Source: a virus
Virus record (IMG/VR): IMGVR_UViG_3300046450_002833
Coordinates: 1-49,448 of that record
Strand: one strand, 5' to 3'
DNA length: 49,448 nucleotides
Below the pieces are notes generated by a model. The model was not told where the DNA came from. It searched no databases and saw only the letters and a program-made list of their open reading frames with translations. Made by a program: the position numbers and the translations under genes. Below, one piece after another: positions 1-49,448 of this stretch; positions within the stretch are counted from its first letter, which is position 1; each line of letters starts with the position of its first letter.

Positions 1-174
1 GGATTAAAAGATGTTGAGCAAAAAATAAATGAAAAGTTTTGGAGGCCTCATGACATTCATTATCAACATGGAGATTCCACCAACCTTATTGAGCTTACTG
101 GATTTAAGGAAGAATATGATATAGATAAAACCTTAGAGGACTTATTAAATTATTGGTTAGAAAAAATTCAATGA
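1..174 (+). CDS. C-terminal end of an NAD-dependent epimerase/dehydratase (partial)
   Basis: The frame is open from the first base and stops with TGA at 172-174, so only the last 57 residues are in the window. The end (LTGFKEEYDIDKTLEDLL, then a short Trp-containing helix) looks like the C-terminus of extended short-chain sugar-nucleotide epimerases/dehydratases, where the phrase GF.P.YDLE.GL precedes a final helix. It overlaps the next gene by ATGA. The sugar-gene context supports the call, but the catalytic part is not visible. Confidence 0.5.
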   Translation, partial: GLKDVEQKINEKFWRPHDIHYQHGDSTNLIELTGFKEEYDIDKTLEDLLNYWLEKIQ

Positions 175-1034
175 AAAAAGTTTGCATAATAAATCAACCG
201 CAAGGGTTGGGTGATATTTTATATCTTCAAAAAATAGGTTATCACTACGAAGAGCAAGGTTATGAAATTTATTGGCCTGTTTGTGGAACTTATTGCTCTT
301 ATATATCTAGCTATATTAAAAACTTTAAATATTTTTGCGATTCACTAGATGGGTACATTGACATTGGATTAAATGAAGAGATTTATAAATTGGTTTTGGA
401 GAATCCGGGGCAAGCGTGTAAAATTTACAACGGAACTGTGGGAGATATTGATTTAAAGATAGTTCCCACCAATCACTTAACAGACGTTCAGGCAGCTAAT
501 GCAGAAGTCATGCCCAATCCAGGAACAATACAAAAGAGAAAATATTCTTTTGTTGGAGTTTCCGACAATGACTGGTCGGATTATCTACACATTAATCGAA
601 ATGTGGAAAAAGAAAGCGATTTATATTATAATGTTTTAGGCTTAGAAGATGACGAGGATTATTGCTTAGTTAATACTTTTTTAGGTACGCCTCCGGAGTT
701 TGTTTCGGAATTTTCTTTTATTTTGGATAATTTCCTAAAAAGCGATTCCGGGAAGAGTGGCTTAAGGCATGTATCGCTAAATTTCACCGAGGGCTTTACT
801 CTTTTTGACTGGATGAAGGTTATTGAAAATGCTAAAGAAATTTGGATGGAAGGTTCAGCAATCACTTGGATTTGTGAAAAATTAAATTTAAAGGCGGAGA
901 AGCTGGTTCTGTACCAGCGAAACGGAAATCATAGCGCGGAAATGCATAATCTCTTCTCTCATCCCTGGGGCTCTCCTAATGGCGATTCGCAATCACTTAC
1001 ACCTATTCCTTTATTAAAAAAATCAATACAATGA
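171..1034 (+). CDS. Putative GT-B (heptosyltransferase/GT9-like) glycosyltransferase
   Basis: A 287-residue protein. The N-terminus has the phrase QPQGLGDILYLQK, the glycine-rich loop with GD that starts GT9/heptosyltransferase-like proteins. Near residues 220-250 a segment ENAKEIWMEGSAITWICEKL resembles the nucleotide-sugar site where these enzymes recognise whether the target is 'ours'. ATG at 171 is preferred over the in-frame TTG at 153 because it forms the ATGA overlap with the previous stop, and the next gene starts the same way. Expected role: adding a sugar to a surface or virion glycan. The exact family is uncertain. Confidence 0.5.
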   Translation: MKKVCIINQPQGLGDILYLQKIGYHYEEQGYEIYWPVCGTYCSYISSYIKNFKYFCDSLDGYIDIGLNEEIYKLVLENPGQACKIYNGTVGDIDLKIVPTNHLTDVQAANAEVMPNPGTIQKRKYSFVGVSDNDWSDYLHINRNVEKESDLYYNVLGLEDDEDYCLVNTFLGTPPEFVSEFSFILDNFLKSDSGKSGLRHVSLNFTEGFTLFDWMKVIENAKEIWMEGSAITWICEKLNLKAEKLVLYQRNGNHSAEMHNLFSHPWGSPNGDSQSLTPIPLLKKSIQ

Positions 1035-2842
1035 AAAAAGTAATATCATATAGTTTATACGGAGATAACCCTAAATATATAGAAGGTTTAAGACATAACG
1101 TAAATCTATTAGATGAAGTTTTCACTGACCCTGCCTGGGTAATGAGGGTTTATTATGACGATTCTGTTCCTTCAGATAAATTAGTCTCACATGACAGAGT
1201 GGAGTATGTGAAAGTTGAAAACGACGTTAATTATATGTTTTGGCGGTTTTATGCCTGGGACGATCCAGATGTAGAAGTTTACCTGTGTAGGGATATTGAC
1301 GATAGATTAAATATGTGGGATTACAATATGATTTGTGAGTGGGAGAAAACAAATCACAATTTTACTGTTGGCCGATGCCATGAGGCTCACAATACATTAA
1401 TTCTAGGAGGCCTATGGGGGGGCAAGCCTCAAAATTTCTCTTTCAACATGAAAGGGTTGGTTGATGAGTTTCAAAGTCATCATAATACTACCCAATACAA
1501 CGATGACCAAATTTTTCTATCTACTTGTATTTGGCCCTTAGTTAAATCAGAAACATTAAGTTTCGGTTTGTTTCACGGGGCTGAATGTGCTGACCATGTT
1601 AATATCCCCTTGGACTGCGACCCCCTAAAGTCGCAGACCCCAATAGGCAATGCGCACCCATGGAAAGGCGGGTTCATAATAAAAGAGCACGTGAGGGCTC
1701 ACATGTGTGGGATATATGAACCCCACATGACAAGGTACGAAGACCATTGGAATCCTGGTGCCGGCTATCAATCTGAAGGAAACCACTTATGCTATAAAAA
1801 CTTATATAATGAACTGCAGAATATTCAAGAAATCAACAATCCAGAAGACTTTGACTACTTTGGTCATGCGCCCGACCGTCTAGTAGGTAATAAGTTTTTA
1901 TTCGTTGACGCTCCAAAGAGCGAGGCTTGGACCTCGGAAACTGCCAGCGCCCCACCACCCTGCAAGTATACGAATGATTCAATTTCAGTTGTTGTTGTAG
2001 CTAGAAATGATAATTACGGTGGAAGCCTCAACCATAGAGCTAAACATTGCCTTAATACGCTCATTGAGAATTATGATGAAGTAATTTACGTAGACTGGAA
2101 ATCTCCAGACATTCCCCTTACATCCGCCATTGAAGATGACTTAATTAAGTCGGGAAAACTTAAGGTTTATGTAGTCGAACCAGAGGATATTATTAATAAT
2201 AATCCCGAATATATCAACTATCCCTTAGTTGAGGTTGTTGGTAGAAATATTGGCATTAGGAGGGCTTCCTGCGACTGGGTTTTAACAACCAACATTGATG
2301 TTATGATTGAGCGTATTGATTTATCTAAATATCGAGACGATACATTATATACGGCAGCAAGAAGAAACGTTCCTCAAGATAATCACTTAACATTTACCAA
2401 TACAAAGGAATTGTTGAGTCATTTAGATAGCTGTAAAGATAGTTATGCCAGAAGTCCAGACTCCGTAGCTTATGACGAAAATGGCGCGCCTTTCTCCACA
2501 TGGGATCCGGGAGATATTTGGTCTTTAGTTGTGAATTGTGGAGATTTTCAATTTGCTCATAAAAATATTTGGGAATCAATTAAAGGTTTTGAGGAGAGGT
2601 TTGGTGGCCGCATGTATACAGATTCCAATGTGCTGAAAAAGGCTTCTATTCATCATCGCATAGAAAAAGTTGATGAGAATTTATATCATTTGGATCATGG
2701 TAACGACAGAGGAGTCTCCATTGAGGGAGAGGTACCTCCTCCTCAAAATGACCGGCTTGAGACAGTTAACAACTTCACAGAGACTTCTAATGAAGATACT
2801 TGGGGTTGGCAAAATTATCGTCTTTCTTCTTATGTAATATAA
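1031..2842 (+). CDS. Two-domain glycosyltransferase
   Basis: A 603-residue protein with two GT-A-like halves. The first (about 1-260) starts ISYSLYGDNPKYIEG and has a DxD-type motif DIDDR at residues 88-92 with the phrase FWRFYAWDD before it. The second (about 325-600) starts with a strand SISVVVVARND, has a nucleotide-sugar NID motif near 420, and later GFEERFGG as in family-2 enzymes. The first half is paralogous to the protein at 3885-4562. It starts in an ATGA overlap with the previous gene. Such a fusion would add two sugars in sequence; acceptor unknown. Confidence 0.65.
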   Translation: MKKVISYSLYGDNPKYIEGLRHNVNLLDEVFTDPAWVMRVYYDDSVPSDKLVSHDRVEYVKVENDVNYMFWRFYAWDDPDVEVYLCRDIDDRLNMWDYNMICEWEKTNHNFTVGRCHEAHNTLILGGLWGGKPQNFSFNMKGLVDEFQSHHNTTQYNDDQIFLSTCIWPLVKSETLSFGLFHGAECADHVNIPLDCDPLKSQTPIGNAHPWKGGFIIKEHVRAHMCGIYEPHMTRYEDHWNPGAGYQSEGNHLCYKNLYNELQNIQEINNPEDFDYFGHAPDRLVGNKFLFVDAPKSEAWTSETASAPPPCKYTNDSISVVVVARNDNYGGSLNHRAKHCLNTLIENYDEVIYVDWKSPDIPLTSAIEDDLIKSGKLKVYVVEPEDIINNNPEYINYPLVEVVGRNIGIRRASCDWVLTTNIDVMIERIDLSKYRDDTLYTAARRNVPQDNHLTFTNTKELLSHLDSCKDSYARSPDSVAYDENGAPFSTWDPGDIWSLVVNCGDFQFAHKNIWESIKGFEERFGGRMYTDSNVLKKASIHHRIEKVDENLYHLDHGNDRGVSIEGEVPPPQNDRLETVNNFTETSNEDTWGWQNYRLSSYVI

Positions 2843-2867
2843 TTTATAATAATTGCAAGCAATTTAT

Positions 2868-3860
2868 ATGAAAGAGTCCATCAACTGGTTTAAGAAAAAG
2901 TACAAATGCGCCCTTGTCACAGGTGGGGCGGGATTCATTGGTAGTCATTTGACTGAAAAACTAGTGGCAGAAGGAATAGAAACTAAAGTTTTAGATAATT
3001 TCTCAACAGGTCGAAAAGAAAATCTCCTAAAGTGCGTGGATAAAGAAAATTTTTCTTTATTTGATTTGGATTTAGGAAAATTAGGTGACCGAGATGATTT
3101 TTTAGAGAACGTTGAAGTTGTTTTTCATATGGCTGCGAATCCAGAGGTTCGAGGGGGGAATGATAATCCAGAAATTTTATTTGAGCAAAATACTGTCAAT
3201 ACTTTTAATTTGTTACAAAGAATTAAACATAGCAAAGTAAGGAGAATTGTTTTTGCGTCAACATCAGCGGTGTATGGAAACGTAAGGACATTACCCACTC
3301 ATGAGGGATATGGACCATTATATCCTATATCGCATTACGGCGCATCCAAGTTATCGTGCGAGGCAATGATATCTTCGTTTTGCTATAATTACGATATGGA
3401 TGCAATTATTTTACGTCCCGCCAATGTAATTGGATCTCGCTTCCATCGTGGGTTAATATGGGATTTGATTCATAAATTAAAAAGCGACAAAAACAGGCTA
3501 GAAGTTTTAGGGGATGGAAAGCAATCCAAATCTTTTATTCATATAAGCGACATGATAAAAGGAATATTTCAATCCATGAGAAAAGAAGAAAATGGTGTGG
3601 ATATTTTCAATATGGGAAGCGAAGATAGGGTAGATATCATCAATGTGGCAAAAATAGTTTGTAAAAATATGAAATTACCCAACGTAGAAATTTTCACCAC
3701 GGGCGGCGCTGAAAATGGCGGGGGGTGGATGGGGGATATGAAAATCGTGCATTTAGATATTTCCAAGCTAAAGAATATGGGGTGGGCACCAAAACTTTCA
3801 AGCTTAGAGGCGGTCGACTTAACTTCGCAAGAGATTATGGATGAAGGGGTTATGAGTTAA
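2868..3860 (+). CDS. NAD-dependent sugar-nucleotide epimerase/dehydratase
   Basis: Extended short-chain dehydrogenase of 330 residues. The Rossmann motif TGGAGFIG is at residues 18-25, and the catalytic pair is Y157/K161 in YGASK, with the STSAVYG serine stretch before it. Length and layout fit UDP-glucose 4-epimerase or dTDP-glucose 4,6-dehydratase relatives, which remodel the sugar while it is carried on a nucleotide. ATG at 2868 is chosen over an upstream in-frame TTG at 2853. It should supply an activated sugar to the flanking transferases. Substrate cannot be told from sequence alone. Confidence 0.85.
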   Translation: MKESINWFKKKYKCALVTGGAGFIGSHLTEKLVAEGIETKVLDNFSTGRKENLLKCVDKENFSLFDLDLGKLGDRDDFLENVEVVFHMAANPEVRGGNDNPEILFEQNTVNTFNLLQRIKHSKVRRIVFASTSAVYGNVRTLPTHEGYGPLYPISHYGASKLSCEAMISSFCYNYDMDAIILRPANVIGSRFHRGLIWDLIHKLKSDKNRLEVLGDGKQSKSFIHISDMIKGIFQSMRKEENGVDIFNMGSEDRVDIINVAKIVCKNMKLPNVEIFTTGGAENGGGWMGDMKIVHLDISKLKNMGWAPKLSSLEAVDLTSQEIMDEGVMS

Positions 3861-3884
3861 CTTAATTTCACTCTTTAAAAATCA

Positions 3885-4562
3885 ATGAATTACATAAGCT
3901 ACAGCCTATGGGGTGATGATCCAGTATATACTCAGGGGGCTATAGAAAATGCAAAACAAATTCCAGAAATATATCCAGAATGGAAAATGGTGGTTTACTA
4001 TGGGTCTAATGTTCCCAGTGATGCAATCGAAGAGTTGAATTCCTCGCAATGCCTTTGCCTTGAAGCTGACGAATCTTACTATGGCATGTTTTGGAGATTT
4101 TTTGCTGTGGATTTAGTTTCTTCAGAACATGTTATCTTCAGAGATTGTGACTCCAGATTAAGTTTTCGTGAGAAATTTGCCGTGGATGAGTGGATTGTTT
4201 CGGGTAAGAGCGCTCATTCAGTAAGGGACCACCCTCTTCACAGAATACCGCATTCTTGTTCGTCACCTAGTTTTCTGGGTGGCATGTGGGGAATAAAGTC
4301 AGGAACCTATCCTCTGGTTGATAAAATAAAAAAGTCTCATTGGTCGAAGGAGTTTAGCTATGGGGCTGACCAAGGCTTCCTGCAGGAGGTCTATGGATTT
4401 TTTAAAGAGAGAAACGACATTACCATTCACAACGAATTCGAGGGTGGTAATAAAATCGCGCATCCAAGGGAAGATTATCGCTTTATTGGGGAGAGAATGA
4501 CTGTGGATAATAATCCCACTTGTGAGGATTGGACAATCATAAGGGATTTCTATGAAAACTAG
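3885..4562 (+). CDS. Glycosyltransferase, single-domain paralogue of the upstream two-domain enzyme
   Basis: A 225-residue protein starting NYISYSLWGDDPVYTQG, clearly related to the first half of the 1031-2842 product: the same SYSL.GD.P start, the same FWRFFA phrase and the same acidic motif, here DCDSR at residues 87-91. That motif would bind the metal and nucleotide sugar. It overlaps the next gene by 11 bases. The two copies suggest local duplication inside the cassette. Confidence 0.6.
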   Translation: MNYISYSLWGDDPVYTQGAIENAKQIPEIYPEWKMVVYYGSNVPSDAIEELNSSQCLCLEADESYYGMFWRFFAVDLVSSEHVIFRDCDSRLSFREKFAVDEWIVSGKSAHSVRDHPLHRIPHSCSSPSFLGGMWGIKSGTYPLVDKIKKSHWSKEFSYGADQGFLQEVYGFFKERNDITIHNEFEGGNKIAHPREDYRFIGERMTVDNNPTCEDWTIIRDFYEN

Positions 4563-5529
4563 TGAGATGAAGCTCCTAAACTATTACGATTTGATAGAGA
4601 AAAATTCCATAACTCTTCCCGATGAAGGATTGGCTAGGGAATTTCATATTAAAAAAATAGAACTCAACAACGTGGGCGATATAGAATTCTCCATTGTTAT
4701 GACTGTCTTTAATCAGCGTCATATTATTTGTAAACATATAGAAGCTGTATTAAGATATACGCAAGGGCCCAGCGAACTCATTTTAATCTTGGATTATTGT
4801 GTTGACGGTTCAGAGGAAAAGATTTTAAATTTCTTTAAAAATCACAACGATGAGTACAAAAACTTTAAATCTGTAACCATTATTAAGCATGAAAAATTCC
4901 CCATTTTTGAAGCGTCTTGCGATAATGTAGGCTTCATGCTTTCTGAAGGGAGATTCTGCCTTGAAATCCAAGGGGATCAAGAGATGATTGAGGATGGATA
5001 TAACCTTCAACTCGCCCGACCCTTTGATGTATTTGAAAATTGCATTGGCGTTTCCGGCAGATGCGCTCATCAGAGGGGAGGTTCAGATGTGGCTGGTGCA
5101 AAATGTTGGGACGTTGAAAAATCCACTTCTGATTCTGATTTCTCTAGAGATATATTTTATGAGAGAGAAACTTGCAACAGGGGCCCCCTACTCTTGCATC
5201 GTCAAAAACTTAAAAGTTTAAATTTTTTAGACGAAAAAAATTTCCATCAATGCAATTCTGAGCATGATATGTTTTTTCGGGCATACTATTACCACAAGTA
5301 TATATGCGGTCACATAGCCATAGACTTTAATAGTCCAGAGCACGCCAGAGGAGCGGGAAGGATACATCATATCGGGATGGAGGCTCATGATATTAATGAG
5401 TCCCTTAGGTCTAAAAGGTTACTACAAAGAGATGACGATCTGCCTCCGCACGACCTATGGAATACAGGTTTTCTGAAAAATATAGACTCTAAAATGCCCG
5501 TTAAAGCGCCCAAAGACTTACCCATTTAA
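4552..5529 (+). CDS. Family 2 (GT-A) glycosyltransferase
   Basis: A 325-residue protein. A GT2 core starts near residue 45 with EFSIVMTVFNQR, followed by a strand and acidic turn LILDYCVDGSEE and, further on, a loop with QGDQEM that takes the DxD position. An approximately 40-residue N-terminal extension precedes the core. The late segment CNSEHDMFFRAYYY resembles the ED..... catalytic-base region of GT2. It is translated in overlap with the previous gene. Acceptor unknown. Confidence 0.7.
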   Translation: MKTSEMKLLNYYDLIEKNSITLPDEGLAREFHIKKIELNNVGDIEFSIVMTVFNQRHIICKHIEAVLRYTQGPSELILILDYCVDGSEEKILNFFKNHNDEYKNFKSVTIIKHEKFPIFEASCDNVGFMLSEGRFCLEIQGDQEMIEDGYNLQLARPFDVFENCIGVSGRCAHQRGGSDVAGAKCWDVEKSTSDSDFSRDIFYERETCNRGPLLLHRQKLKSLNFLDEKNFHQCNSEHDMFFRAYYYHKYICGHIAIDFNSPEHARGAGRIHHIGMEAHDINESLRSKRLLQRDDDLPPHDLWNTGFLKNIDSKMPVKAPKDLPI

Positions 5530-5596
5530 ATCTAAGATATTTATAGATAAATATCAAGCTTGTTTTAATATATAAGAAATTACAAAGAAACGCATT

Positions 5597-6373
5597 ATGA
5601 AAAACGAAGAAAAAATTAAATACTCGGCAGCTGATTGGCCAAGGCATGACGACTGGACGAGTCGGCCGGCACACGCCCGATGCCCGTGGGTTATATACGA
5701 CGACATACAACTCATGCAGCATCAAAACATACTAACCGCCTATCCCCCCTTACTGGAGAAAGAAAATTTCTCTCGGTTTATTGAGTTCGGCACTTGTTTT
5801 GGCGGATTACCCCTTGTTTTTAGAGAGGTTTTCGACTTTAAGGGTGATATCATAACTTATGACTGCTCAGGCGATGGAACTATAACCAGTAGCTACATGA
5901 ACCACATTAAAGCTCAGGATGATGCTAATCATTGGCCTAGCACGGTTGATAGTTCGCCCAGCTTATCTTCATACCCGGCAAAAACGAATTGGTATTCACA
6001 GTTAGAACTAAACCCTCCCGACATAAGATCTAAATTCGCTAAAAATAATATTGATTACAGAATTAAAGACGTTTTTAATCCTGAAGTTATGAAAGAAATT
6101 GGGGATTTAATTCAAGGAGAGGGTAAAACTCTATTAATGTGCGACAACGGAAATAAGCCGGGAGAAATTAACGCCTACGCTAAATTTTTAAAGGAGGGCG
6201 ACATTATATTGGGTCACGATTACTTCAAGGGTGAGTGTGAGTTAGATATCTGGATATATAAAGACTTTGGCCTTGGCGAAGTAATGGGGACTGTCGAAGA
6301 ACGCTCTCTAAACATAGAAAATGAATACACAGAATCGTTTCGCCAGTGTGCGACTTTTATTGGTGTAAAATAA
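5597..6373 (+). CDS. SAM-dependent methyltransferase-like protein (cephalosporin hydroxylase/rhamnosyl O-methyltransferase type)
   Basis: A 258-residue protein. The phrase RFIEFGTCFGGLPLVF near residues 55-70 matches the E.G...GG SAM-binding loop of CmcI-like methyltransferases. The later LLMCDNGNKPGEINAY and GDIILGHDYF give the acidic metal-binding strand and the conserved H-D. These enzymes O-methylate sugars, which fits the glycan cassette. A 67-base gap separates it from the upstream gene. It ends facing the convergent minus-strand pseudogene, with no clear terminator between them. Confidence 0.65.
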   Translation: MKNEEKIKYSAADWPRHDDWTSRPAHARCPWVIYDDIQLMQHQNILTAYPPLLEKENFSRFIEFGTCFGGLPLVFREVFDFKGDIITYDCSGDGTITSSYMNHIKAQDDANHWPSTVDSSPSLSSYPAKTNWYSQLELNPPDIRSKFAKNNIDYRIKDVFNPEVMKEIGDLIQGEGKTLLMCDNGNKPGEINAYAKFLKEGDIILGHDYFKGECELDIWIYKDFGLGEVMGTVEERSLNIENEYTESFRQCATFIGVK

Positions 6374-6388
6374 ATCGTCCCATTTCCA

Positions 6389-7091
6389 TTATCGCGGAGA
6401 TCTCCAATTGTAATATGCGCAAGGAGAGTCTACAAAAGCGCAATCCGTATGGCTTAAAGCTTTGATCCAACAGCCATAATCTTCAGCTGAATTTGGGACG
6501 GATTCCATATAATCAATTTCCCCCAAAATAGACGTCTTGATTATAACGCTAGAAGTCACGCAGAGATTTTGTTTCTCAAGAAGCTTCAGATCTCACACCA
6601 AAGGAGGTCCCCCTTCGAAGAAATTATGGACCCCCAGACCACTCAGCTTGACGTCAACTTCGGTTTTATATTTCTCCTGCAGAAAAAGGGGGGTACCTCT
6701 CCCCCTCTCGATAAAAACCCGAGCCAAAGAAACTTTCCGTGCAAGACATTTCGCAACCAGTATTTTTCATAACCTCAAGTTGTTTTTCTATTTTTTGAGG
6801 CAACCATGAGTCGTCATCGTCCAAGAAGGCAATGTATTCTCCGGACGCCTGCTTCATGCCCACTGTTCTTGCGCGTCCAGCACACGGATAACCAAATTTC
6901 TCTATACTATTCTGCTCTAAATGAATAATTTTTATATCACCGAAATCATATTCATAATATTCTTTCTGCGTTGATCGGTCATTTATTACTATAATTTCTA
7001 TATCCTTGTGTGTTTGTTTTTTTATACTAGAAACTGCATTTAATAAATATTCAAATCGATTATATGTAGGTATAATTGCTGAGATTTTCAC
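6389..7091 (-). pseudogene. Decayed family 2 glycosyltransferase
   Basis: Read on the minus strand, the N-terminal 141 residues (start 7091) are a good GT2 domain: SAIIPTYNR, VINDRS, then AFLDDDDSWLP. This frame stops at 6666-6668. In the next frame the expected second half continues: GLGVHNFFEGGPPLV, an in-frame TGA at 6593-6595, then CVTSSVIIKTSILGEIDYME, NSAEDYGCWIKALSHTDC and DSPCAYYNW, ending with TAA at 6389-6391. This is the usual GT2 C-terminal layout (SSVIIR, then SEDYDLW). The frame change probably lies in the homopolymers at 6683-6693 (A5 then G6 on the plus strand). So one frameshift plus one nonsense codon separate it from an intact gene. Sequencing error could explain the indel but less easily both lesions. 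Confidence 0.75.
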
Positions 7092-7774
7092 GGGTATAGG
7101 GTTTTGCTTAAATCATTTGAGTAAAAAGGGAATCTGCTTTTTAAAAAATCATCCTCAATAAATATTGCATTCCCCCCATGACAAACAAATGAATATCCCT
7201 TCTCCAAGCCCAAATTGACCATTGGGGCGAGAGCAGTGCCTTGGTATTTAGTGGGGGTATGTATATGTTCTAAATTATTAAAGTCAACATGGCTGCCAGA
7301 ATTCACTTCTATTACAACAATTTTTGGTCGGTATTTTTTAAAACTTTTCCAAATTTGATAGTCGTAAGAATCGACATCAATAGATAACACATCAAAATTA
7401 ATGGGTATTTTAGTTTTGCCGAGCAAATTATCAAGAGAATTATCAGTATCGCTATAATCGACAAATGCATTAATTGGAATAATATTTGGATATTTTTCAA
7501 CAGTTTTTAGCAAATCTTTGTAGTTGTTATTATCTGCTTCAATAAATACAGCTTTAAAATTCTTCTCCACTAAATTAAAGGTGTTGGAAAATAGTATGCC
7601 ATCCCAAGCGCCAAATTCACAAACCCAACCATTATCAATTTCTAATTTTTTTAATAATTCATCAATAATTCCATCTTCACCATTTTGTGAATATACGTTG
7701 TGGCTATATTTCTCACGAAAAACTTCAGATGAAGCGGATTTTATTGGATTTATTTTTTCTTTAGCGGTAATCAT
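7088..7774 (-). CDS. FkbM-like SAM-dependent methyltransferase
   Basis: A 228-residue minus-strand protein. The phrase SQNGEDGIIDELL precedes WVCEFGAWDGILFSNT (about residues 50-66), the SAM-binding loop of FkbM-like enzymes. IDVDSYDYQIWKSF (about 133-146) matches the conserved D.(D/E).. metal or base region of that family. FkbM-type enzymes O-methylate sugars and natural products. It overlaps the downstream pseudogene start by ATGA, so the pair was one operon. It is transcribed away from the replication genes. Confidence 0.7.
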   Translation of the reverse strand: MITAKEKINPIKSASSEVFREKYSHNVYSQNGEDGIIDELLKKLEIDNGWVCEFGAWDGILFSNTFNLVEKNFKAVFIEADNNNYKDLLKTVEKYPNIIPINAFVDYSDTDNSLDNLLGKTKIPINFDVLSIDVDSYDYQIWKSFKKYRPKIVVIEVNSGSHVDFNNLEHIHTPTKYQGTALAPMVNLGLEKGYSFVCHGGNAIFIEDDFLKSRFPFYSNDLSKTLYP

Positions 7775-7794
7775 TTTAGAAATTCAAACTTACT

Positions 7795-7823
7795 ATAATA
7801 CTATATACAATATACACGTTAAA
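7795..7823 (-). promoter_or_regulatory. Minus-strand promoter for the methyltransferase/glycosyltransferase pair
   Basis: On the minus strand TTTAAC (7818-7823), a 17-base spacer and TATTAT (7795-7800). The ATG at 7774 follows about 20 bases later. A plus-strand box pair TTCAAA-N17-TACAAT (7783-7811) overlaps it and may serve the gene at 7831, giving a divergent overlapping promoter. Neither -35 is perfect. Confidence 0.4.
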
Positions 7824-7830
7824 TTTTTCC

Positions 7831-8241
7831 ATGAGATTTAAAACCCTAACTGGCGCCACTCGTAGTGTTTCTAATATTAAAAAGAAATTAATAAAATGGA
7901 ACAATAAAAGCCGAAGTAAGTTCCAATACAGAGTTAAAAAATTCCTTGAGCCATATTGGGACAATCACATTGTTTTTGAAGAGTTTCCCATTGTCGGAAC
8001 TAGAATGTCTTTAGATTTCTATAACGCCAACAAGAAAATAGCTGTAGAAGTTCAGGGCGGCCAACACACTAAATACGTACCACACTTTCACGGTGGTTAC
8101 AAAAACAATTTCATAGCGCAGCTCAATAGAGACCAAAAAAAATTAGACTTCTGCAGGCTTAACGACATTACTTTAGTAGAAATTTACGAAAAAGACGAAA
8201 TAAACGAAAAGCTCTTTGGAAAATATGGTGTTGACCTTTAG
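7831..8241 (+). CDS. PD-(D/E)XK-type endonuclease-like protein (VSR/homing type)
   Basis: A 136-residue basic protein. The core FEEFPIVGTRMSLDFYNA then KIAVEVQGGQH (about residues 50-78) gives the E...D...E-x-Q layout of very-short-patch-repair-like and phage homing nucleases. It is followed by DQKKLDFCRLNDITLVEI, the usual last helix and strand. A free-standing homing or recombination nuclease is the likely role. It sits between the glycan cassette and the replication operon, a typical place for a mobile nuclease gene. Confidence 0.65.
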   Translation: MRFKTLTGATRSVSNIKKKLIKWNNKSRSKFQYRVKKFLEPYWDNHIVFEEFPIVGTRMSLDFYNANKKIAVEVQGGQHTKYVPHFHGGYKNNFIAQLNRDQKKLDFCRLNDITLVEIYEKDEINEKLFGKYGVDL

Positions 8242-8261
8242 TATATAGTGTAATATAGCAT

Positions 8262-8522
8262 ATGAAAGATATAAACCCAGAGAACTTGGAGGAGTTTCAA
8301 ATTCCAGAAAGCTTCCTTCAGGAACTGTTCGAGCTAACAGGGGAATCAGAAAACAACAGAGGCTTTCTTCTTGTCTGTGTCGGCCAGGATGGGCGACCAT
8401 TTATTTATTCCAAATCAGCCTCTGCAGTAATAGAATTAGGCATAAGAAAAGCGATGGAAGAGTTCTTAGACGAGTCTCAGAATCATGACAGTTTAGATTA
8501 TCTTTCCGAAGATAGTGAATAA
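8262..8522 (+). CDS. Hypothetical acidic protein
   Basis: An 86-residue protein of unknown function. It is strongly acidic with an Asp/Glu/Ser-rich tail, and a central stretch RGFLLVCVGQDGRPFIYSKS looks like a small alpha/beta core. It lies directly before the dnaB operon promoter. The upstream bases TAGTGTAATATA look like a -10 box, but no -35 sits at 17 bp. Confidence 0.55.
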   Translation: MKDINPENLEEFQIPESFLQELFELTGESENNRGFLLVCVGQDGRPFIYSKSASAVIELGIRKAMEEFLDESQNHDSLDYLSEDSE

Positions 8523-8527
8523 ATAGA

Positions 8528-8556
8528 TTGACTACTCCACTTTTTTGTGGTAAGAT
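8528..8556 (+). promoter_or_regulatory. Sigma-70 promoter of the dnaB operon
   Basis: TTGACT, 17-base spacer, TAAGAT. The dnaB ATG is at 8565, 8 bases past the -10 box, so transcription should begin at or next to the start codon. The spacer contains a small inverted repeat CCAC-TTTTTT-GTGG that could be an operator. Confidence 0.65.
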
Positions 8557-8564
8557 AGTTTAAT

Positions 8565-10094
8565 ATGCGCTTATACGATTTAGAACAAGAAAGAGTTGTC
8601 CTTGCGGGGGTTTTGGCTCACCAAGATTATTTCATGGCTGAAATAGAGCCTTTTATAAATGAAGGAGACTTTTATTCAAAAGAGTCTATCACTTATAAAA
8701 CAATCTTCTTGAGGATGAAGGCTTTATTAGATGAGGGTAAGAAATTAGATATAGCTCTACTATCTCACCATATAAAATCGGCCAACTTAACATTTAAGGA
8801 TGTAGATTCAGTTGGGTTTCTTGATGGCTTAGGCATTCTTTCTGAGCATTTAGACGAAGCCGGCTTCAAGAACGCGGTTGACGTTATAAAGCTACTTACA
8901 TTAAGGAGGAAGATGTCTGACGCTGGTGGTCAAATATCAAAAGAGATGGAAACCCTTGACTCTTCTGCTTCTTTTGATGAGATACTTGAGAAATGCGATG
9001 AGGCTTATAATTCAAAAATAGAATTATTCGAGAACTCCTCTGGCAATGCCACAAATCTATTCTCAATAATTGGTGACTTAGTCAACGAAAGAGCTCAAGA
9101 TAGGTCTATATTTAAGGATGACGGAGTAATGGGTCCTCATAAAAGCGTTAATAGACTGTGCGGATCACTAACTAAGCCTGGAAACATAACGATTGTCTGC
9201 GCAGGTTCTGGGGTAGGCAAGACTCAATTTACTACTCATTATTGCATGAGCATTGCTGGTAGGGAAAAAATACCTATACTACACTTAGATAACGGAGAAA
9301 TGACAGAGGAGGAGATAGCCTTCAGGATGTGCGCTTCAGGTTCTGGAGTTCCTCTACATTTAATTGAAAGTGGGGAATGGTTTGACAGTTCAAATAGTAG
9401 AATGAGAGTAGAATCTACTATTAAAAAAATGGATAATAATGAAATTAGATACGATTATTACAATGTAGGAGGTAAGAATATCGATGAAATCCTAACTTAC
9501 ATTAGAAGGTACTACCATAATAAAATAAAAAGAGGCAATCCATTAATAATTAATTTTGACTATATAAAATCCAGCTTTGAGTTGACTAGTAAATTCAAAT
9601 CAGAATTTCAAATCATAGGGGAGCTTGTTGACAAATTCAAAAAGTTAATACAGCGAGACATTGTATTTAACGGAAGACCAATGATCTCGTTGGTAACAAG
9701 CATTCAATCAAACAGAATCGGAACGGTTGGTAATCGTAGGTCTGAGAATGTTGTGGACGATGAGAGCGTTATATCCCTAAGTCACAGAGTTAAGCAGTTC
9801 TGCTCTCACATGTTAATACTAAGACACAAGACAATGGATGAACTACAGAATGATCCTGTATATTGCGGTAGACATTTGATGAAAATTGAAAAGGCTAGAT
9901 CCTACGGGGCTGATTTTGCAAGAGCGGAAAATTTAGTTGAAATGCCAGATGGAACCCATCAAAGAAACCATATAAATTTCGAATTTGACAATTTCAAAAT
10001 CATAGATAGGGGTGACTTAGTTGATTTAGTCGGAGAGGGTGAATCCATTAACGAGCTAGAGGGGTCTTCCGGCGAAGACGATCTTCCCATATGA
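8565..10094 (+). CDS. dnaB: Replicative DNA helicase, DnaB-like
   Basis: A 509-residue hexameric replicative helicase. The N-terminal domain (about 1-150) begins LYDLEQERVVLAGVLAH, as in DnaB. The RecA-like domain carries Walker A GSGVGKT at residues 214-220, followed by LHLDNGEMTEEEIAFRM, the DnaB H1a region. Later IINFDYIKSS is the Walker B strand and LRHKTMDELQ the DnaB motif 4 area. The C-terminal tail is acidic. It would unwind the phage fork and recruit the primase encoded right after it (ATGA overlap). The start is fixed by the promoter 8 bases upstream. Confidence 0.92.
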   Translation: MRLYDLEQERVVLAGVLAHQDYFMAEIEPFINEGDFYSKESITYKTIFLRMKALLDEGKKLDIALLSHHIKSANLTFKDVDSVGFLDGLGILSEHLDEAGFKNAVDVIKLLTLRRKMSDAGGQISKEMETLDSSASFDEILEKCDEAYNSKIELFENSSGNATNLFSIIGDLVNERAQDRSIFKDDGVMGPHKSVNRLCGSLTKPGNITIVCAGSGVGKTQFTTHYCMSIAGREKIPILHLDNGEMTEEEIAFRMCASGSGVPLHLIESGEWFDSSNSRMRVESTIKKMDNNEIRYDYYNVGGKNIDEILTYIRRYYHNKIKRGNPLIINFDYIKSSFELTSKFKSEFQIIGELVDKFKKLIQRDIVFNGRPMISLVTSIQSNRIGTVGNRRSENVVDDESVISLSHRVKQFCSHMLILRHKTMDELQNDPVYCGRHLMKIEKARSYGADFARAENLVEMPDGTHQRNHINFEFDNFKIIDRGDLVDLVGEGESINELEGSSGEDDLPI

Positions 10095-11158
10095 ACAATA
10101 TAGATATAAAGGAAGCCTTAACTTCTCTAGGGTACAACCTCCTAGATAGGGGAGACTATTGGCAGTCAACAGCTGTTTATAGAAATGGCGACAACCCAAC
10201 GGCATTGCAAATATATAAAGATACCGGAGTCTGGAGAGATTATGTAGCTGGGGAATCCTTCATGCCTTTTAAAGCTTTAATTGAAAAATCTTTAGGAACT
10301 ACAAAGCCTGCTGATTTAGATAAATATCTTTCAGGAGTAAGCTCGCTCCCCGGATCCTCAATCAAGAAGGATTTGGAAGCTATTCCTAAAATCGAAAAAA
10401 CATTTTCCCTTGAAGATGTCGATAATCTCCTTCCTCATTATACATTTTACAATAAGAAGGGAATTAGCAATGAAACCTTAAAATTATTTAAAGCGGGGAT
10501 GAGTACCGGTGGATCGATGTACCAAAGGTTTGTGTTCCCTATTTACAATAAAAATTCTAGAGTTCATGGTTTGGCAGGTAGGGACATGTCGAATATCAAG
10601 GATCGTCCTAAGTGGAAGCATATGGGTAAAAAGGTGTACTGGATATATCCATTACATATCAAGGATGAGTCTGGAGAAAGAGCGACAATGTCCTCAATCA
10701 TGGACTCTGGAGAGGTTATCTTAGTGGAAAGCATTGGAGACATGTTGTCATTATTTGAAAATGGAATAAAAAACGTTCTAGTTACATTTGGTTTGGATAT
10801 TTCTTCAGAGTTATTGATCAATCTAATAGGGTTAAATTTAAAAAAGATTACATTGTCATTTAATAATGACTTTAATAATCAGGAAAATAGAGGTAGAAAC
10901 GCCTGTGTCAAAAACTATTTAAAATTATTATCTCACTTCAATCAAGAAAGCGTATCCATTTGCCTTCCTACTAAAAACGATTTCGGAGAGATGACTGAAT
11001 CTGAAATTTCGGACTGGCAAATTAAAAAGGAAAACAATTACAGAAATCACGAAAAACTATGTCAAGTAGTTCTTGAGTCGGCTAAGGATTTATATATTAA
11101 TAAAAAATTATCTAATAACATTTACAAGAATGTGAAAAAACTACCCTGCTATGAGTGA
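10091..11158 (+). CDS. DnaG-like TOPRIM primase with cysteine-free N-terminal domain
   Basis: A 355-residue protein. The N-terminal 70 residues follow the outline of the CHC2 zinc-binding domain (YRNGDNPTALQIYKDTGVWRDY...G) but lack its cysteines and histidine. The core has FPIYNKNSRVHGLAGRDM, then TOPRIM ILVESIGDMLSLFENG with E213. The second TOPRIM motif reads SFNNDFNNQENRGRNA, so the usual D-x-D is N258-x-D260. It would lay RNA primers for the fork. Overlaps on both sides put it in a dnaB-primase-nuclease operon. Loss of one acidic ligand may alter or weaken catalysis. Confidence 0.8.
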   Translation: MNNIDIKEALTSLGYNLLDRGDYWQSTAVYRNGDNPTALQIYKDTGVWRDYVAGESFMPFKALIEKSLGTTKPADLDKYLSGVSSLPGSSIKKDLEAIPKIEKTFSLEDVDNLLPHYTFYNKKGISNETLKLFKAGMSTGGSMYQRFVFPIYNKNSRVHGLAGRDMSNIKDRPKWKHMGKKVYWIYPLHIKDESGERATMSSIMDSGEVILVESIGDMLSLFENGIKNVLVTFGLDISSELLINLIGLNLKKITLSFNNDFNNQENRGRNACVKNYLKLLSHFNQESVSICLPTKNDFGEMTESEISDWQIKKENNYRNHEKLCQVVLESAKDLYINKKLSNNIYKNVKKLPCYE

Positions 11159-12212
11159 AAACGTAAGACTGTCTGCAAGCCGCATAGGGACCGCTAAAAA
11201 GTGTTCTTGGTCGTATTGGTGCAAGTACCACCTCAAGATGCCTGATAAGTCGAATGACGGCGCCTCCCGGGGCACTGTGTGTCATAATATATTCGAATAC
11301 CTGGGTAAGGATAGGCATAAAAAGCATTTTGAATCTATAATTAAAAATGGAACGGTAGAATCTTCAAAAGCTGTACATAAATTAGTTAAAATCCAAGCCT
11401 CAAGGCAAGATCCTCCGGTAGATAGCAAGGATAACTTAGATCTCATGGATAAATTCATCATGAGAGGTCTTCGTTATGATTTTTTCGGAGAAGAATCTAA
11501 AAACCTTGACGAGGGTTTGTCTGAGCAGGTTTTTGACTTAAAAGTTGATGACGGAGGCTTGTCCTATCACATCTATGGTTTTATAGATAAGTTATTTATC
11601 TATGATAAAGGTAAAAAAGCTGTTGTTAGAGATTTTAAAACTAGTAAGAAAAAATATACCGGATCAGAGATAACAGACAACCTTCAAAATCTGTTGTATT
11701 GTTTGGCTGTTAAAAAATTATATCCAAATTGCGAAGAATTTTCCACAGAATTTCTATTTTTAAACTTTGACATGTCTCGGGACATGCTTGGTCACGAAGG
11801 GGAGGGAGTAATGAAGCTCGAACCTATGTCTCACGATGAAATCGACGGTTTCGAATACCAACTTAATGAGATACAAGAGTATTTAAATTCCTTTGGCGAG
11901 GATGAGGCTACCGGTAATTTTGCCGCCGACATGCCCTTTCCTTCAGACGGAACTTTTGGTGGTCCACTTTCTTGCGGTTTTGCCAAGTACCCAAATCAAC
12001 TAAAGAAAGATGGGACGAAAATGTGGCACTGTCCCTTTAAGTTTGCCTTTGAATACTGGGCTCTTAAGGATAAAAACGGCAATACCGTCAAAACTGTGCA
12101 TGACGAAGAGGAGCATACATTAATTCCTAATGAAAAAGAAGGGGAGTATCTGGAAAAGTTATCCTACAAAGGCTGTCCTAGGCACTCCTTAAAAAAAGAT
12201 TTAGATTTGTAG
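11151..12212 (+). CDS. PD-(D/E)XK nuclease, RecB/Cas4/AddB type, probable iron-sulfur protein
   Basis: A 353-residue protein. RLSASRIGTAKKCSWSYWCKY at the N-terminus is the usual LS.S.......C start. The nuclease core is YHIYGFIDKLFIY then AVVRDFKTSKK (GxID and D-x-K, about residues 140-170), followed by the helix DNLQNLLYCLAVKKLYP. An N-terminal cysteine near 18 and late cysteines in SCGFAKYP, WHCPFKF and KGCPRH suggest a 4Fe-4S cluster as in AddB and Cas4. It is last in the dnaB operon, so a role in processing DNA ends during replication or recombination is likely. Confidence 0.85.
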   Translation: MSENVRLSASRIGTAKKCSWSYWCKYHLKMPDKSNDGASRGTVCHNIFEYLGKDRHKKHFESIIKNGTVESSKAVHKLVKIQASRQDPPVDSKDNLDLMDKFIMRGLRYDFFGEESKNLDEGLSEQVFDLKVDDGGLSYHIYGFIDKLFIYDKGKKAVVRDFKTSKKKYTGSEITDNLQNLLYCLAVKKLYPNCEEFSTEFLFLNFDMSRDMLGHEGEGVMKLEPMSHDEIDGFEYQLNEIQEYLNSFGEDEATGNFAADMPFPSDGTFGGPLSCGFAKYPNQLKKDGTKMWHCPFKFAFEYWALKDKNGNTVKTVHDEEEHTLIPNEKEGEYLEKLSYKGCPRHSLKKDLDL

Positions 12213-12334
12213 TTTTTACGTGTATATATATGTATGATCGATCACATTCTAGAATCATTCATAAAAGGGTTAGGTAATGCCTAAGTTCATAGAACTTTTC
12301 TTATTGGTTTACTTTAAAATAAAAGAGGTAAAAA

Positions 12335-12754
12335 ATGCCCCCTTTTTCGAATGAAGCTTTAAGTGGTAGAAAAATAGTCGGAGTATGCACTTCAATCAAT
12401 GAGGAGATTCTTTTATTAAAAAGGAACGAACTAGAAGGTGTAAAGTTTCCGGGCTATTGGTCTGTAGTCACCGGGGATGTGGAGGCTGGGGAGAGCCCAT
12501 TCCATGCGGCCTCCAGGGAACTTTTTGAGGAGACAGGGTTCGAGACTAATAGTTGGAATCTAAAATATCTATACAATTGGTACGATGACAGATTTGATTT
12601 TGTATTTTATTTGTATAAACACACTTTGAGTAAAAAAATAAATCCAGTTATAGATTTCGAGCATACTGACTATAAATATATAAAGAAAAACGAGCTGGAT
12701 TCAATTTCTCCTATGGATTTAATATTAAAAAAGAATTTAAAGTCTTTTATTTAA
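12335..12754 (+). CDS. Nudix hydrolase
   Basis: A 139-residue protein with a complete Nudix box at residues 47-69 (GDVEAGE, seven residues, RELFEETGF). It hydrolyses a nucleoside diphosphate linked to another group, perhaps a damaged nucleotide or a cap; the substrate is not readable. Unlike most genes here it has a good Shine-Dalgarno AGAGG a few bases before the ATG. The 120-base gap upstream holds only tiny overlapping frames (16 and 25 codons). Confidence 0.88.
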   Translation: MPPFSNEALSGRKIVGVCTSINEEILLLKRNELEGVKFPGYWSVVTGDVEAGESPFHAASRELFEETGFETNSWNLKYLYNWYDDRFDFVFYLYKHTLSKKINPVIDFEHTDYKYIKKNELDSISPMDLILKKNLKSFI

Positions 12755-12816
12755 CGTTTTCCTTCGTATACACACGAGAGATTTAGATATTTCTTTCAAG
12801 AAGTGTATATACTTAT

Positions 12817-13059
12817 ATGATAATAGACGAGTATATATTCATAGGTATAGGCGCTTGTTTTTCAATAATAGGGTACTTCCTCAAGAGGGAAAATAAACGT
12901 CTTGAAGGAATGGAAAAGTTGATTAATGAAATAAATGTCACCTTAGCTAAGAATGAGGTTAGGGACTTTGAGCGTTACAACTCTATAGAAAAAGCGCTCG
13001 AAGATCGTCGAGTGGACGTTCGAAAGATATTCGACATAATTCAACAAAATAAAAAATAG
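12817..13059 (+). CDS. Small membrane-anchored coiled-coil protein
   Basis: An 80-residue protein. One N-terminal membrane segment (about 4-20, IFIGIGACFSIIGYFL) is followed by a charged helix rich in Lys/Glu/Arg that could form a coiled coil facing the cytoplasm. Not recognised. Size and layout fit accessory phage membrane proteins, but nothing shows a lysis role. Confidence 0.55.
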   Translation: MIIDEYIFIGIGACFSIIGYFLKRENKRLEGMEKLINEINVTLAKNEVRDFERYNSIEKALEDRRVDVRKIFDIIQQNKK

Positions 13060-13074
13060 CTCTCGCTTGGCTCT

Positions 13075-13386
13075 ATGAATCTCATAATAGACTCTAGCTT
13101 GTGTGAGCCTCCTAGTGAAATTTCTTGCTTTAGAGATGTGACTTTATACGGAAAAGTTTTTATTTTTGATGATATTTTATTAAAATGCGAAACGGGTACT
13201 CGCAGCATTTACTGGAAATGGCTTAAAGCTCATGGAGCTCATGATTTTATTTCGGAACTTATACATGGCCACGAAAAAGAATACGGCTTCACTATGGGTG
13301 GTAAAAAATCTAATCTAAAAATAGACAGAATCGATGCTTTCAATTTAAACTTTATTATATCAAGTATTAATTGTTTAAGGAAATGA
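13075..13386 (+). CDS. Hypothetical protein
   Basis: A 103-residue protein with mixed strands and helices and no membrane segment. It contains a Trp-rich phrase SIYWKWLKAHGAHDFISEL. Not recognised. It overlaps the next 40-codon frame by ATGA. Confidence 0.5.
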   Translation: MNLIIDSSLCEPPSEISCFRDVTLYGKVFIFDDILLKCETGTRSIYWKWLKAHGAHDFISELIHGHEKEYGFTMGGKKSNLKIDRIDAFNLNFIISSINCLRK

Positions 13387-13505
13387 AAAAAGCTATAGAA
13401 ATCATCACAGAGTTAAGCGTTAAGGTTAAAAAACAAGAAAAGGAAATAGACAAATTATTAAAAATGATTGATTTTTTAAAAAACAAAGTTAAAGAAAAAA
13501 GTTGA
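13383..13505 (+). CDS. Short coiled-coil peptide
   Basis: A 40-residue frame starting in an ATGA overlap. The product is almost entirely Lys/Glu/Ile/Leu with heptad-like spacing (KVKKQEKEIDKLLKMIDF), so it should form a single helix or coiled coil. Its stop codon overlaps the TTGACA of the next promoter. Supported mainly by the overlap. Confidence 0.45.
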   Translation: MKKAIEIITELSVKVKKQEKEIDKLLKMIDFLKNKVKEKS

Positions 13506-13530
13506 CATTTATAATTTTTTATTATATAAT
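13502..13530 (+). promoter_or_regulatory. Consensus sigma-70 promoter
   Basis: TTGACA, exactly 17 bp, TATAAT: a perfect match to both boxes. The downstream ATG is at 13562, giving a leader of about 25 bases without a clear Shine-Dalgarno. It is the longest leader among the promoters of this window and serves the vWA/TSP3 gene. Confidence 0.85.
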
Positions 13531-13561
13531 ATAATTGATAACTTGTGTAAATACAATAGTC

Positions 13562-15730
13562 ATGAAAAATAAAAAATTAAAAAAACTCTCTTTAATTAAT
13601 TTAATAATGGGGTACGCAACGATGTCCCTATTTTTATTTTTAATATTATTAAACCTTAACTCATTCAAGCCTACCGAGGAAGTCGTAGTTATTACGATGG
13701 ATCCTGTTAACGCTGACTACATTGATTTGTTCGACGGAACAGTTGAAGATGACGTTGTAAAACTAAGGGAAGAGCGTCCAGTCGATGTTGACCCTGAAGG
13801 CAGGGAAATAGTTTATGTTGATCGTGAATTTGTCAGGGATTTTGACGTCGGGTTGAATCACGGTGATAATTTACTAATCAACAATAGGTTAGATACTTCC
13901 TTAATAGTAGATCGAGTAGCTTCAGTTAACAGGCATATTATTCATGAAAAAAACTTTGAAGATCGCGGAAGATTCCTTAATAATAATGTTCTACATGGCG
14001 GCATTAATGATTCCGTATATGTTGATAATGACAGCTTATCTATTAATAATGGAAATGGTTTTAGAGTTGGGCTTAATGAAAATATTGACGCTGGAATTCT
14101 AGATCGTAGATTATATAATTTAAAAAAAGAAAATAATACTGAAAGCGCTTTAGTGATTGAAGATGAGTATGGTTTAGACGGGGATGAGGCTAACCTACTC
14201 AACATGTCCCTAGATGAAGGCGAGAGCGAGCTAGGAGATATACTTGCAGACTTTGAAGGGGGGAACCCAGGAAGTGATGGACGGGGCGTGGATAAAGGAA
14301 AACTTTATGCCTATAATTACCCAAGTCAGGGAGTTGGCGCTGGAATTGGTAACGCTGGAGTTGGTGCGGCGGCTGGTTTTGCTGGCATTGGTGCTGGAAT
14401 CGGAGAGGCTGTACTGGACGGTAAGGCGGTTCCTGCGCTTGGAGGCATTGGTTCATATTCCTCAGTCAAGCCGACCGTTGCGACCGGCCTAGATAGTGAC
14501 GGAGATGGAGTTTCCGACTCTTTGGAAAGTTATTTTAGAACTAACCCGAAATCTAACGATACGGATAAAGATGGCATTAGTGACTCTGAGGAAATTCGCG
14601 GCCTATCAAACCCCTTAGTGGCTAGCAGTAAACCTGGTTCTCCCGCGCCTGGAGGGGATGAGGATGAAGATGGGGTACCTTCGTCTCTGGAATCCTTATA
14701 TGGATTAAGCCCTACAAACGAAGATACTGATGGTGATGGATTTAATGATGGTGAAGAGCTTGTAGCTCTGACTAACCCTAGGGATCCGAATAGTAATCCT
14801 GGAGAATCTGGCGGTCCTGCATTATCTTTGGCTCCGGGTGTTGCTGGTGGAGTTGCTGGGTTAGTTAATGGCGCTGGTGCTGGTGTAGCTGCTGGACTAA
14901 TGCCAAACAAAGTAAAACACCCATTAGGTTTAGGGGTGGAATGTGAAGGTTGCAAGGATGAAGGCTGTTCTGATTGCGTAAGTTTGGGAGGGGGTAAGGG
15001 TCTCGACAAAGGAGCTTATTGGAAAGAGCTTCCTGTAGATGGAAACCTCTTCATCATGATGTATGTTGATGAGAGCGGCTCAATCCTCTCTACCCGCAAA
15101 GCTCTTGTGGAAATGCGTGACGGAATAATGAAGGAAGCTCTTTTACCTTATTACATGAACGACGAGAATTTATATAACCGTCGTGTTCAAGTGGTTGGTT
15201 CTAAGGAAATCGGTACTCCGGGTATCGCTGAAGATGGTGAACGTTCACTTGAGTTTTTTGCTGCTGCGGCAAAGAAGAAAAATGTACTTGCGCTTGCTTT
15301 TCAGGATGAAGGGGCGCCGTCCTATCATTTACCCAACTTCAACAAGAATCCCGAGAAGCACTACTTGAACGACTTAGGCGTACTGCGTAACCGGCTTGAC
15401 GACTTTGGCGGAGTGTATCGTGGGGTCATGTTTCAAGTGGATCGAGGTAAGACTTTTGCAAAGTCGTTTAAGGAGTTCGTGGAAAGCGCTTGGCAGGGTG
15501 AGAACTACCTATCTGGCAAAGGTCACAGCCTTAAGCCGTTTTACTGGCAGGAAAATCGTCATCATATCCGTAATCATGATGGCATTGTATTTAGTGATGA
15601 ATATCACGTTCAATCAGATTCAAACCCACAATACTATTTAGATTTAATATTCAAAGCTTCTAAAAAAATAGGTTTAGATTTAAATGTTTATGCTGGAGGT
15701 CTCAAGGATGGTAAAAATATTAAAAATTAG
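13562..15730 (+). CDS. Membrane-anchored surface protein with TSP3 repeats and a vWA domain
   Basis: A 722-residue protein. A basic start and membrane segment (about 11-32) anchor it, followed by an acidic extracytoplasmic region. A Gly/Ala-rich flexible stretch lies near 257-285. Two thrombospondin type-3 calcium-binding blocks follow (about 310-345, DSDGDGVSDS and DTDKDGISD; about 365-415, DEDEDGVPSS and DTDGDGFNDG), with a second Gly/Ala linker after them. A C-x2-C-x4-C-x2-C knuckle sits near 460-472. The C-terminal half is a von Willebrand A-like domain with MIDAS motif D503-E-S-G-S507. Metal-dependent adhesion outside the inner membrane is likely. The part from about 14,300 on is visibly richer in G and C than neighbouring genes. 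ATG 13562 is chosen over an in-frame TTG at 13535 too close to the -10 box. Confidence 0.75.
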   Translation: MKNKKLKKLSLINLIMGYATMSLFLFLILLNLNSFKPTEEVVVITMDPVNADYIDLFDGTVEDDVVKLREERPVDVDPEGREIVYVDREFVRDFDVGLNHGDNLLINNRLDTSLIVDRVASVNRHIIHEKNFEDRGRFLNNNVLHGGINDSVYVDNDSLSINNGNGFRVGLNENIDAGILDRRLYNLKKENNTESALVIEDEYGLDGDEANLLNMSLDEGESELGDILADFEGGNPGSDGRGVDKGKLYAYNYPSQGVGAGIGNAGVGAAAGFAGIGAGIGEAVLDGKAVPALGGIGSYSSVKPTVATGLDSDGDGVSDSLESYFRTNPKSNDTDKDGISDSEEIRGLSNPLVASSKPGSPAPGGDEDEDGVPSSLESLYGLSPTNEDTDGDGFNDGEELVALTNPRDPNSNPGESGGPALSLAPGVAGGVAGLVNGAGAGVAAGLMPNKVKHPLGLGVECEGCKDEGCSDCVSLGGGKGLDKGAYWKELPVDGNLFIMMYVDESGSILSTRKALVEMRDGIMKEALLPYYMNDENLYNRRVQVVGSKEIGTPGIAEDGERSLEFFAAAAKKKNVLALAFQDEGAPSYHLPNFNKNPEKHYLNDLGVLRNRLDDFGGVYRGVMFQVDRGKTFAKSFKEFVESAWQGENYLSGKGHSLKPFYWQENRHHIRNHDGIVFSDEYHVQSDSNPQYYLDLIFKASKKIGLDLNVYAGGLKDGKNIKN

Positions 15731-15776
15731 TACTCCTAAAAAAGTTCTTCGCAGATAAGGTTTTAAGTAAAATACC

Positions 15777-15805
15777 TTGACATATGTTGCTTATTATGGT
15801 AATAT
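15777..15805 (+). promoter_or_regulatory. Sigma-70 promoter of the polymerase operon
   Basis: TTGACA, 17 bp, TAATAT. The ATG of the PHP gene is at 15812, only 6 bases beyond the -10 box, so the transcript should start on or next to the A of the start codon. Confidence 0.8.
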
Positions 15806-15811
15806 ATAGTC

Positions 15812-16570
15812 ATGCAACCTTTATTTAAGTCTCATTATAGCGTGGGGAAAAGCATCCTCACTCTCACTCCTCCCGGGGCGACCAAGGAGGGATCTTCGGA
15901 TTCTATTTTTGAAATAGCTCAAGAAGAAGATCTCAAGACTGTGATCCTAGTAGAGGACGCTCCAATTGGCTTCTTGGAAGCTAAGAACAATTCGGAGAGT
16001 TTAGGTATTCAGCTAATCTTTGGATTGAGATTTGAGATTTCGTCTCTTTCAAAATCAGAGAAAGGGGACGACTCTATACATAAAATAATTATCTTCTCAA
16101 AGGATGACGAAGGCTGCACTCTTTTAAATAAAATTTACAGCAAAATTAATTGCGAGTTCAATGGGATTGGGAATTGCAAATTGCTAAAAGATTTATGGAG
16201 CGAGGATCATCTCAAATTAGCCGTGCCCTTTTATGATTCCTTCTTGCATCGCAACAGCTTGACTTTCGGAAACTGCATTCCAGATTTCTCTTTTTGTAGT
16301 CCAACTTTTTTTATTGAAGATAACGGTTTGCCGTTTGATAATCTTCTTAAATCTAAAGTTTTAAAATTTTGCGATGAAAATGGTTTTTTAAACGAAGAAG
16401 CTAAAACGATTTATTATAAATCCCGAAAAGATGTCGAAGCGTTTCAGACTTATAAATGCATATGCAATCGTTCCTTTGGAAGGAAGCGCTCTTTATCAAA
16501 TCCCGGCTTAGATCATTTAGGTAGTAGAGAATTTTGTATTGAAAGTTGGAAGGAGTATGTAAATGAATAA
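15812..16570 (+). CDS. Free-standing PHP domain of DNA polymerase III alpha
   Basis: A 252-residue protein that aligns by eye with the N-terminal PHP domain of DnaE/PolC. It starts with FKSHYSVGKSILT (family: H.HS.YS.L.G), then TVILVEDAPIGFLEAKNN (family: ..TDHGN..G...F), QLIFGLRFEIS (family: IIG.E.YV), and ends with FQTYKCICNRSF, which matches the late '..CI.TG' region. The second His of the first motif and the TDH motif are not conserved, so metal-dependent proofreading activity is probably lost. It is followed by the exonuclease and the polymerase core, so it likely works as a structural partner in trans. Start set by the promoter. Confidence 0.72.
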   Translation: MQPLFKSHYSVGKSILTLTPPGATKEGSSDSIFEIAQEEDLKTVILVEDAPIGFLEAKNNSESLGIQLIFGLRFEISSLSKSEKGDDSIHKIIIFSKDDEGCTLLNKIYSKINCEFNGIGNCKLLKDLWSEDHLKLAVPFYDSFLHRNSLTFGNCIPDFSFCSPTFFIEDNGLPFDNLLKSKVLKFCDENGFLNEEAKTIYYKSRKDVEAFQTYKCICNRSFGRKRSLSNPGLDHLGSREFCIESWKEYVNE

Positions 16571-17201
16571 TCACTTATTAAGATTTGATAAAAATAAAAA
16601 TTACGTCATATTTGACTACGAAACCTGTGGTTTAAATCTGGCGTCGCTAAACAACAAACCTTGGCAGTTAGCTTATTTAGTAATAAAAAACGACGAAATA
16701 ATAGAGAAGAATGATTTTTATTTAAAATGGGACAGTCTTCCAATATCTGACGACGCAAAAAGGATCACAGGCTTTAAAGAAAGTGTTTATAAAAAAAGAG
16801 CGGTAGACCCTCTGAGGGTTTTAGAGGACTTTGACAAGTATCTTTATGATGATAGCTTCTACGTGGTTGGTCATAATATAATTGGGTTTGACGTTTATAT
16901 ACATAATATCCACAGAATATTATGCGGGAAGAGTTCTGACTATTCCTACATGGATAGAACTATAGATACAAACTGCCTAGCTAGAGCTAAGAAAGAAGGC
17001 ATAGATCTTAACGGCTCAGATTTCTTATCTTGGCAATATAAACTTCAAAACTTCAGGAAAAAGGGTTTGAAAACCAGTTTGAAACAGTTATGCGTGGATT
17101 ATAGTATAGATTTCGACGAGGGAAAACTTCACGATGCCCTTTATGATATATTTAAAAATTACCAAGTATTTAAAAAACTATTGTGGGAGGTAGAAGTTTA
17201 A
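16563..17201 (+). CDS. DnaQ-like 3'-5' exonuclease (DEDDh)
   Basis: A 212-residue exonuclease. Motif I is IFDYETCG with D18 and E20. Motif II lies in VVGHNIIGFDVYIHN. Motif III is KLHDALYDI, giving the His-Asp pair of the DEDDh class. It is the proofreading subunit expected for a DnaE-type polymerase and lies between the PHP gene (8-base overlap) and the polymerase gene (one base apart). This order mirrors PolC, where the exonuclease is inserted in the PHP domain. Confidence 0.88.
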   Translation: MNNHLLRFDKNKNYVIFDYETCGLNLASLNNKPWQLAYLVIKNDEIIEKNDFYLKWDSLPISDDAKRITGFKESVYKKRAVDPLRVLEDFDKYLYDDSFYVVGHNIIGFDVYIHNIHRILCGKSSDYSYMDRTIDTNCLARAKKEGIDLNGSDFLSWQYKLQNFRKKGLKTSLKQLCVDYSIDFDEGKLHDALYDIFKNYQVFKKLLWEVEV

Positions 17202-17202
17202 T

Positions 17203-19758
17203 ATGAAAAGTTTCATTGAAGATTTTAAGGCTTATAATAATTGCGTTCCGCCGGGAGTTAGGCTTCCTGAGATTAAAATAGAAAAGAGGCATTACAAGGA
17301 ATTGTCCATAAAAGAAGGTTGCTCTAATTTTGATTTTTTAAAACACTTATGCAAGAAAGGCTTAAAGGAAAAGGGGATTAATGAATTCTGTAATAAAAAG
17401 TTATACATTTCAAGGCTCAAGATGGAGCTTGACACACTTAACGATTTGGGCTTCGTTGATTATATTCTTCTCAACTGGGATATTCTTAATTATTGCCATG
17501 AGAATGACATACCAGTTGGTCCGGGACGGGGTTCTGCGGCTGGTTCGTTAGTCCTTTTTCTAATTGGAGTTACTGACGTTGATTCCGTTAGGTATGAATT
17601 ATTTTTTGAGAGGTTTGTGTCTAAGAGTAGAGCTAAAAAAACCATTAAAGATGGGGTGACATATCTAGACGGCAGCTTGCTTGCTGACGTGGACAATGAC
17701 ATAGCTTATGAGCATAGGCAGAAAGTTATAGAATATATTGAACAGAAACACCCATCTAGAACTTGTAAAATATTAACGCTGAATACATTAAGTGGAAAAC
17801 TATGCATTAAAGAATGCGGAAAGATAGTGGGAGAAAAAGCCGAACAGGATGTTAACGCTGTCAGCGATATGATTCCTAAAAAGTTTGGTAAAATCTCACC
17901 CCTGAGCGAAGCTTACGAGGAAAGTCCTAGATTCAAGGAGTGGGCTGACGAAAATGATTTTATCTATTTGATAGCTAAAAAAATAGAAGGTTTAAACAAA
18001 AACACAGGAGTTCATCCCTCTGGAATAGCTATCGCGTACCAAGAGATTTCGGAAATATGTCCAGTTCAATTAGCTAACGATGGATCTTTCGTAACTGGGT
18101 ACGACATGAACTGGGTTTCGGAGCTTATGGTGAAATTTGATATCCTAGGTTTGAGGACTCTGAGTGTTATTTATGACGTTTGTAACGATTTAAATATTAA
18201 TATTTATGATGTAGATTTGGACGATCCTGAAATATACAAACCTCTATCTAACGAATTTAGATGTCCTCAAGGATTATTTCAAATTGAAGCTGATACCAAC
18301 TTTAGAGTTTGCAGGAAAGTTAAACCCAAGAGCTTGGAGGAGTTAAGTGCGGTGATAGCAATTGCCAGGCCTGGTGCGTTGGAGTTTTTGGATAGCTATT
18401 CGAGTTATATTGAATCTGGAGAGCGTCAAAATATACATGATTTCTTTAACGATATACTTGATTATACCGGAGGGATACCCCTCTATCAGGAACAATTAAT
18501 GAAGATGGCTGTCAAGGTAGGCTTCACACTTGATGAAGCTGAACAATTAAGAAGAATAGTTGGTAAGAAAAAAGTGGACCAGATGCCTGCTTGGAAAATT
18601 AAGATTGAGCAAAAAATTTCTGAAAACAAAATACCGGAAGACGTTGGAGATATCCTATGGAAGGTTGCTGAAGATAGTGCGAATTACTCGTTTAATAAGA
18701 GTCATTCAATAGCTTATGCAACTCTTTCAGCTTGGACAACTTACTTAAAATTCAAATATCCCCAGCAATTCTTCTTAAGCTTGTTAAAAATGACCAAGTT
18801 TGAACCATCTCCTCAAGAGGAGATAAATAGCATAACTCAAGAACTTTCCTTCTTTGACATGAAATTGCTTCCTCCGGACCTAGGTTTATCAAATATGGAC
18901 TTTTCGAAAGAGGGTTGCAATATAAGATTTGGCTTAAATAGTATTAAAGGTGTCAGTGAGAAGTCCTTAAACGCTTTGAGAAGTTTTAGGAAATCTAAAA
19001 ATCCCAATAAGTTTGATATATTCGTTTCAGCTAAGCAGGCCGGACTCAACATTGGAATACTGTCGGCATTAATACAGGCTGGAGCTTTATCCTCCAAGGA
19101 TTCAAGATCCCTAACCGTCTTAGAAGCTCAGTCTTTCAATTTATTAACTGATAGGGAGAAGCGAAACGTTATGATATTTGGCGAAAGGCACGAGTATAGG
19201 CTTTTGGACATTATAGCTGCTGCTAAAGAAGGCTTGATAGCTGACGATGGAAAATTATTAATGAAAGAGTCTAGATTTGAGACTTTTAGAAAAAAATATG
19301 TCAAATACAAGGGTATATACCTTCAAAATAAAAAGTTTGAGAAATTTGCTAGCTGGTATTTTGAGAAACAGTTATTAGGATACAGTTACAGTTACAAATT
19401 AAAAAATGTATTCAAAGATAGTGGAGAGCTTTACGATTCCTTAAGGTATTATTCAATGCCTCAGGGAGATCGTGGTAAATTCATTGGAGTTGTTGAAGAG
19501 TCCTTTAGAAGCACTAGTAGAAATGGGAATAAGTATTTAAAATTGTTAATATCGGATGAGTATGGAAAGTACGGGGCGATGATGTGTGATAATAGGAGGG
19601 GCAGCAAGTTCTCAGAATACATAAACGCAGGAAATAAACCTCCAGAGAAGAACGATATAATCTCATTAACTGGAAGTAAAGGTGACGATATACTTTTTAT
19701 TGATAATATTTCAAAATTGAATGAGAAAATATTCATGAAATTAAGTGACGTTAAATAA
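17203..19758 (+). CDS. dnaE: DNA polymerase III alpha core, lacking the PHP domain
   Basis: An 851-residue C-family replicative polymerase. It begins in the linker after the PHP domain and has the palm signature DIPVGPGRGSAAGSLV. The catalytic acids are D162 and D164 in ADVDND (DnaE: PDIDID) and D313 in KFDILGL. The finger region has IARPGALEF and LYQEQLMKM, followed by NYSFNKSHSIAYA. A helix-hairpin-helix (GLNSIKGVSEKSL) and a late OB fold (GKFIGVVEESFR...KYLKLLISDEYG) are present. All three catalytic acids are kept. DnaE proteins are usually about 1,100-1,200 residues; the missing part corresponds to the separate PHP gene two positions upstream. A clamp and clamp loader are not seen in the window. 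Confidence 0.93.
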   Translation: MKSFIEDFKAYNNCVPPGVRLPEIKIEKRHYKELSIKEGCSNFDFLKHLCKKGLKEKGINEFCNKKLYISRLKMELDTLNDLGFVDYILLNWDILNYCHENDIPVGPGRGSAAGSLVLFLIGVTDVDSVRYELFFERFVSKSRAKKTIKDGVTYLDGSLLADVDNDIAYEHRQKVIEYIEQKHPSRTCKILTLNTLSGKLCIKECGKIVGEKAEQDVNAVSDMIPKKFGKISPLSEAYEESPRFKEWADENDFIYLIAKKIEGLNKNTGVHPSGIAIAYQEISEICPVQLANDGSFVTGYDMNWVSELMVKFDILGLRTLSVIYDVCNDLNINIYDVDLDDPEIYKPLSNEFRCPQGLFQIEADTNFRVCRKVKPKSLEELSAVIAIARPGALEFLDSYSSYIESGERQNIHDFFNDILDYTGGIPLYQEQLMKMAVKVGFTLDEAEQLRRIVGKKKVDQMPAWKIKIEQKISENKIPEDVGDILWKVAEDSANYSFNKSHSIAYATLSAWTTYLKFKYPQQFFLSLLKMTKFEPSPQEEINSITQELSFFDMKLLPPDLGLSNMDFSKEGCNIRFGLNSIKGVSEKSLNALRSFRKSKNPNKFDIFVSAKQAGLNIGILSALIQAGALSSKDSRSLTVLEAQSFNLLTDREKRNVMIFGERHEYRLLDIIAAAKEGLIADDGKLLMKESRFETFRKKYVKYKGIYLQNKKFEKFASWYFEKQLLGYSYSYKLKNVFKDSGELYDSLRYYSMPQGDRGKFIGVVEESFRSTSRNGNKYLKLLISDEYGKYGAMMCDNRRGSKFSEYINAGNKPPEKNDIISLTGSKGDDILFIDNISKLNEKIFMKLSDVK

Positions 19759-19759
19759 C

Positions 19760-22234
19760 ATGGAAGCTTTACCAAATTTCACTCCTAGAGTTCAGCAAGC
19801 TATTAAGTTAGCTAAAGAACAGGCGGTAAAATCCAAAAATAGCTCAGTTAAGCCTGTGCATTTATTACTTGGCATTTTTAAAGTTCAGAACTCCTTGTTA
19901 GCTGAAGCTGTCGAAGATCCAGAGAATTTCGATGACGATTATTTTAATGAATATTTAAAACCTAATGTAAATTTCAACCCTGAGCAGATAACTTTTTCTA
20001 AAAGTTTCAAAAGCGTATTGAGAAAGTCCGCTGAACTTGCTGAGTTTTATAGTCACGCTTACGTAGGGGTAGAGCATGTTTTAATAAGCTTGTTAGAAAC
20101 TAAAGGTTTGTCTCATGTACTTGAAGAGTACAATTTGGACTGTGACGCAATTTCTCAACGGATAAGGTCTACCCTTGAGGGCGACTCTGTAGACAGGATG
20201 GTTGATGTTAAAAAAGCTAAAAAGAATAGGCGTTTAAAGTCCGCAAAGGATGCGGGTCCACATATCCCTCCCTCAAATAGTGAAAAATTCCTATCTAAAT
20301 ACTCTGTAAACTTTACGGATCTTGCTGCTTCTGGTAAATTTGACAAAGTAGTCTGTAGGGATGAATCTATATCTGAAGTTGTTGAAATCTTATGCAGGAG
20401 AACTAAAAACAACCCAATAATACTTGGTGAAGCTGGAGTGGGTAAAACTGCCATTATCGAAGGTTTGTCTCAAAGAATAATCAACGGAGAAGTTTCTGAT
20501 TTTCTTCTAGGTAAGCAGGTGTACGCTTTAAATTTAAGCCATTTAGTTGCTGGTACTAAATATAGGGGGCAATTCGAGGAGCGATTAAAGGGGGTTATAG
20601 ATGAGATTAAAAAAGACGAAAATAATATTTTATTTATAGATGAAATACACACCTTAATTGGCGCGGGAAGCGCCGAAGGAAGCATGGATGCTGCAAACAT
20701 GCTTAAGCCTATGCTCGCTAGAGGTGAAATTAGATGTATTGGCGCGACAACCTTAAAGGAGTATAAGCAATCTATATCTAAAGATGGCGCTCTAGCTAGA
20801 AGGTTTCAGTCCGTCATTATAGATGAGCCTTCAACTAAGGAGTGTTATGAAATTTTGCTTAATATAAGCGATCAGTACGAATCTTTTCATAAAATTAAAT
20901 ATAGGAAAAACGCCCTAAAAGCTTCAGTAGACTTGAGCAGTAGGTACTTGACAGACAGAAATCTACCAGATAAAGCCATTGACTTAATAGATGAGGCGGC
21001 GTCAAAAGTTAAAGTTAGAAATTTCAAAAGACCTAATGAAGCTAAAAGTTTAGAATCGGCCATTGAGTCTATAATGGAGCAAGAACAATTAACAACAGAT
21101 CCAGAAAGAAAGAGGGTTCTGGAGGAATGTCAAGATGAATTATTCGAGAAGTATCAAGTCATCTTGGATGAATGGCAGCAGTCTATATTAGATAATACTA
21201 TATATGTAAATCGGTCTGACATTGAAGAGGTTATATCTATAAAAACCGGTATACCAATATCCATCATATCTTCTTCTGGTGAAAATAAATATTTGAATTT
21301 AAAGAAAAATTTAAACAAAGAAATTATAGGTCAGAGCGAGGCTGTTGACAAGATTTACAAATCAGTTATTAGGTTCGCTTCAGGTTTAAATAATCCATCT
21401 CAACCAACAGCTTCATTCTTATTTTTAGGTAAAACAGGGGTTGGTAAAACTTTAACCGCTAAAAAAATATCTAAATTTATCTTTGGAGGGGAGAATAGGG
21501 TTATTAAATTCGACATGAGTGAATTCTCTGAAAAAGTTAGCAGCTCAAAGTTAGTGGGAGCTTCTCCTGGTTACGTTGGTTATGATGAGGGTAGCGCATT
21601 AATAGATAAGGTTAGAAAAAGCCCTTATAGCGTAATACTATTTGATGAAATAGAAAAGGCTCATCCTGAAGTTACTCAAGTTTTACTTAAAGTTTTAGAG
21701 GAGGGGAAATTAACTGATAATTTTGGTAGGGTAGCTGATTTTAGTAATTGCTTTATCATCTTGACGGGTAATTTAGGTAGTGATATTATTGAAAAATCAG
21801 GAGCATCTTTAGGTTTCTCCCAATCCTCTTCCGAGGAAATTACTCGCGATAAAATTCTAGAAAAGTCTAAAGCTTTCTTTTCTCCCGAGTTTGTTAATAG
21901 GCTTGATGACATAATAATATTTCAAGATTTTAATGATAATGATTTTCGTAAAGTTTTTGACATTGAAATTGCCAACCTAAACAAAAGAATAAAAAATAGG
22001 AAAATAAAACTAGAGTTATCTTTAAATTTGATCAATTCCTTAATCAAGGAGGCTCAGTCTATGAACCTGGGTGCTAGACCTATTATTCACATATTAAAGG
22101 ATAAGGTAGAGCCAATTCTAGCGGAGGCGATCCTAAGGAAGAAAATATCAAGTGGTGATAGCGCCATGTTCGACATAAGTGATGACGGCGTAATTCATTT
22201 AACGCATAAAAGCTTGACGAAAAACAATATTTAA
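19760..22234 (+). CDS. clpC: ClpC-like AAA+ unfoldase
   Basis: An 824-residue Clp/Hsp100 protein. The N-domain has two Clp_N repeats (TPRVQQAIKLAKEQA, KSVLRKSAELAE). D1 has Walker A GEAGVGKT at 223-230 and Walker B ILFIDEIHTLIGAG. A short middle domain (about 420-480) is the ClpC rather than the long ClpB type. D2 has GKTGVGKT at 557-564 and ILFDEIEKAHPEV. The tripeptide L684-G685-F686 falls in the loop that docks on ClpP, so it should feed a host ClpP. One base separates it from the polymerase stop; ATG 19760 is preferred to an in-frame GTG at 19745. Its place in the replication operon suggests use early in infection. Confidence 0.88.
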   Translation: MEALPNFTPRVQQAIKLAKEQAVKSKNSSVKPVHLLLGIFKVQNSLLAEAVEDPENFDDDYFNEYLKPNVNFNPEQITFSKSFKSVLRKSAELAEFYSHAYVGVEHVLISLLETKGLSHVLEEYNLDCDAISQRIRSTLEGDSVDRMVDVKKAKKNRRLKSAKDAGPHIPPSNSEKFLSKYSVNFTDLAASGKFDKVVCRDESISEVVEILCRRTKNNPIILGEAGVGKTAIIEGLSQRIINGEVSDFLLGKQVYALNLSHLVAGTKYRGQFEERLKGVIDEIKKDENNILFIDEIHTLIGAGSAEGSMDAANMLKPMLARGEIRCIGATTLKEYKQSISKDGALARRFQSVIIDEPSTKECYEILLNISDQYESFHKIKYRKNALKASVDLSSRYLTDRNLPDKAIDLIDEAASKVKVRNFKRPNEAKSLESAIESIMEQEQLTTDPERKRVLEECQDELFEKYQVILDEWQQSILDNTIYVNRSDIEEVISIKTGIPISIISSSGENKYLNLKKNLNKEIIGQSEAVDKIYKSVIRFASGLNNPSQPTASFLFLGKTGVGKTLTAKKISKFIFGGENRVIKFDMSEFSEKVSSSKLVGASPGYVGYDEGSALIDKVRKSPYSVILFDEIEKAHPEVTQVLLKVLEEGKLTDNFGRVADFSNCFIILTGNLGSDIIEKSGASLGFSQSSSEEITRDKILEKSKAFFSPEFVNRLDDIIIFQDFNDNDFRKVFDIEIANLNKRIKNRKIKLELSLNLINSLIKEAQSMNLGARPIIHILKDKVEPILAEAILRKKISSGDSAMFDISDDGVIHLTHKSLTKNNI

Positions 22235-22260
22235 TATTTTACGGCGTATATTTATTAGAA

Positions 22261-22623
22261 ATGTTTACAGATAAAAAAGTGATTGTATTTGATGTTGATG
22301 ATACTATTTTAACCACTGAAAATAGAGACTACAAAAACAGTAAACCCATAAATGAGGTTATTAATGGCATGAGAGAGCTTAAATCAGAAGGTTGGCGTAT
22401 TGTTCTTCATACTTCTAGGGGCATGGGCAGAGGCAAGGGTTCCGTTAAAGGAATCGAAGAGGAAGTCCGCAAAGAAATTAATGATTTTTGCGAAAAACAT
22501 TCCGTACCTCATGATGAGATTATTATTGGCAAAACTTGGGCAACTACCTATGTTGACGACAAAGCATTAAGACCTGATGAATTTGTCAATCACTACCGAA
22601 GTCTAATAAAGGATGCGCAATGA
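22261..22623 (+). CDS. HAD-like phosphatase
   Basis: A 120-residue protein with the HAD motif I FDVDDTIL (D11 and D13), motif II LHTSRG, and late acids in TYVDDKALRP. Small HAD proteins of this layout are found in capsule and LPS gene clusters. It overlaps the next nucleotidyltransferase gene by ATGA, so a joint role in making an activated sugar or alcohol is likely. Confidence 0.75.
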   Translation: MFTDKKVIVFDVDDTILTTENRDYKNSKPINEVINGMRELKSEGWRIVLHTSRGMGRGKGSVKGIEEEVRKEINDFCEKHSVPHDEIIIGKTWATTYVDDKALRPDEFVNHYRSLIKDAQ

Positions 22624-24113
22624 TTGGAATCATTCCCTGCGCAGGAGTTGGCTCAAGATTTCACGAGTTAGGAAAATGCTACCCTAAATGTATTTTGCCC
22701 TACGAAGAAGCACCTCTTCTTGTTAAAAATGTTGAATGGATGATTAATAACGGATGCGAAAAAATTTATTTAATTACTGATCATAAACAAGATAAAATTC
22801 AAGAGACTGTATTGAATTATAAATTACCTGTAGAAATTTTAACTCCTGAAAATAAAGGTGGACTTTCTGTTTCTATCCATCGTGGGTTAAAAGAGCTTTC
22901 AAAAGATGACGAAGTTCTAATATTACTTGGTGACCTGTTGGTGAAAACTAATTTCAATATAAGCGATTGCAACTGGGTTGGCGTAATTAAAGTTTCGGAT
23001 TGGAGTCGCTGGTGTATGTTTGATGTAAAATCTAATAAATTTTATGAAAAACCGACGGTTAAGCCGAACACCGATAAAGCATTAAGTGGTGTTTATTTTT
23101 TAAAAAGCGGTATTAAATTAAGAGAGTCTATAGAAAAACAAATAGATTTAGATATTAAAGTTAATGGTGAACTCACTTTATCTAGTGCATTATCTTTAAT
23201 GAATGAGGATTTTGATTCCATCAGCCTTGACATCGTAGACTTTGGTTCAATAGATCAGTATTTAAAAAATAGAAAAATAAAAAAATCTAGAACTTTTAAC
23301 GACATTCGATTTGAGGATCATTTTGTAATTAAAAGCTCAAGCCAGAAACATAAAATTTATTTGGAATATAATTGGTACAAGTCTATCCCGAATAACTTAA
23401 AAGTTTTTACTCCAAAGATTTTAGATCATGATTTTTATCAAGAAAAATCTGAGTATACAATGGAGAAGATCAATTTACCTTCCCTGAGAGAATTGTATTT
23501 ATTTTTTGATAGATCAATTGAGACTTGGAGTAAAATTTTCAACTCATGCCTTGATGTCTATAAAAAAATGTCTAGCTACTCATATAGTTACTCCTCTTTT
23601 TCTGATATATACAAAAAGACAGAACAAAGGGTTCTCGAAGTAAAAACGAAAGAAAAGGCTTTAGTTGATGAATTTCTTAAAGATTTTTATGAAATTGGAA
23701 ATGAAATAGATAAAACTACGCATTTGTTTCATGGTGATTATATTTTTTCTAATTTGTTTTGGGACGAAATTAAATCTAGCATTATTATGATTGATCCCAG
23801 GGGCCAACTATTTGGCTCTAAATATTACGATTGGGCTAAATTAAAACATTCAGTTAATTACCATTATGACTTTGTCGATGGAGGGCTCTATGCGCTAAAT
23901 GATGGTAAATATCAACTATTTAATGATGGTTGCAGTCACATCGAAAATATTTTTAATCAGATAGAGGAGAAGCTTTTTACAGACCAAGAGAGGCACTATT
24001 TGAAAATTCTAACAGCATCTCTTTTTATTTCTGAGATTCCTTTGCATTATCATAATAGAGAAAATCAAGAAATATACTTTAAAATATTTAAGAATATATA
24101 TGAAAACTTATAA
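22620..24113 (+). CDS. Nucleotidyltransferase fused to a choline kinase/APH-like kinase
   Basis: A 497-residue fusion. The N-terminal half (1-220) is a MobA/GlmU-like NTP transferase with CAGVGSRF at 7-14, KCYPKCILPY and the metal-binding LLGDLL. The C-terminal half (about 240-497) resembles aminoglycoside/choline kinases: HGDYIFSN with H371, D373 and N378, then MIDPRG. LicC and LicA do these two steps as separate enzymes for phosphocholine; a comparable two-step activation of a sugar or alcohol is inferred here. Overlaps on both sides link it to the HAD gene and the following transferase-like gene. Confidence 0.72.
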   Translation: MIGIIPCAGVGSRFHELGKCYPKCILPYEEAPLLVKNVEWMINNGCEKIYLITDHKQDKIQETVLNYKLPVEILTPENKGGLSVSIHRGLKELSKDDEVLILLGDLLVKTNFNISDCNWVGVIKVSDWSRWCMFDVKSNKFYEKPTVKPNTDKALSGVYFLKSGIKLRESIEKQIDLDIKVNGELTLSSALSLMNEDFDSISLDIVDFGSIDQYLKNRKIKKSRTFNDIRFEDHFVIKSSSQKHKIYLEYNWYKSIPNNLKVFTPKILDHDFYQEKSEYTMEKINLPSLRELYLFFDRSIETWSKIFNSCLDVYKKMSSYSYSYSSFSDIYKKTEQRVLEVKTKEKALVDEFLKDFYEIGNEIDKTTHLFHGDYIFSNLFWDEIKSSIIMIDPRGQLFGSKYYDWAKLKHSVNYHYDFVDGGLYALNDGKYQLFNDGCSHIENIFNQIEEKLFTDQERHYLKILTASLFISEIPLHYHNRENQEIYFKIFKNIYENL

Positions 24114-24894
24114 ATTAATATGCTCGATTAACGCTTATCAAGAAAATGCCTTGAATCTTTTAATCGATAATTTCAAAGAACATATTGAAGAAGATTTTAT
24201 TCTTATTATTAATTGCTCTACTGATCTGCACGGGAAATTACAAAGCTCCGACCTTTTAGAATCAAATAAAAATATCATACTTAATCCCAAACCATTCGAC
24301 AAGGCAAGGTATCACGGATCACTAACAAGAGGAATTGTATCCAACATTAACTTTGCTTTAAATACTTTTAAAAATTGGGAACAGTTAATAATTTTAAGTA
24401 ATTGTTATTTTTTTGAAAAAAATATTAATCTCAAATTAATAAATGAAGCTCAACAAGAACTACTTAATAGAGCTTCTGATTTTTGGCTAAACAAAGGGGT
24501 CCATCAAGAATATACTTGTGGCCCTGCACCAGCGTTTATCCCTAGTAAGTATTTAGTCCGAGAGCAGCCAGATGAAGGATTTTTTTGGCCAGAATGGAAA
24601 GGGACGAAATTAGCTAAATATTTTTGGGATAAACCTTCTTGGTGTGGAAAGCATGAAGGGTTGGTATTCAATAGGGAGTGCTGTTCTTATATATCAAGAT
24701 TTCTCAAAAGGGAAAAAGATATAACTGAAGACCTTTTTAATTTTAATTCAAATGTAGAAGAATTTTCCTTGCATACTCTAGCTGTTAATAGTGGCGGTAA
24801 ATATGGTCATTTAAGTTTTGATAGATTAAATGAATTCACATATGTTTATCGCAAACCAAAAGATGAAATTTATTTGACTGGTACATATACTTGA
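24100..24894 (+). CDS. Glycosyltransferase-like protein
   Basis: A 264-residue protein starting LICSINAYQENALNLLIDNF, with an early strand FILIINCSTD and the phrase LIILSNCYFF where a nucleotide-sugar site would be. The general shape recalls core-2/I-branching transferases, but no DxD motif is clear. It overlaps the kinase gene by 14 bases, and its end abuts the tmRNA promoter (TTGACA overlaps the last codons). Confidence 0.45.
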   Translation: MKTYKLICSINAYQENALNLLIDNFKEHIEEDFILIINCSTDLHGKLQSSDLLESNKNIILNPKPFDKARYHGSLTRGIVSNINFALNTFKNWEQLIILSNCYFFEKNINLKLINEAQQELLNRASDFWLNKGVHQEYTCGPAPAFIPSKYLVREQPDEGFFWPEWKGTKLAKYFWDKPSWCGKHEGLVFNRECCSYISRFLKREKDITEDLFNFNSNVEEFSLHTLAVNSGGKYGHLSFDRLNEFTYVYRKPKDEIYLTGTYT

Positions 24895-24919
24895 CATTTA
24901 GAAGTCTTTCGTGTAATAT
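24891..24919 (+). promoter_or_regulatory. Promoter of the tmRNA gene
   Basis: TTGACA, 17 bp, TAATAT. Transcription would start near 24926, about 20 bases before the mature 5' end at 24946, leaving a short leader for RNase P to remove. Confidence 0.75.
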
Positions 24920-24945
24920 ATTTATATTGTTCTTTGAAAAATTTT

Positions 24946-25394
24946 GGGGGTGTAATGGATTCGACTAGGGTTGGATTCGTTCACTGCAAGTGGGAGAAGC
25001 ATCAGGCTCCCTAAAAAGATGCAAAAGCTATATTTGGCGAAGGCTATAATAGCATAGAGGAGCTTCTTGAAGCCGCTCGTGAGGAGTACGCAGTCTCTCA
25101 ATTAATTGAGGACGCCACTGCTCTCTACGAGGCTGAAGAGCTTCCAATGGCAGCTTAGAGCTGTCACCTCTACACTCTTGACGCAGATAAAGGGATGTAG
25201 GGGTCATCTATCTGCAAAAACAGATAAAAGTTTACCTGTCGCACAAACTGAGTCCACTGAGTATATCGGGGGTAAATAATTGAAACAGGGAGTTGGATGT
25301 TAATATCAAAACTATAAAAAAAATTAACTAAACTTGTAGATGTGAGCGCTTGAAGATACTTGGGACGCGGGTTCAATTCCCGCCACCTCCACCA
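24946..25394 (+). ncRNA. ssrA: tmRNA (SsrA) with an unusually long tag reading frame
   Basis: The 5' end GGGGGTG pairs with CACCTCC before the encoded ACCA at 25391-25394. The 5' domain has the conserved TGGATTCGAC, and the 3' domain has GGACGCGGGTTCAATTCCCG as the T arm. An H-type pseudoknot PK1 is clear: GGGAG (24992-24996) with CTCCC (25007-25011), and GCATC (24999-25003) with GATGC (25018-25022). The tag frame is best read from GGC at 25036, preceded by ATATTT (compare ATAGTC in E. coli), to TAG at 25156-25158. That is 40 codons ending in LPMAA, with 11 acidic and 1 basic residue. The molecule is about 449 bases, longer than the usual 350-400. It releases stalled ribosomes and marks the product for proteolysis. 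Confidence 0.95.
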
Positions 25395-25410
25395 TTTTAC
25401 AAATATATGC

Positions 25411-25439
25411 TTGACTATAAAGTGATTTCATGTTACTAT
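25411..25439 (+). promoter_or_regulatory. Promoter of the deoxyribosyltransferase-like gene
   Basis: TTGACT, 17 bp, TACTAT. The ATG at 25448 is 8 bases past the -10 box. An AGGAA lies directly before the ATG, but too close to act as a normal Shine-Dalgarno. Confidence 0.5.
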
Positions 25440-25447
25440 TATAGGAA

Positions 25448-25987
25448 ATGAGCAACCTACTATTCAAAACAAAAACCTACTTAGTAGGTCATATGCAATA
25501 CCTTAGCGGTAGAGACTGGAGAGCTGAAGTCACTGAAAAACTAAGTTCTTTATCGATAACTTGCTTCAACCCTTATAATAAACCCTTCATGAAGGACGTT
25601 GAGGAAGACGAGGCCACTCGAGTAGAGATGGAGACTTGGATGAAAACGAAACAGTACGACAGAGTTACTGATAGAATGAAAACTGTGCGCGCTTACGATC
25701 TCAATCTAGTAGACCGTTCTGATTTTATAATTGCGCACTTAGTTCCGGACGTTGCGAGTTGGGGGTCTGCAGAGGAAATTGTGACGGCGGTTCGTATGAA
25801 GAAGCCTGTCTTCGTCAGCATGGAGGGTGGAAAGTCAAAGACTCCGTTATGGATGTTAGGAATGTTCCCTCATAAATATATTTATAATAACCTTGACGAA
25901 ATTATTGAAATGCTGTATGCTATAGATAGTGGAACTAAAACAATAGACTCTGATAGGTGGAGATTACTAAGAAAGGAATTTAGATAA
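25448..25987 (+). CDS. Nucleoside 2-deoxyribosyltransferase-like protein
   Basis: A 179-residue protein with the fold pattern of this family: KTYLVGHMQYLSGRDWR at the start (the [AG]G.M......WR loop that binds substrate), RAYDLNLVDRSDFIIAHL in the middle, and WGSAEEIVTAVRMKKPVFV (G-x-x-x-E) near 125-145. Family members exchange or hydrolyse bases of deoxynucleosides. In a phage this could recycle host nucleotides. It leads an overlapping run with two small genes and the IMPDH/GMPR gene. Confidence 0.72.
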   Translation: MSNLLFKTKTYLVGHMQYLSGRDWRAEVTEKLSSLSITCFNPYNKPFMKDVEEDEATRVEMETWMKTKQYDRVTDRMKTVRAYDLNLVDRSDFIIAHLVPDVASWGSAEEIVTAVRMKKPVFVSMEGGKSKTPLWMLGMFPHKYIYNNLDEIIEMLYAIDSGTKTIDSDRWRLLRKEFR

Positions 25988-26058
25988 TGAATGAATTATT
26001 TATAGCTATTGGTTATGTCGCACTTTGTCTTTATGTAGCCTACCGCCACATGTCATGA
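25987..26058 (+). CDS. Very small membrane peptide
   Basis: A 23-residue frame, almost all one hydrophobic helix (LFIAIGYVALCLYVAY). It starts one base inside the previous stop codon (TAATG) and ends in an ATGA overlap with the next gene. The double overlap is the main support. Confidence 0.45.
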   Translation: MNELFIAIGYVALCLYVAYRHMS

Positions 26059-26309
26059 TTTTAATAGAAAAAGCTGAAAATTTAAATTTCACCTTTGGTT
26101 TTAACCAGACTCAGGACTTCATCCTTGATGGTCTGGAGAAAGCTTTTATAGAAAAATATGGTCGAGATCTTTTATCTAAGGCTAGCTTAGTGATTATTAT
26201 TGAGAATGAAAATTTCTACCATGTTGTAAGGGATAAATATTACACTAGAATTAGTGGGGAGTTTATTGATAATTTATGTGGAGACGTGCTTAAAAACTTA
26301 AAAATATGA
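26055..26309 (+). CDS. Hypothetical protein
   Basis: An 84-residue protein, alpha/beta in pattern, not recognised. ATG at 26055 is taken instead of an upstream in-frame start because it forms an ATGA overlap; it ends with another ATGA into the IMPDH/GMPR gene. It is therefore translationally coupled on both sides. Confidence 0.55.
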   Translation: MILIEKAENLNFTFGFNQTQDFILDGLEKAFIEKYGRDLLSKASLVIIIENENFYHVVRDKYYTRISGEFIDNLCGDVLKNLKI

Positions 26310-27319
26310 GTAAATATTTAAAGTATTCCGATGTAAACTTGGTTCCTAATTTTTCCATTGTTAGGTCTAGGTCTGATTGTGATGTTTCCAAGGAAATAGG
26401 AGGTAAAAAGTTCAAACTTCCAGTTATACCTTCCAATATGAAGTCTGTTATAGATGTGAGGCATTGCAAATGGATGAGTGATAATGATTATTTCTACATC
26501 ATGCATAGATTTGATGTTGATATTCAAAAATTCATAGAAGAGGCTAACGAGGAAAATTGGAAAACTGTCTCAATAAGTCTTGGCGTAAAGGGTGCGGACA
26601 AGGATATTATAAAAAGAATTAGGAATTCTAAATCTAGAGTTGACTATATAACCATTGATATTGCTCATGGGCATTGCGAATCAATGAAGGAAATGATTGA
26701 GATTTGCAAGTCAAGCTTAGAAAACGTTTGTATTATTGCTGGCAATGTGGCGAAGCCAGAGGCTGTAGCTGATCTTTCTGCGTGGGGAGCTGATTATGTT
26801 AAAGTGGGGATTGGGCAGGGTAGCCCTTGCACCACAAAGGACAAGACTGGTTTTACAATTCCTATGTTCACCTGCGTTGAGTCCTGCTCAAAAGTTTTAT
26901 TTGACAAAGACGATGGCTTCATGTTCTCAAACGCTTCATTAAAGGATGATTACAAACTGCCTGAAAAAGTTAAAATCATTGCGGATGGAGGGGTTTGTTG
27001 TAATGGAGACGCGGCCAAAGCCTTGGTTGCGGGAGCGGACTTAGTTATGGCTGGAGGCTTATTTGCATGCTGTTCTGACAGTCCTTCTCACTCTATTGAG
27101 ATTGATGGTATGCTTCACAAGGCTTATTACGGGTCGGCTAGCTTTGAGAATAAAAAAACAAGAACCCACGTAGAGGGCGCTCTAAGGAACATTCCCTCCT
27201 GCGGAATGAACTTCAAAACCAAGCTTATTGAAATTGATGAAGATTTAAAAAGCGCTGTAAGCTATTCGGGAGGCAAAAACCTACTAAGTCTTCAAGATGT
27301 AAAGTATATTAAAGTATGA
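26306..27319 (+). CDS. IMP dehydrogenase/GMP reductase family enzyme without CBS domains
   Basis: A 337-residue TIM-barrel enzyme. The catalytic loop GIGQGSPCTTKDKTG places the nucleophile at C175. IADGGVCCNGDAAKALVAGADLVMAGG is the phosphate-binding part, cut here by context only, and YYGSASFENKK precedes the flap. The length and absence of CBS domains fit GMP reductase, but the EYRASEG phrase of that enzyme is missing and the HVEGALRNIP segment looks nearer to IMP dehydrogenase. Either way it acts at the IMP/GMP branch of purine metabolism. Confidence 0.82.
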   Translation: MSKYLKYSDVNLVPNFSIVRSRSDCDVSKEIGGKKFKLPVIPSNMKSVIDVRHCKWMSDNDYFYIMHRFDVDIQKFIEEANEENWKTVSISLGVKGADKDIIKRIRNSKSRVDYITIDIAHGHCESMKEMIEICKSSLENVCIIAGNVAKPEAVADLSAWGADYVKVGIGQGSPCTTKDKTGFTIPMFTCVESCSKVLFDKDDGFMFSNASLKDDYKLPEKVKIIADGGVCCNGDAAKALVAGADLVMAGGLFACCSDSPSHSIEIDGMLHKAYYGSASFENKKTRTHVEGALRNIPSCGMNFKTKLIEIDEDLKSAVSYSGGKNLLSLQDVKYIKV

Positions 27320-27489
27320 ACAAATCAAAAGTAAAAGAAATTAAAAAAATAATGAACTACGAGGGTCACCCACAGCAGAAGAGGTTGCTAAGAAGGTTTA
27401 AAAAATCTTATGTAAGGTTGTCGGAGGCAGAAAAAATTGAAGTTATAAAGGATTTAAAAGCAGCCTTTGAAGCTAAAGAAGAAAAATAG
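27316..27489 (+). CDS. Small basic helical protein
   Basis: A 57-residue frame that starts in an ATGA overlap with the previous gene. It is Lys/Glu/Arg-rich and mostly helical (GHPQQKRLLRRFKKSYVRL). Not recognised; a nucleic-acid-binding role is possible from the charge only. Confidence 0.5.
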   Translation: MNKSKVKEIKKIMNYEGHPQQKRLLRRFKKSYVRLSEAEKIEVIKDLKAAFEAKEEK

Positions 27490-27543
27490 TTGATTTTTTG
27501 GACTATTTTATTATTATTATTAATATAAACACAGGTATAAAAT

Positions 27544-27870
27544 ATGAGTGAAGAAAATACAAAAGAAAACGTCTGGAAGCAGAGAGAAATTGGAGCGCTA
27601 TGGAAGAAGGAGGGGAAGAATCAAAACTATTTCTCTGGAAAACTAAAGCTTAAGGATTTTGATACTGAGTCAGATTTAAATATCGTGGGATTCTCAAATA
27701 AGAAAAAAGAAGAATCTCCAAACGCTCCAGATGTCATCCTGTATGTGTCAGCGCCTAGGGAGGATTCTGCTAGCCTAACAAAGCCACCTCTCAAGCAGCA
27801 GGCTGAAAAAAAGATCGAAGATAAGGAGAAAGCTCAAGAGCAGGAGGCTGACGATATTTTACCTTTTTAA
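27544..27870 (+). CDS. DUF736-like protein with an SSB-type acidic tail
   Basis: A 108-residue protein. The first part (IGALWKKEGKNQNYFSGKL, about residues 17-35) has the W-K-x-x-G....Y.SG signature of DUF736-like small beta proteins. The last residues, EADDILPF, closely resemble the DDDIPF tip with which single-strand-binding proteins recruit partners. A Pro/Lys/Glu linker joins the two, as in SSB. It may be the phage's single-strand-binding or SSB-mimic protein. A TTGATT-N16-TATTAT box pair lies upstream, with a weak AGG before the ATG. Confidence 0.6.
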   Translation: MSEENTKENVWKQREIGALWKKEGKNQNYFSGKLKLKDFDTESDLNIVGFSNKKKEESPNAPDVILYVSAPREDSASLTKPPLKQQAEKKIEDKEKAQEQEADDILPF

Positions 27871-27886
27871 CTAAAAGGCTGAAATT

Positions 27887-28087
27887 ATGGCTGATAAATA
27901 TAGGTTTAAATATACAGTGGACTCGGAAAAGAGAACTCATTATAGATATTATAGTGCAAACAACCCTGAAACAGCCAAGTCAATGTTTAAAGAAACGTGT
28001 AATTCTGGAGGTTTAATAGGTTCCGAGGTAGAAATTAAAGAAATTTCAAAAAAAGATAAATCAGAATGGAAGAAGATAATTCATTAA
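27887..28087 (+). CDS. Hypothetical protein
   Basis: A 66-residue protein with a short beta-rich start (KYRFKYTVDSEKRTHYRYYSANNP) and a charged end. Not recognised. It overlaps the next frame by 22 bases. Confidence 0.5.
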   Translation: MADKYRFKYTVDSEKRTHYRYYSANNPETAKSMFKETCNSGGLIGSEVEIKEISKKDKSEWKKIIH

Positions 28088-28278
28088 ATTCAATTGTAGA
28101 TCCAGTGTATGTTGTCACTAGGGATGGCCGAAGGGTTGAGCCGACTAATTATGTTAAAAAGTCTGAAGCTGTAGAAAGGTCCAAATCCTTAATTAAAATG
28201 GTTAAAGAGTTTGATAAATCTTTTTGCCCAAACATAGTTTCTATAAAGAAAACTACCTCTCCGCATTACATTCGATAG
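28066..28278 (+). CDS. Hypothetical protein
   Basis: A 70-residue protein, possibly one small domain (PVYVVTRDGRRVEPTNYV then a helix). Not recognised; supported by overlap with the previous gene and an intact frame. Confidence 0.5.
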   Translation: MEEDNSLNSIVDPVYVVTRDGRRVEPTNYVKKSEAVERSKSLIKMVKEFDKSFCPNIVSIKKTTSPHYIR

Positions 28279-28305
28279 GTAAACACGACGTTCAAGTGTA
28301 TTATC

Positions 28306-28497
28306 ATGATAAACCCAACTGTAAATAAAGATGGCCTACCTAGGAAAAAAGGCAGCGGTCGGACGAAGGGATCTAATTCTTTCGAATATATTTCATTGGA
28401 TGATCTCAAAAGTTACATCAACGAAAACGCAAGAGTTCCAGTAAGTAGAGTTTGGCTTAGAAATTTAGGCTTTTCAATTAAAAATAAAAATGATTAA
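28306..28497 (+). CDS. Small protein with AT-hook-like start and a domain shared with 43551-43919
   Basis: A 63-residue protein. The basic start KKGSGRTKGS resembles an AT-hook. The rest (YISLDDLKSYI...ARVPVSRVWLRNLGF) matches ISYAELGDYV...AMVRVSKDWLDSL in the protein at 43551, so the two share a small domain. DNA binding is an inference. Confidence 0.5.
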   Translation: MINPTVNKDGLPRKKGSGRTKGSNSFEYISLDDLKSYINENARVPVSRVWLRNLGFSIKNKND

Positions 28498-29008
28498 CAA
28501 AAATAGAAAACCCCAGAAAATATGGGGGAAAGAATTTATTTCTGAAGCTAAAAAAAGAGGCTACATACTCAAAAAGCCAACGCAGGAAGAGTTTAATGAA
28601 TTCGTTAACTTTATATTAGTTGGAAAGGGTAAATCTGGCCCTGTTTCTGTTAGGATTTCTTTAAAATCTAGAAAAAAAACCAATAGGAGTAATAAAAAAC
28701 CAAATGATAATTGGGCTTGGGTAGAACTTCGAACTGTCAATGGGGAATTCGGCTGGCTTTATGGGGGTTCTGACCTAGTAGTTTTCGAACTTGAGGATAA
28801 GTATATTTTTGTTAACAGAAAAAGATTACTTCAATATGTTAATTCAAATATAGATTTCGACCTCCCCTTCGTGCAGAATAGTTGGGAAGCTAAATATAAA
28901 ATTTACCAAAGAGAGGGTAAATTAGACCAGATTACTCAAGTTAAAATGTCCAACATTTTAGATTTAGAAAATGTATACCAGTGGGAAAAATCAAATGAAG
29001 AGTCATAG
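28490..29008 (+). CDS. Hypothetical protein, possibly nuclease-like
   Basis: A 172-residue protein. The segment WAWVELRTVNGEFGWLYGG followed by SDLVVFELEDKYIFVNRKRLL recalls small phage proteins with a restriction-nuclease-like core (E-x-K next to GWLY). The catalytic lysine is not evident here (ELR). It overlaps both neighbours. Confidence 0.45.
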   Translation: MINKNRKPQKIWGKEFISEAKKRGYILKKPTQEEFNEFVNFILVGKGKSGPVSVRISLKSRKKTNRSNKKPNDNWAWVELRTVNGEFGWLYGGSDLVVFELEDKYIFVNRKRLLQYVNSNIDFDLPFVQNSWEAKYKIYQREGKLDQITQVKMSNILDLENVYQWEKSNEES

Positions 29009-29333
29009 ACAAATTAAATTCGCATTAGTCACTAGCAACACTCTAGCTGAAAAAATTCAAAACTGGGAGTCCTACGAAGTCTTAGAGCAGGAGCAATACC
29101 TTGATTTAATTGATTACTCTAAAGAATTGATTCGTGAAAGCGTAAACCATGAGATTACTTTTTTGGTTGTAGCTAAGGGTAGCGATGCCGAGGAGGATAG
29201 AGAGGGCGAAAAACAAAAAGATTTAGAAAAAGCTTTGGAAGATAAAAAAGTTAAAGATGAAACTTCTAAAGAGAGAATGGGTGAGCTTAGAGAAAAGTCT
29301 AAAAACATCTTAAATTCTTTATACGGAATATAA
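28995..29333 (+). CDS. Hypothetical highly charged protein
   Basis: A 112-residue protein. The N-terminal half is alpha/beta and ends in a strand ITFLVVAKG; the C-terminal half is a long Lys/Glu-rich helix. ATG 28995 is chosen over 28971 because it gives a short overlap with the previous stop. Function unknown. Confidence 0.5.
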   Translation: MKSHRQIKFALVTSNTLAEKIQNWESYEVLEQEQYLDLIDYSKELIRESVNHEITFLVVAKGSDAEEDREGEKQKDLEKALEDKKVKDETSKERMGELREKSKNILNSLYGI

Positions 29334-29336
29334 ACC

Positions 29337-29365
29337 TTGACATTTCTTGAATTATTTGTTAATAT
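29337..29365 (+). promoter_or_regulatory. Sigma-70 promoter
   Basis: TTGACA, 17 bp, TAATAT, with the next ATG at 29375, 9 bases past the -10 box. It drives the run of small genes starting there. Confidence 0.75.
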
Positions 29366-29374
29366 ATATACATA

Positions 29375-29605
29375 ATGAGCGAAGACCACACAGGCAAAGA
29401 GGTAAATAAAGCGCAAGACGGCTTTAAGCAGCATTGCAAGGATAATAAAATGAGCTGTTCTAGAGACACAATCTTTAACGATTCCCATAGTACTGGGAAG
29501 GGTGATATACCTAGAAACGTTAGTGATAAATTTAAAAATAGATTTGAAGAGGTTTTTCCAAACGCTTTCAAACCTAAATGGATGAAAGAGTTAGACAATG
29601 AATAA
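29375..29605 (+). CDS. Hypothetical protein
   Basis: A 76-residue hydrophilic protein, not recognised. First gene after a strong promoter whose position implies a leaderless start. It overlaps the next gene by 8 bases. Confidence 0.55.
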   Translation: MSEDHTGKEVNKAQDGFKQHCKDNKMSCSRDTIFNDSHSTGKGDIPRNVSDKFKNRFEEVFPNAFKPKWMKELDNE

Positions 29606-29951
29606 ATCAAACGCTTGCCATTATGATTTGGAGTTTATGCATCCGAGTCGATCATCCTTGATAAAGTTAATAAAAAATTCCTCAAATAGTGAATCTTTCA
29701 AGTTTCATTTTAAAGGTTCTCCTGTAAAAATAGACAGTTTAAGACTTCATTCCATAACCGCAACTGTATCTGCAATTGAAACTGGCTCTGACAGCCTCAC
29801 GGATGACCTTAAAGCTTTGCTGTCGAAGGTTAAAAGCTTAGAAATTGGAGGCACATTCATGGATCACTACGGTAGGGGTTATGTTAATTGTTTTGGAGAG
29901 AAAGATTATACTAGATATATAAAAAAGAAAAAAAATGGAAGCTGTAATTAA
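29598..29951 (+). CDS. Hypothetical protein
   Basis: A 117-residue protein, Ser/Lys-rich, with strands in the middle (SFKFHFKGSPVKIDSLRLH) and a basic end. Not recognised. Overlaps both neighbours. Confidence 0.5.
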   Translation: MNKSNACHYDLEFMHPSRSSLIKLIKNSSNSESFKFHFKGSPVKIDSLRLHSITATVSAIETGSDSLTDDLKALLSKVKSLEIGGTFMDHYGRGYVNCFGEKDYTRYIKKKKNGSCN

Positions 29952-30138
29952 TTATTGTTTAAACAAATTCTGCCCTTACATCGTAATAGGCACTTTACTT
30001 TTTATGAATCTTAGCTATTCCTCTTGGGAACCTTACGTTATATTAGGAATGATAATGTGGATAGAAAAGTTTCATTTTAAGACTGGTTATTCAGTAGCTT
30101 ACTGTGAGTCTAGAGGTATAACTCCACATGAAGATTGA
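29935..30138 (+). CDS. Small membrane protein
   Basis: A 67-residue protein with two hydrophobic stretches (CPYIVIGTLLFMNLSY and PYVILGMIMWI), so one or two membrane passes. Function unknown. Confidence 0.5.
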   Translation: MEAVINYCLNKFCPYIVIGTLLFMNLSYSSWEPYVILGMIMWIEKFHFKTGYSVAYCESRGITPHED

Positions 30139-30147
30139 TTTGTTAAT

Positions 30148-30384
30148 ATGATTAAAAATTTTTTAAATAAAATATCTCAATTTAATTCTAGCAAGTATTA
30201 CGTTGTTTATAAAAACAGAGACGACAAAATCAAAACTTATTTAATCGGAAGTATAAATTTGTATAACTCATTTAGCAATAAAAAGCAGAATCGAGACAAT
30301 GCAGGTTTTAAGGCTTATTGCTTTGCTCGAAATGAAGTTCGATCATTTAGACATGATAGGATAGTTTCTTTAACTAAAAAATGA
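30148..30384 (+). CDS. WYL-like small domain protein
   Basis: A 78-residue protein. The end FKAYCFARNEVRSFRHDRI resembles the last motif of WYL domains (AYC..R.E.RTFRLDRI), and the middle YKNRDDKIKTYLIG fits the preceding strand. WYL domains sense ligands or bind nucleic acids and regulate defence or repair genes. As a lone domain it could be a small regulator. It overlaps the next gene by ATGA. Confidence 0.5.
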   Translation: MIKNFLNKISQFNSSKYYVVYKNRDDKIKTYLIGSINLYNSFSNKKQNRDNAGFKAYCFARNEVRSFRHDRIVSLTKK

Positions 30385-30620
30385 GTAGCGATTCAGAGCA
30401 AAATGAGACCTCTCATTTAAAATTAAAAAACAGCATCATAATGTTACAGGCAAAAGTTGACGACCTCGAACTGCAGACTCATCATAATGACTCTAAATTG
30501 CGATCCAAACTCGATTATATATTGAAAGAGGTTCAAAAACTCAGGGCTTTTACTGATTTATCGGGATCGGATTGTAAAAGCGAACCTCAGAAGCCTTGCT
30601 GCAAAAAGAAGTCTAAGTAA
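30381..30620 (+). CDS. Small coiled-coil protein with Cys/Lys-rich tail
   Basis: A 79-residue protein: one long amphipathic helix followed by a tail with CKSEPQKPCCKKKSK. Not recognised. Possible homotypic coiled coil. Confidence 0.5.
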   Translation: MSSDSEQNETSHLKLKNSIIMLQAKVDDLELQTHHNDSKLRSKLDYILKEVQKLRAFTDLSGSDCKSEPQKPCCKKKSK

Positions 30621-30636
30621 CTTTTTTTTGCTTTTT

Positions 30637-31248
30637 ATGAATTTTATCGTTGAATTTTTATTGTTTTGTGTTATTATATGTGTAATAGCTATTGCATTAA
30701 GATTAAAAAGAGTACAGCAATCTGAGCAAAAGTTTAAATTTAACGCCGATTCCCTAAAGTCTCAATTAGTTTCCTTAGAGAATCAATTAAACCAAAGTAA
30801 AAAATCTCAAGACCTTAGAGAATCTAGATTTCACGAATCAACTGCAGATTTGAGAAGGATACTAAGTCGAGAACAAGAATCAATCTCTAAAAAAGAGAAA
30901 GAGTTGGGCGAAAAAGAACTTGAACTAACTGTTCGCTTACAAAATTTAGAAAAAAACTTAGAAGAAGAAACTGAGTCTAGAAAAAAAGTTTTATCACAAA
31001 AGAAAAGTAGCGAAGTAAGATTAGGTCATATAGCAGAGACATTAGCTCCATTTTTAGATCAATTTGATTTTGACCCTGAGAACTGCACCTTCCTAGGTAA
31101 ACCTATAGATTATATATCATTTGACGACGACGCAGTAACTTTAATTGAAATTAAAAGCGGAAAAAGTCAACTCAACTCAAAACAACGACATATTAGAGAT
31201 TTAGTGAAAAACAACCAAGTAAACTGGAAAGAAATAAGGATACAATAA
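30637..31248 (+). CDS. Membrane-anchored Holliday-junction-resolvase-like nuclease
   Basis: A 203-residue protein with one N-terminal membrane helix (about 5-22) and a coiled coil (about 25-125). The C-terminal domain (GHIAETLAPFLDQF, TFLGKPIDYISFD, VTLIEIKSGKSQL) matches bacterial proteins related to the archaeal Holliday junction resolvase. The D......E-x-K acids (PIDYI and EIK) are present. It may act on branched phage DNA at the membrane or on incoming DNA. ATG 30637 is chosen over an in-frame TTG at 30628. Confidence 0.72.
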   Translation: MNFIVEFLLFCVIICVIAIALRLKRVQQSEQKFKFNADSLKSQLVSLENQLNQSKKSQDLRESRFHESTADLRRILSREQESISKKEKELGEKELELTVRLQNLEKNLEEETESRKKVLSQKKSSEVRLGHIAETLAPFLDQFDFDPENCTFLGKPIDYISFDDDAVTLIEIKSGKSQLNSKQRHIRDLVKNNQVNWKEIRIQ

Positions 31249-31260
31249 AGAAAGATAATT

Positions 31261-31434
31261 ATGAATTTAAAAAGTAGAAAACTATTATGCGCTACGATTT
31301 GCTTTGCTTGCGCAAGCGCAGCTTTACTCTACGGTATGGCTGAATTTAAAGATTGGGCTGACTTTGTAAAATGGATTTTTGGACTTTATGCCGCTGGAAA
31401 TGTAGGCGAGCATGTAGCTAAAAAGAAAATATAA
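31261..31434 (+). CDS. Small membrane protein, holin-like in size
   Basis: A 57-residue protein with two hydrophobic segments (LLCATICFACASAALLYG and FVKWIFGLYAAGNV) and a basic end. Short phage proteins of this pattern can be holins, but sequence alone does not prove it. It lies 12 bases after the resolvase-like gene. Confidence 0.5.
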   Translation: MNLKSRKLLCATICFACASAALLYGMAEFKDWADFVKWIFGLYAAGNVGEHVAKKKI

Positions 31435-31455
31435 CTTTCATTAATCAATAAAAAC

Positions 31456-31560
31456 ATGAAAAATAAACTAATAAAACTAATCGCCCTTCCGGGGCCTTCT
31501 ATTAACGCAGCTTCACCAGAAGCACCATTTCCCAATAAAGATCTGGTGGTATCAATCTAA
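31456..31560 (+). CDS. Short peptide of uncertain status
   Basis: A 34-codon frame (start NKLIKLIALPGPSINAA) between two better genes. No membrane segment and no recognised motif. Kept because it fills the only gap before the porin gene and ends just before it; coding status is uncertain. Confidence 0.3.
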   Translation: MKNKLIKLIALPGPSINAASPEAPFPNKDLVVSI

Positions 31561-31581
31561 ATTAACTAACTAAATTAAATC

Positions 31582-32508
31582 ATGAAGAATAAAATTATAG
31601 CTACTCTTATCGCTTTCGGTCTTGTGGGTTCTGCCTGCGCCATCGAAATCAACAAAAATCTCTCCATCAATGGCTTCATTGACGGTTCTTACCAACACGC
31701 AGAAGGCGCTGCTACAGAGCAGGGACTTGGCCTCGACGAAATCGAAGTAGACTTCCTGTTTAACGCTGGCGCCGCCTCTGGAGCTATCCATCTGGATGAT
31801 AGTGACGACGGCTCAACAACTAGCGATGTCAACGTTGAACAAGCTTTCCTTGGCTACAGCTTAGGAAATGGCGTCAGTTTTACCCTAGGTCGGTATGGAT
31901 CTCTTCTCGGCTTTGAGCGCGAAGACCCTACTAGCTTGAGTACATTCAGCCGCGCATACGGAGACTCGGATTTCAACTTGGGTGACGTAGACGCCAATGT
32001 GGATGAAGGTCTTAGGGTTTCCTATTCTTCTGAAGCGTTTAGTCTTGCAGGTTCCTTCCAGAACGCAGGCAACTCCAACGTTGAGGCGAACGATCTCGAT
32101 TTTGAGATGGCTTTTGCTTACACGGGCATCGAAAACCTTGCCTTTGGTGGGGGATATCATTTCGACAACGAAGCCGTGAATGCCAACGAGACCGATGTTC
32201 TCAACGTTCATGTTTCAGGAACACTGGGCAAGCTCCTTCTTGGAGCGGAATTCATTGAAATGGAAAACGAAGGGGCTGACCTTGACGGCTGGATGGTTCT
32301 TGCTGACTACGATGTGAACGATGAGTTCGGCGTGGTGCTTCGTGCAAGCAGCAATGAGGAGGCGGGAGCAGGAGACTATGAAAAGGTAACCATTGCCCCT
32401 AGCTACTCACTTAGCGACAGCTTAGGAGTCATTCTCGAGTACAGCGACGTTGAGGATTCCGGTGCAGACGGAAACGAGCTTGCTCTTGAGTTCCTATTCA
32501 CTTATTAA
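31582..32508 (+). CDS. Outer-membrane beta-barrel porin
   Basis: A 308-residue protein. A signal peptide with likely cleavage after SACA at residue 20 is followed by alternating strands rich in Gly, Asp and aromatic residues, and it ends with LEFLFTY, the C-terminal aromatic needed by the BAM machinery. The layout (NLSINGFIDGSYQ near the mature start, FTLGRYGSLLG, DEGLRVSYSSEAFSLAGSF) resembles putative porins of marine Gram-negative bacteria. It would be a passive channel in the host outer membrane. Codons are C-ending and the gene is richer in G+C than its neighbours, as for a highly expressed or recently acquired host gene. A terminator closes this unit at 32803. Confidence 0.82.
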   Translation: MKNKIIATLIAFGLVGSACAIEINKNLSINGFIDGSYQHAEGAATEQGLGLDEIEVDFLFNAGAASGAIHLDDSDDGSTTSDVNVEQAFLGYSLGNGVSFTLGRYGSLLGFEREDPTSLSTFSRAYGDSDFNLGDVDANVDEGLRVSYSSEAFSLAGSFQNAGNSNVEANDLDFEMAFAYTGIENLAFGGGYHFDNEAVNANETDVLNVHVSGTLGKLLLGAEFIEMENEGADLDGWMVLADYDVNDEFGVVLRASSNEEAGAGDYEKVTIAPSYSLSDSLGVILEYSDVEDSGADGNELALEFLFTY

Positions 32509-32533
32509 TTAATAACCCTAGTATATAAAAAAA

Positions 32534-32767
32534 ATGGATAATATAGTAAATACAGTCAAGACCTCTATTGGAGGTTTATTCGCAGTTTTAACGTCAGTCA
32601 TTGGACTCCTTGTCTTAGCTCAAGTTGTGTTCGGTGAAGAAGCCGGTATGAATGTTATCGCAAACCTACAGAACATTGTAAATGGTTTTGTGGGGGAGGG
32701 GGCAAGTCTTGCAGGCTTGATTACTCTTTTGCTAATCGTAGGTCTCCTTCAAAAACAGAATCAATAG
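32534..32767 (+). CDS. Two-helix membrane protein
   Basis: A 77-residue protein with two membrane helices (about 12-34, GLFAVLTSVIGLLVLAQVVF, and about 55-73, SLAGLITLLLIVGLL) joined by a polar loop. No signal peptidase site. It shares the C-rich, host-like base use of the porin just upstream and is followed by a strong terminator, so the two are probably one abundant transcript. Function unknown. Confidence 0.6.
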   Translation: MDNIVNTVKTSIGGLFAVLTSVIGLLVLAQVVFGEEAGMNVIANLQNIVNGFVGEGASLAGLITLLLIVGLLQKQNQ

Positions 32768-32802
32768 TTTTGTTCGCGTATTAGTCATAACTAAGATGAT
32801 AG

Positions 32803-32829
32803 AGAGCCGCCCTACGGGGCGGCTCTTTT
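32803..32829 (+). terminator. Rho-independent terminator
   Basis: A perfect 10-bp stem (AGAGCCGCCC with GGGCGGCTCT) with a TACG tetraloop, followed by TTTC. This is the clearest terminator of the window and closes the porin and membrane-protein unit. Confidence 0.88.
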
Positions 32830-32880
32830 CGTTATGTTGAAAAATCGTTTATTAATTTTATTATAAGTGTATATAAAGGT

Positions 32881-33087
32881 ATGGACGATGACGAATTCTA
32901 TATTGGTGGGCCAAAGGATTATGACGAGCAAACTGACGCTTTTCGTTTTGAAATTGACGACTTAGTCAATAGATATCTAGATGAGTTTGATATTAATACT
33001 TTTGTAATGATTGGAGCTTTTCAAGAAAAAATCCAAGAACTTATCGAGTCTGGGAATGGATTCATGGATATAGATTTAGAAGATTAA
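32881..33087 (+). CDS. Small acidic protein
   Basis: A 68-residue Asp/Glu-rich protein, not recognised. A weak box pair TTGAAA-N16-TATTAT (32837-32864) and AAAGGT just before the ATG suggest its own promoter after the terminator. Confidence 0.5.
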   Translation: MDDDEFYIGGPKDYDEQTDAFRFEIDDLVNRYLDEFDINTFVMIGAFQEKIQELIESGNGFMDIDLED

Positions 33088-33141
33088 AATTCTATTTTCG
33101 AAAAAAAAAAATTATACAGACTGACTACTAGTGGACGATAT

Positions 33142-33324
33142 ATGGCGAAAGACGATTATCAAAAAAAATACGCCGAAAGCTCAAAAGGTAAGGAGTCTAT
33201 ATCTCGAGCGCGTAAGGCTTATGACGAGAGAGATAGGGAGAGGCGTAGGAAGCAGAAGCGCGACTATATGAAGAGAAAGCGCTTAGAAAACCCAAGTTAC
33301 TGCAAGTGGAAAAAAAAGCCTTGA
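33142..33324 (+). CDS. Small strongly basic protein
   Basis: A 60-residue protein dominated by Arg/Lys (ERDRERRRKQKRDYMKRKRL). Likely binds nucleic acid. Its last codons overlap the next promoter's TTGACC. Confidence 0.5.
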   Translation: MAKDDYQKKYAESSKGKESISRARKAYDERDRERRRKQKRDYMKRKRLENPSYCKWKKKP

Positions 33325-33349
33325 CCTTTCTTATTTGATATGGTATAAT
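33321..33349 (+). promoter_or_regulatory. Sigma-70 promoter that fixes the next start
   Basis: TTGACC, 17 bp, TATAAT. An ATG at 33351 directly abuts the -10 box and could not be on the transcript; the next in-frame ATG at 33360 lies 10 bases downstream and is the probable start. Confidence 0.75.
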
Positions 33350-33359
33350 AATGCTTACT

Positions 33360-34625
33360 ATGGATTTTAAAACTTCAAAATTTAAGCAAAAAAAAGTTAG
33401 AAGGCAAAAATTTGCCCATGATCAGTACTGGTTCATTAGTTATACGGAAATATATAAAAATTCGAAAGAGAGAGATTTCAAGACGATTGTTAAGGCTCGC
33501 TCCGCTGAATTAGCTAGGAAAATTTTAACTGAAAGGCTTGAGGAAAACGATTTATTCCTCAAAGTTAAAAGCTTCACAATTTCTATGATTCATGGAAAAT
33601 GGCAGATGGCTTCCTTAAATAAACCGTTATCTATTTCCCAGTGGGAGTCTATAAGGTCGATTTCTTTTCCTAATGACTGGAATAAGTTGTTCAAGTTTGA
33701 GAAGGAGCGTTTAAAAGGGCAGTTGACTCGATTCAATGGAGGGCCAAAAAACTTAAGCGAGGAAAATAAGAATCGCTTAAGGAAGGCTGTTAAAAATCTA
33801 AACAAGGAGTATATAAAAAATTCATTTAAACCTTTGTGTCCAGATTTAACTGAAGAATGTAATAGTGAAAAATACCTCAAAGAAAATAAAATAATCAAAG
33901 GACATGCTTCTTTTAATAATCCTAAGCATAAGCAAATGGAATTAGATTTTATCAAATCCCTAATGCGTAAATGTGGTGGAAATATTCAATATGCTTCAGA
34001 GCAAGCGGGGGTTTCTCGCAGTGTCATGAGAAGGGCTTTGGATAGATTTCCAAAAGTGGATTGGAAAAAGGATTTTCCCCTTACCTTTAAAAGGGGTCAA
34101 GACTATTCTTTCACTAAAACTCCTGAGTATAAAGCTAAAATGTCTAAAATCACCAAAGATAGGAAGTGGCGCCCTCCTCCCAACAAGAAAGGGACAGAGG
34201 CTTATGAAAAATGGAAAAAAAGCATTACTCCTACCCTTGAATCTAAAAAGTTGAAAATAAAAAAAGCCCATAAAGATAACATAATTAAATTCATGAGAGA
34301 AACCGACTTTAATAGAAAAAAAACGGCAGAACTTATGGGCATAAGTAAATTGTATCTTGAAAATTTAATTTATAGGTTTAAAAAGGAAGACGAAGATTTT
34401 TCCAATGAATTTTGCTCTCCAGAAATTAGAGCTAGAAACGTGAGCGAAGCTGCCAAAAAAAGGCATTTGGAAAATAGAATAAATTTTTTCAAAGATAATA
34501 AATTTTCAATACTTCAAGCTTACCACCAAAACGGTCAGTCAGACAGTAAGGCTGCAAAATTTTTAAATGTTAGCCTTAACACTTTTAAGAACTGGAAAGG
34601 ATATTTAGATGAAAATGAAGTGTAG
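33360..34625 (+). CDS. DNA-binding protein with several Fis-like HTH units
   Basis: A 421-residue basic protein. At least three short helix-turn-helix units recur in the second half: ASEQAGVSRSVMRRALDRF (about 215), TAELMGISKLYLENLIYRF (about 320) and AAKFLNVSLNTFKNW (about 405). They have the A...LG.S...... pattern of Fis/NtrC C-termini. The N-terminal 150 residues are not recognised. It overlaps the sigma-like gene by 17 bases, which suggests a role in phage transcription control or DNA organisation. A homing-endonuclease accessory role is an alternative. Confidence 0.55.
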   Translation: MDFKTSKFKQKKVRRQKFAHDQYWFISYTEIYKNSKERDFKTIVKARSAELARKILTERLEENDLFLKVKSFTISMIHGKWQMASLNKPLSISQWESIRSISFPNDWNKLFKFEKERLKGQLTRFNGGPKNLSEENKNRLRKAVKNLNKEYIKNSFKPLCPDLTEECNSEKYLKENKIIKGHASFNNPKHKQMELDFIKSLMRKCGGNIQYASEQAGVSRSVMRRALDRFPKVDWKKDFPLTFKRGQDYSFTKTPEYKAKMSKITKDRKWRPPPNKKGTEAYEKWKKSITPTLESKKLKIKKAHKDNIIKFMRETDFNRKKTAELMGISKLYLENLIYRFKKEDEDFSNEFCSPEIRARNVSEAAKKRHLENRINFFKDNKFSILQAYHQNGQSDSKAAKFLNVSLNTFKNWKGYLDENEV

Positions 34626-35337
34626 ATTCGAGGAGTTTCTATCTAACCATCAAGAGGATCTGGTTAGGATTGTAGGTAAACACTTAAATACTAATCTAAC
34701 TCTTTCAGTTGGCGAGGTGGTGAGTACGATTAATTTTCAATTAATAAAAAACAAACAAAAGTTTTTTGATAAATTCGGTTATGATTTTTCGAAATCCGAT
34801 TTCGGAAAGTGGGCTTACGCTTTCGCTAGAAATAACACTAAGTGGAATTCTTCAAAAAGAATTGACGAAGATAAACATCTTTCAGATGGAATCGTGAATA
34901 CAGACGAAGGGATTAAGAGTCTTTTTGAGGTCGTATGTGATTCTGCCGGAGAAGAAGACGAATCGTTTGAGAGTTTTGACGGAAACTCTAAGATTGAGGT
35001 TGTTAAGAATATAATTAATAAATATTCGAACATATTAACTGACCACGAAAAAGATATTTTCTTAAGTTTGCTAAATGGTGATAGCGAGCTTGAAATGTCA
35101 GAAAAGCACAAAAATACTAGACAGGCTATAAATCTCACTAAAATTAAAATTTTTGACAAAATAAAAGCTAACTACAACTTTAAAATTGAAGACGCTCCAA
35201 GGACTTCTCCGAAAGAGATGGCTGTTTATGTGGATTCAGTTTTAGATATATTGAATAAAGTGGAAGTTAGACGTTTGAGACATCACTGCGAAACAAAAAA
35301 ACCTAATTTAAATTTGTACAAATACGCTCCAGAATAA
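34609..35337 (+). CDS. Sigma-factor-like protein
   Basis: A 242-residue protein. The first 85 residues (FEEFLSNHQEDLVRIVGKHL, then KWAYAFARNNTKWNSSKR) follow sigma region 2, including the aromatic/basic -10 reading helix. Residues about 140-185 (SNILTDHEKDIFLSLLNGDS, then EKHKNTRQAINLTKIKIFDKI) look like region 4 with its helix-turn-helix. A 50-residue tail follows. It may direct RNA polymerase to late phage promoters. The -35/-10 promoters listed here look like host-sigma sites, so its targets would be others. Confidence 0.6.
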   Translation: MKMKCRFEEFLSNHQEDLVRIVGKHLNTNLTLSVGEVVSTINFQLIKNKQKFFDKFGYDFSKSDFGKWAYAFARNNTKWNSSKRIDEDKHLSDGIVNTDEGIKSLFEVVCDSAGEEDESFESFDGNSKIEVVKNIINKYSNILTDHEKDIFLSLLNGDSELEMSEKHKNTRQAINLTKIKIFDKIKANYNFKIEDAPRTSPKEMAVYVDSVLDILNKVEVRRLRHHCETKKPNLNLYKYAPE

Positions 35338-35513
35338 TGAGGTCTTGGTCGAAACTCAACGACAAAGGTCGTTTATTATTAATTTGTTGCGTCGTCAATA
35401 CTTGGGTTTCTTTAGTTTTTGTTTTGGATGGAAATGTTGTTTGTATTTTTTCTATTTTAATCGCAATGTTTTGCGGTCTGTCTACGTATAATTCGAAATA
35501 TGATAGAAAATAA
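35337..35513 (+). CDS. Small two-helix membrane protein
   Basis: A 58-residue frame starting in a TAATG overlap with the sigma-like gene. Two hydrophobic segments (LLLICCVVNTWVSLVFVL and NVVCIFSILIAMFCGL) between basic ends. Holin-like size, function unknown. Confidence 0.5.
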   Translation: MRSWSKLNDKGRLLLICCVVNTWVSLVFVLDGNVVCIFSILIAMFCGLSTYNSKYDRK

Positions 35514-35527
35514 GTGTAAATCCTTGT

Positions 35528-35773
35528 ATGTCGGATAAAAGCTTAAGTCATTTTTTATTTTATTTAATTGTAATATTATTATATTTCTTATACGACAGAC
35601 ATCAAGAGGCTGAGCGTTTTTTTAAATTAGCGGTGGACGAGCAAGATGCGATAAGGAAGCTGGAGAAAGCTATTGAATCTCAAAAAGATTATATAGAACT
35701 TTTAGAAGAAAAGTTGGTTGATGATTTTTATAAAAACAGTCGCAATCAAAAATTAAATAATAAGTTTTTATGA
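35528..35773 (+). CDS. Membrane-anchored coiled-coil protein, spanin-like layout
   Basis: An 81-residue protein with an N-terminal membrane helix (about 8-22) followed by a long Glu/Lys-rich helix with heptads. This is the layout of inner-membrane spanin subunits. The classical overlapping lipoprotein partner is not embedded in it, but a lipoprotein gene lies 530 bases downstream. Overlaps the next gene by ATGA. Confidence 0.5.
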   Translation: MSDKSLSHFLFYLIVILLYFLYDRHQEAERFFKLAVDEQDAIRKLEKAIESQKDYIELLEEKLVDDFYKNSRNQKLNNKFL

Positions 35774-36273
35774 TACTTAGAGAATTAGTTAGAACTTGCA
35801 GTCATTCTTCAGTATTTAATATTTTATATAAAGAGTATTATAAAAATCAGTCTGAAGATAATTTAATAAATTATTCAATTCTATACAGGGAAGTTTGCGA
35901 CGAACTTTTAAATAAATTAAAAAATCCCAATTCAGATCTAAAGCTATATATTACCGAAAAAGATGAGGAAGACTTTACTGATCCTTTTTTTCCTAAAAAA
36001 GTGGTAGATATATGCCTTTACAACGAAAAACTGGACGAACTCCTCCCTATGGATTTTGTTTTGTGGAGTGAAATCGTAGATTGTGAAATATACGAATCTA
36101 TTAAAATAAGTGAAAGTGAGATTCTCGCTCATATATTGTACGAAATTACTACTTATGGATTCACCGAATCTCAAATCATTTCAAGCAAAATAGATTTAGA
36201 GTCAAAATCTGAAAAATTTAATAACTTAAAAATAATAAAGTGGGAAGATATAAATAAAAATATTGACATTTAA
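35770..36273 (+). CDS. DUF6557-like protein
   Basis: A 167-residue protein. It starts LRELVRTCSHSSVFNILYKEY and near 125-145 has SEILAHILYEITTYGFTESQI, reminiscent of the ILAHILWEMTFYGF phrase of a widespread family of unknown function. Family assignment is from memory and tentative. The end overlaps the next promoter. Confidence 0.5.
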   Translation: MILRELVRTCSHSSVFNILYKEYYKNQSEDNLINYSILYREVCDELLNKLKNPNSDLKLYITEKDEEDFTDPFFPKKVVDICLYNEKLDELLPMDFVLWSEIVDCEIYESIKISESEILAHILYEITTYGFTESQIISSKIDLESKSEKFNNLKIIKWEDINKNIDI

Positions 36274-36291
36274 TTGTAAATGTAGTATTAT
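36263..36291 (+). promoter_or_regulatory. Sigma-70 promoter
   Basis: TTGACA, 17 bp, TATTAT, with the lipoprotein ATG at 36299, 7 bases beyond. Predicted leaderless start. Confidence 0.75.
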
Positions 36292-36298
36292 GTAAGTT

Positions 36299-36478
36299 AT
36301 GAAAAAAATATTACTAATATTATCGGCTATGCTTTTTTATAGCTGTTCTCATGTTCCACTCATTCAAAAGTGTAATGGAGATTACATTTGTCGATGTGAA
36401 TCATGCGACAAAATCTGCAAGCATGGAGATCAATTCTGTAGAAAGCTTTTTAAGGCGGGTTGCAAGTGTCATGAGTAG
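36299..36478 (+). CDS. Cysteine-rich small lipoprotein
   Basis: A 59-residue protein. A lipoprotein signal with Cys16 in LFYSC is followed by a 43-residue mature part holding eight more cysteines (CRCESCDKIC, FCRKLF, GCKCHE). Four disulfides or a bound metal are possible in the periplasm. It is supported by the promoter 7 bases upstream and an 8-base overlap with the next gene. A different frame across this stretch (from 36351) is a shadow. Confidence 0.65.
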   Translation: MKKILLILSAMLFYSCSHVPLIQKCNGDYICRCESCDKICKHGDQFCRKLFKAGCKCHE

Positions 36479-36713
36479 GGGCGCTTCTATTTGCGAAGAG
36501 TTCTGCGATAAAGTTGAGTCAAGTGTTCGAATTTTAGAGAAAAACGACTATACTTTAGAGGAAATTGAAGAAATAAAATGTCGTCTCAATATTGAGTATT
36601 TCACTCCTTTAGTGGAACGCTTAGTTTCCATTGGCTACTGCTGCACTCAAGTGCAGAAGGATGCTGGCAAAGATAAATGTACCGCATGGTTTGAGCCTAT
36701 GTCAGAAGATTAA
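36471..36713 (+). CDS. Hypothetical protein with scattered cysteines
   Basis: An 80-residue protein, ATG at 36471 overlapping the lipoprotein stop. Cysteines occur in SICEEFCDK, IKCRL, GYCCTQ and KDKCTAW. No signal peptide, so probably cytoplasmic unless the start lies elsewhere. Function unknown; it may partner with the upstream lipoprotein. Confidence 0.5.
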   Translation: MSRGASICEEFCDKVESSVRILEKNDYTLEEIEEIKCRLNIEYFTPLVERLVSIGYCCTQVQKDAGKDKCTAWFEPMSED

Positions 36714-37211
36714 TTGCGCATCGTGAGAGTTTTTTTATTTTGTTTTTTCATTAATTTATCCTTCGCGCACCCTCCTCGCGTTAGATATATAGATCCCAAG
36801 ATGCAGAAAGCGTATGAGGAGCACTGTAGAACGCAAAAGGGGTACAAGATCCCTCCGGAAGGAAAAAAGCCTCCTACATCCCTCCCTGCCCCTTCAATCG
36901 GCACTCAGTCACACAACGATAGCCAAAAAATAAAAAGCGATCCCCAAAAACCAAAAAATCCAAGCTTAAGTTCAAATAAAGAGAAAGCGCCCAGCAATTC
37001 GAACGAGTTCAAAACCCAAAACCCCAAAGTTAGCACAAGCTCGTCCGCTTCGCCCTCTTCGATCCCAACTGAAATAAGGAGTCTCAACTTCATCACCTCC
37101 GGATGGTTCTGGAACGAGGAGTTGGAGTGGATATACATTTCAAAAAAAACCTATCCCTATTTCTACTCGGCTAAGCATAAAAAGTGGGAATTACTTATCG
37201 TTGCGGAATAA
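36714..37211 (+). CDS. Secreted protein with Pro/Ser/Lys linker and GWFW surface motif
   Basis: About 162-165 residues; it starts at TTG 36714 or GTG 36723 (no ATG available). A signal peptide (VFLFCFFINLSFA) is followed by a long low-complexity Pro/Ser/Lys/Asn linker. The last 40 residues are structured: GWFWNEELEWIYISKKTYPY, then W near the end. Such G-W-F....W-I-Y....P-Y..W motifs are common at the end of surface proteins of Verrucomicrobiota and related marine bacteria. It probably sits at the cell or virion surface. Confidence 0.6.
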   Translation: MRIVRVFLFCFFINLSFAHPPRVRYIDPKMQKAYEEHCRTQKGYKIPPEGKKPPTSLPAPSIGTQSHNDSQKIKSDPQKPKNPSLSSNKEKAPSNSNEFKTQNPKVSTSSSASPSSIPTEIRSLNFITSGWFWNEELEWIYISKKTYPYFYSAKHKKWELLIVAE

Positions 37212-37226
37212 AGTGTAACATATTAT

Positions 37227-37448
37227 GTGCGAATACTTCTATCCCTAATTCTATTATCTGGATGCGTGGTAGATAATGCGCCTGTACCAAGCGATACCGC
37301 CTTCAGAGATCGCGACATAAATTGGGTTGAGGTTTATAAGAATGAAATTAAAATCGCCGTAGATAATGAAGATGAAGATGCTTATAATTTCTTTTTTAAA
37401 GAATACATGAGAGAGAGAATTCGCCAAGTCAAGGCAAAGGAAAAGTAA
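37227..37448 (+). CDS. Small lipoprotein
   Basis: A 73-residue protein starting with GTG. Signal with lipobox LLSGC (Cys13), then a charged helical part. Upstream GTGTAACAT resembles a -10 box 6 bases before the start, but a -35 is not obvious. Function unknown. Confidence 0.55.
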   Translation: MRILLSLILLSGCVVDNAPVPSDTAFRDRDINWVEVYKNEIKIAVDNEDEDAYNFFFKEYMRERIRQVKAKEK

Positions 37449-37451
37449 TTC

Positions 37452-37480
37452 TTGACAAATCACTTTCACTATGTTAATAT
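37452..37480 (+). promoter_or_regulatory. Sigma-70 promoter
   Basis: TTGACA, 17 bp, TAATAT, with the GTG start of a lipoprotein gene at 37490, 9 bases past the -10 box. It is a rare case where the start codon is GTG. Confidence 0.75.
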
Positions 37481-37489
37481 AGTGTTATT

Positions 37490-37801
37490 GTGAGTGCGAA
37501 AAACCTTGTAAAAATTAGTTTCTTATTTATTTTAATGTTTAGCGGATGCGCTAAAACGAAAACTAAGGTAATTGAAATAAATACCGTCCCTTTCCCTTTT
37601 AACGTTAATGGAACTCAGCCTTATGTGGTTTGGGCGAACGGGCGCCGAGTTGACATGCCTCAGAAGGAAATAATACATTTGGTCAGCAGAATAGGAAAAG
37701 AAAATATAAAAGCCGCCGACTCTAGTGATATTCATCGAGGTTGGCTTTATTCTTACTTTAAGGGAGATGTCAATGAGTTCAAAGCAGGAAGAAAACGATA
37801 G
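37490..37801 (+). CDS. Lipoprotein
   Basis: A 103-residue protein with GTG start, basic n-region, hydrophobic core and lipobox MFSGC (Cys20). The mature part is mixed strand and helix (FPFNVNGTQPYVVWANGRRV). Not recognised. Its end overlaps the next gene by 29 bases. Confidence 0.6.
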   Translation: MSAKNLVKISFLFILMFSGCAKTKTKVIEINTVPFPFNVNGTQPYVVWANGRRVDMPQKEIIHLVSRIGKENIKAADSSDIHRGWLYSYFKGDVNEFKAGRKR

Positions 37802-37994
37802 CTCAGATAATGAGTACGGAAACCACTCTGTAGATTTTACGGACGAAGATTTAATAAAGTTTTATGTAAATCGTAGAGTGTTGGCTTGGTGCAAGGAAAA
37901 TCACCCAGAAATATTCAAGGAGAGTGAAGTAATATTTAAAAATATATTGGAAAAGAAAAAAACAACTGGAAATATTCTAGATGAAAAATCATAA
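37773..37994 (+). CDS. Hypothetical acidic protein
   Basis: A 73-residue protein. ATG 37773 is chosen because AGGGAG (37761-37766) lies 6 bases upstream, a proper Shine-Dalgarno inside the previous gene. The product has an acidic start and a helical end. Function unknown. Confidence 0.55.
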   Translation: MSSKQEENDSSDNEYGNHSVDFTDEDLIKFYVNRRVLAWCKENHPEIFKESEVIFKNILEKKKTTGNILDEKS

Positions 37995-38013
37995 AAAAGA
38001 AATGTTTTAAAAA

Positions 38014-39261
38014 ATGGATCAATTTACAGAAATTAGAGATTTAATGTTTCGCAACCAATTCGTTGAAGCGCAAAGCAAAATCGATCAGAATGTAGGCGCG
38101 TTAACAACATCTCCATTTTTAAATTTATATAATATCTACATTTCTTATTTAAAAACGCTAGATACATCTTGCTTTAAAAATTTGTTTGGCTTTTCGGACG
38201 ACAATCGAGAAGTTTTTTTTGATTTCTTTTATAGTTTTAATATTCGCCCTCAAGACAATAAAGCATTCATTGATACAATTTCATCTTTTTTTAGCGAACA
38301 AACAATTTCAGTTTACGAATCATATTCAGATGTTTATCAAAATAACTATACAAAAACAGATTATAGCCCAGAGTTATATTCTGATACTGCATATTACTAC
38401 ATTCTAAAAGGTGACCTACAAAAAGGCTGGATAAACAAGACTCTAAACATGGGGCATCAAATTCCTCCTTTTATTGACCCCTCTAAGTTTTGTCAGCCTC
38501 CCGCATTAAAGCACAAAACTCTTCTTATTACGCCTGAACAAGGTTTCGGTGATAATATCATTCATTTTCGAATGTGGCAAAAATTTTGCAAAAAAGCTCT
38601 CACAGTTAAAGTTGTATTTATTGTGAGAGATGAATTATTCGAATTGTTCAACGAGTCAAATGACTGCAAGAATATGAGATTATATAGATTCGAATCGGAT
38701 TACACTTTGTATAGTCAGATTCATTTTGATTATTTTTGTTTTGATTATTTTGCGCCACTATATTTATTGCTTAAGAAAAATAACATCACCAATTACCCAA
38801 AGTTAAAAACCTCGCATATACACACCGATAAGAAAATCGGTATATTTTGGTCAACAGAGCCTCGAACAGATTCGTGGATAAGACTTAAGAATGTTCCGCT
38901 TGAGGTTTTCTGGAATCAATTAAACCTAGACTCTTTATTGCTCGATGGATATAAAATCTGCTCACTTCAAGCGGTTCATAGCGAACAAGATTTAAAATTT
39001 TTAGAAGAAAAGGGTGTCAAAATACACGGTTTTAAAGATTTTAGCGAAACTGCGAACGCAATTCAGTCTTGCGAAAAAATCTTTTCTATAGATACTGGCG
39101 TTCTACATTTGTGTCAAGCCCTTAAGAAGGACGTGACTTGCATTTTTAATTTTTACAAAGGATACCATTACGACAAAACTAACGGATTATATCCAAAGAT
39201 TAAAAAGAAAAATTTGTGCAATAGCATCTTCGAATATCACCAACAAAAACTAAATAAATGA
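38014..39261 (+). CDS. GT9-like glycosyltransferase with helical N-terminal region
   Basis: A 415-residue protein. The first 150 residues are helical, resembling TPR-like repeats. The catalytic part begins LLITPEQGFGDNIIHFRMW (about 168), the GT-B glycine loop, and has KKIGIFWSTEPRTD at the start of the second domain and KIFSIDTGVLHLCQAL (about 345-362), the classical SIDTG..H.A nucleotide-sugar motif. It is far from the other glycan genes, perhaps for virion or surface glycosylation. Confidence 0.72.
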   Translation: MDQFTEIRDLMFRNQFVEAQSKIDQNVGALTTSPFLNLYNIYISYLKTLDTSCFKNLFGFSDDNREVFFDFFYSFNIRPQDNKAFIDTISSFFSEQTISVYESYSDVYQNNYTKTDYSPELYSDTAYYYILKGDLQKGWINKTLNMGHQIPPFIDPSKFCQPPALKHKTLLITPEQGFGDNIIHFRMWQKFCKKALTVKVVFIVRDELFELFNESNDCKNMRLYRFESDYTLYSQIHFDYFCFDYFAPLYLLLKKNNITNYPKLKTSHIHTDKKIGIFWSTEPRTDSWIRLKNVPLEVFWNQLNLDSLLLDGYKICSLQAVHSEQDLKFLEEKGVKIHGFKDFSETANAIQSCEKIFSIDTGVLHLCQALKKDVTCIFNFYKGYHYDKTNGLYPKIKKKNLCNSIFEYHQQKLNK

Positions 39262-39276
39262 AATTTGAAAATATTC

Positions 39277-39305
39277 TTGACTCAACGTTGATTTTGAGTT
39301 ACAAT
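39277..39305 (+). promoter_or_regulatory. Sigma-70 promoter
   Basis: TTGACT, 17 bp, TACAAT. The next ATG is at 39317, 11 bases past the -10 box; an in-frame TTG at 39311 is less likely as start. Confidence 0.65.
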
Positions 39306-39316
39306 ACCCTTTGACT

Positions 39317-39616
39317 ATGAAAATTAAAAAAGAATTAAAAAACGCCACCTTTGAATATGATGAAGAAAAGAAATCCTTTACGATCTCTAACGAAGATGGG
39401 CTTTATACCACTGTGGAGTTAAATAAAGTCTATGCCTTTGCTTTTATGCGCTTTGTAGTGCGCATGGCTCAAAGAAATTGGTTTAGGCATCCAAATAAAA
39501 TTAAAAAAAGAGTTGACAAAGAGTGCGATCCTATGCTACAATTAAACGATATTAATTTAATGGATCATCCAGAACAAACATTAATGTTTAAAAATGAATC
39601 ACTTGAAGAGAAATAA
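39317..39616 (+). CDS. Hypothetical protein
   Basis: A 99-residue protein: a beta-rich start (ATFEYDEEKKSFTISNEDG) followed by a basic helix FAFMRFVVRMAQRNWFRHP. Not recognised. Start set by the promoter. Confidence 0.5.
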   Translation: MKIKKELKNATFEYDEEKKSFTISNEDGLYTTVELNKVYAFAFMRFVVRMAQRNWFRHPNKIKKRVDKECDPMLQLNDINLMDHPEQTLMFKNESLEEK

Positions 39617-39662
39617 CTTAAATAAAGTTGAAACTTTTAAACCAACAAATAAAGAGGTAATC

Positions 39663-39833
39663 ATGAAAATGTCATCAATGGATATAGTATGCGCGAGCGT
39701 AGAGGAAGAGTTCTTTTACGAAGACAGCAATCAACCAGTCGAAACAGGAGAACCTATTGGTTTCGACATGGAAGTCGGAGACGAAGTTGAACTCGTCTTG
39801 TTTTCAAATATTTTCTGGAATCCAAACTACTAA
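39663..39833 (+). CDS. Small acidic protein with a real Shine-Dalgarno
   Basis: A 56-residue acidic protein. AGAGG lies five bases before ATG 39663, which is therefore preferred to the upstream in-frame ATG at 39594. Function unknown. Confidence 0.5.
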   Translation: MKMSSMDIVCASVEEEFFYEDSNQPVETGEPIGFDMEVGDEVELVLFSNIFWNPNY

Positions 39834-39839
39834 AAAATA

Positions 39840-40613
39840 ATGAGCAATATAAATAAAAAGTACACTTACAATTGCGAGACCAGAGATAAAGACGCCATTT
39901 ATGTCGGCAGGGACAAGCATGGTGAACCTTGGTATAAACTCGACTTTAATAAAATGACAGGCGCTCCTTGCGCGGCGTGGGAGGTTAATTACCCCGAGCA
40001 AATGGCTAAAGCTAGAAAAAAGTTTTTATGCACAAAGAGTGGCAAGGTTGGAAGTCTAAAGGAAAACACAACCTCATGTAACACCGAAACCATTACCGCA
40101 GATAACGGAGATTTATTTCGTATTCGCATTCTTTCAGCTGAAACAGTTCAGTTATTCAAGACAAGGGAGCATAACGCTAGGTCGGCTACACCCCGCACCT
40201 GTCAAAGATCTAGAGCGATTTTAGCTACTTTTATCGAACCCTTACAGGAAGATATTGGCGGTGAAGATGTTGACTTGCATCATAAGTTAGATAGTGGAGT
40301 CACTAAGGATGAATTAACCGTAGAGCAAGCGGCGGATATTTCAATAGTTAGTTGGCTAAACCCGGGCAAACATAGGCTAATAACCATCAATCAAACCCAA
40401 GATAGAAGCGAAAAAAAGAAGGAGATGAAAAAAGATTACGACAATTTGTCTGGAAATCGAAACGTAATGAATGACGGCTTATTGAAGCTTATTAAAGACA
40501 TGGAGGAGTCTAAAACTGAAGGCACTTATATGTGCGCTATAACCAAAACTAAATGTGATTTATCAGACTACGCAACAAATCATTTGAAAACTCTTATAGA
40601 AATAAATAATTAA
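39840..40613 (+). CDS. Hypothetical protein
   Basis: A 257-residue protein with a beta-rich first half (CETRDKDAIYVGRDKHGEPW) and a charged second half. VDLHHKLD and a late CAITKTKCDL with NHLKTL recall pieces of HNH nucleases, but the order is wrong for a normal HNH domain. Not assigned. Confidence 0.5.
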   Translation: MSNINKKYTYNCETRDKDAIYVGRDKHGEPWYKLDFNKMTGAPCAAWEVNYPEQMAKARKKFLCTKSGKVGSLKENTTSCNTETITADNGDLFRIRILSAETVQLFKTREHNARSATPRTCQRSRAILATFIEPLQEDIGGEDVDLHHKLDSGVTKDELTVEQAADISIVSWLNPGKHRLITINQTQDRSEKKKEMKKDYDNLSGNRNVMNDGLLKLIKDMEESKTEGTYMCAITKTKCDLSDYATNHLKTLIEINN

Positions 40614-40614
40614 T

Positions 40615-41019
40615 ATGAAAATTCAAGAAAGATATTTATGGATTTTGGGCATAATTCTATCAGGTTTTTTCGTCCAAAATCAATCGCACGAAAACAAAAC
40701 CCTCAATAACATCATCTCAACTTATGAGTTGGAGTCCAACATTCAAGACGCGCAAATAATGGACTTCTCACAAAGCTTGTCAGTCGTAAGTAGTGAAGAA
40801 TACAGTAAGGGTTTTGAAGCTGGCAGGAGTCAGGCTGGAATTGCATTTGCAAACGGAAGACCCATGCTAGGCTACACAGACGGCTACCACGCCGCCCTTG
40901 ATCAATTCGATCCAGATTATATAAATGTCGAAAAGACTCTCCTGAAGGAGTTGGACGAAGATATCGTTGAAATTAAAAAACGAGAAGTAGACCCTTTCCA
41001 CTCAAATAAGGCTCAATGA
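40615..41019 (+). CDS. Membrane-anchored hypothetical protein
   Basis: A 134-residue protein with one N-terminal membrane segment (YLWILGIILSGFFV) and an extracytoplasmic part containing YSKGFEAGRSQAGIAFANG and a repeat-like GYTDGYHAAL. Not recognised. ATGA overlap with the next gene. Confidence 0.5.
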   Translation: MKIQERYLWILGIILSGFFVQNQSHENKTLNNIISTYELESNIQDAQIMDFSQSLSVVSSEEYSKGFEAGRSQAGIAFANGRPMLGYTDGYHAALDQFDPDYINVEKTLLKELDEDIVEIKKREVDPFHSNKAQ

Positions 41020-41261
41020 ACATTAGCTCCTCTCAAATCGTTTATTCGGAACATGGAGAGGATGAGTGTTTCGAGTATAAAAACGAAAAGGGGAGAGTTC
41101 CTGATGGGGCTGCAATTGGGTATTTATCGACTTCCGCTAAATTAGATAATCAAATAAGGGAAATTTTGATTCTTTTTGACGATATTAAATATAGCAAATA
41201 TGATCATAAATATTGGGATGACTACGACTTAGAAACTGATATAAATAGAGTATTTTTATAA
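41016..41261 (+). CDS. Hypothetical acidic protein
   Basis: An 81-residue acidic protein, not recognised. ATGA overlap at the start and TAATG overlap at the end place it inside a coupled run of small genes. Confidence 0.5.
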   Translation: MNISSSQIVYSEHGEDECFEYKNEKGRVPDGAAIGYLSTSAKLDNQIREILILFDDIKYSKYDHKYWDDYDLETDINRVFL

Positions 41262-41524
41262 TGATAAATTTCGCAGATGGTTATGGCGGGGATGATTATG
41301 TCAATTTAAATAAAAAAGCTATAAAAAAAATAATACAAAAGATTCTAGAAGAAGATCCATATCCCGAGTCGAGTTCTCACGGAGGTTTGAATCCAGAACA
41401 TATTAGAGATATAGTAGATTACTTAATGTATGTTGACAATTACGAATCAATACAAATAAGTATAGATAAAGAGTTAGATGGCTACCATCTAGCGCTTACA
41501 ATAGATAGGAAAAATAAAGAATGA
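41261..41524 (+). CDS. Hypothetical protein
   Basis: An 87-residue protein: helix (AIKKIIQKILEED), polar loop with HGGLNPEHIRDIVDYL, then strands. Not recognised; overlaps both neighbours. Confidence 0.5.
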   Translation: MINFADGYGGDDYVNLNKKAIKKIIQKILEEDPYPESSSHGGLNPEHIRDIVDYLMYVDNYESIQISIDKELDGYHLALTIDRKNKE

Positions 41525-42057
41525 CAATGACAATGCATTATGCTCGCGATACTGGAGCTTTAGATAACAATAAAACGCTTAGAAGGTATCAAAACTTACT
41601 TAACTTAGTTTACCTTCAAGCAGTTCCTTCTAGCGATGGAGGTTACAAGATTCCTGAGAAAGTTTTTTGCCAAATAGAGACTGAGCTTGACTTTTCGCCT
41701 CCAAAAGAGAAGTGTAAGAATAAAATTGAGGAGCAAATGAAGAAGCGCTATCGCCAAAGAGATACATATAGGTTTTGGAAAAGCGCTCTTGATCTTGGTA
41801 GCATACCTAATGAAGTCGTAGCAAAGGAATTCCTAATGACCATGTTCAGCAAGCTTGACGATAGTAGAGCATATGGCAGTATGACTCACTCTCGTTACGC
41901 TCTTGAGACTCTTGAATTGGCGCTTGACGATTATTATGGAACAAATAATTGCATTTTGGTGCAATATAAGTTCACCAACCCTTCCAAGAAAAAGAAATCT
42001 TGCAAGAAAAAAACAGCTTCAAATACCACTGTCTTACCTGATACTTGTCCATTTTAA
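41521..42057 (+). CDS. Hypothetical protein with Lys/Cys-rich tail
   Basis: A 178-residue protein, mainly helical, basic in the middle (EEQMKKRYRQRDTYRFWKSA), with a Lys/Cys/Thr tail (KKKKSCKKKT). Possibly nucleic-acid binding. Last gene before the tRNA. Confidence 0.5.
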   Translation: MTMTMHYARDTGALDNNKTLRRYQNLLNLVYLQAVPSSDGGYKIPEKVFCQIETELDFSPPKEKCKNKIEEQMKKRYRQRDTYRFWKSALDLGSIPNEVVAKEFLMTMFSKLDDSRAYGSMTHSRYALETLELALDDYYGTNNCILVQYKFTNPSKKKKSCKKKTASNTTVLPDTCPF

Positions 42058-42077
42058 AAGATGGCTCGCTTTCTCAT

Positions 42078-42163
42078 GCGGATGTGGCGGAATGGTAGAC
42101 GCTACGGACTTAAAATCCGTTGCCAGTAATGGCGTGAGGGTTCAAGTCCCTTCATCCGCACCA
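42078..42163 (+). tRNA. tRNA-Leu(UAA)
   Basis: Acceptor GCGGATG (42078-42084) pairs with CATCCGC before the encoded ACCA. The anticodon stem ACGGA/TCCGT encloses loop CTTAAAA with anticodon TAA at 42111-42113. The long variable arm (TGCC....GGCG) is typical of leucine tRNA, and the T loop GTTCAAG is standard. It reads UUA, a codon used very often in this AT-rich genome. Confidence 0.95.
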
Positions 42164-42318
42164 ATTTTTTTAATTATTTCTTGCTTTTCTTCTTCGGATA
42201 GTTTAAGATATTCTTTTTTTGCAATTATCCATGCGCATCTCACCTTGGAGTTTTTATTTTTCAACTCTTCCCTGCGCATTGCTTTAATTGTTAGATAGTC
42301 TATTATCTTATCCTTCAT
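42142..42318 (-). CDS. Small minus-strand protein overlapping the tRNA 3' end
   Basis: A 58-residue frame read from ATG 42318 to a stop inside the tRNA. The product looks protein-like: AMRREELKNKNSKVRCAWII, then AKKEYLKLSEEEKQEIIKKI, a charged amphipathic helix. It would be the only minus-strand gene outside 6389-7774. The overlap of about 22 bases with the tRNA lowers confidence. Confidence 0.4.
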   Translation of the reverse strand: MKDKIIDYLTIKAMRREELKNKNSKVRCAWIIAKKEYLKLSEEEKQEIIKKIGADEGT

Positions 42319-42340
42319 GTTTATTAATACACGAAAATTC

Positions 42341-42369
42341 TTGACATATTTTCTATAAAGATTTATATT
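42341..42369 (+). promoter_or_regulatory. Sigma-70 promoter with a short leader frame
   Basis: TTGACA, 17 bp, TATATT. The first ATG after it (42374) opens a 7-codon frame MNNLKSK whose TAA (42395-42397) overlaps the ATG of the next gene as TAATG. The short frame could couple translation of the 88-residue gene. Confidence 0.65.
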
Positions 42370-42396
42370 TAAAATGAATAATTTAAAATCCAAATA

Positions 42397-42663
42397 ATGC
42401 TTTATTTCGAAAAAGAATCCTACAGGGATTGCATAGAGAATTTCGTGCTTGATTTAGAAGATTCCTTGGGCAGAATTCAGGATGAAGGCGAACACTATTG
42501 CTCAGACTTCTCTTTTCATTTTGAATATTTAAAAAAAGGGATTTCTCGAATTAAATCATTGCTTTCTCAGAATAATAGCTTCTTTACTTATAAGGCAAAT
42601 AAAGAGATGAAGAATATGGATTTTTTCATTGAAGAATATGCAAGCTATTTGAATCATATTTAA
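42397..42663 (+). CDS. Hypothetical helical protein
   Basis: An 88-residue acidic, helical protein, not recognised. The ATG overlaps the stop of the tiny upstream frame. Confidence 0.5.
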   Translation: MLYFEKESYRDCIENFVLDLEDSLGRIQDEGEHYCSDFSFHFEYLKKGISRIKSLLSQNNSFFTYKANKEMKNMDFFIEEYASYLNHI

Positions 42664-42708
42664 AAAACCCTTGACATTGTTTAATATATCTGCATGATTG
42701 AATGCACA

Positions 42709-43071
42709 ATGATTAAAAGATGTCCTCGTTGCAACAACACAAAGAACTTATCTGAATTTTATCAGCGCCGAGGCAAGGTTGGTGGCTCAGTTTACTGTAA
42801 ACCCTGCTCTAACTTAGAGAGGTTAGAGAGAATTAGAGCTTTTAAAGAAAAATGCGTGGATTATAAAGGAGGTGAATGCGAGAGGTGTGGGTATAACACC
42901 TGCATATACGCGCTTGAGTTCCATCACTTAGTTCCTAGTCAAAAGGACTTTCAGATTTCCAGGGTCGCAAGCGCGTCATTTACAAATAGAGTAAAAAAAG
43001 AGCTTGACAAGTGTCAGCTAGTATGTTCCAATTGTCATTCCGAAATTCATTATAACGAAAGGAAATATTAA
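42709..43071 (+). CDS. HNH endonuclease with N-terminal zinc ribbon
   Basis: About 120 residues. A C-x2-C...C-x2-C ribbon opens the protein (RCPRCNNTKNLSEFY, then YCKPCSN). The HNH part follows: CERCGYNTC, then ALEFHHLVP (the HH pair), and late CQLVCSNCHSEIH. All four zinc cysteines of the HNH fold are present. Such genes in phages are usually free-standing homing nucleases. An ATG at 42694 is an alternative start; a TTGACA lies at 42671, but a matching -10 is unclear. Confidence 0.82.
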   Translation: MIKRCPRCNNTKNLSEFYQRRGKVGGSVYCKPCSNLERLERIRAFKEKCVDYKGGECERCGYNTCIYALEFHHLVPSQKDFQISRVASASFTNRVKKELDKCQLVCSNCHSEIHYNERKY

Positions 43072-43074
43072 ATC

Positions 43075-43371
43075 ATGCAAAATTACATAGATAAAGAAAT
43101 CATCTGGGCTAAGGGTAGAACCAAAGCTGAGAATCACAAATACACTACTTGGTCTGGAGGAGACTCTAAGTCTTATAATAAGCTAGGTGGACTTAGCGTC
43201 TCCACTTACACTCACAACGACTTTGTAGGGGTAACTGCCCACAATAGCGATGGCAGGAGTTATGGAAAGTATTTTCAAATTCCCCTTGACAATATCAATG
43301 ATTTCTGCCAAGCTCTAATTGAAGCTAAGGACTTTACCCTAGCAAACCAACCTAATAATAAAAATACATGA
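43075..43371 (+). CDS. Hypothetical protein
   Basis: A 98-residue protein, beta-rich (GGLSVSTYTHNDFVGVTAHN), not recognised. ATGA overlap with the next frame. Confidence 0.5.
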   Translation: MQNYIDKEIIWAKGRTKAENHKYTTWSGGDSKSYNKLGGLSVSTYTHNDFVGVTAHNSDGRSYGKYFQIPLDNINDFCQALIEAKDFTLANQPNNKNT

Positions 43372-43544
43372 ATAATACAGATTATATATCGCTTACAGAG
43401 TTATGGCAAGATGGTGAATTCAACAAAGTTGGTTCTATTATAAACGCTGAAATGTGGAATCCCCGTAAGGTTTCTGAGTTTTGCGCTTACTTCTGCAAAT
43501 ACCTTGGGGCTAAACAATTAGAAATTCTATATAAATTTCTGTAA
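43368..43544 (+). CDS. Small hypothetical protein
   Basis: A 58-residue frame in ATGA overlap. It contains SLTELWQDGEFNKVGSII and a helical end with two cysteines (EFCAYFCKYL). Not recognised. Confidence 0.5.
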   Translation: MNNTDYISLTELWQDGEFNKVGSIINAEMWNPRKVSEFCAYFCKYLGAKQLEILYKFL

Positions 43545-43550
43545 TACGAA

Positions 43551-43919
43551 ATGAACGAAGAAAAATCATCAACTTATGAAGAGATATCTTATGCAGAATT
43601 AGGTGATTATGTTGGCAATAAAGCAATGGTGAGGGTCAGCAAAGATTGGTTGGACTCACTAAGGGGTGAGATTATAGAGGAATGCGTGGGAGTGGCTAAA
43701 GAATGCAGTAAATGTAATAAAATTTTACCCCTAGAGAGGTTTAGTGGCGACAAGAGAAGAAAATTCGGAAAAAGATCGCAATGTAAGCTCTGCTACAAAG
43801 ATCGACCTGTTACAAAAATCTCCAAACTCAAAACATTCTCAAAAAAAACCATAAACAAAGATTCAGAAAAAGAGGATAAAATATCCTATACTTTGATTAA
43901 TTTAAATAATGAAAAATAA
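43551..43919 (+). CDS. Zinc-ribbon protein with domain shared with 28306-28497
   Basis: A 122-residue protein. The start ISYAELGDYV...AMVRVSKDWLDSL matches the second half of the small protein at 28306. A C-x2-C...C-x2-C ribbon follows (ECSKCNKILPLERFS, QCKLCYK), the same type that opens the HNH nuclease at 42709. The Lys-rich end is probably unstructured. DNA binding is likely. It overlaps the RuvB-like gene. Confidence 0.6.
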   Translation: MNEEKSSTYEEISYAELGDYVGNKAMVRVSKDWLDSLRGEIIEECVGVAKECSKCNKILPLERFSGDKRRKFGKRSQCKLCYKDRPVTKISKLKTFSKKTINKDSEKEDKISYTLINLNNEK

Positions 43920-44847
43920 ACATCAAAATTACTTCCCAGAACTTATTGGTCAAGAAAATGTCAAAAAGAAACTTGGTTTCTATTTAGACGCTTTTGAGAA
44001 AACTGGAAGTTGCCCATTCCTAAATCTCATTGGAGCAAAGGGTCTTGGTAAAACCGAGTTCGCGAAAGCGTTTGCTAAAAATCTTTACAATAAAGATGGA
44101 GATAGAAGGACATTTCTTGAACTTAATTGCTCTACAATCAAGAATAACGAGCAGTTTTTTGAGCAAATATTTCTGCCAATTATATCGGACAACGAAATAA
44201 CTGTTTTGTTCGATGAGTGTCATGCTCTCCCCAAGGATTTAACGATGGCGTTTCTTACTATTTTTAATTCAGAAAAAAATAATAGAAAGACTTTTGAGTT
44301 TAATGAAATGTCTTTTGAGTTTAATTTTAAGCAACAAACATTTATTTTTGCCACGACAGAGAGTGATAAAATATTCCCTCCTCTGAAGGATAGGTTTACT
44401 ACTGTTGACTTTGAGCCGTATAGTCAAGACGAACTTGCTCAAATAATAAAACTATGCACTCCAAATGTTATATATACAAACAATTCTCTCCAAAGGGTTG
44501 CTAGTACAGTCAGAAACAATGCTCGTAGCGCAGTCAAGAGAGCTAAAGAGATCACTTTATATTGCGGAGCGAAAGGGAGAAGTATTTTTGGCTTGGCTGA
44601 ATTTTCCGACCTATGTGATCAAGTGGGAATACTGCCTTATGGATTAACTTATACTGAAAAACAAATACTTGAGGTATTGAATAATTGCGGAGCAGAAACT
44701 TTAACGGGTCTCGCCGCCAAAATAGGGTTAAGTAAGACCGCTCTACAAAGGGATCACGAATTATATTTATTAAATAAAAATCTTATGAAAATAGATGGAA
44801 AAAGAAAAATAACTGGTCGTGGTCTTAAATTATGCGAATCTTTATAA
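43909..44847 (+). CDS. RuvB-like AAA+ ATPase
   Basis: A 312-residue ATPase starting YFPELIGQENVKKKLGFYL, as in RuvB. Walker A is GAKGLGKT at 42-49, Walker B FDECH with D102/E103. Sensor region ATTESDKIFPPLKDRF and box VII-like ARSAVKRAKEI follow. The C-terminal winged helix (YTEKQILEVLNNCG...LTGLAAKIGLSKTALQRDHE, GRGLKL) matches RuvB. It would drive branch migration, but no RuvA is visible; a clamp-loader-like role is a weaker alternative. Confidence 0.75.
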   Translation: MKNKHQNYFPELIGQENVKKKLGFYLDAFEKTGSCPFLNLIGAKGLGKTEFAKAFAKNLYNKDGDRRTFLELNCSTIKNNEQFFEQIFLPIISDNEITVLFDECHALPKDLTMAFLTIFNSEKNNRKTFEFNEMSFEFNFKQQTFIFATTESDKIFPPLKDRFTTVDFEPYSQDELAQIIKLCTPNVIYTNNSLQRVASTVRNNARSAVKRAKEITLYCGAKGRSIFGLAEFSDLCDQVGILPYGLTYTEKQILEVLNNCGAETLTGLAAKIGLSKTALQRDHELYLLNKNLMKIDGKRKITGRGLKLCESL

Positions 44848-44875
44848 ATATTGAAATATTGTGTATACATTTTAT

Positions 44876-45157
44876 ATGCAAACTTCTATAGATCACTACA
44901 ATTTATTTAAGGAAGGAATCTCTAGGGCTAGGCTAATTAGAGCAGATTTAAAACGAAGCTTAATTAAACATGAACATCGAAAGATTAAGGGCTTAAATAA
45001 AGCGTATATAGAAACAATCAAAGAGGTCATTCGTCAAGGAGATTATTATCTCGATAAAGATGGTGATTTTAAGTTGGGATTAAAAATCGCAATAACGATA
45101 GAAAACTATAAAGCTTTTTTAAGCACTTTGCCAAAACTCAATGATGAAGAAAAATAA
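44876..45157 (+). CDS. Hypothetical helical protein
   Basis: A 93-residue basic helical protein, not recognised. ATG 44876 is preferred to an in-frame GTG at 44861. Overlaps the next gene by 17 bases. Confidence 0.5.
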   Translation: MQTSIDHYNLFKEGISRARLIRADLKRSLIKHEHRKIKGLNKAYIETIKEVIRQGDYYLDKDGDFKLGLKIAITIENYKAFLSTLPKLNDEEK

Positions 45158-45353
45158 TAATATAGATATAAATATTGACACTATAGAGTTATGCAAAAAA
45201 ATAGAGCTTCAAATATCGAGTCATAGCAAAAAAAACACAGAGGAGTCTGTTTTATTAGTTAATGAAATATTGCGTCCATCCCTAGTTTGTATAAAACTTA
45301 ACGAAGAAATTCTTAAAGAACTCGCCCGAATTGGTAGCAAGCACTTCACATAA
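45141..45353 (+). CDS. Hypothetical protein
   Basis: A 70-residue helical protein, not recognised. TAATG overlap with a 28-residue membrane peptide frame. Confidence 0.5.
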   Translation: MMKKNNNIDINIDTIELCKKIELQISSHSKKNTEESVLLVNEILRPSLVCIKLNEEILKELARIGSKHFT

Positions 45354-45439
45354 TGCTACAAGATCCTTTTTTTTACCTTGCAATTATTATCATAGCGTGT
45401 TTTACTTATGATGTAATTTATAATTTATGGAACAAATGA
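45353..45439 (+). CDS. Very small membrane peptide
   Basis: A 28-residue frame with one hydrophobic helix (FFYLAIIIIACFTYDVIY). It starts in TAATG and ends 13 bases inside the pyrophosphatase gene; the overlaps support it. Confidence 0.4.
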   Translation: MLQDPFFYLAIIIIACFTYDVIYNLWNK

Positions 45440-45939
45440 ATTTATACGACATTCCAATCCATCCTAAATCTCCTCAAAGAATTAATGCTATCATTGAGAT
45501 TCCAAAAGACACCAATGTCAAATATGAATACGATCCAGAGTTGGGCGTTTTCATTTACGACAGGAGTCTCTTGAGCGCTATGGTTTATCCTGCGAGTTAT
45601 GGATTCATACCTCAAACATTAGCTGAAGACGGTGACGCTCTAGATGTCTTGGTATATAACGCTATGCCAATAGGCACAGGGACTTTAGTTGAGTCAAGAG
45701 TCATAGGGGTTTTAGATATGGAGGATGAAGGGTTTAAAGATTATAAGGTGCTAACAACTCCAGTGTCTCATGTCAAAGAGTATAGGTCGCTATCCGACAT
45801 CGACTCTAATTTTTTAAAAATATGCCAAAACTTCTTTGCTCATTATAAAGATTTAAACAATAAAAAAGTAAAAGTCCTTGATTGGCACGAAGCTGATTTC
45901 GCAAAAGAAATCGTTTCGTCTAACTACAAGGCTGAATAA
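45427..45939 (+). CDS. ppa: Family I inorganic pyrophosphatase
   Basis: A 170-residue soluble pyrophosphatase. The metal-binding signature DGDALD is at 68-73, preceded by YPASYGFIPQTL, and the core starts INAIIEIPKDTNVKYEYDPE as in bacterial enzymes. Late KKVKVLDWH matches the C-terminal strand. It splits the pyrophosphate made by DNA and RNA synthesis, pulling phage replication forward. ATG 45436 is an alternative start. Confidence 0.92.
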   Translation: MEQMNLYDIPIHPKSPQRINAIIEIPKDTNVKYEYDPELGVFIYDRSLLSAMVYPASYGFIPQTLAEDGDALDVLVYNAMPIGTGTLVESRVIGVLDMEDEGFKDYKVLTTPVSHVKEYRSLSDIDSNFLKICQNFFAHYKDLNNKKVKVLDWHEADFAKEIVSSNYKAE

Positions 45940-45943
45940 CGCA

Positions 45944-46144
45944 ATGAAACCATTTCTTAGTAGACTACTTTATTACATTGGAGATTTTATAAGTTTCTTT
46001 TTGAGGTTTAACGCTTTTTCATTTATTTACCCTCTTTATGGAAAAATAATGTTAAAAAGTTGCGATCTTGATGAACATGGGAAAGTATGGAAAAGAGTTA
46101 AGAAAAGAAAACTTCGGGATAAAGAAGGGGAAAGTAATGTATAA
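45944..46144 (+). CDS. Small membrane protein with basic tail
   Basis: A 66-residue protein with a long aromatic-rich hydrophobic stretch (LLYYIGDFISFFLRF, FSFIYPLYGKIML) and a basic end. Function unknown. Overlaps the next gene by 8 bases. Confidence 0.5.
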   Translation: MKPFLSRLLYYIGDFISFFLRFNAFSFIYPLYGKIMLKSCDLDEHGKVWKRVKKRKLRDKEGESNV

Positions 46145-46394
46145 CGATGGCATAGAGAATGAGTTTGAAGAGACTCACCAAAAAGGCTTGCGCCGAGGTT
46201 TCGACTTAGGTTGGTCTTACAAGGGGCGGTTTGATCGTTCAATTATTGAGGATCGAATCCAGAAATTGGGCGAAACTCATCCTAACTCCGACAAGAAAAA
46301 CAACATAATAAGAATTCAAGCGCTCAAAGGTATATTAAAAGAGCTAGAGGATCACAACAACAACAGAGAAAACATAAGTATCAACAGTTGGTAG
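46137..46394 (+). CDS. Hypothetical charged protein
   Basis: An 85-residue protein with EETHQKGLRRGFDLGWSYKG, a phrase typical of amphipathic phage proteins, and a charged end. ATG 46137 is preferred because AAGGGG lies just upstream. Not recognised. Confidence 0.5.
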   Translation: MYNDGIENEFEETHQKGLRRGFDLGWSYKGRFDRSIIEDRIQKLGETHPNSDKKNNIIRIQALKGILKELEDHNNNRENISINSW

Positions 46395-46396
46395 TG

Positions 46397-46515
46397 TAAT
46401 ATAACACTTATGAAATACTTATCTTCTAAATATACCCTTTATAGGGGGAGACTCCTTTCTTTGGAGACTTGTAAGCGCTTTTTTAAGTTCGTCACTTTGC
46501 CCGAACTTAAATTTT
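46397..46515 (+). other. Structured intergenic segment, possible small RNA with terminator-like hairpin
   Basis: After a TAATAT box (46397-46402) the stretch has GGGGAGACTCC with a second GGAGACT copy, then a perfect 10-bp inverted repeat TTTAAGTTCG/CGAACTTAAA (46482-46491 and 46502-46511) followed by TTTT. A 47-codon frame from ATG 46410 runs through both and looks unlike the neighbouring proteins. The about 200-base gap ends with the strong promoter at 46562. Confidence 0.4.
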
Positions 46516-46561
46516 GTAAGACCTTGGGGTTTATCTTGACTATTTTGTTTTAATTAAAACC

Positions 46562-46590
46562 TTGACAAACCCCTGCTAATATGATAATGT
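46562..46590 (+). promoter_or_regulatory. Sigma-70 promoter
   Basis: TTGACA, 17 bp, TAATGT, with the macro-domain ATG at 46597, 6 bases past the -10 box. Predicted leaderless start. Confidence 0.75.
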
Positions 46591-46596
46591 GTTGGT

Positions 46597-47226
46597 ATGT
46601 TGAAGCAAATACCACTTATCAGCGGAAATCTTTTAGACTTTCCAACCCATTGTGAAACCGACCCCGACAAATATGTGGGGATAAATAATATCGCGCACTC
46701 CTGTAATTGTCAAAATGTCATGGGTGGGGGCATTGCAAAGCAAATAAAGGATCGCTACCCTCAAGCCTTTGAAGCAGATACAGAGCGTTGGAGCAATGAA
46801 TACAATGATGGCGGGAATTGGAGATGCCAAATAGGGGATTACTCCAAAGCAGTAATCGAGACTCACGGGACGAATTCGCCTCATGCGAGGACGAACTTGT
46901 CTCACTCCACCATCTATAATCTCTATACCCAATCGGGATATTCAACATCGAAAAGAGAAGTTAACTACGAATATTTCTGGAAAGCGATGAAAGCGATGCA
47001 AGAAGACTTGCTTTTCAATCAACACGAACTCAATACCCGACAAGTCGTAGGAGTGCCTTACGGCATCTCCTGTGGGCTTGCAGGAGGCAACTGGAAGATA
47101 ATCAAAGCAATAATAGAAGATATTTTCCTTGACTCTATGATTGAATGCTATATAGTGAAATATAATGATCTAGGAAAAGACTCTCCAGCCGATTGGCAAA
47201 AGTCATCATTTGAAAGAACAGTATGA
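46597..47226 (+). CDS. Macro-domain protein
   Basis: A 209-residue macro domain. The ADP-ribose binding loop is NIAHSCNCQNVMGGGIAKQI (31-50), followed by RYPQAFEAD; the late VVGVPYGISCGLAGGNW gives the second binding loop, and the last helix has IIKAIIEDIF. Related proteins remove ADP-ribose from proteins or hydrolyse ADP-ribose phosphate. In a phage it may counter host ADP-ribosylation defence or recycle products of NAD-dependent reactions. The start is fixed by the promoter. Confidence 0.8.
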   Translation: MLKQIPLISGNLLDFPTHCETDPDKYVGINNIAHSCNCQNVMGGGIAKQIKDRYPQAFEADTERWSNEYNDGGNWRCQIGDYSKAVIETHGTNSPHARTNLSHSTIYNLYTQSGYSTSKREVNYEYFWKAMKAMQEDLLFNQHELNTRQVVGVPYGISCGLAGGNWKIIKAIIEDIFLDSMIECYIVKYNDLGKDSPADWQKSSFERTV

Positions 47227-47528
47227 AAATATCACAAATAGAAATACAAGAAAACTCCTCTGGAGAATTGTTCTTTGAAATGCCTCCTTCTTTATTGAAG
47301 TACATGGGTTGGAAAGAGGGGGATTCCATAAAGTTTACAGATAATAAAGATGGTAGTTTTTCTATAAAGAAATTTAAATATTCAACGATTGAGCTTGACT
47401 TTAGTGATGATGAGCTTTTAAAATACATGACATACGCCCATGAAAAGGGTATGACCTTTAATGAATTAGCCGAACAATCCGTAAAAGAAATGTTAGATAA
47501 AGAAGATTTTGAAAATGAGTGTGGATAA
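47223..47528 (+). CDS. AbrB/MazE-like swapped-hairpin protein
   Basis: A 101-residue protein. Residues about 10-45 (ELFFEMPPSLLKYMGWKEGD, then GSFSIKKF) match the AbrB/SpoVT swapped-hairpin domain. An acidic helical part follows (FSDDELLKYMTYAHEKGMTF). It may be a DNA-binding regulator; no toxin gene lies next to it. ATGA overlap with the macro-domain gene. Confidence 0.6.
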   Translation: MKISQIEIQENSSGELFFEMPPSLLKYMGWKEGDSIKFTDNKDGSFSIKKFKYSTIELDFSDDELLKYMTYAHEKGMTFNELAEQSVKEMLDKEDFENECG

Positions 47529-47850
47529 AGAAGATTACCTTACAAGTCGTGATGGCGTTCCAAAATGCCCCGTAACAAATAGAGAGGACTTTATTGACGA
47601 TTGTTATATCGAAGTATCATTTGGATATGGTAGCGACAAGGATATGTGGACTTATAGCTTTGGCGCAGTTCACGATATTGTCGGCAAGAAGGTGCTAGAG
47701 ACCATCCAATCCTTAATGCCCAAAGGTAAGTCAGTAGAAGACTTTGGAGAAGACACTCTAGCAGGATGCGCTGAAAAGTCTAAAGAAGAATGGGATAACT
47801 ATACTGACGAAGAGAGAGAACAAAAGAAAAAAGAATGGGGGATAATATGA
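47515..47850 (+). CDS. Hypothetical acidic protein
   Basis: A 111-residue acidic protein with a beta-rich middle (CYIEVSFGYGSDKDMWTYSF) and a helical, charged end. Not recognised. ATG 47515 overlaps the previous stop. Confidence 0.5.
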   Translation: MSVDKEDYLTSRDGVPKCPVTNREDFIDDCYIEVSFGYGSDKDMWTYSFGAVHDIVGKKVLETIQSLMPKGKSVEDFGEDTLAGCAEKSKEEWDNYTDEEREQKKKEWGII

Positions 47851-48113
47851 ATAACGAATTTAAATGGAAAATGAAAAGGTGGGCAGATATCTATCTAAAT
47901 AATAGAGCTAACTTTTTCAAATCTAAAGATGTTTTAGTTGAGTATGATGAGCGTTGGGATGTTCGCTTCTTGAATAATGGAGAAGATTGGTACGCATTCG
48001 CTTGCGATACTGAAGAGAGTAATGAGAATATAAAATACACGCAATTAACAAGCTCCCAAATAAACAAAGAAACAGGTAAAGTTAAATATTCTAAGGTTTC
48101 ATGGCTAACTTAA
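47847..48113 (+). CDS. Hypothetical protein
   Basis: An 88-residue protein, Trp- and Asn-rich, not recognised. ATG 47847 is preferred to ATG 47835 because it forms an ATGA overlap and has GGGGGAT upstream. Confidence 0.5.
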   Translation: MNNEFKWKMKRWADIYLNNRANFFKSKDVLVEYDERWDVRFLNNGEDWYAFACDTEESNENIKYTQLTSSQINKETGKVKYSKVSWLT

Positions 48114-48116
48114 TTC

Positions 48117-48145
48117 TTGACATCTGTTAAATATTAATTTAAAAC
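48117..48145 (+). promoter_or_regulatory. Sigma-70 promoter, weak -10
   Basis: TTGACA, 17 bp, TAAAAC. The next ATG is at 48156, 10 bases beyond. The -10 box is poor but spacing and context match the other promoters. Confidence 0.5.
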
Positions 48146-48155
48146 TATCTTAATT

Positions 48156-48491
48156 ATGATTAAAACATTAGAACTAGATAAAGACACCAAACTAAAGATC
48201 ATTGATGAGGCTTTAACTCACATCAAAATGGTCGAGACTGACCCCGACATTGAGTTTGACTATACAGACCCTTATGACGCTTGGTTGGCTTTTAATGAGC
48301 GTGTTGATTTTAATGTGAGTGAGGCTAATTTCGGTAATGACGAGTGGATGGAAGAAGATGCGCCAATGGAGTGGAACTGTTCTGCTTATGCGGTTGAGCT
48401 AGACGATAAGGAGTTTGCGAGAGTCAATACCGACCACATGATTAGCTTATTCACCTACAAAGATGGAAAGGTAATATTTCACAATGAATAA
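48156..48491 (+). CDS. Hypothetical acidic protein
   Basis: A 111-residue acidic protein (DPDIEFDYTDPYDAW, EWMEEDAPMEW), not recognised; such composition can mimic DNA, but nothing specific supports that. Overlaps the next gene by 8 bases. Confidence 0.5.
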   Translation: MIKTLELDKDTKLKIIDEALTHIKMVETDPDIEFDYTDPYDAWLAFNERVDFNVSEANFGNDEWMEEDAPMEWNCSAYAVELDDKEFARVNTDHMISLFTYKDGKVIFHNE

Positions 48492-48726
48492 AATATTTTA
48501 TGCAGTTATAGTTTTCGGCGCAGGGTGTTCGTCAAATAAAAGTGTTGACACACTCCACGATTACCCTATGATGGGAGACGATTGCCCCATTACCGCTGAG
48601 AGAGTCATCGAAAACGAGGAGTATCTAAAAGCTCAAGCGAAGAGACTAAATATAAGGTATGTGGACTACTTACATCTAATAACTAAAAAGAAAATGGAAT
48701 CAAAAATACAATTGGGATTAAAATAA
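48484..48726 (+). CDS. Small lipoprotein
   Basis: An 80-residue protein with a lipoprotein signal (IFYAVIVFGAGC, Cys15) followed by a helical part. Function unknown. TAATG overlap with the next gene. Confidence 0.55.
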   Translation: MNKIFYAVIVFGAGCSSNKSVDTLHDYPMMGDDCPITAERVIENEEYLKAQAKRLNIRYVDYLHLITKKKMESKIQLGLK

Positions 48727-49100
48727 TGAAGGAAGATAAATATATTGAAGAGTGGGCGCGTGGTAAAGAATGGAATAGAGATGAGAATGGGGTTGTAGAC
48801 GATCCATCTTACAATCTTGCGATTCTGTTTGCAACTAAGCATAATCTTGTAGATATTGAAAGATTACTTTATGATCTTGAGGAAGTTGCCTATTACCCTA
48901 CAGATGTATGGGATAGCATTAAAGAAAGGCAAGAGAGGATAGAATTTCACATGAAAAGCCCCAAGGTTGCCAAGACTCCTAATGGGGAGGATTATGACCT
49001 CTATGGGGAAGACTTTTCGAGAGCGTATGCTGAGAGTAAGGATTTAATGAAGTGGCTTGAGTATCTTCGCCAAGATAAAGGTGATGAAGTTTATCCTTAA
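48726..49100 (+). CDS. Hypothetical acidic protein
   Basis: A 124-residue acidic, mainly helical protein with several Trp/Tyr (EEWARGKEWNRDENG). Not recognised. Confidence 0.5.
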   Translation: MKEDKYIEEWARGKEWNRDENGVVDDPSYNLAILFATKHNLVDIERLLYDLEEVAYYPTDVWDSIKERQERIEFHMKSPKVAKTPNGEDYDLYGEDFSRAYAESKDLMKWLEYLRQDKGDEVYP

Positions 49101-49105
49101 AAGCC

Positions 49106-49134
49106 TTGACAACATCGAACAAGTAGCTTAATGT
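49106..49134 (+). promoter_or_regulatory. Sigma-70 promoter
   Basis: TTGACA, 17 bp, TAATGT, with the next ATG at 49144, 9 bases beyond. Same -10 variant as the promoter at 46562. Confidence 0.7.
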
Positions 49135-49143
49135 ATATAAATT

Positions 49144-49362
49144 ATGAGTGGAGAAGGTAAATCAGTAAGTTTTAAAACTATGAACACACAATCTAAAGAA
49201 AAACAAATGGATGTCGCACTTATATTACATACTGACGGTGTACCTGTCGGCATGAAAGTAACCGACCTTGAACATCTCATTAGAATCATAAAGTTTCAAT
49301 CTGAAGAAAAAGGGTTGAATATATTTTCTTATAATATTTCTGGCAATATAGTTATAAAGTAA
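49144..49362 (+). CDS. Hypothetical protein
   Basis: A 72-residue protein, alpha/beta in pattern (MDVALILHTDGVPVGMKVTD). Not recognised. Start set by the promoter. Confidence 0.5.
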   Translation: MSGEGKSVSFKTMNTQSKEKQMDVALILHTDGVPVGMKVTDLEHLIRIIKFQSEEKGLNIFSYNISGNIVIK

Positions 49363-49364
49363 TA

Positions 49365-49448
49365 ATGAAAATATCAATAACACACTACGGCAATACAACC
49401 TCCTATGAGACAGAGAGGGACGATCAACACATCTCAGAGATGGCAAGT
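49365..49448 (+). CDS. N-terminal fragment of an unknown protein (partial)
   Basis: An open frame from ATG 49365 to the window end (28 codons, start KISITHYGNTTSYETERDD). Too short to recognise. Confidence 0.4.
   Translation, partial: MKISITHYGNTTSYETERDDQHISEMAS

Follow-up and report, generated by a model that had tools for sequence, protein, structure and literature searches.

A phage one-piece tmRNA with a 40-residue acidic tag, beyond the published length range and in a conserved, apparently exchanged tag family

What is new in the phage DNA analyzed here is a tmRNA tag of 40 residues, beyond the published range of tag lengths, in a conserved and apparently exchanged family of acidic tags. 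In bacteria, tmRNA rescues stalled ribosomes and marks the unfinished proteins on them, and its tags are short degrons. The window, which is the whole 49,448-base IMG/VR virus record, contains replication genes for a DnaB-like helicase, a primase, an exonuclease and DNA polymerase III alpha. The favored reading, to which we give a probability of roughly 0.75, is that the gene specifies a working phage tmRNA which would rely on host SmpB and alanine charging, add an acidic helix with a hydrophobic C-terminal tail, and send the product to destruction by a Clp-family protease.

The earlier note had put known tags mostly at 8-35 residues and considered this one longer. The range of 8-35 residues is given in a review and describes known members rather than a definition (PMC8012679); the 40 residues of the window tag exceed it. 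The commonest tag length is 10 in a 2025 database paper (PMC11915505). The acidic tags of 40-41 residues and an unrelated basic form of 38 residues both lie above the published 8-35. No longer tags were found in the literature searched, a search to which the tmRNA database of 97,179 sequences did not belong.

A canonical tmRNA gene with an expanded coding part

The features of the locus are as follows.

24891..24919, plus strand: sigma-70-like promoter, TTGACA-17-TAATAT (promoter scan; consensus match only)
24946..25394, plus strand: one-piece tmRNA (ssrA) gene with encoded CCA (ARAGORN; Rfam RF00023, 123.3 bits, E 4.3e-49)
24992..25022, plus strand: pseudoknot PK1, GGGAG/CTCCC and GCATC/GATGC (read from the sequence; agrees with the Rfam alignment)
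25032, plus strand: A at -4 that sets the frame, counterpart of A86 in E. coli (44 of 44 phage tmRNAs; PMC2481249)
25036..25158, plus strand: tag reading frame of 40 codons, GEGYNSIEELLEAAREEYAVSQLIEDATALYEAEELPMAA, with resume codon GGC at 25036-25038 and stop TAG at 25156-25158 (translation; relatives; third-position excess)
25148..25166, plus strand: helix P5, TGGCAGC / GCTGTCA, whose loop contains the stop codon of the tag (hairpin comparison; covariation)
25167..25215, plus strand: pseudoknot PK2, CCTCTACA/TGTAGGGG and GCAGAT/ATCTGC (covariation)

Identical ends for the one-piece tmRNA (24946-25394) were obtained from ARAGORN and from Rfam. The covariance-model search proposed in the earlier note returned exactly this interval as a full-length match (model positions 1-374), with 123.3 bits against a gathering score of 47. 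The distance from the promoter to the mature 5' end is 26 nt. Both promoter hexamers are retained in the Caspian Sea strain described below (L198), as TTGACA-17-TATTAT, and the spacer has diverged.

PK1, the acceptor stem and the T arm had been called clear, and all three were found, together with P5 and PK2. The acceptor stem and T arm were read from the sequence as GGGGGTG / CACCTCC-ACCA and GCGGGTTCAATTCCCGC. The acceptor stem is of the alanine type, with a G3-U pair, as expected for alanine charging.

The comparison set comprised 44 phage tmRNAs including that of the window; the relatives were fetched via the IMP dehydrogenase (IMPDH) gene, the DNA polymerase III gene and the acidic tag, and all are metagenomic contigs. 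In 43 of the 44 tmRNAs the stop codon is enclosed by a hairpin with 5 or more pairs, compared with 26% of control positions. Both sides have changed at 3 of the 7 pairs of P5, and at 5 of 8 and 1 of 6 pairs of the two PK2 stems, in which 88.8% and 99.1% of cells are paired. Across 18 sequences, 9 pairs of P5 and PK2 changed on both sides, a count reached in 0 of 500 shuffles, and the covariation was 0.299 versus 0.140 for shuffled alignments and 0.07-0.13 for slid controls. Rfam places P5 within the coding part of the tag; this placement is wrong, and the true P5 is at 25148-25166. The architecture of the tmRNA is canonical, and the expansion is confined to the coding part.

Reading frame of the tag

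A frame of 40 codons from about 25036 to the TAG at 25156 had been proposed from the sequence. Translation confirmed that it is open, and comparison with relatives placed it. By an experimental rule, A86 fixes the frame, and the resume codon lies four bases downstream (PMC2481249). The A at -4 is present in all 44 phage tmRNAs, the window included, and their resume codons are GGC, GCC, GCT or GCA. The gap between PK1 and the GGC at 25036 is 13 nt. The alternative start considered in the earlier note, the GCA at 25021, overlaps the 3' arm of PK1 (GATGC, 25018-25022) and was rejected.

The chance of 40 open codons in one fixed frame is about 6% given the local dinucleotides, so openness of the tag frame by itself is weak evidence. 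The 40-codon frame was accepted because of the A at -4, the stop codon in the loop of the covarying P5, the closed alternative frames, and the recurrence of the tag type in eight relatives. In the window, stops interrupt the two other frames, and every relative has a stop in the +2 frame no later than the seventh codon. Two observations had been named as counting against the long frame, a covariance model with the resume codon well downstream and homologous tmRNAs closed in their first 25 codons. Neither was made, and the first 18-25 codons of the homologues are open and conserved.

It is extremely unlikely that the true tag is shorter. ARAGORN itself outputs 16 residues from 25108 (EDATALYEAEELPMAA), but this start lies 85 nt beyond PK1 instead of 13 nt, and the same call is made in L107, L109, L112 and L136, whose upstream codons are conserved; comparison with the relatives thus contradicts the 16-residue tag, which is a mis-call. 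A six-codon +1-frame tag, AKAIIA* from 25037, does end at a TAG in the window, but that stop is missing from the +1 frame of L109, L112, L136, L194 and L196, and the A at -4 points to GGC and not to the +1 frame. For the tmRNAs of L194 and L196, which have acidic tags of 35 residues, no gene is detected by ARAGORN.

Composition, predicted structure and conservation of the tag

The count of residues in the 40-residue tag gave 11 D/E and 1 K/R, exactly the 11 acidic and 1 basic residues claimed before, for a net charge of -10. The tag is laid out as a short linker GEGYNS, a long acidic helix and a hydrophobic tail LPMAA. The helix had been predicted in the earlier note, and AlphaFold2 likewise predicts a single helix over residues 7-35 with loose ends (mean pLDDT 86) from a run that used six relatives of the acidic family, although a helix prediction for short acidic peptides is weak evidence.

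The last four residues of the tag are PMAA, not ALAA. The degron-like character suggested for this ending is borne out by sequence resemblance, as relatives end in LEMAA, LEMVA, LAMAA and LALAA. A small hydrophobic C-terminus is present in all 44 phage tags (LALAA, MAA, MVA, AVA, VAA, LLAA). Two blocks are invariant in the acidic tags, EGY..EL.EAA.EEY and EEL.M.A, and they would fit a two-part signal.

Codon-level conservation was calculated across the tag frame. Between the window tag and that of L107 there are 9.5 synonymous and 8.5 non-synonymous changes, with a dN/dS of 0.20; the dN/dS of the acidic-tag relatives (n=8) is 0.17-0.61. In four disjoint pairs taken together, third codon positions account for 21 of the 37 differences (p = 0.003). 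The concentration of differences at third positions indicates that the tag is under selection as a protein. Judged from these sequence comparisons, the tag is conserved under selection at the protein level. An internal duplication was considered as the origin of the window tag and was no better than shuffles (26/200).

Acidic-tag relatives and a Caspian Sea strain

The comparison with tags of related phages that the earlier note had called for revealed eight relatives that share the acidic tag type, with 34-41 residues. The tag of L107 is GEGYNTVEELLEAAREEYAVSQVIEEATALYGELEELEMAA, with 41 residues. L109, L112, L131 and L136 have acidic tags of 34 residues (GEGYYSIEELLEAA.EEYD.LVQFEQAEELEMVA), and L194 and L196 have tags of 35 residues.

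One of the eight, L198, is 97% identical to the window phage and comes from a Caspian Sea metagenome-assembled genome (MAG; origin inferred). Over the 123 nt of the tag frame, L198 differs from the window by 1 synonymous change; in the 3' RNA body, 198 of 236 columns match and 38 differ. The L198 phage contig (JAQBUS010000001.1; 49,305 bases), nearly identical to the window, lies within a bacterial MAG that belongs to a collection of species-representative genomes. In this MAG (G086), SmpB is present with an apparent dapA adjoining. No tmRNA of its own, one-piece or alpha-type, was found in G086.

Searches of annotated phages with the acidic tag as a protein query gave no match, and DNA similarity to annotated phages revealed no kin, only short matches of the T-arm end. 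A codon pattern for EELPMAA matched two contigs, neither bearing a tmRNA.

Genes around the tmRNA were also compared. In the window, clpC and the tmRNA are separated by three ORFs of 120, 497 and 264 aa (22261-24894); they are absent from L198, in which the tmRNA directly follows clpC. Directly downstream of the window tmRNA, at 25448-27319, are nucleoside deoxyribosyltransferase-like and IMP dehydrogenase/GMP reductase family genes. In six loci fetched via the IMP dehydrogenase/GMP reductase gene, the tmRNA is about 0.8-1.6 kb downstream of that gene. DNA polymerase III alpha is apparently split in the window (15812-19758), in the order of a short ORF that matches the phage polymerase profile in an N-terminal portion, an exonuclease-subunit ORF and the polymerase body.

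Tag families in the clade and their apparent exchange

The 44 phage tmRNAs carry 34 different tags, with net charges from -11 to +11. Tags of 19-21 residues, mostly basic and ending in LALAA, were found in 27 of the 44 sequences; three sequences have basic tags of 31-32 residues, and the acidic GEGY family comprises nine sequences including the window, with 34-41 residues.

Several other tag forms were observed. A second, unrelated long family, basic and of 38 residues (AKSKLINGLLDRFNPAKKVASRKVVTRKSVAHQVAAVA and kin), is present in L110, L129, L135 and L137. The basic tags of 31-32 residues in L098, L113 and L124 resemble the 20-residue tags with an internal duplication of the NRVKALGFK segment; the duplication is above shuffles in L098 and L113 and weaker in L124. 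The divergent tmRNA of L114 (record G005) has a distinct acidic tag of 33 residues, ADNTDSILAEAEHIFNNADEYLVGAEDEMLLAA, and no clear P5 at the stop.

The acidic tag family has apparently been exchanged among phages. Between phages with diverged ClpCs, the DNA of the 34-residue tag genes they share is 88-94% identical, and the tree of the tmRNA body has poor resolution. Since change counts cannot separate gain from loss, we infer such exchange rather than count it. A possible extension, offered tentatively, is that the acidic helical tag is a mobile cassette swapped among diverged phages, its helix having a function of its own as the part grasped by a particular adaptor, unfoldase or sequestering partner, and that switching between acidic and basic tags would give rescued products different fates.

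Proposed function and the phage ClpC

In the favored reading, the tmRNA would be transcribed from its own promoter and charged with alanine by the host alanyl-tRNA synthetase. Host SmpB would then carry it to ribosomes stalled on broken mRNA, which are presumably common during infection. Host SmpB is presumed because no SmpB was found in the window or the 37 related records (38 phage records, most of them fragments). Resumption at the GGC at 25036 would add alanine and 40 residues to the stalled product. The LPMAA tail would most likely be read by a Clp-family protease, either ClpXP of the host or a ClpC, from phage or host, paired with host ClpP, and the tagged product would be destroyed after this recognition. 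The conserved acidic helix is probably not just a spacer; its most likely role is to tune delivery, for instance by offering an adaptor or unfoldase a surface to dock on.

The helix could instead serve a fate other than degradation: it might keep tagged proteins soluble, sequester them, shield them from host proteases, or inhibit a host protease or adaptor. A minimal C-terminal degron does not need a long conserved acidic helix, and the charge of the tags varies widely among related phages; however, the small hydrophobic C-terminus common to all 44 tags is as in degrons, and we consider such a fate unlikely.

The earlier note had also suggested that the tag might direct products to the phage's own ClpC, whose gene is as follows.

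19745..22234, plus strand: ClpC-type double-ring AAA+ unfoldase with the ClpP-docking tripeptide LGF at residues 689-691 (PDB ClpC matches; domains)

This ATPase matches PDB ClpC with E about 1e-183 and has Clp_N, AAA, AAA_2 and D2-small domains. An acidic tag tailored to it, with ClpC passing tagged proteins to host ClpP or disaggregating them, seems improbable, about as much so as the non-degradative fate. In the window the ClpC gene lies 2.7 kb upstream of the tmRNA; in the Caspian strain, G009 and G013 it immediately precedes the tmRNA. The xGF ClpP-docking motif is kept in 34 of 35 ClpC relatives; the phage ClpC could therefore pair with host ClpP. ClpP itself is present in 3 of 38 phage records and absent from the window. 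However, ClpC relatives were found in 35 of the 38 records that bear a tmRNA, and 44 of 48 records lacking a tmRNA match have one too; many of the latter records are fragments, and some of their ClpC matches are partial. ClpC is almost as frequent without tmRNA and is therefore a clade gene, not specific evidence of tag reading. Placing the acidic label on the ClpC tree takes 5 changes, 4 of them forced by well-supported branches, and 160 of 500 shuffles are as low. The sister ClpCs of G009 and G013, both with the tmRNA directly downstream, accompany a basic tag (G009) and an acidic tag (G013). Co-evolution of ClpC and tag was rejected on this tree, the association being no better than with shuffled labels. 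A locus query with ClpC returned no loci. The suggestion of the earlier note is left unsupported, with ClpC near-universal with or without tmRNA and sister ClpCs bearing opposite tags; ClpC is a possible but unsupported reader of the tag.

A decaying or decoy ssrA copy that has lost tagging, for which the tRNA-like-domain-only tmRNA form of phage DS6A is a precedent (PMC11915505) and for which no support was found here, is very improbable in view of the intact tmRNA anatomy, the selection on the tag, the covariation and the promoter conserved in a second strain.

Comparison with known systems and significance

The window tmRNA shares with the bacterial and phage one-piece tmRNAs of RF00023 the tRNA-like domain with G3-U and CCA, PK1, the A at -4, the stop in the P5 loop, PK2 and the T arm. 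It differs from them in its acidic helix, in its tag of 40 codons rather than about 10 or 8-35, and in its 3' region from PK2 to the acceptor stem, which diverges even between close strains. The short basic tags of the same clade (such as GNKSRVKAFAFKKRELALAA) have the same resume codon context, gene architecture, and DNA polymerase III and ClpC genes; they are 19-21 residues long and end in LALAA, whereas the window tag has 40 residues, a net charge of -10 and a PMAA end. The ssrA tag of Mesoplasma florum (AANKNEENTNEVPTFMLNAGQANYAFA) is a precedent for a long tag with a dedicated protease, its own Lon (PMC9097571). That tag has 27 residues including the tRNA-borne alanine, is without an acidic helix and is read by Lon, whereas an acidic helix and a Clp protease are proposed for the window tag. 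The marine myophage Melnitz likewise carries an ssrA gene, but its tmRNA is two-piece and permuted with a glutamine riboswitch, unlike the one-piece tmRNA of the window (PMC9004378).

Automatic annotation shortens or misses long tags and may therefore under-count them: ARAGORN reported 16 of the 40 residues here and nothing for L194 and L196. Two unrelated long forms of 38-41 residues, the acidic helix and the basic AKSKLINGLLDRFNP type, have conserved protein sequences, and tmRNA tags may therefore carry more than a C-terminal degron.
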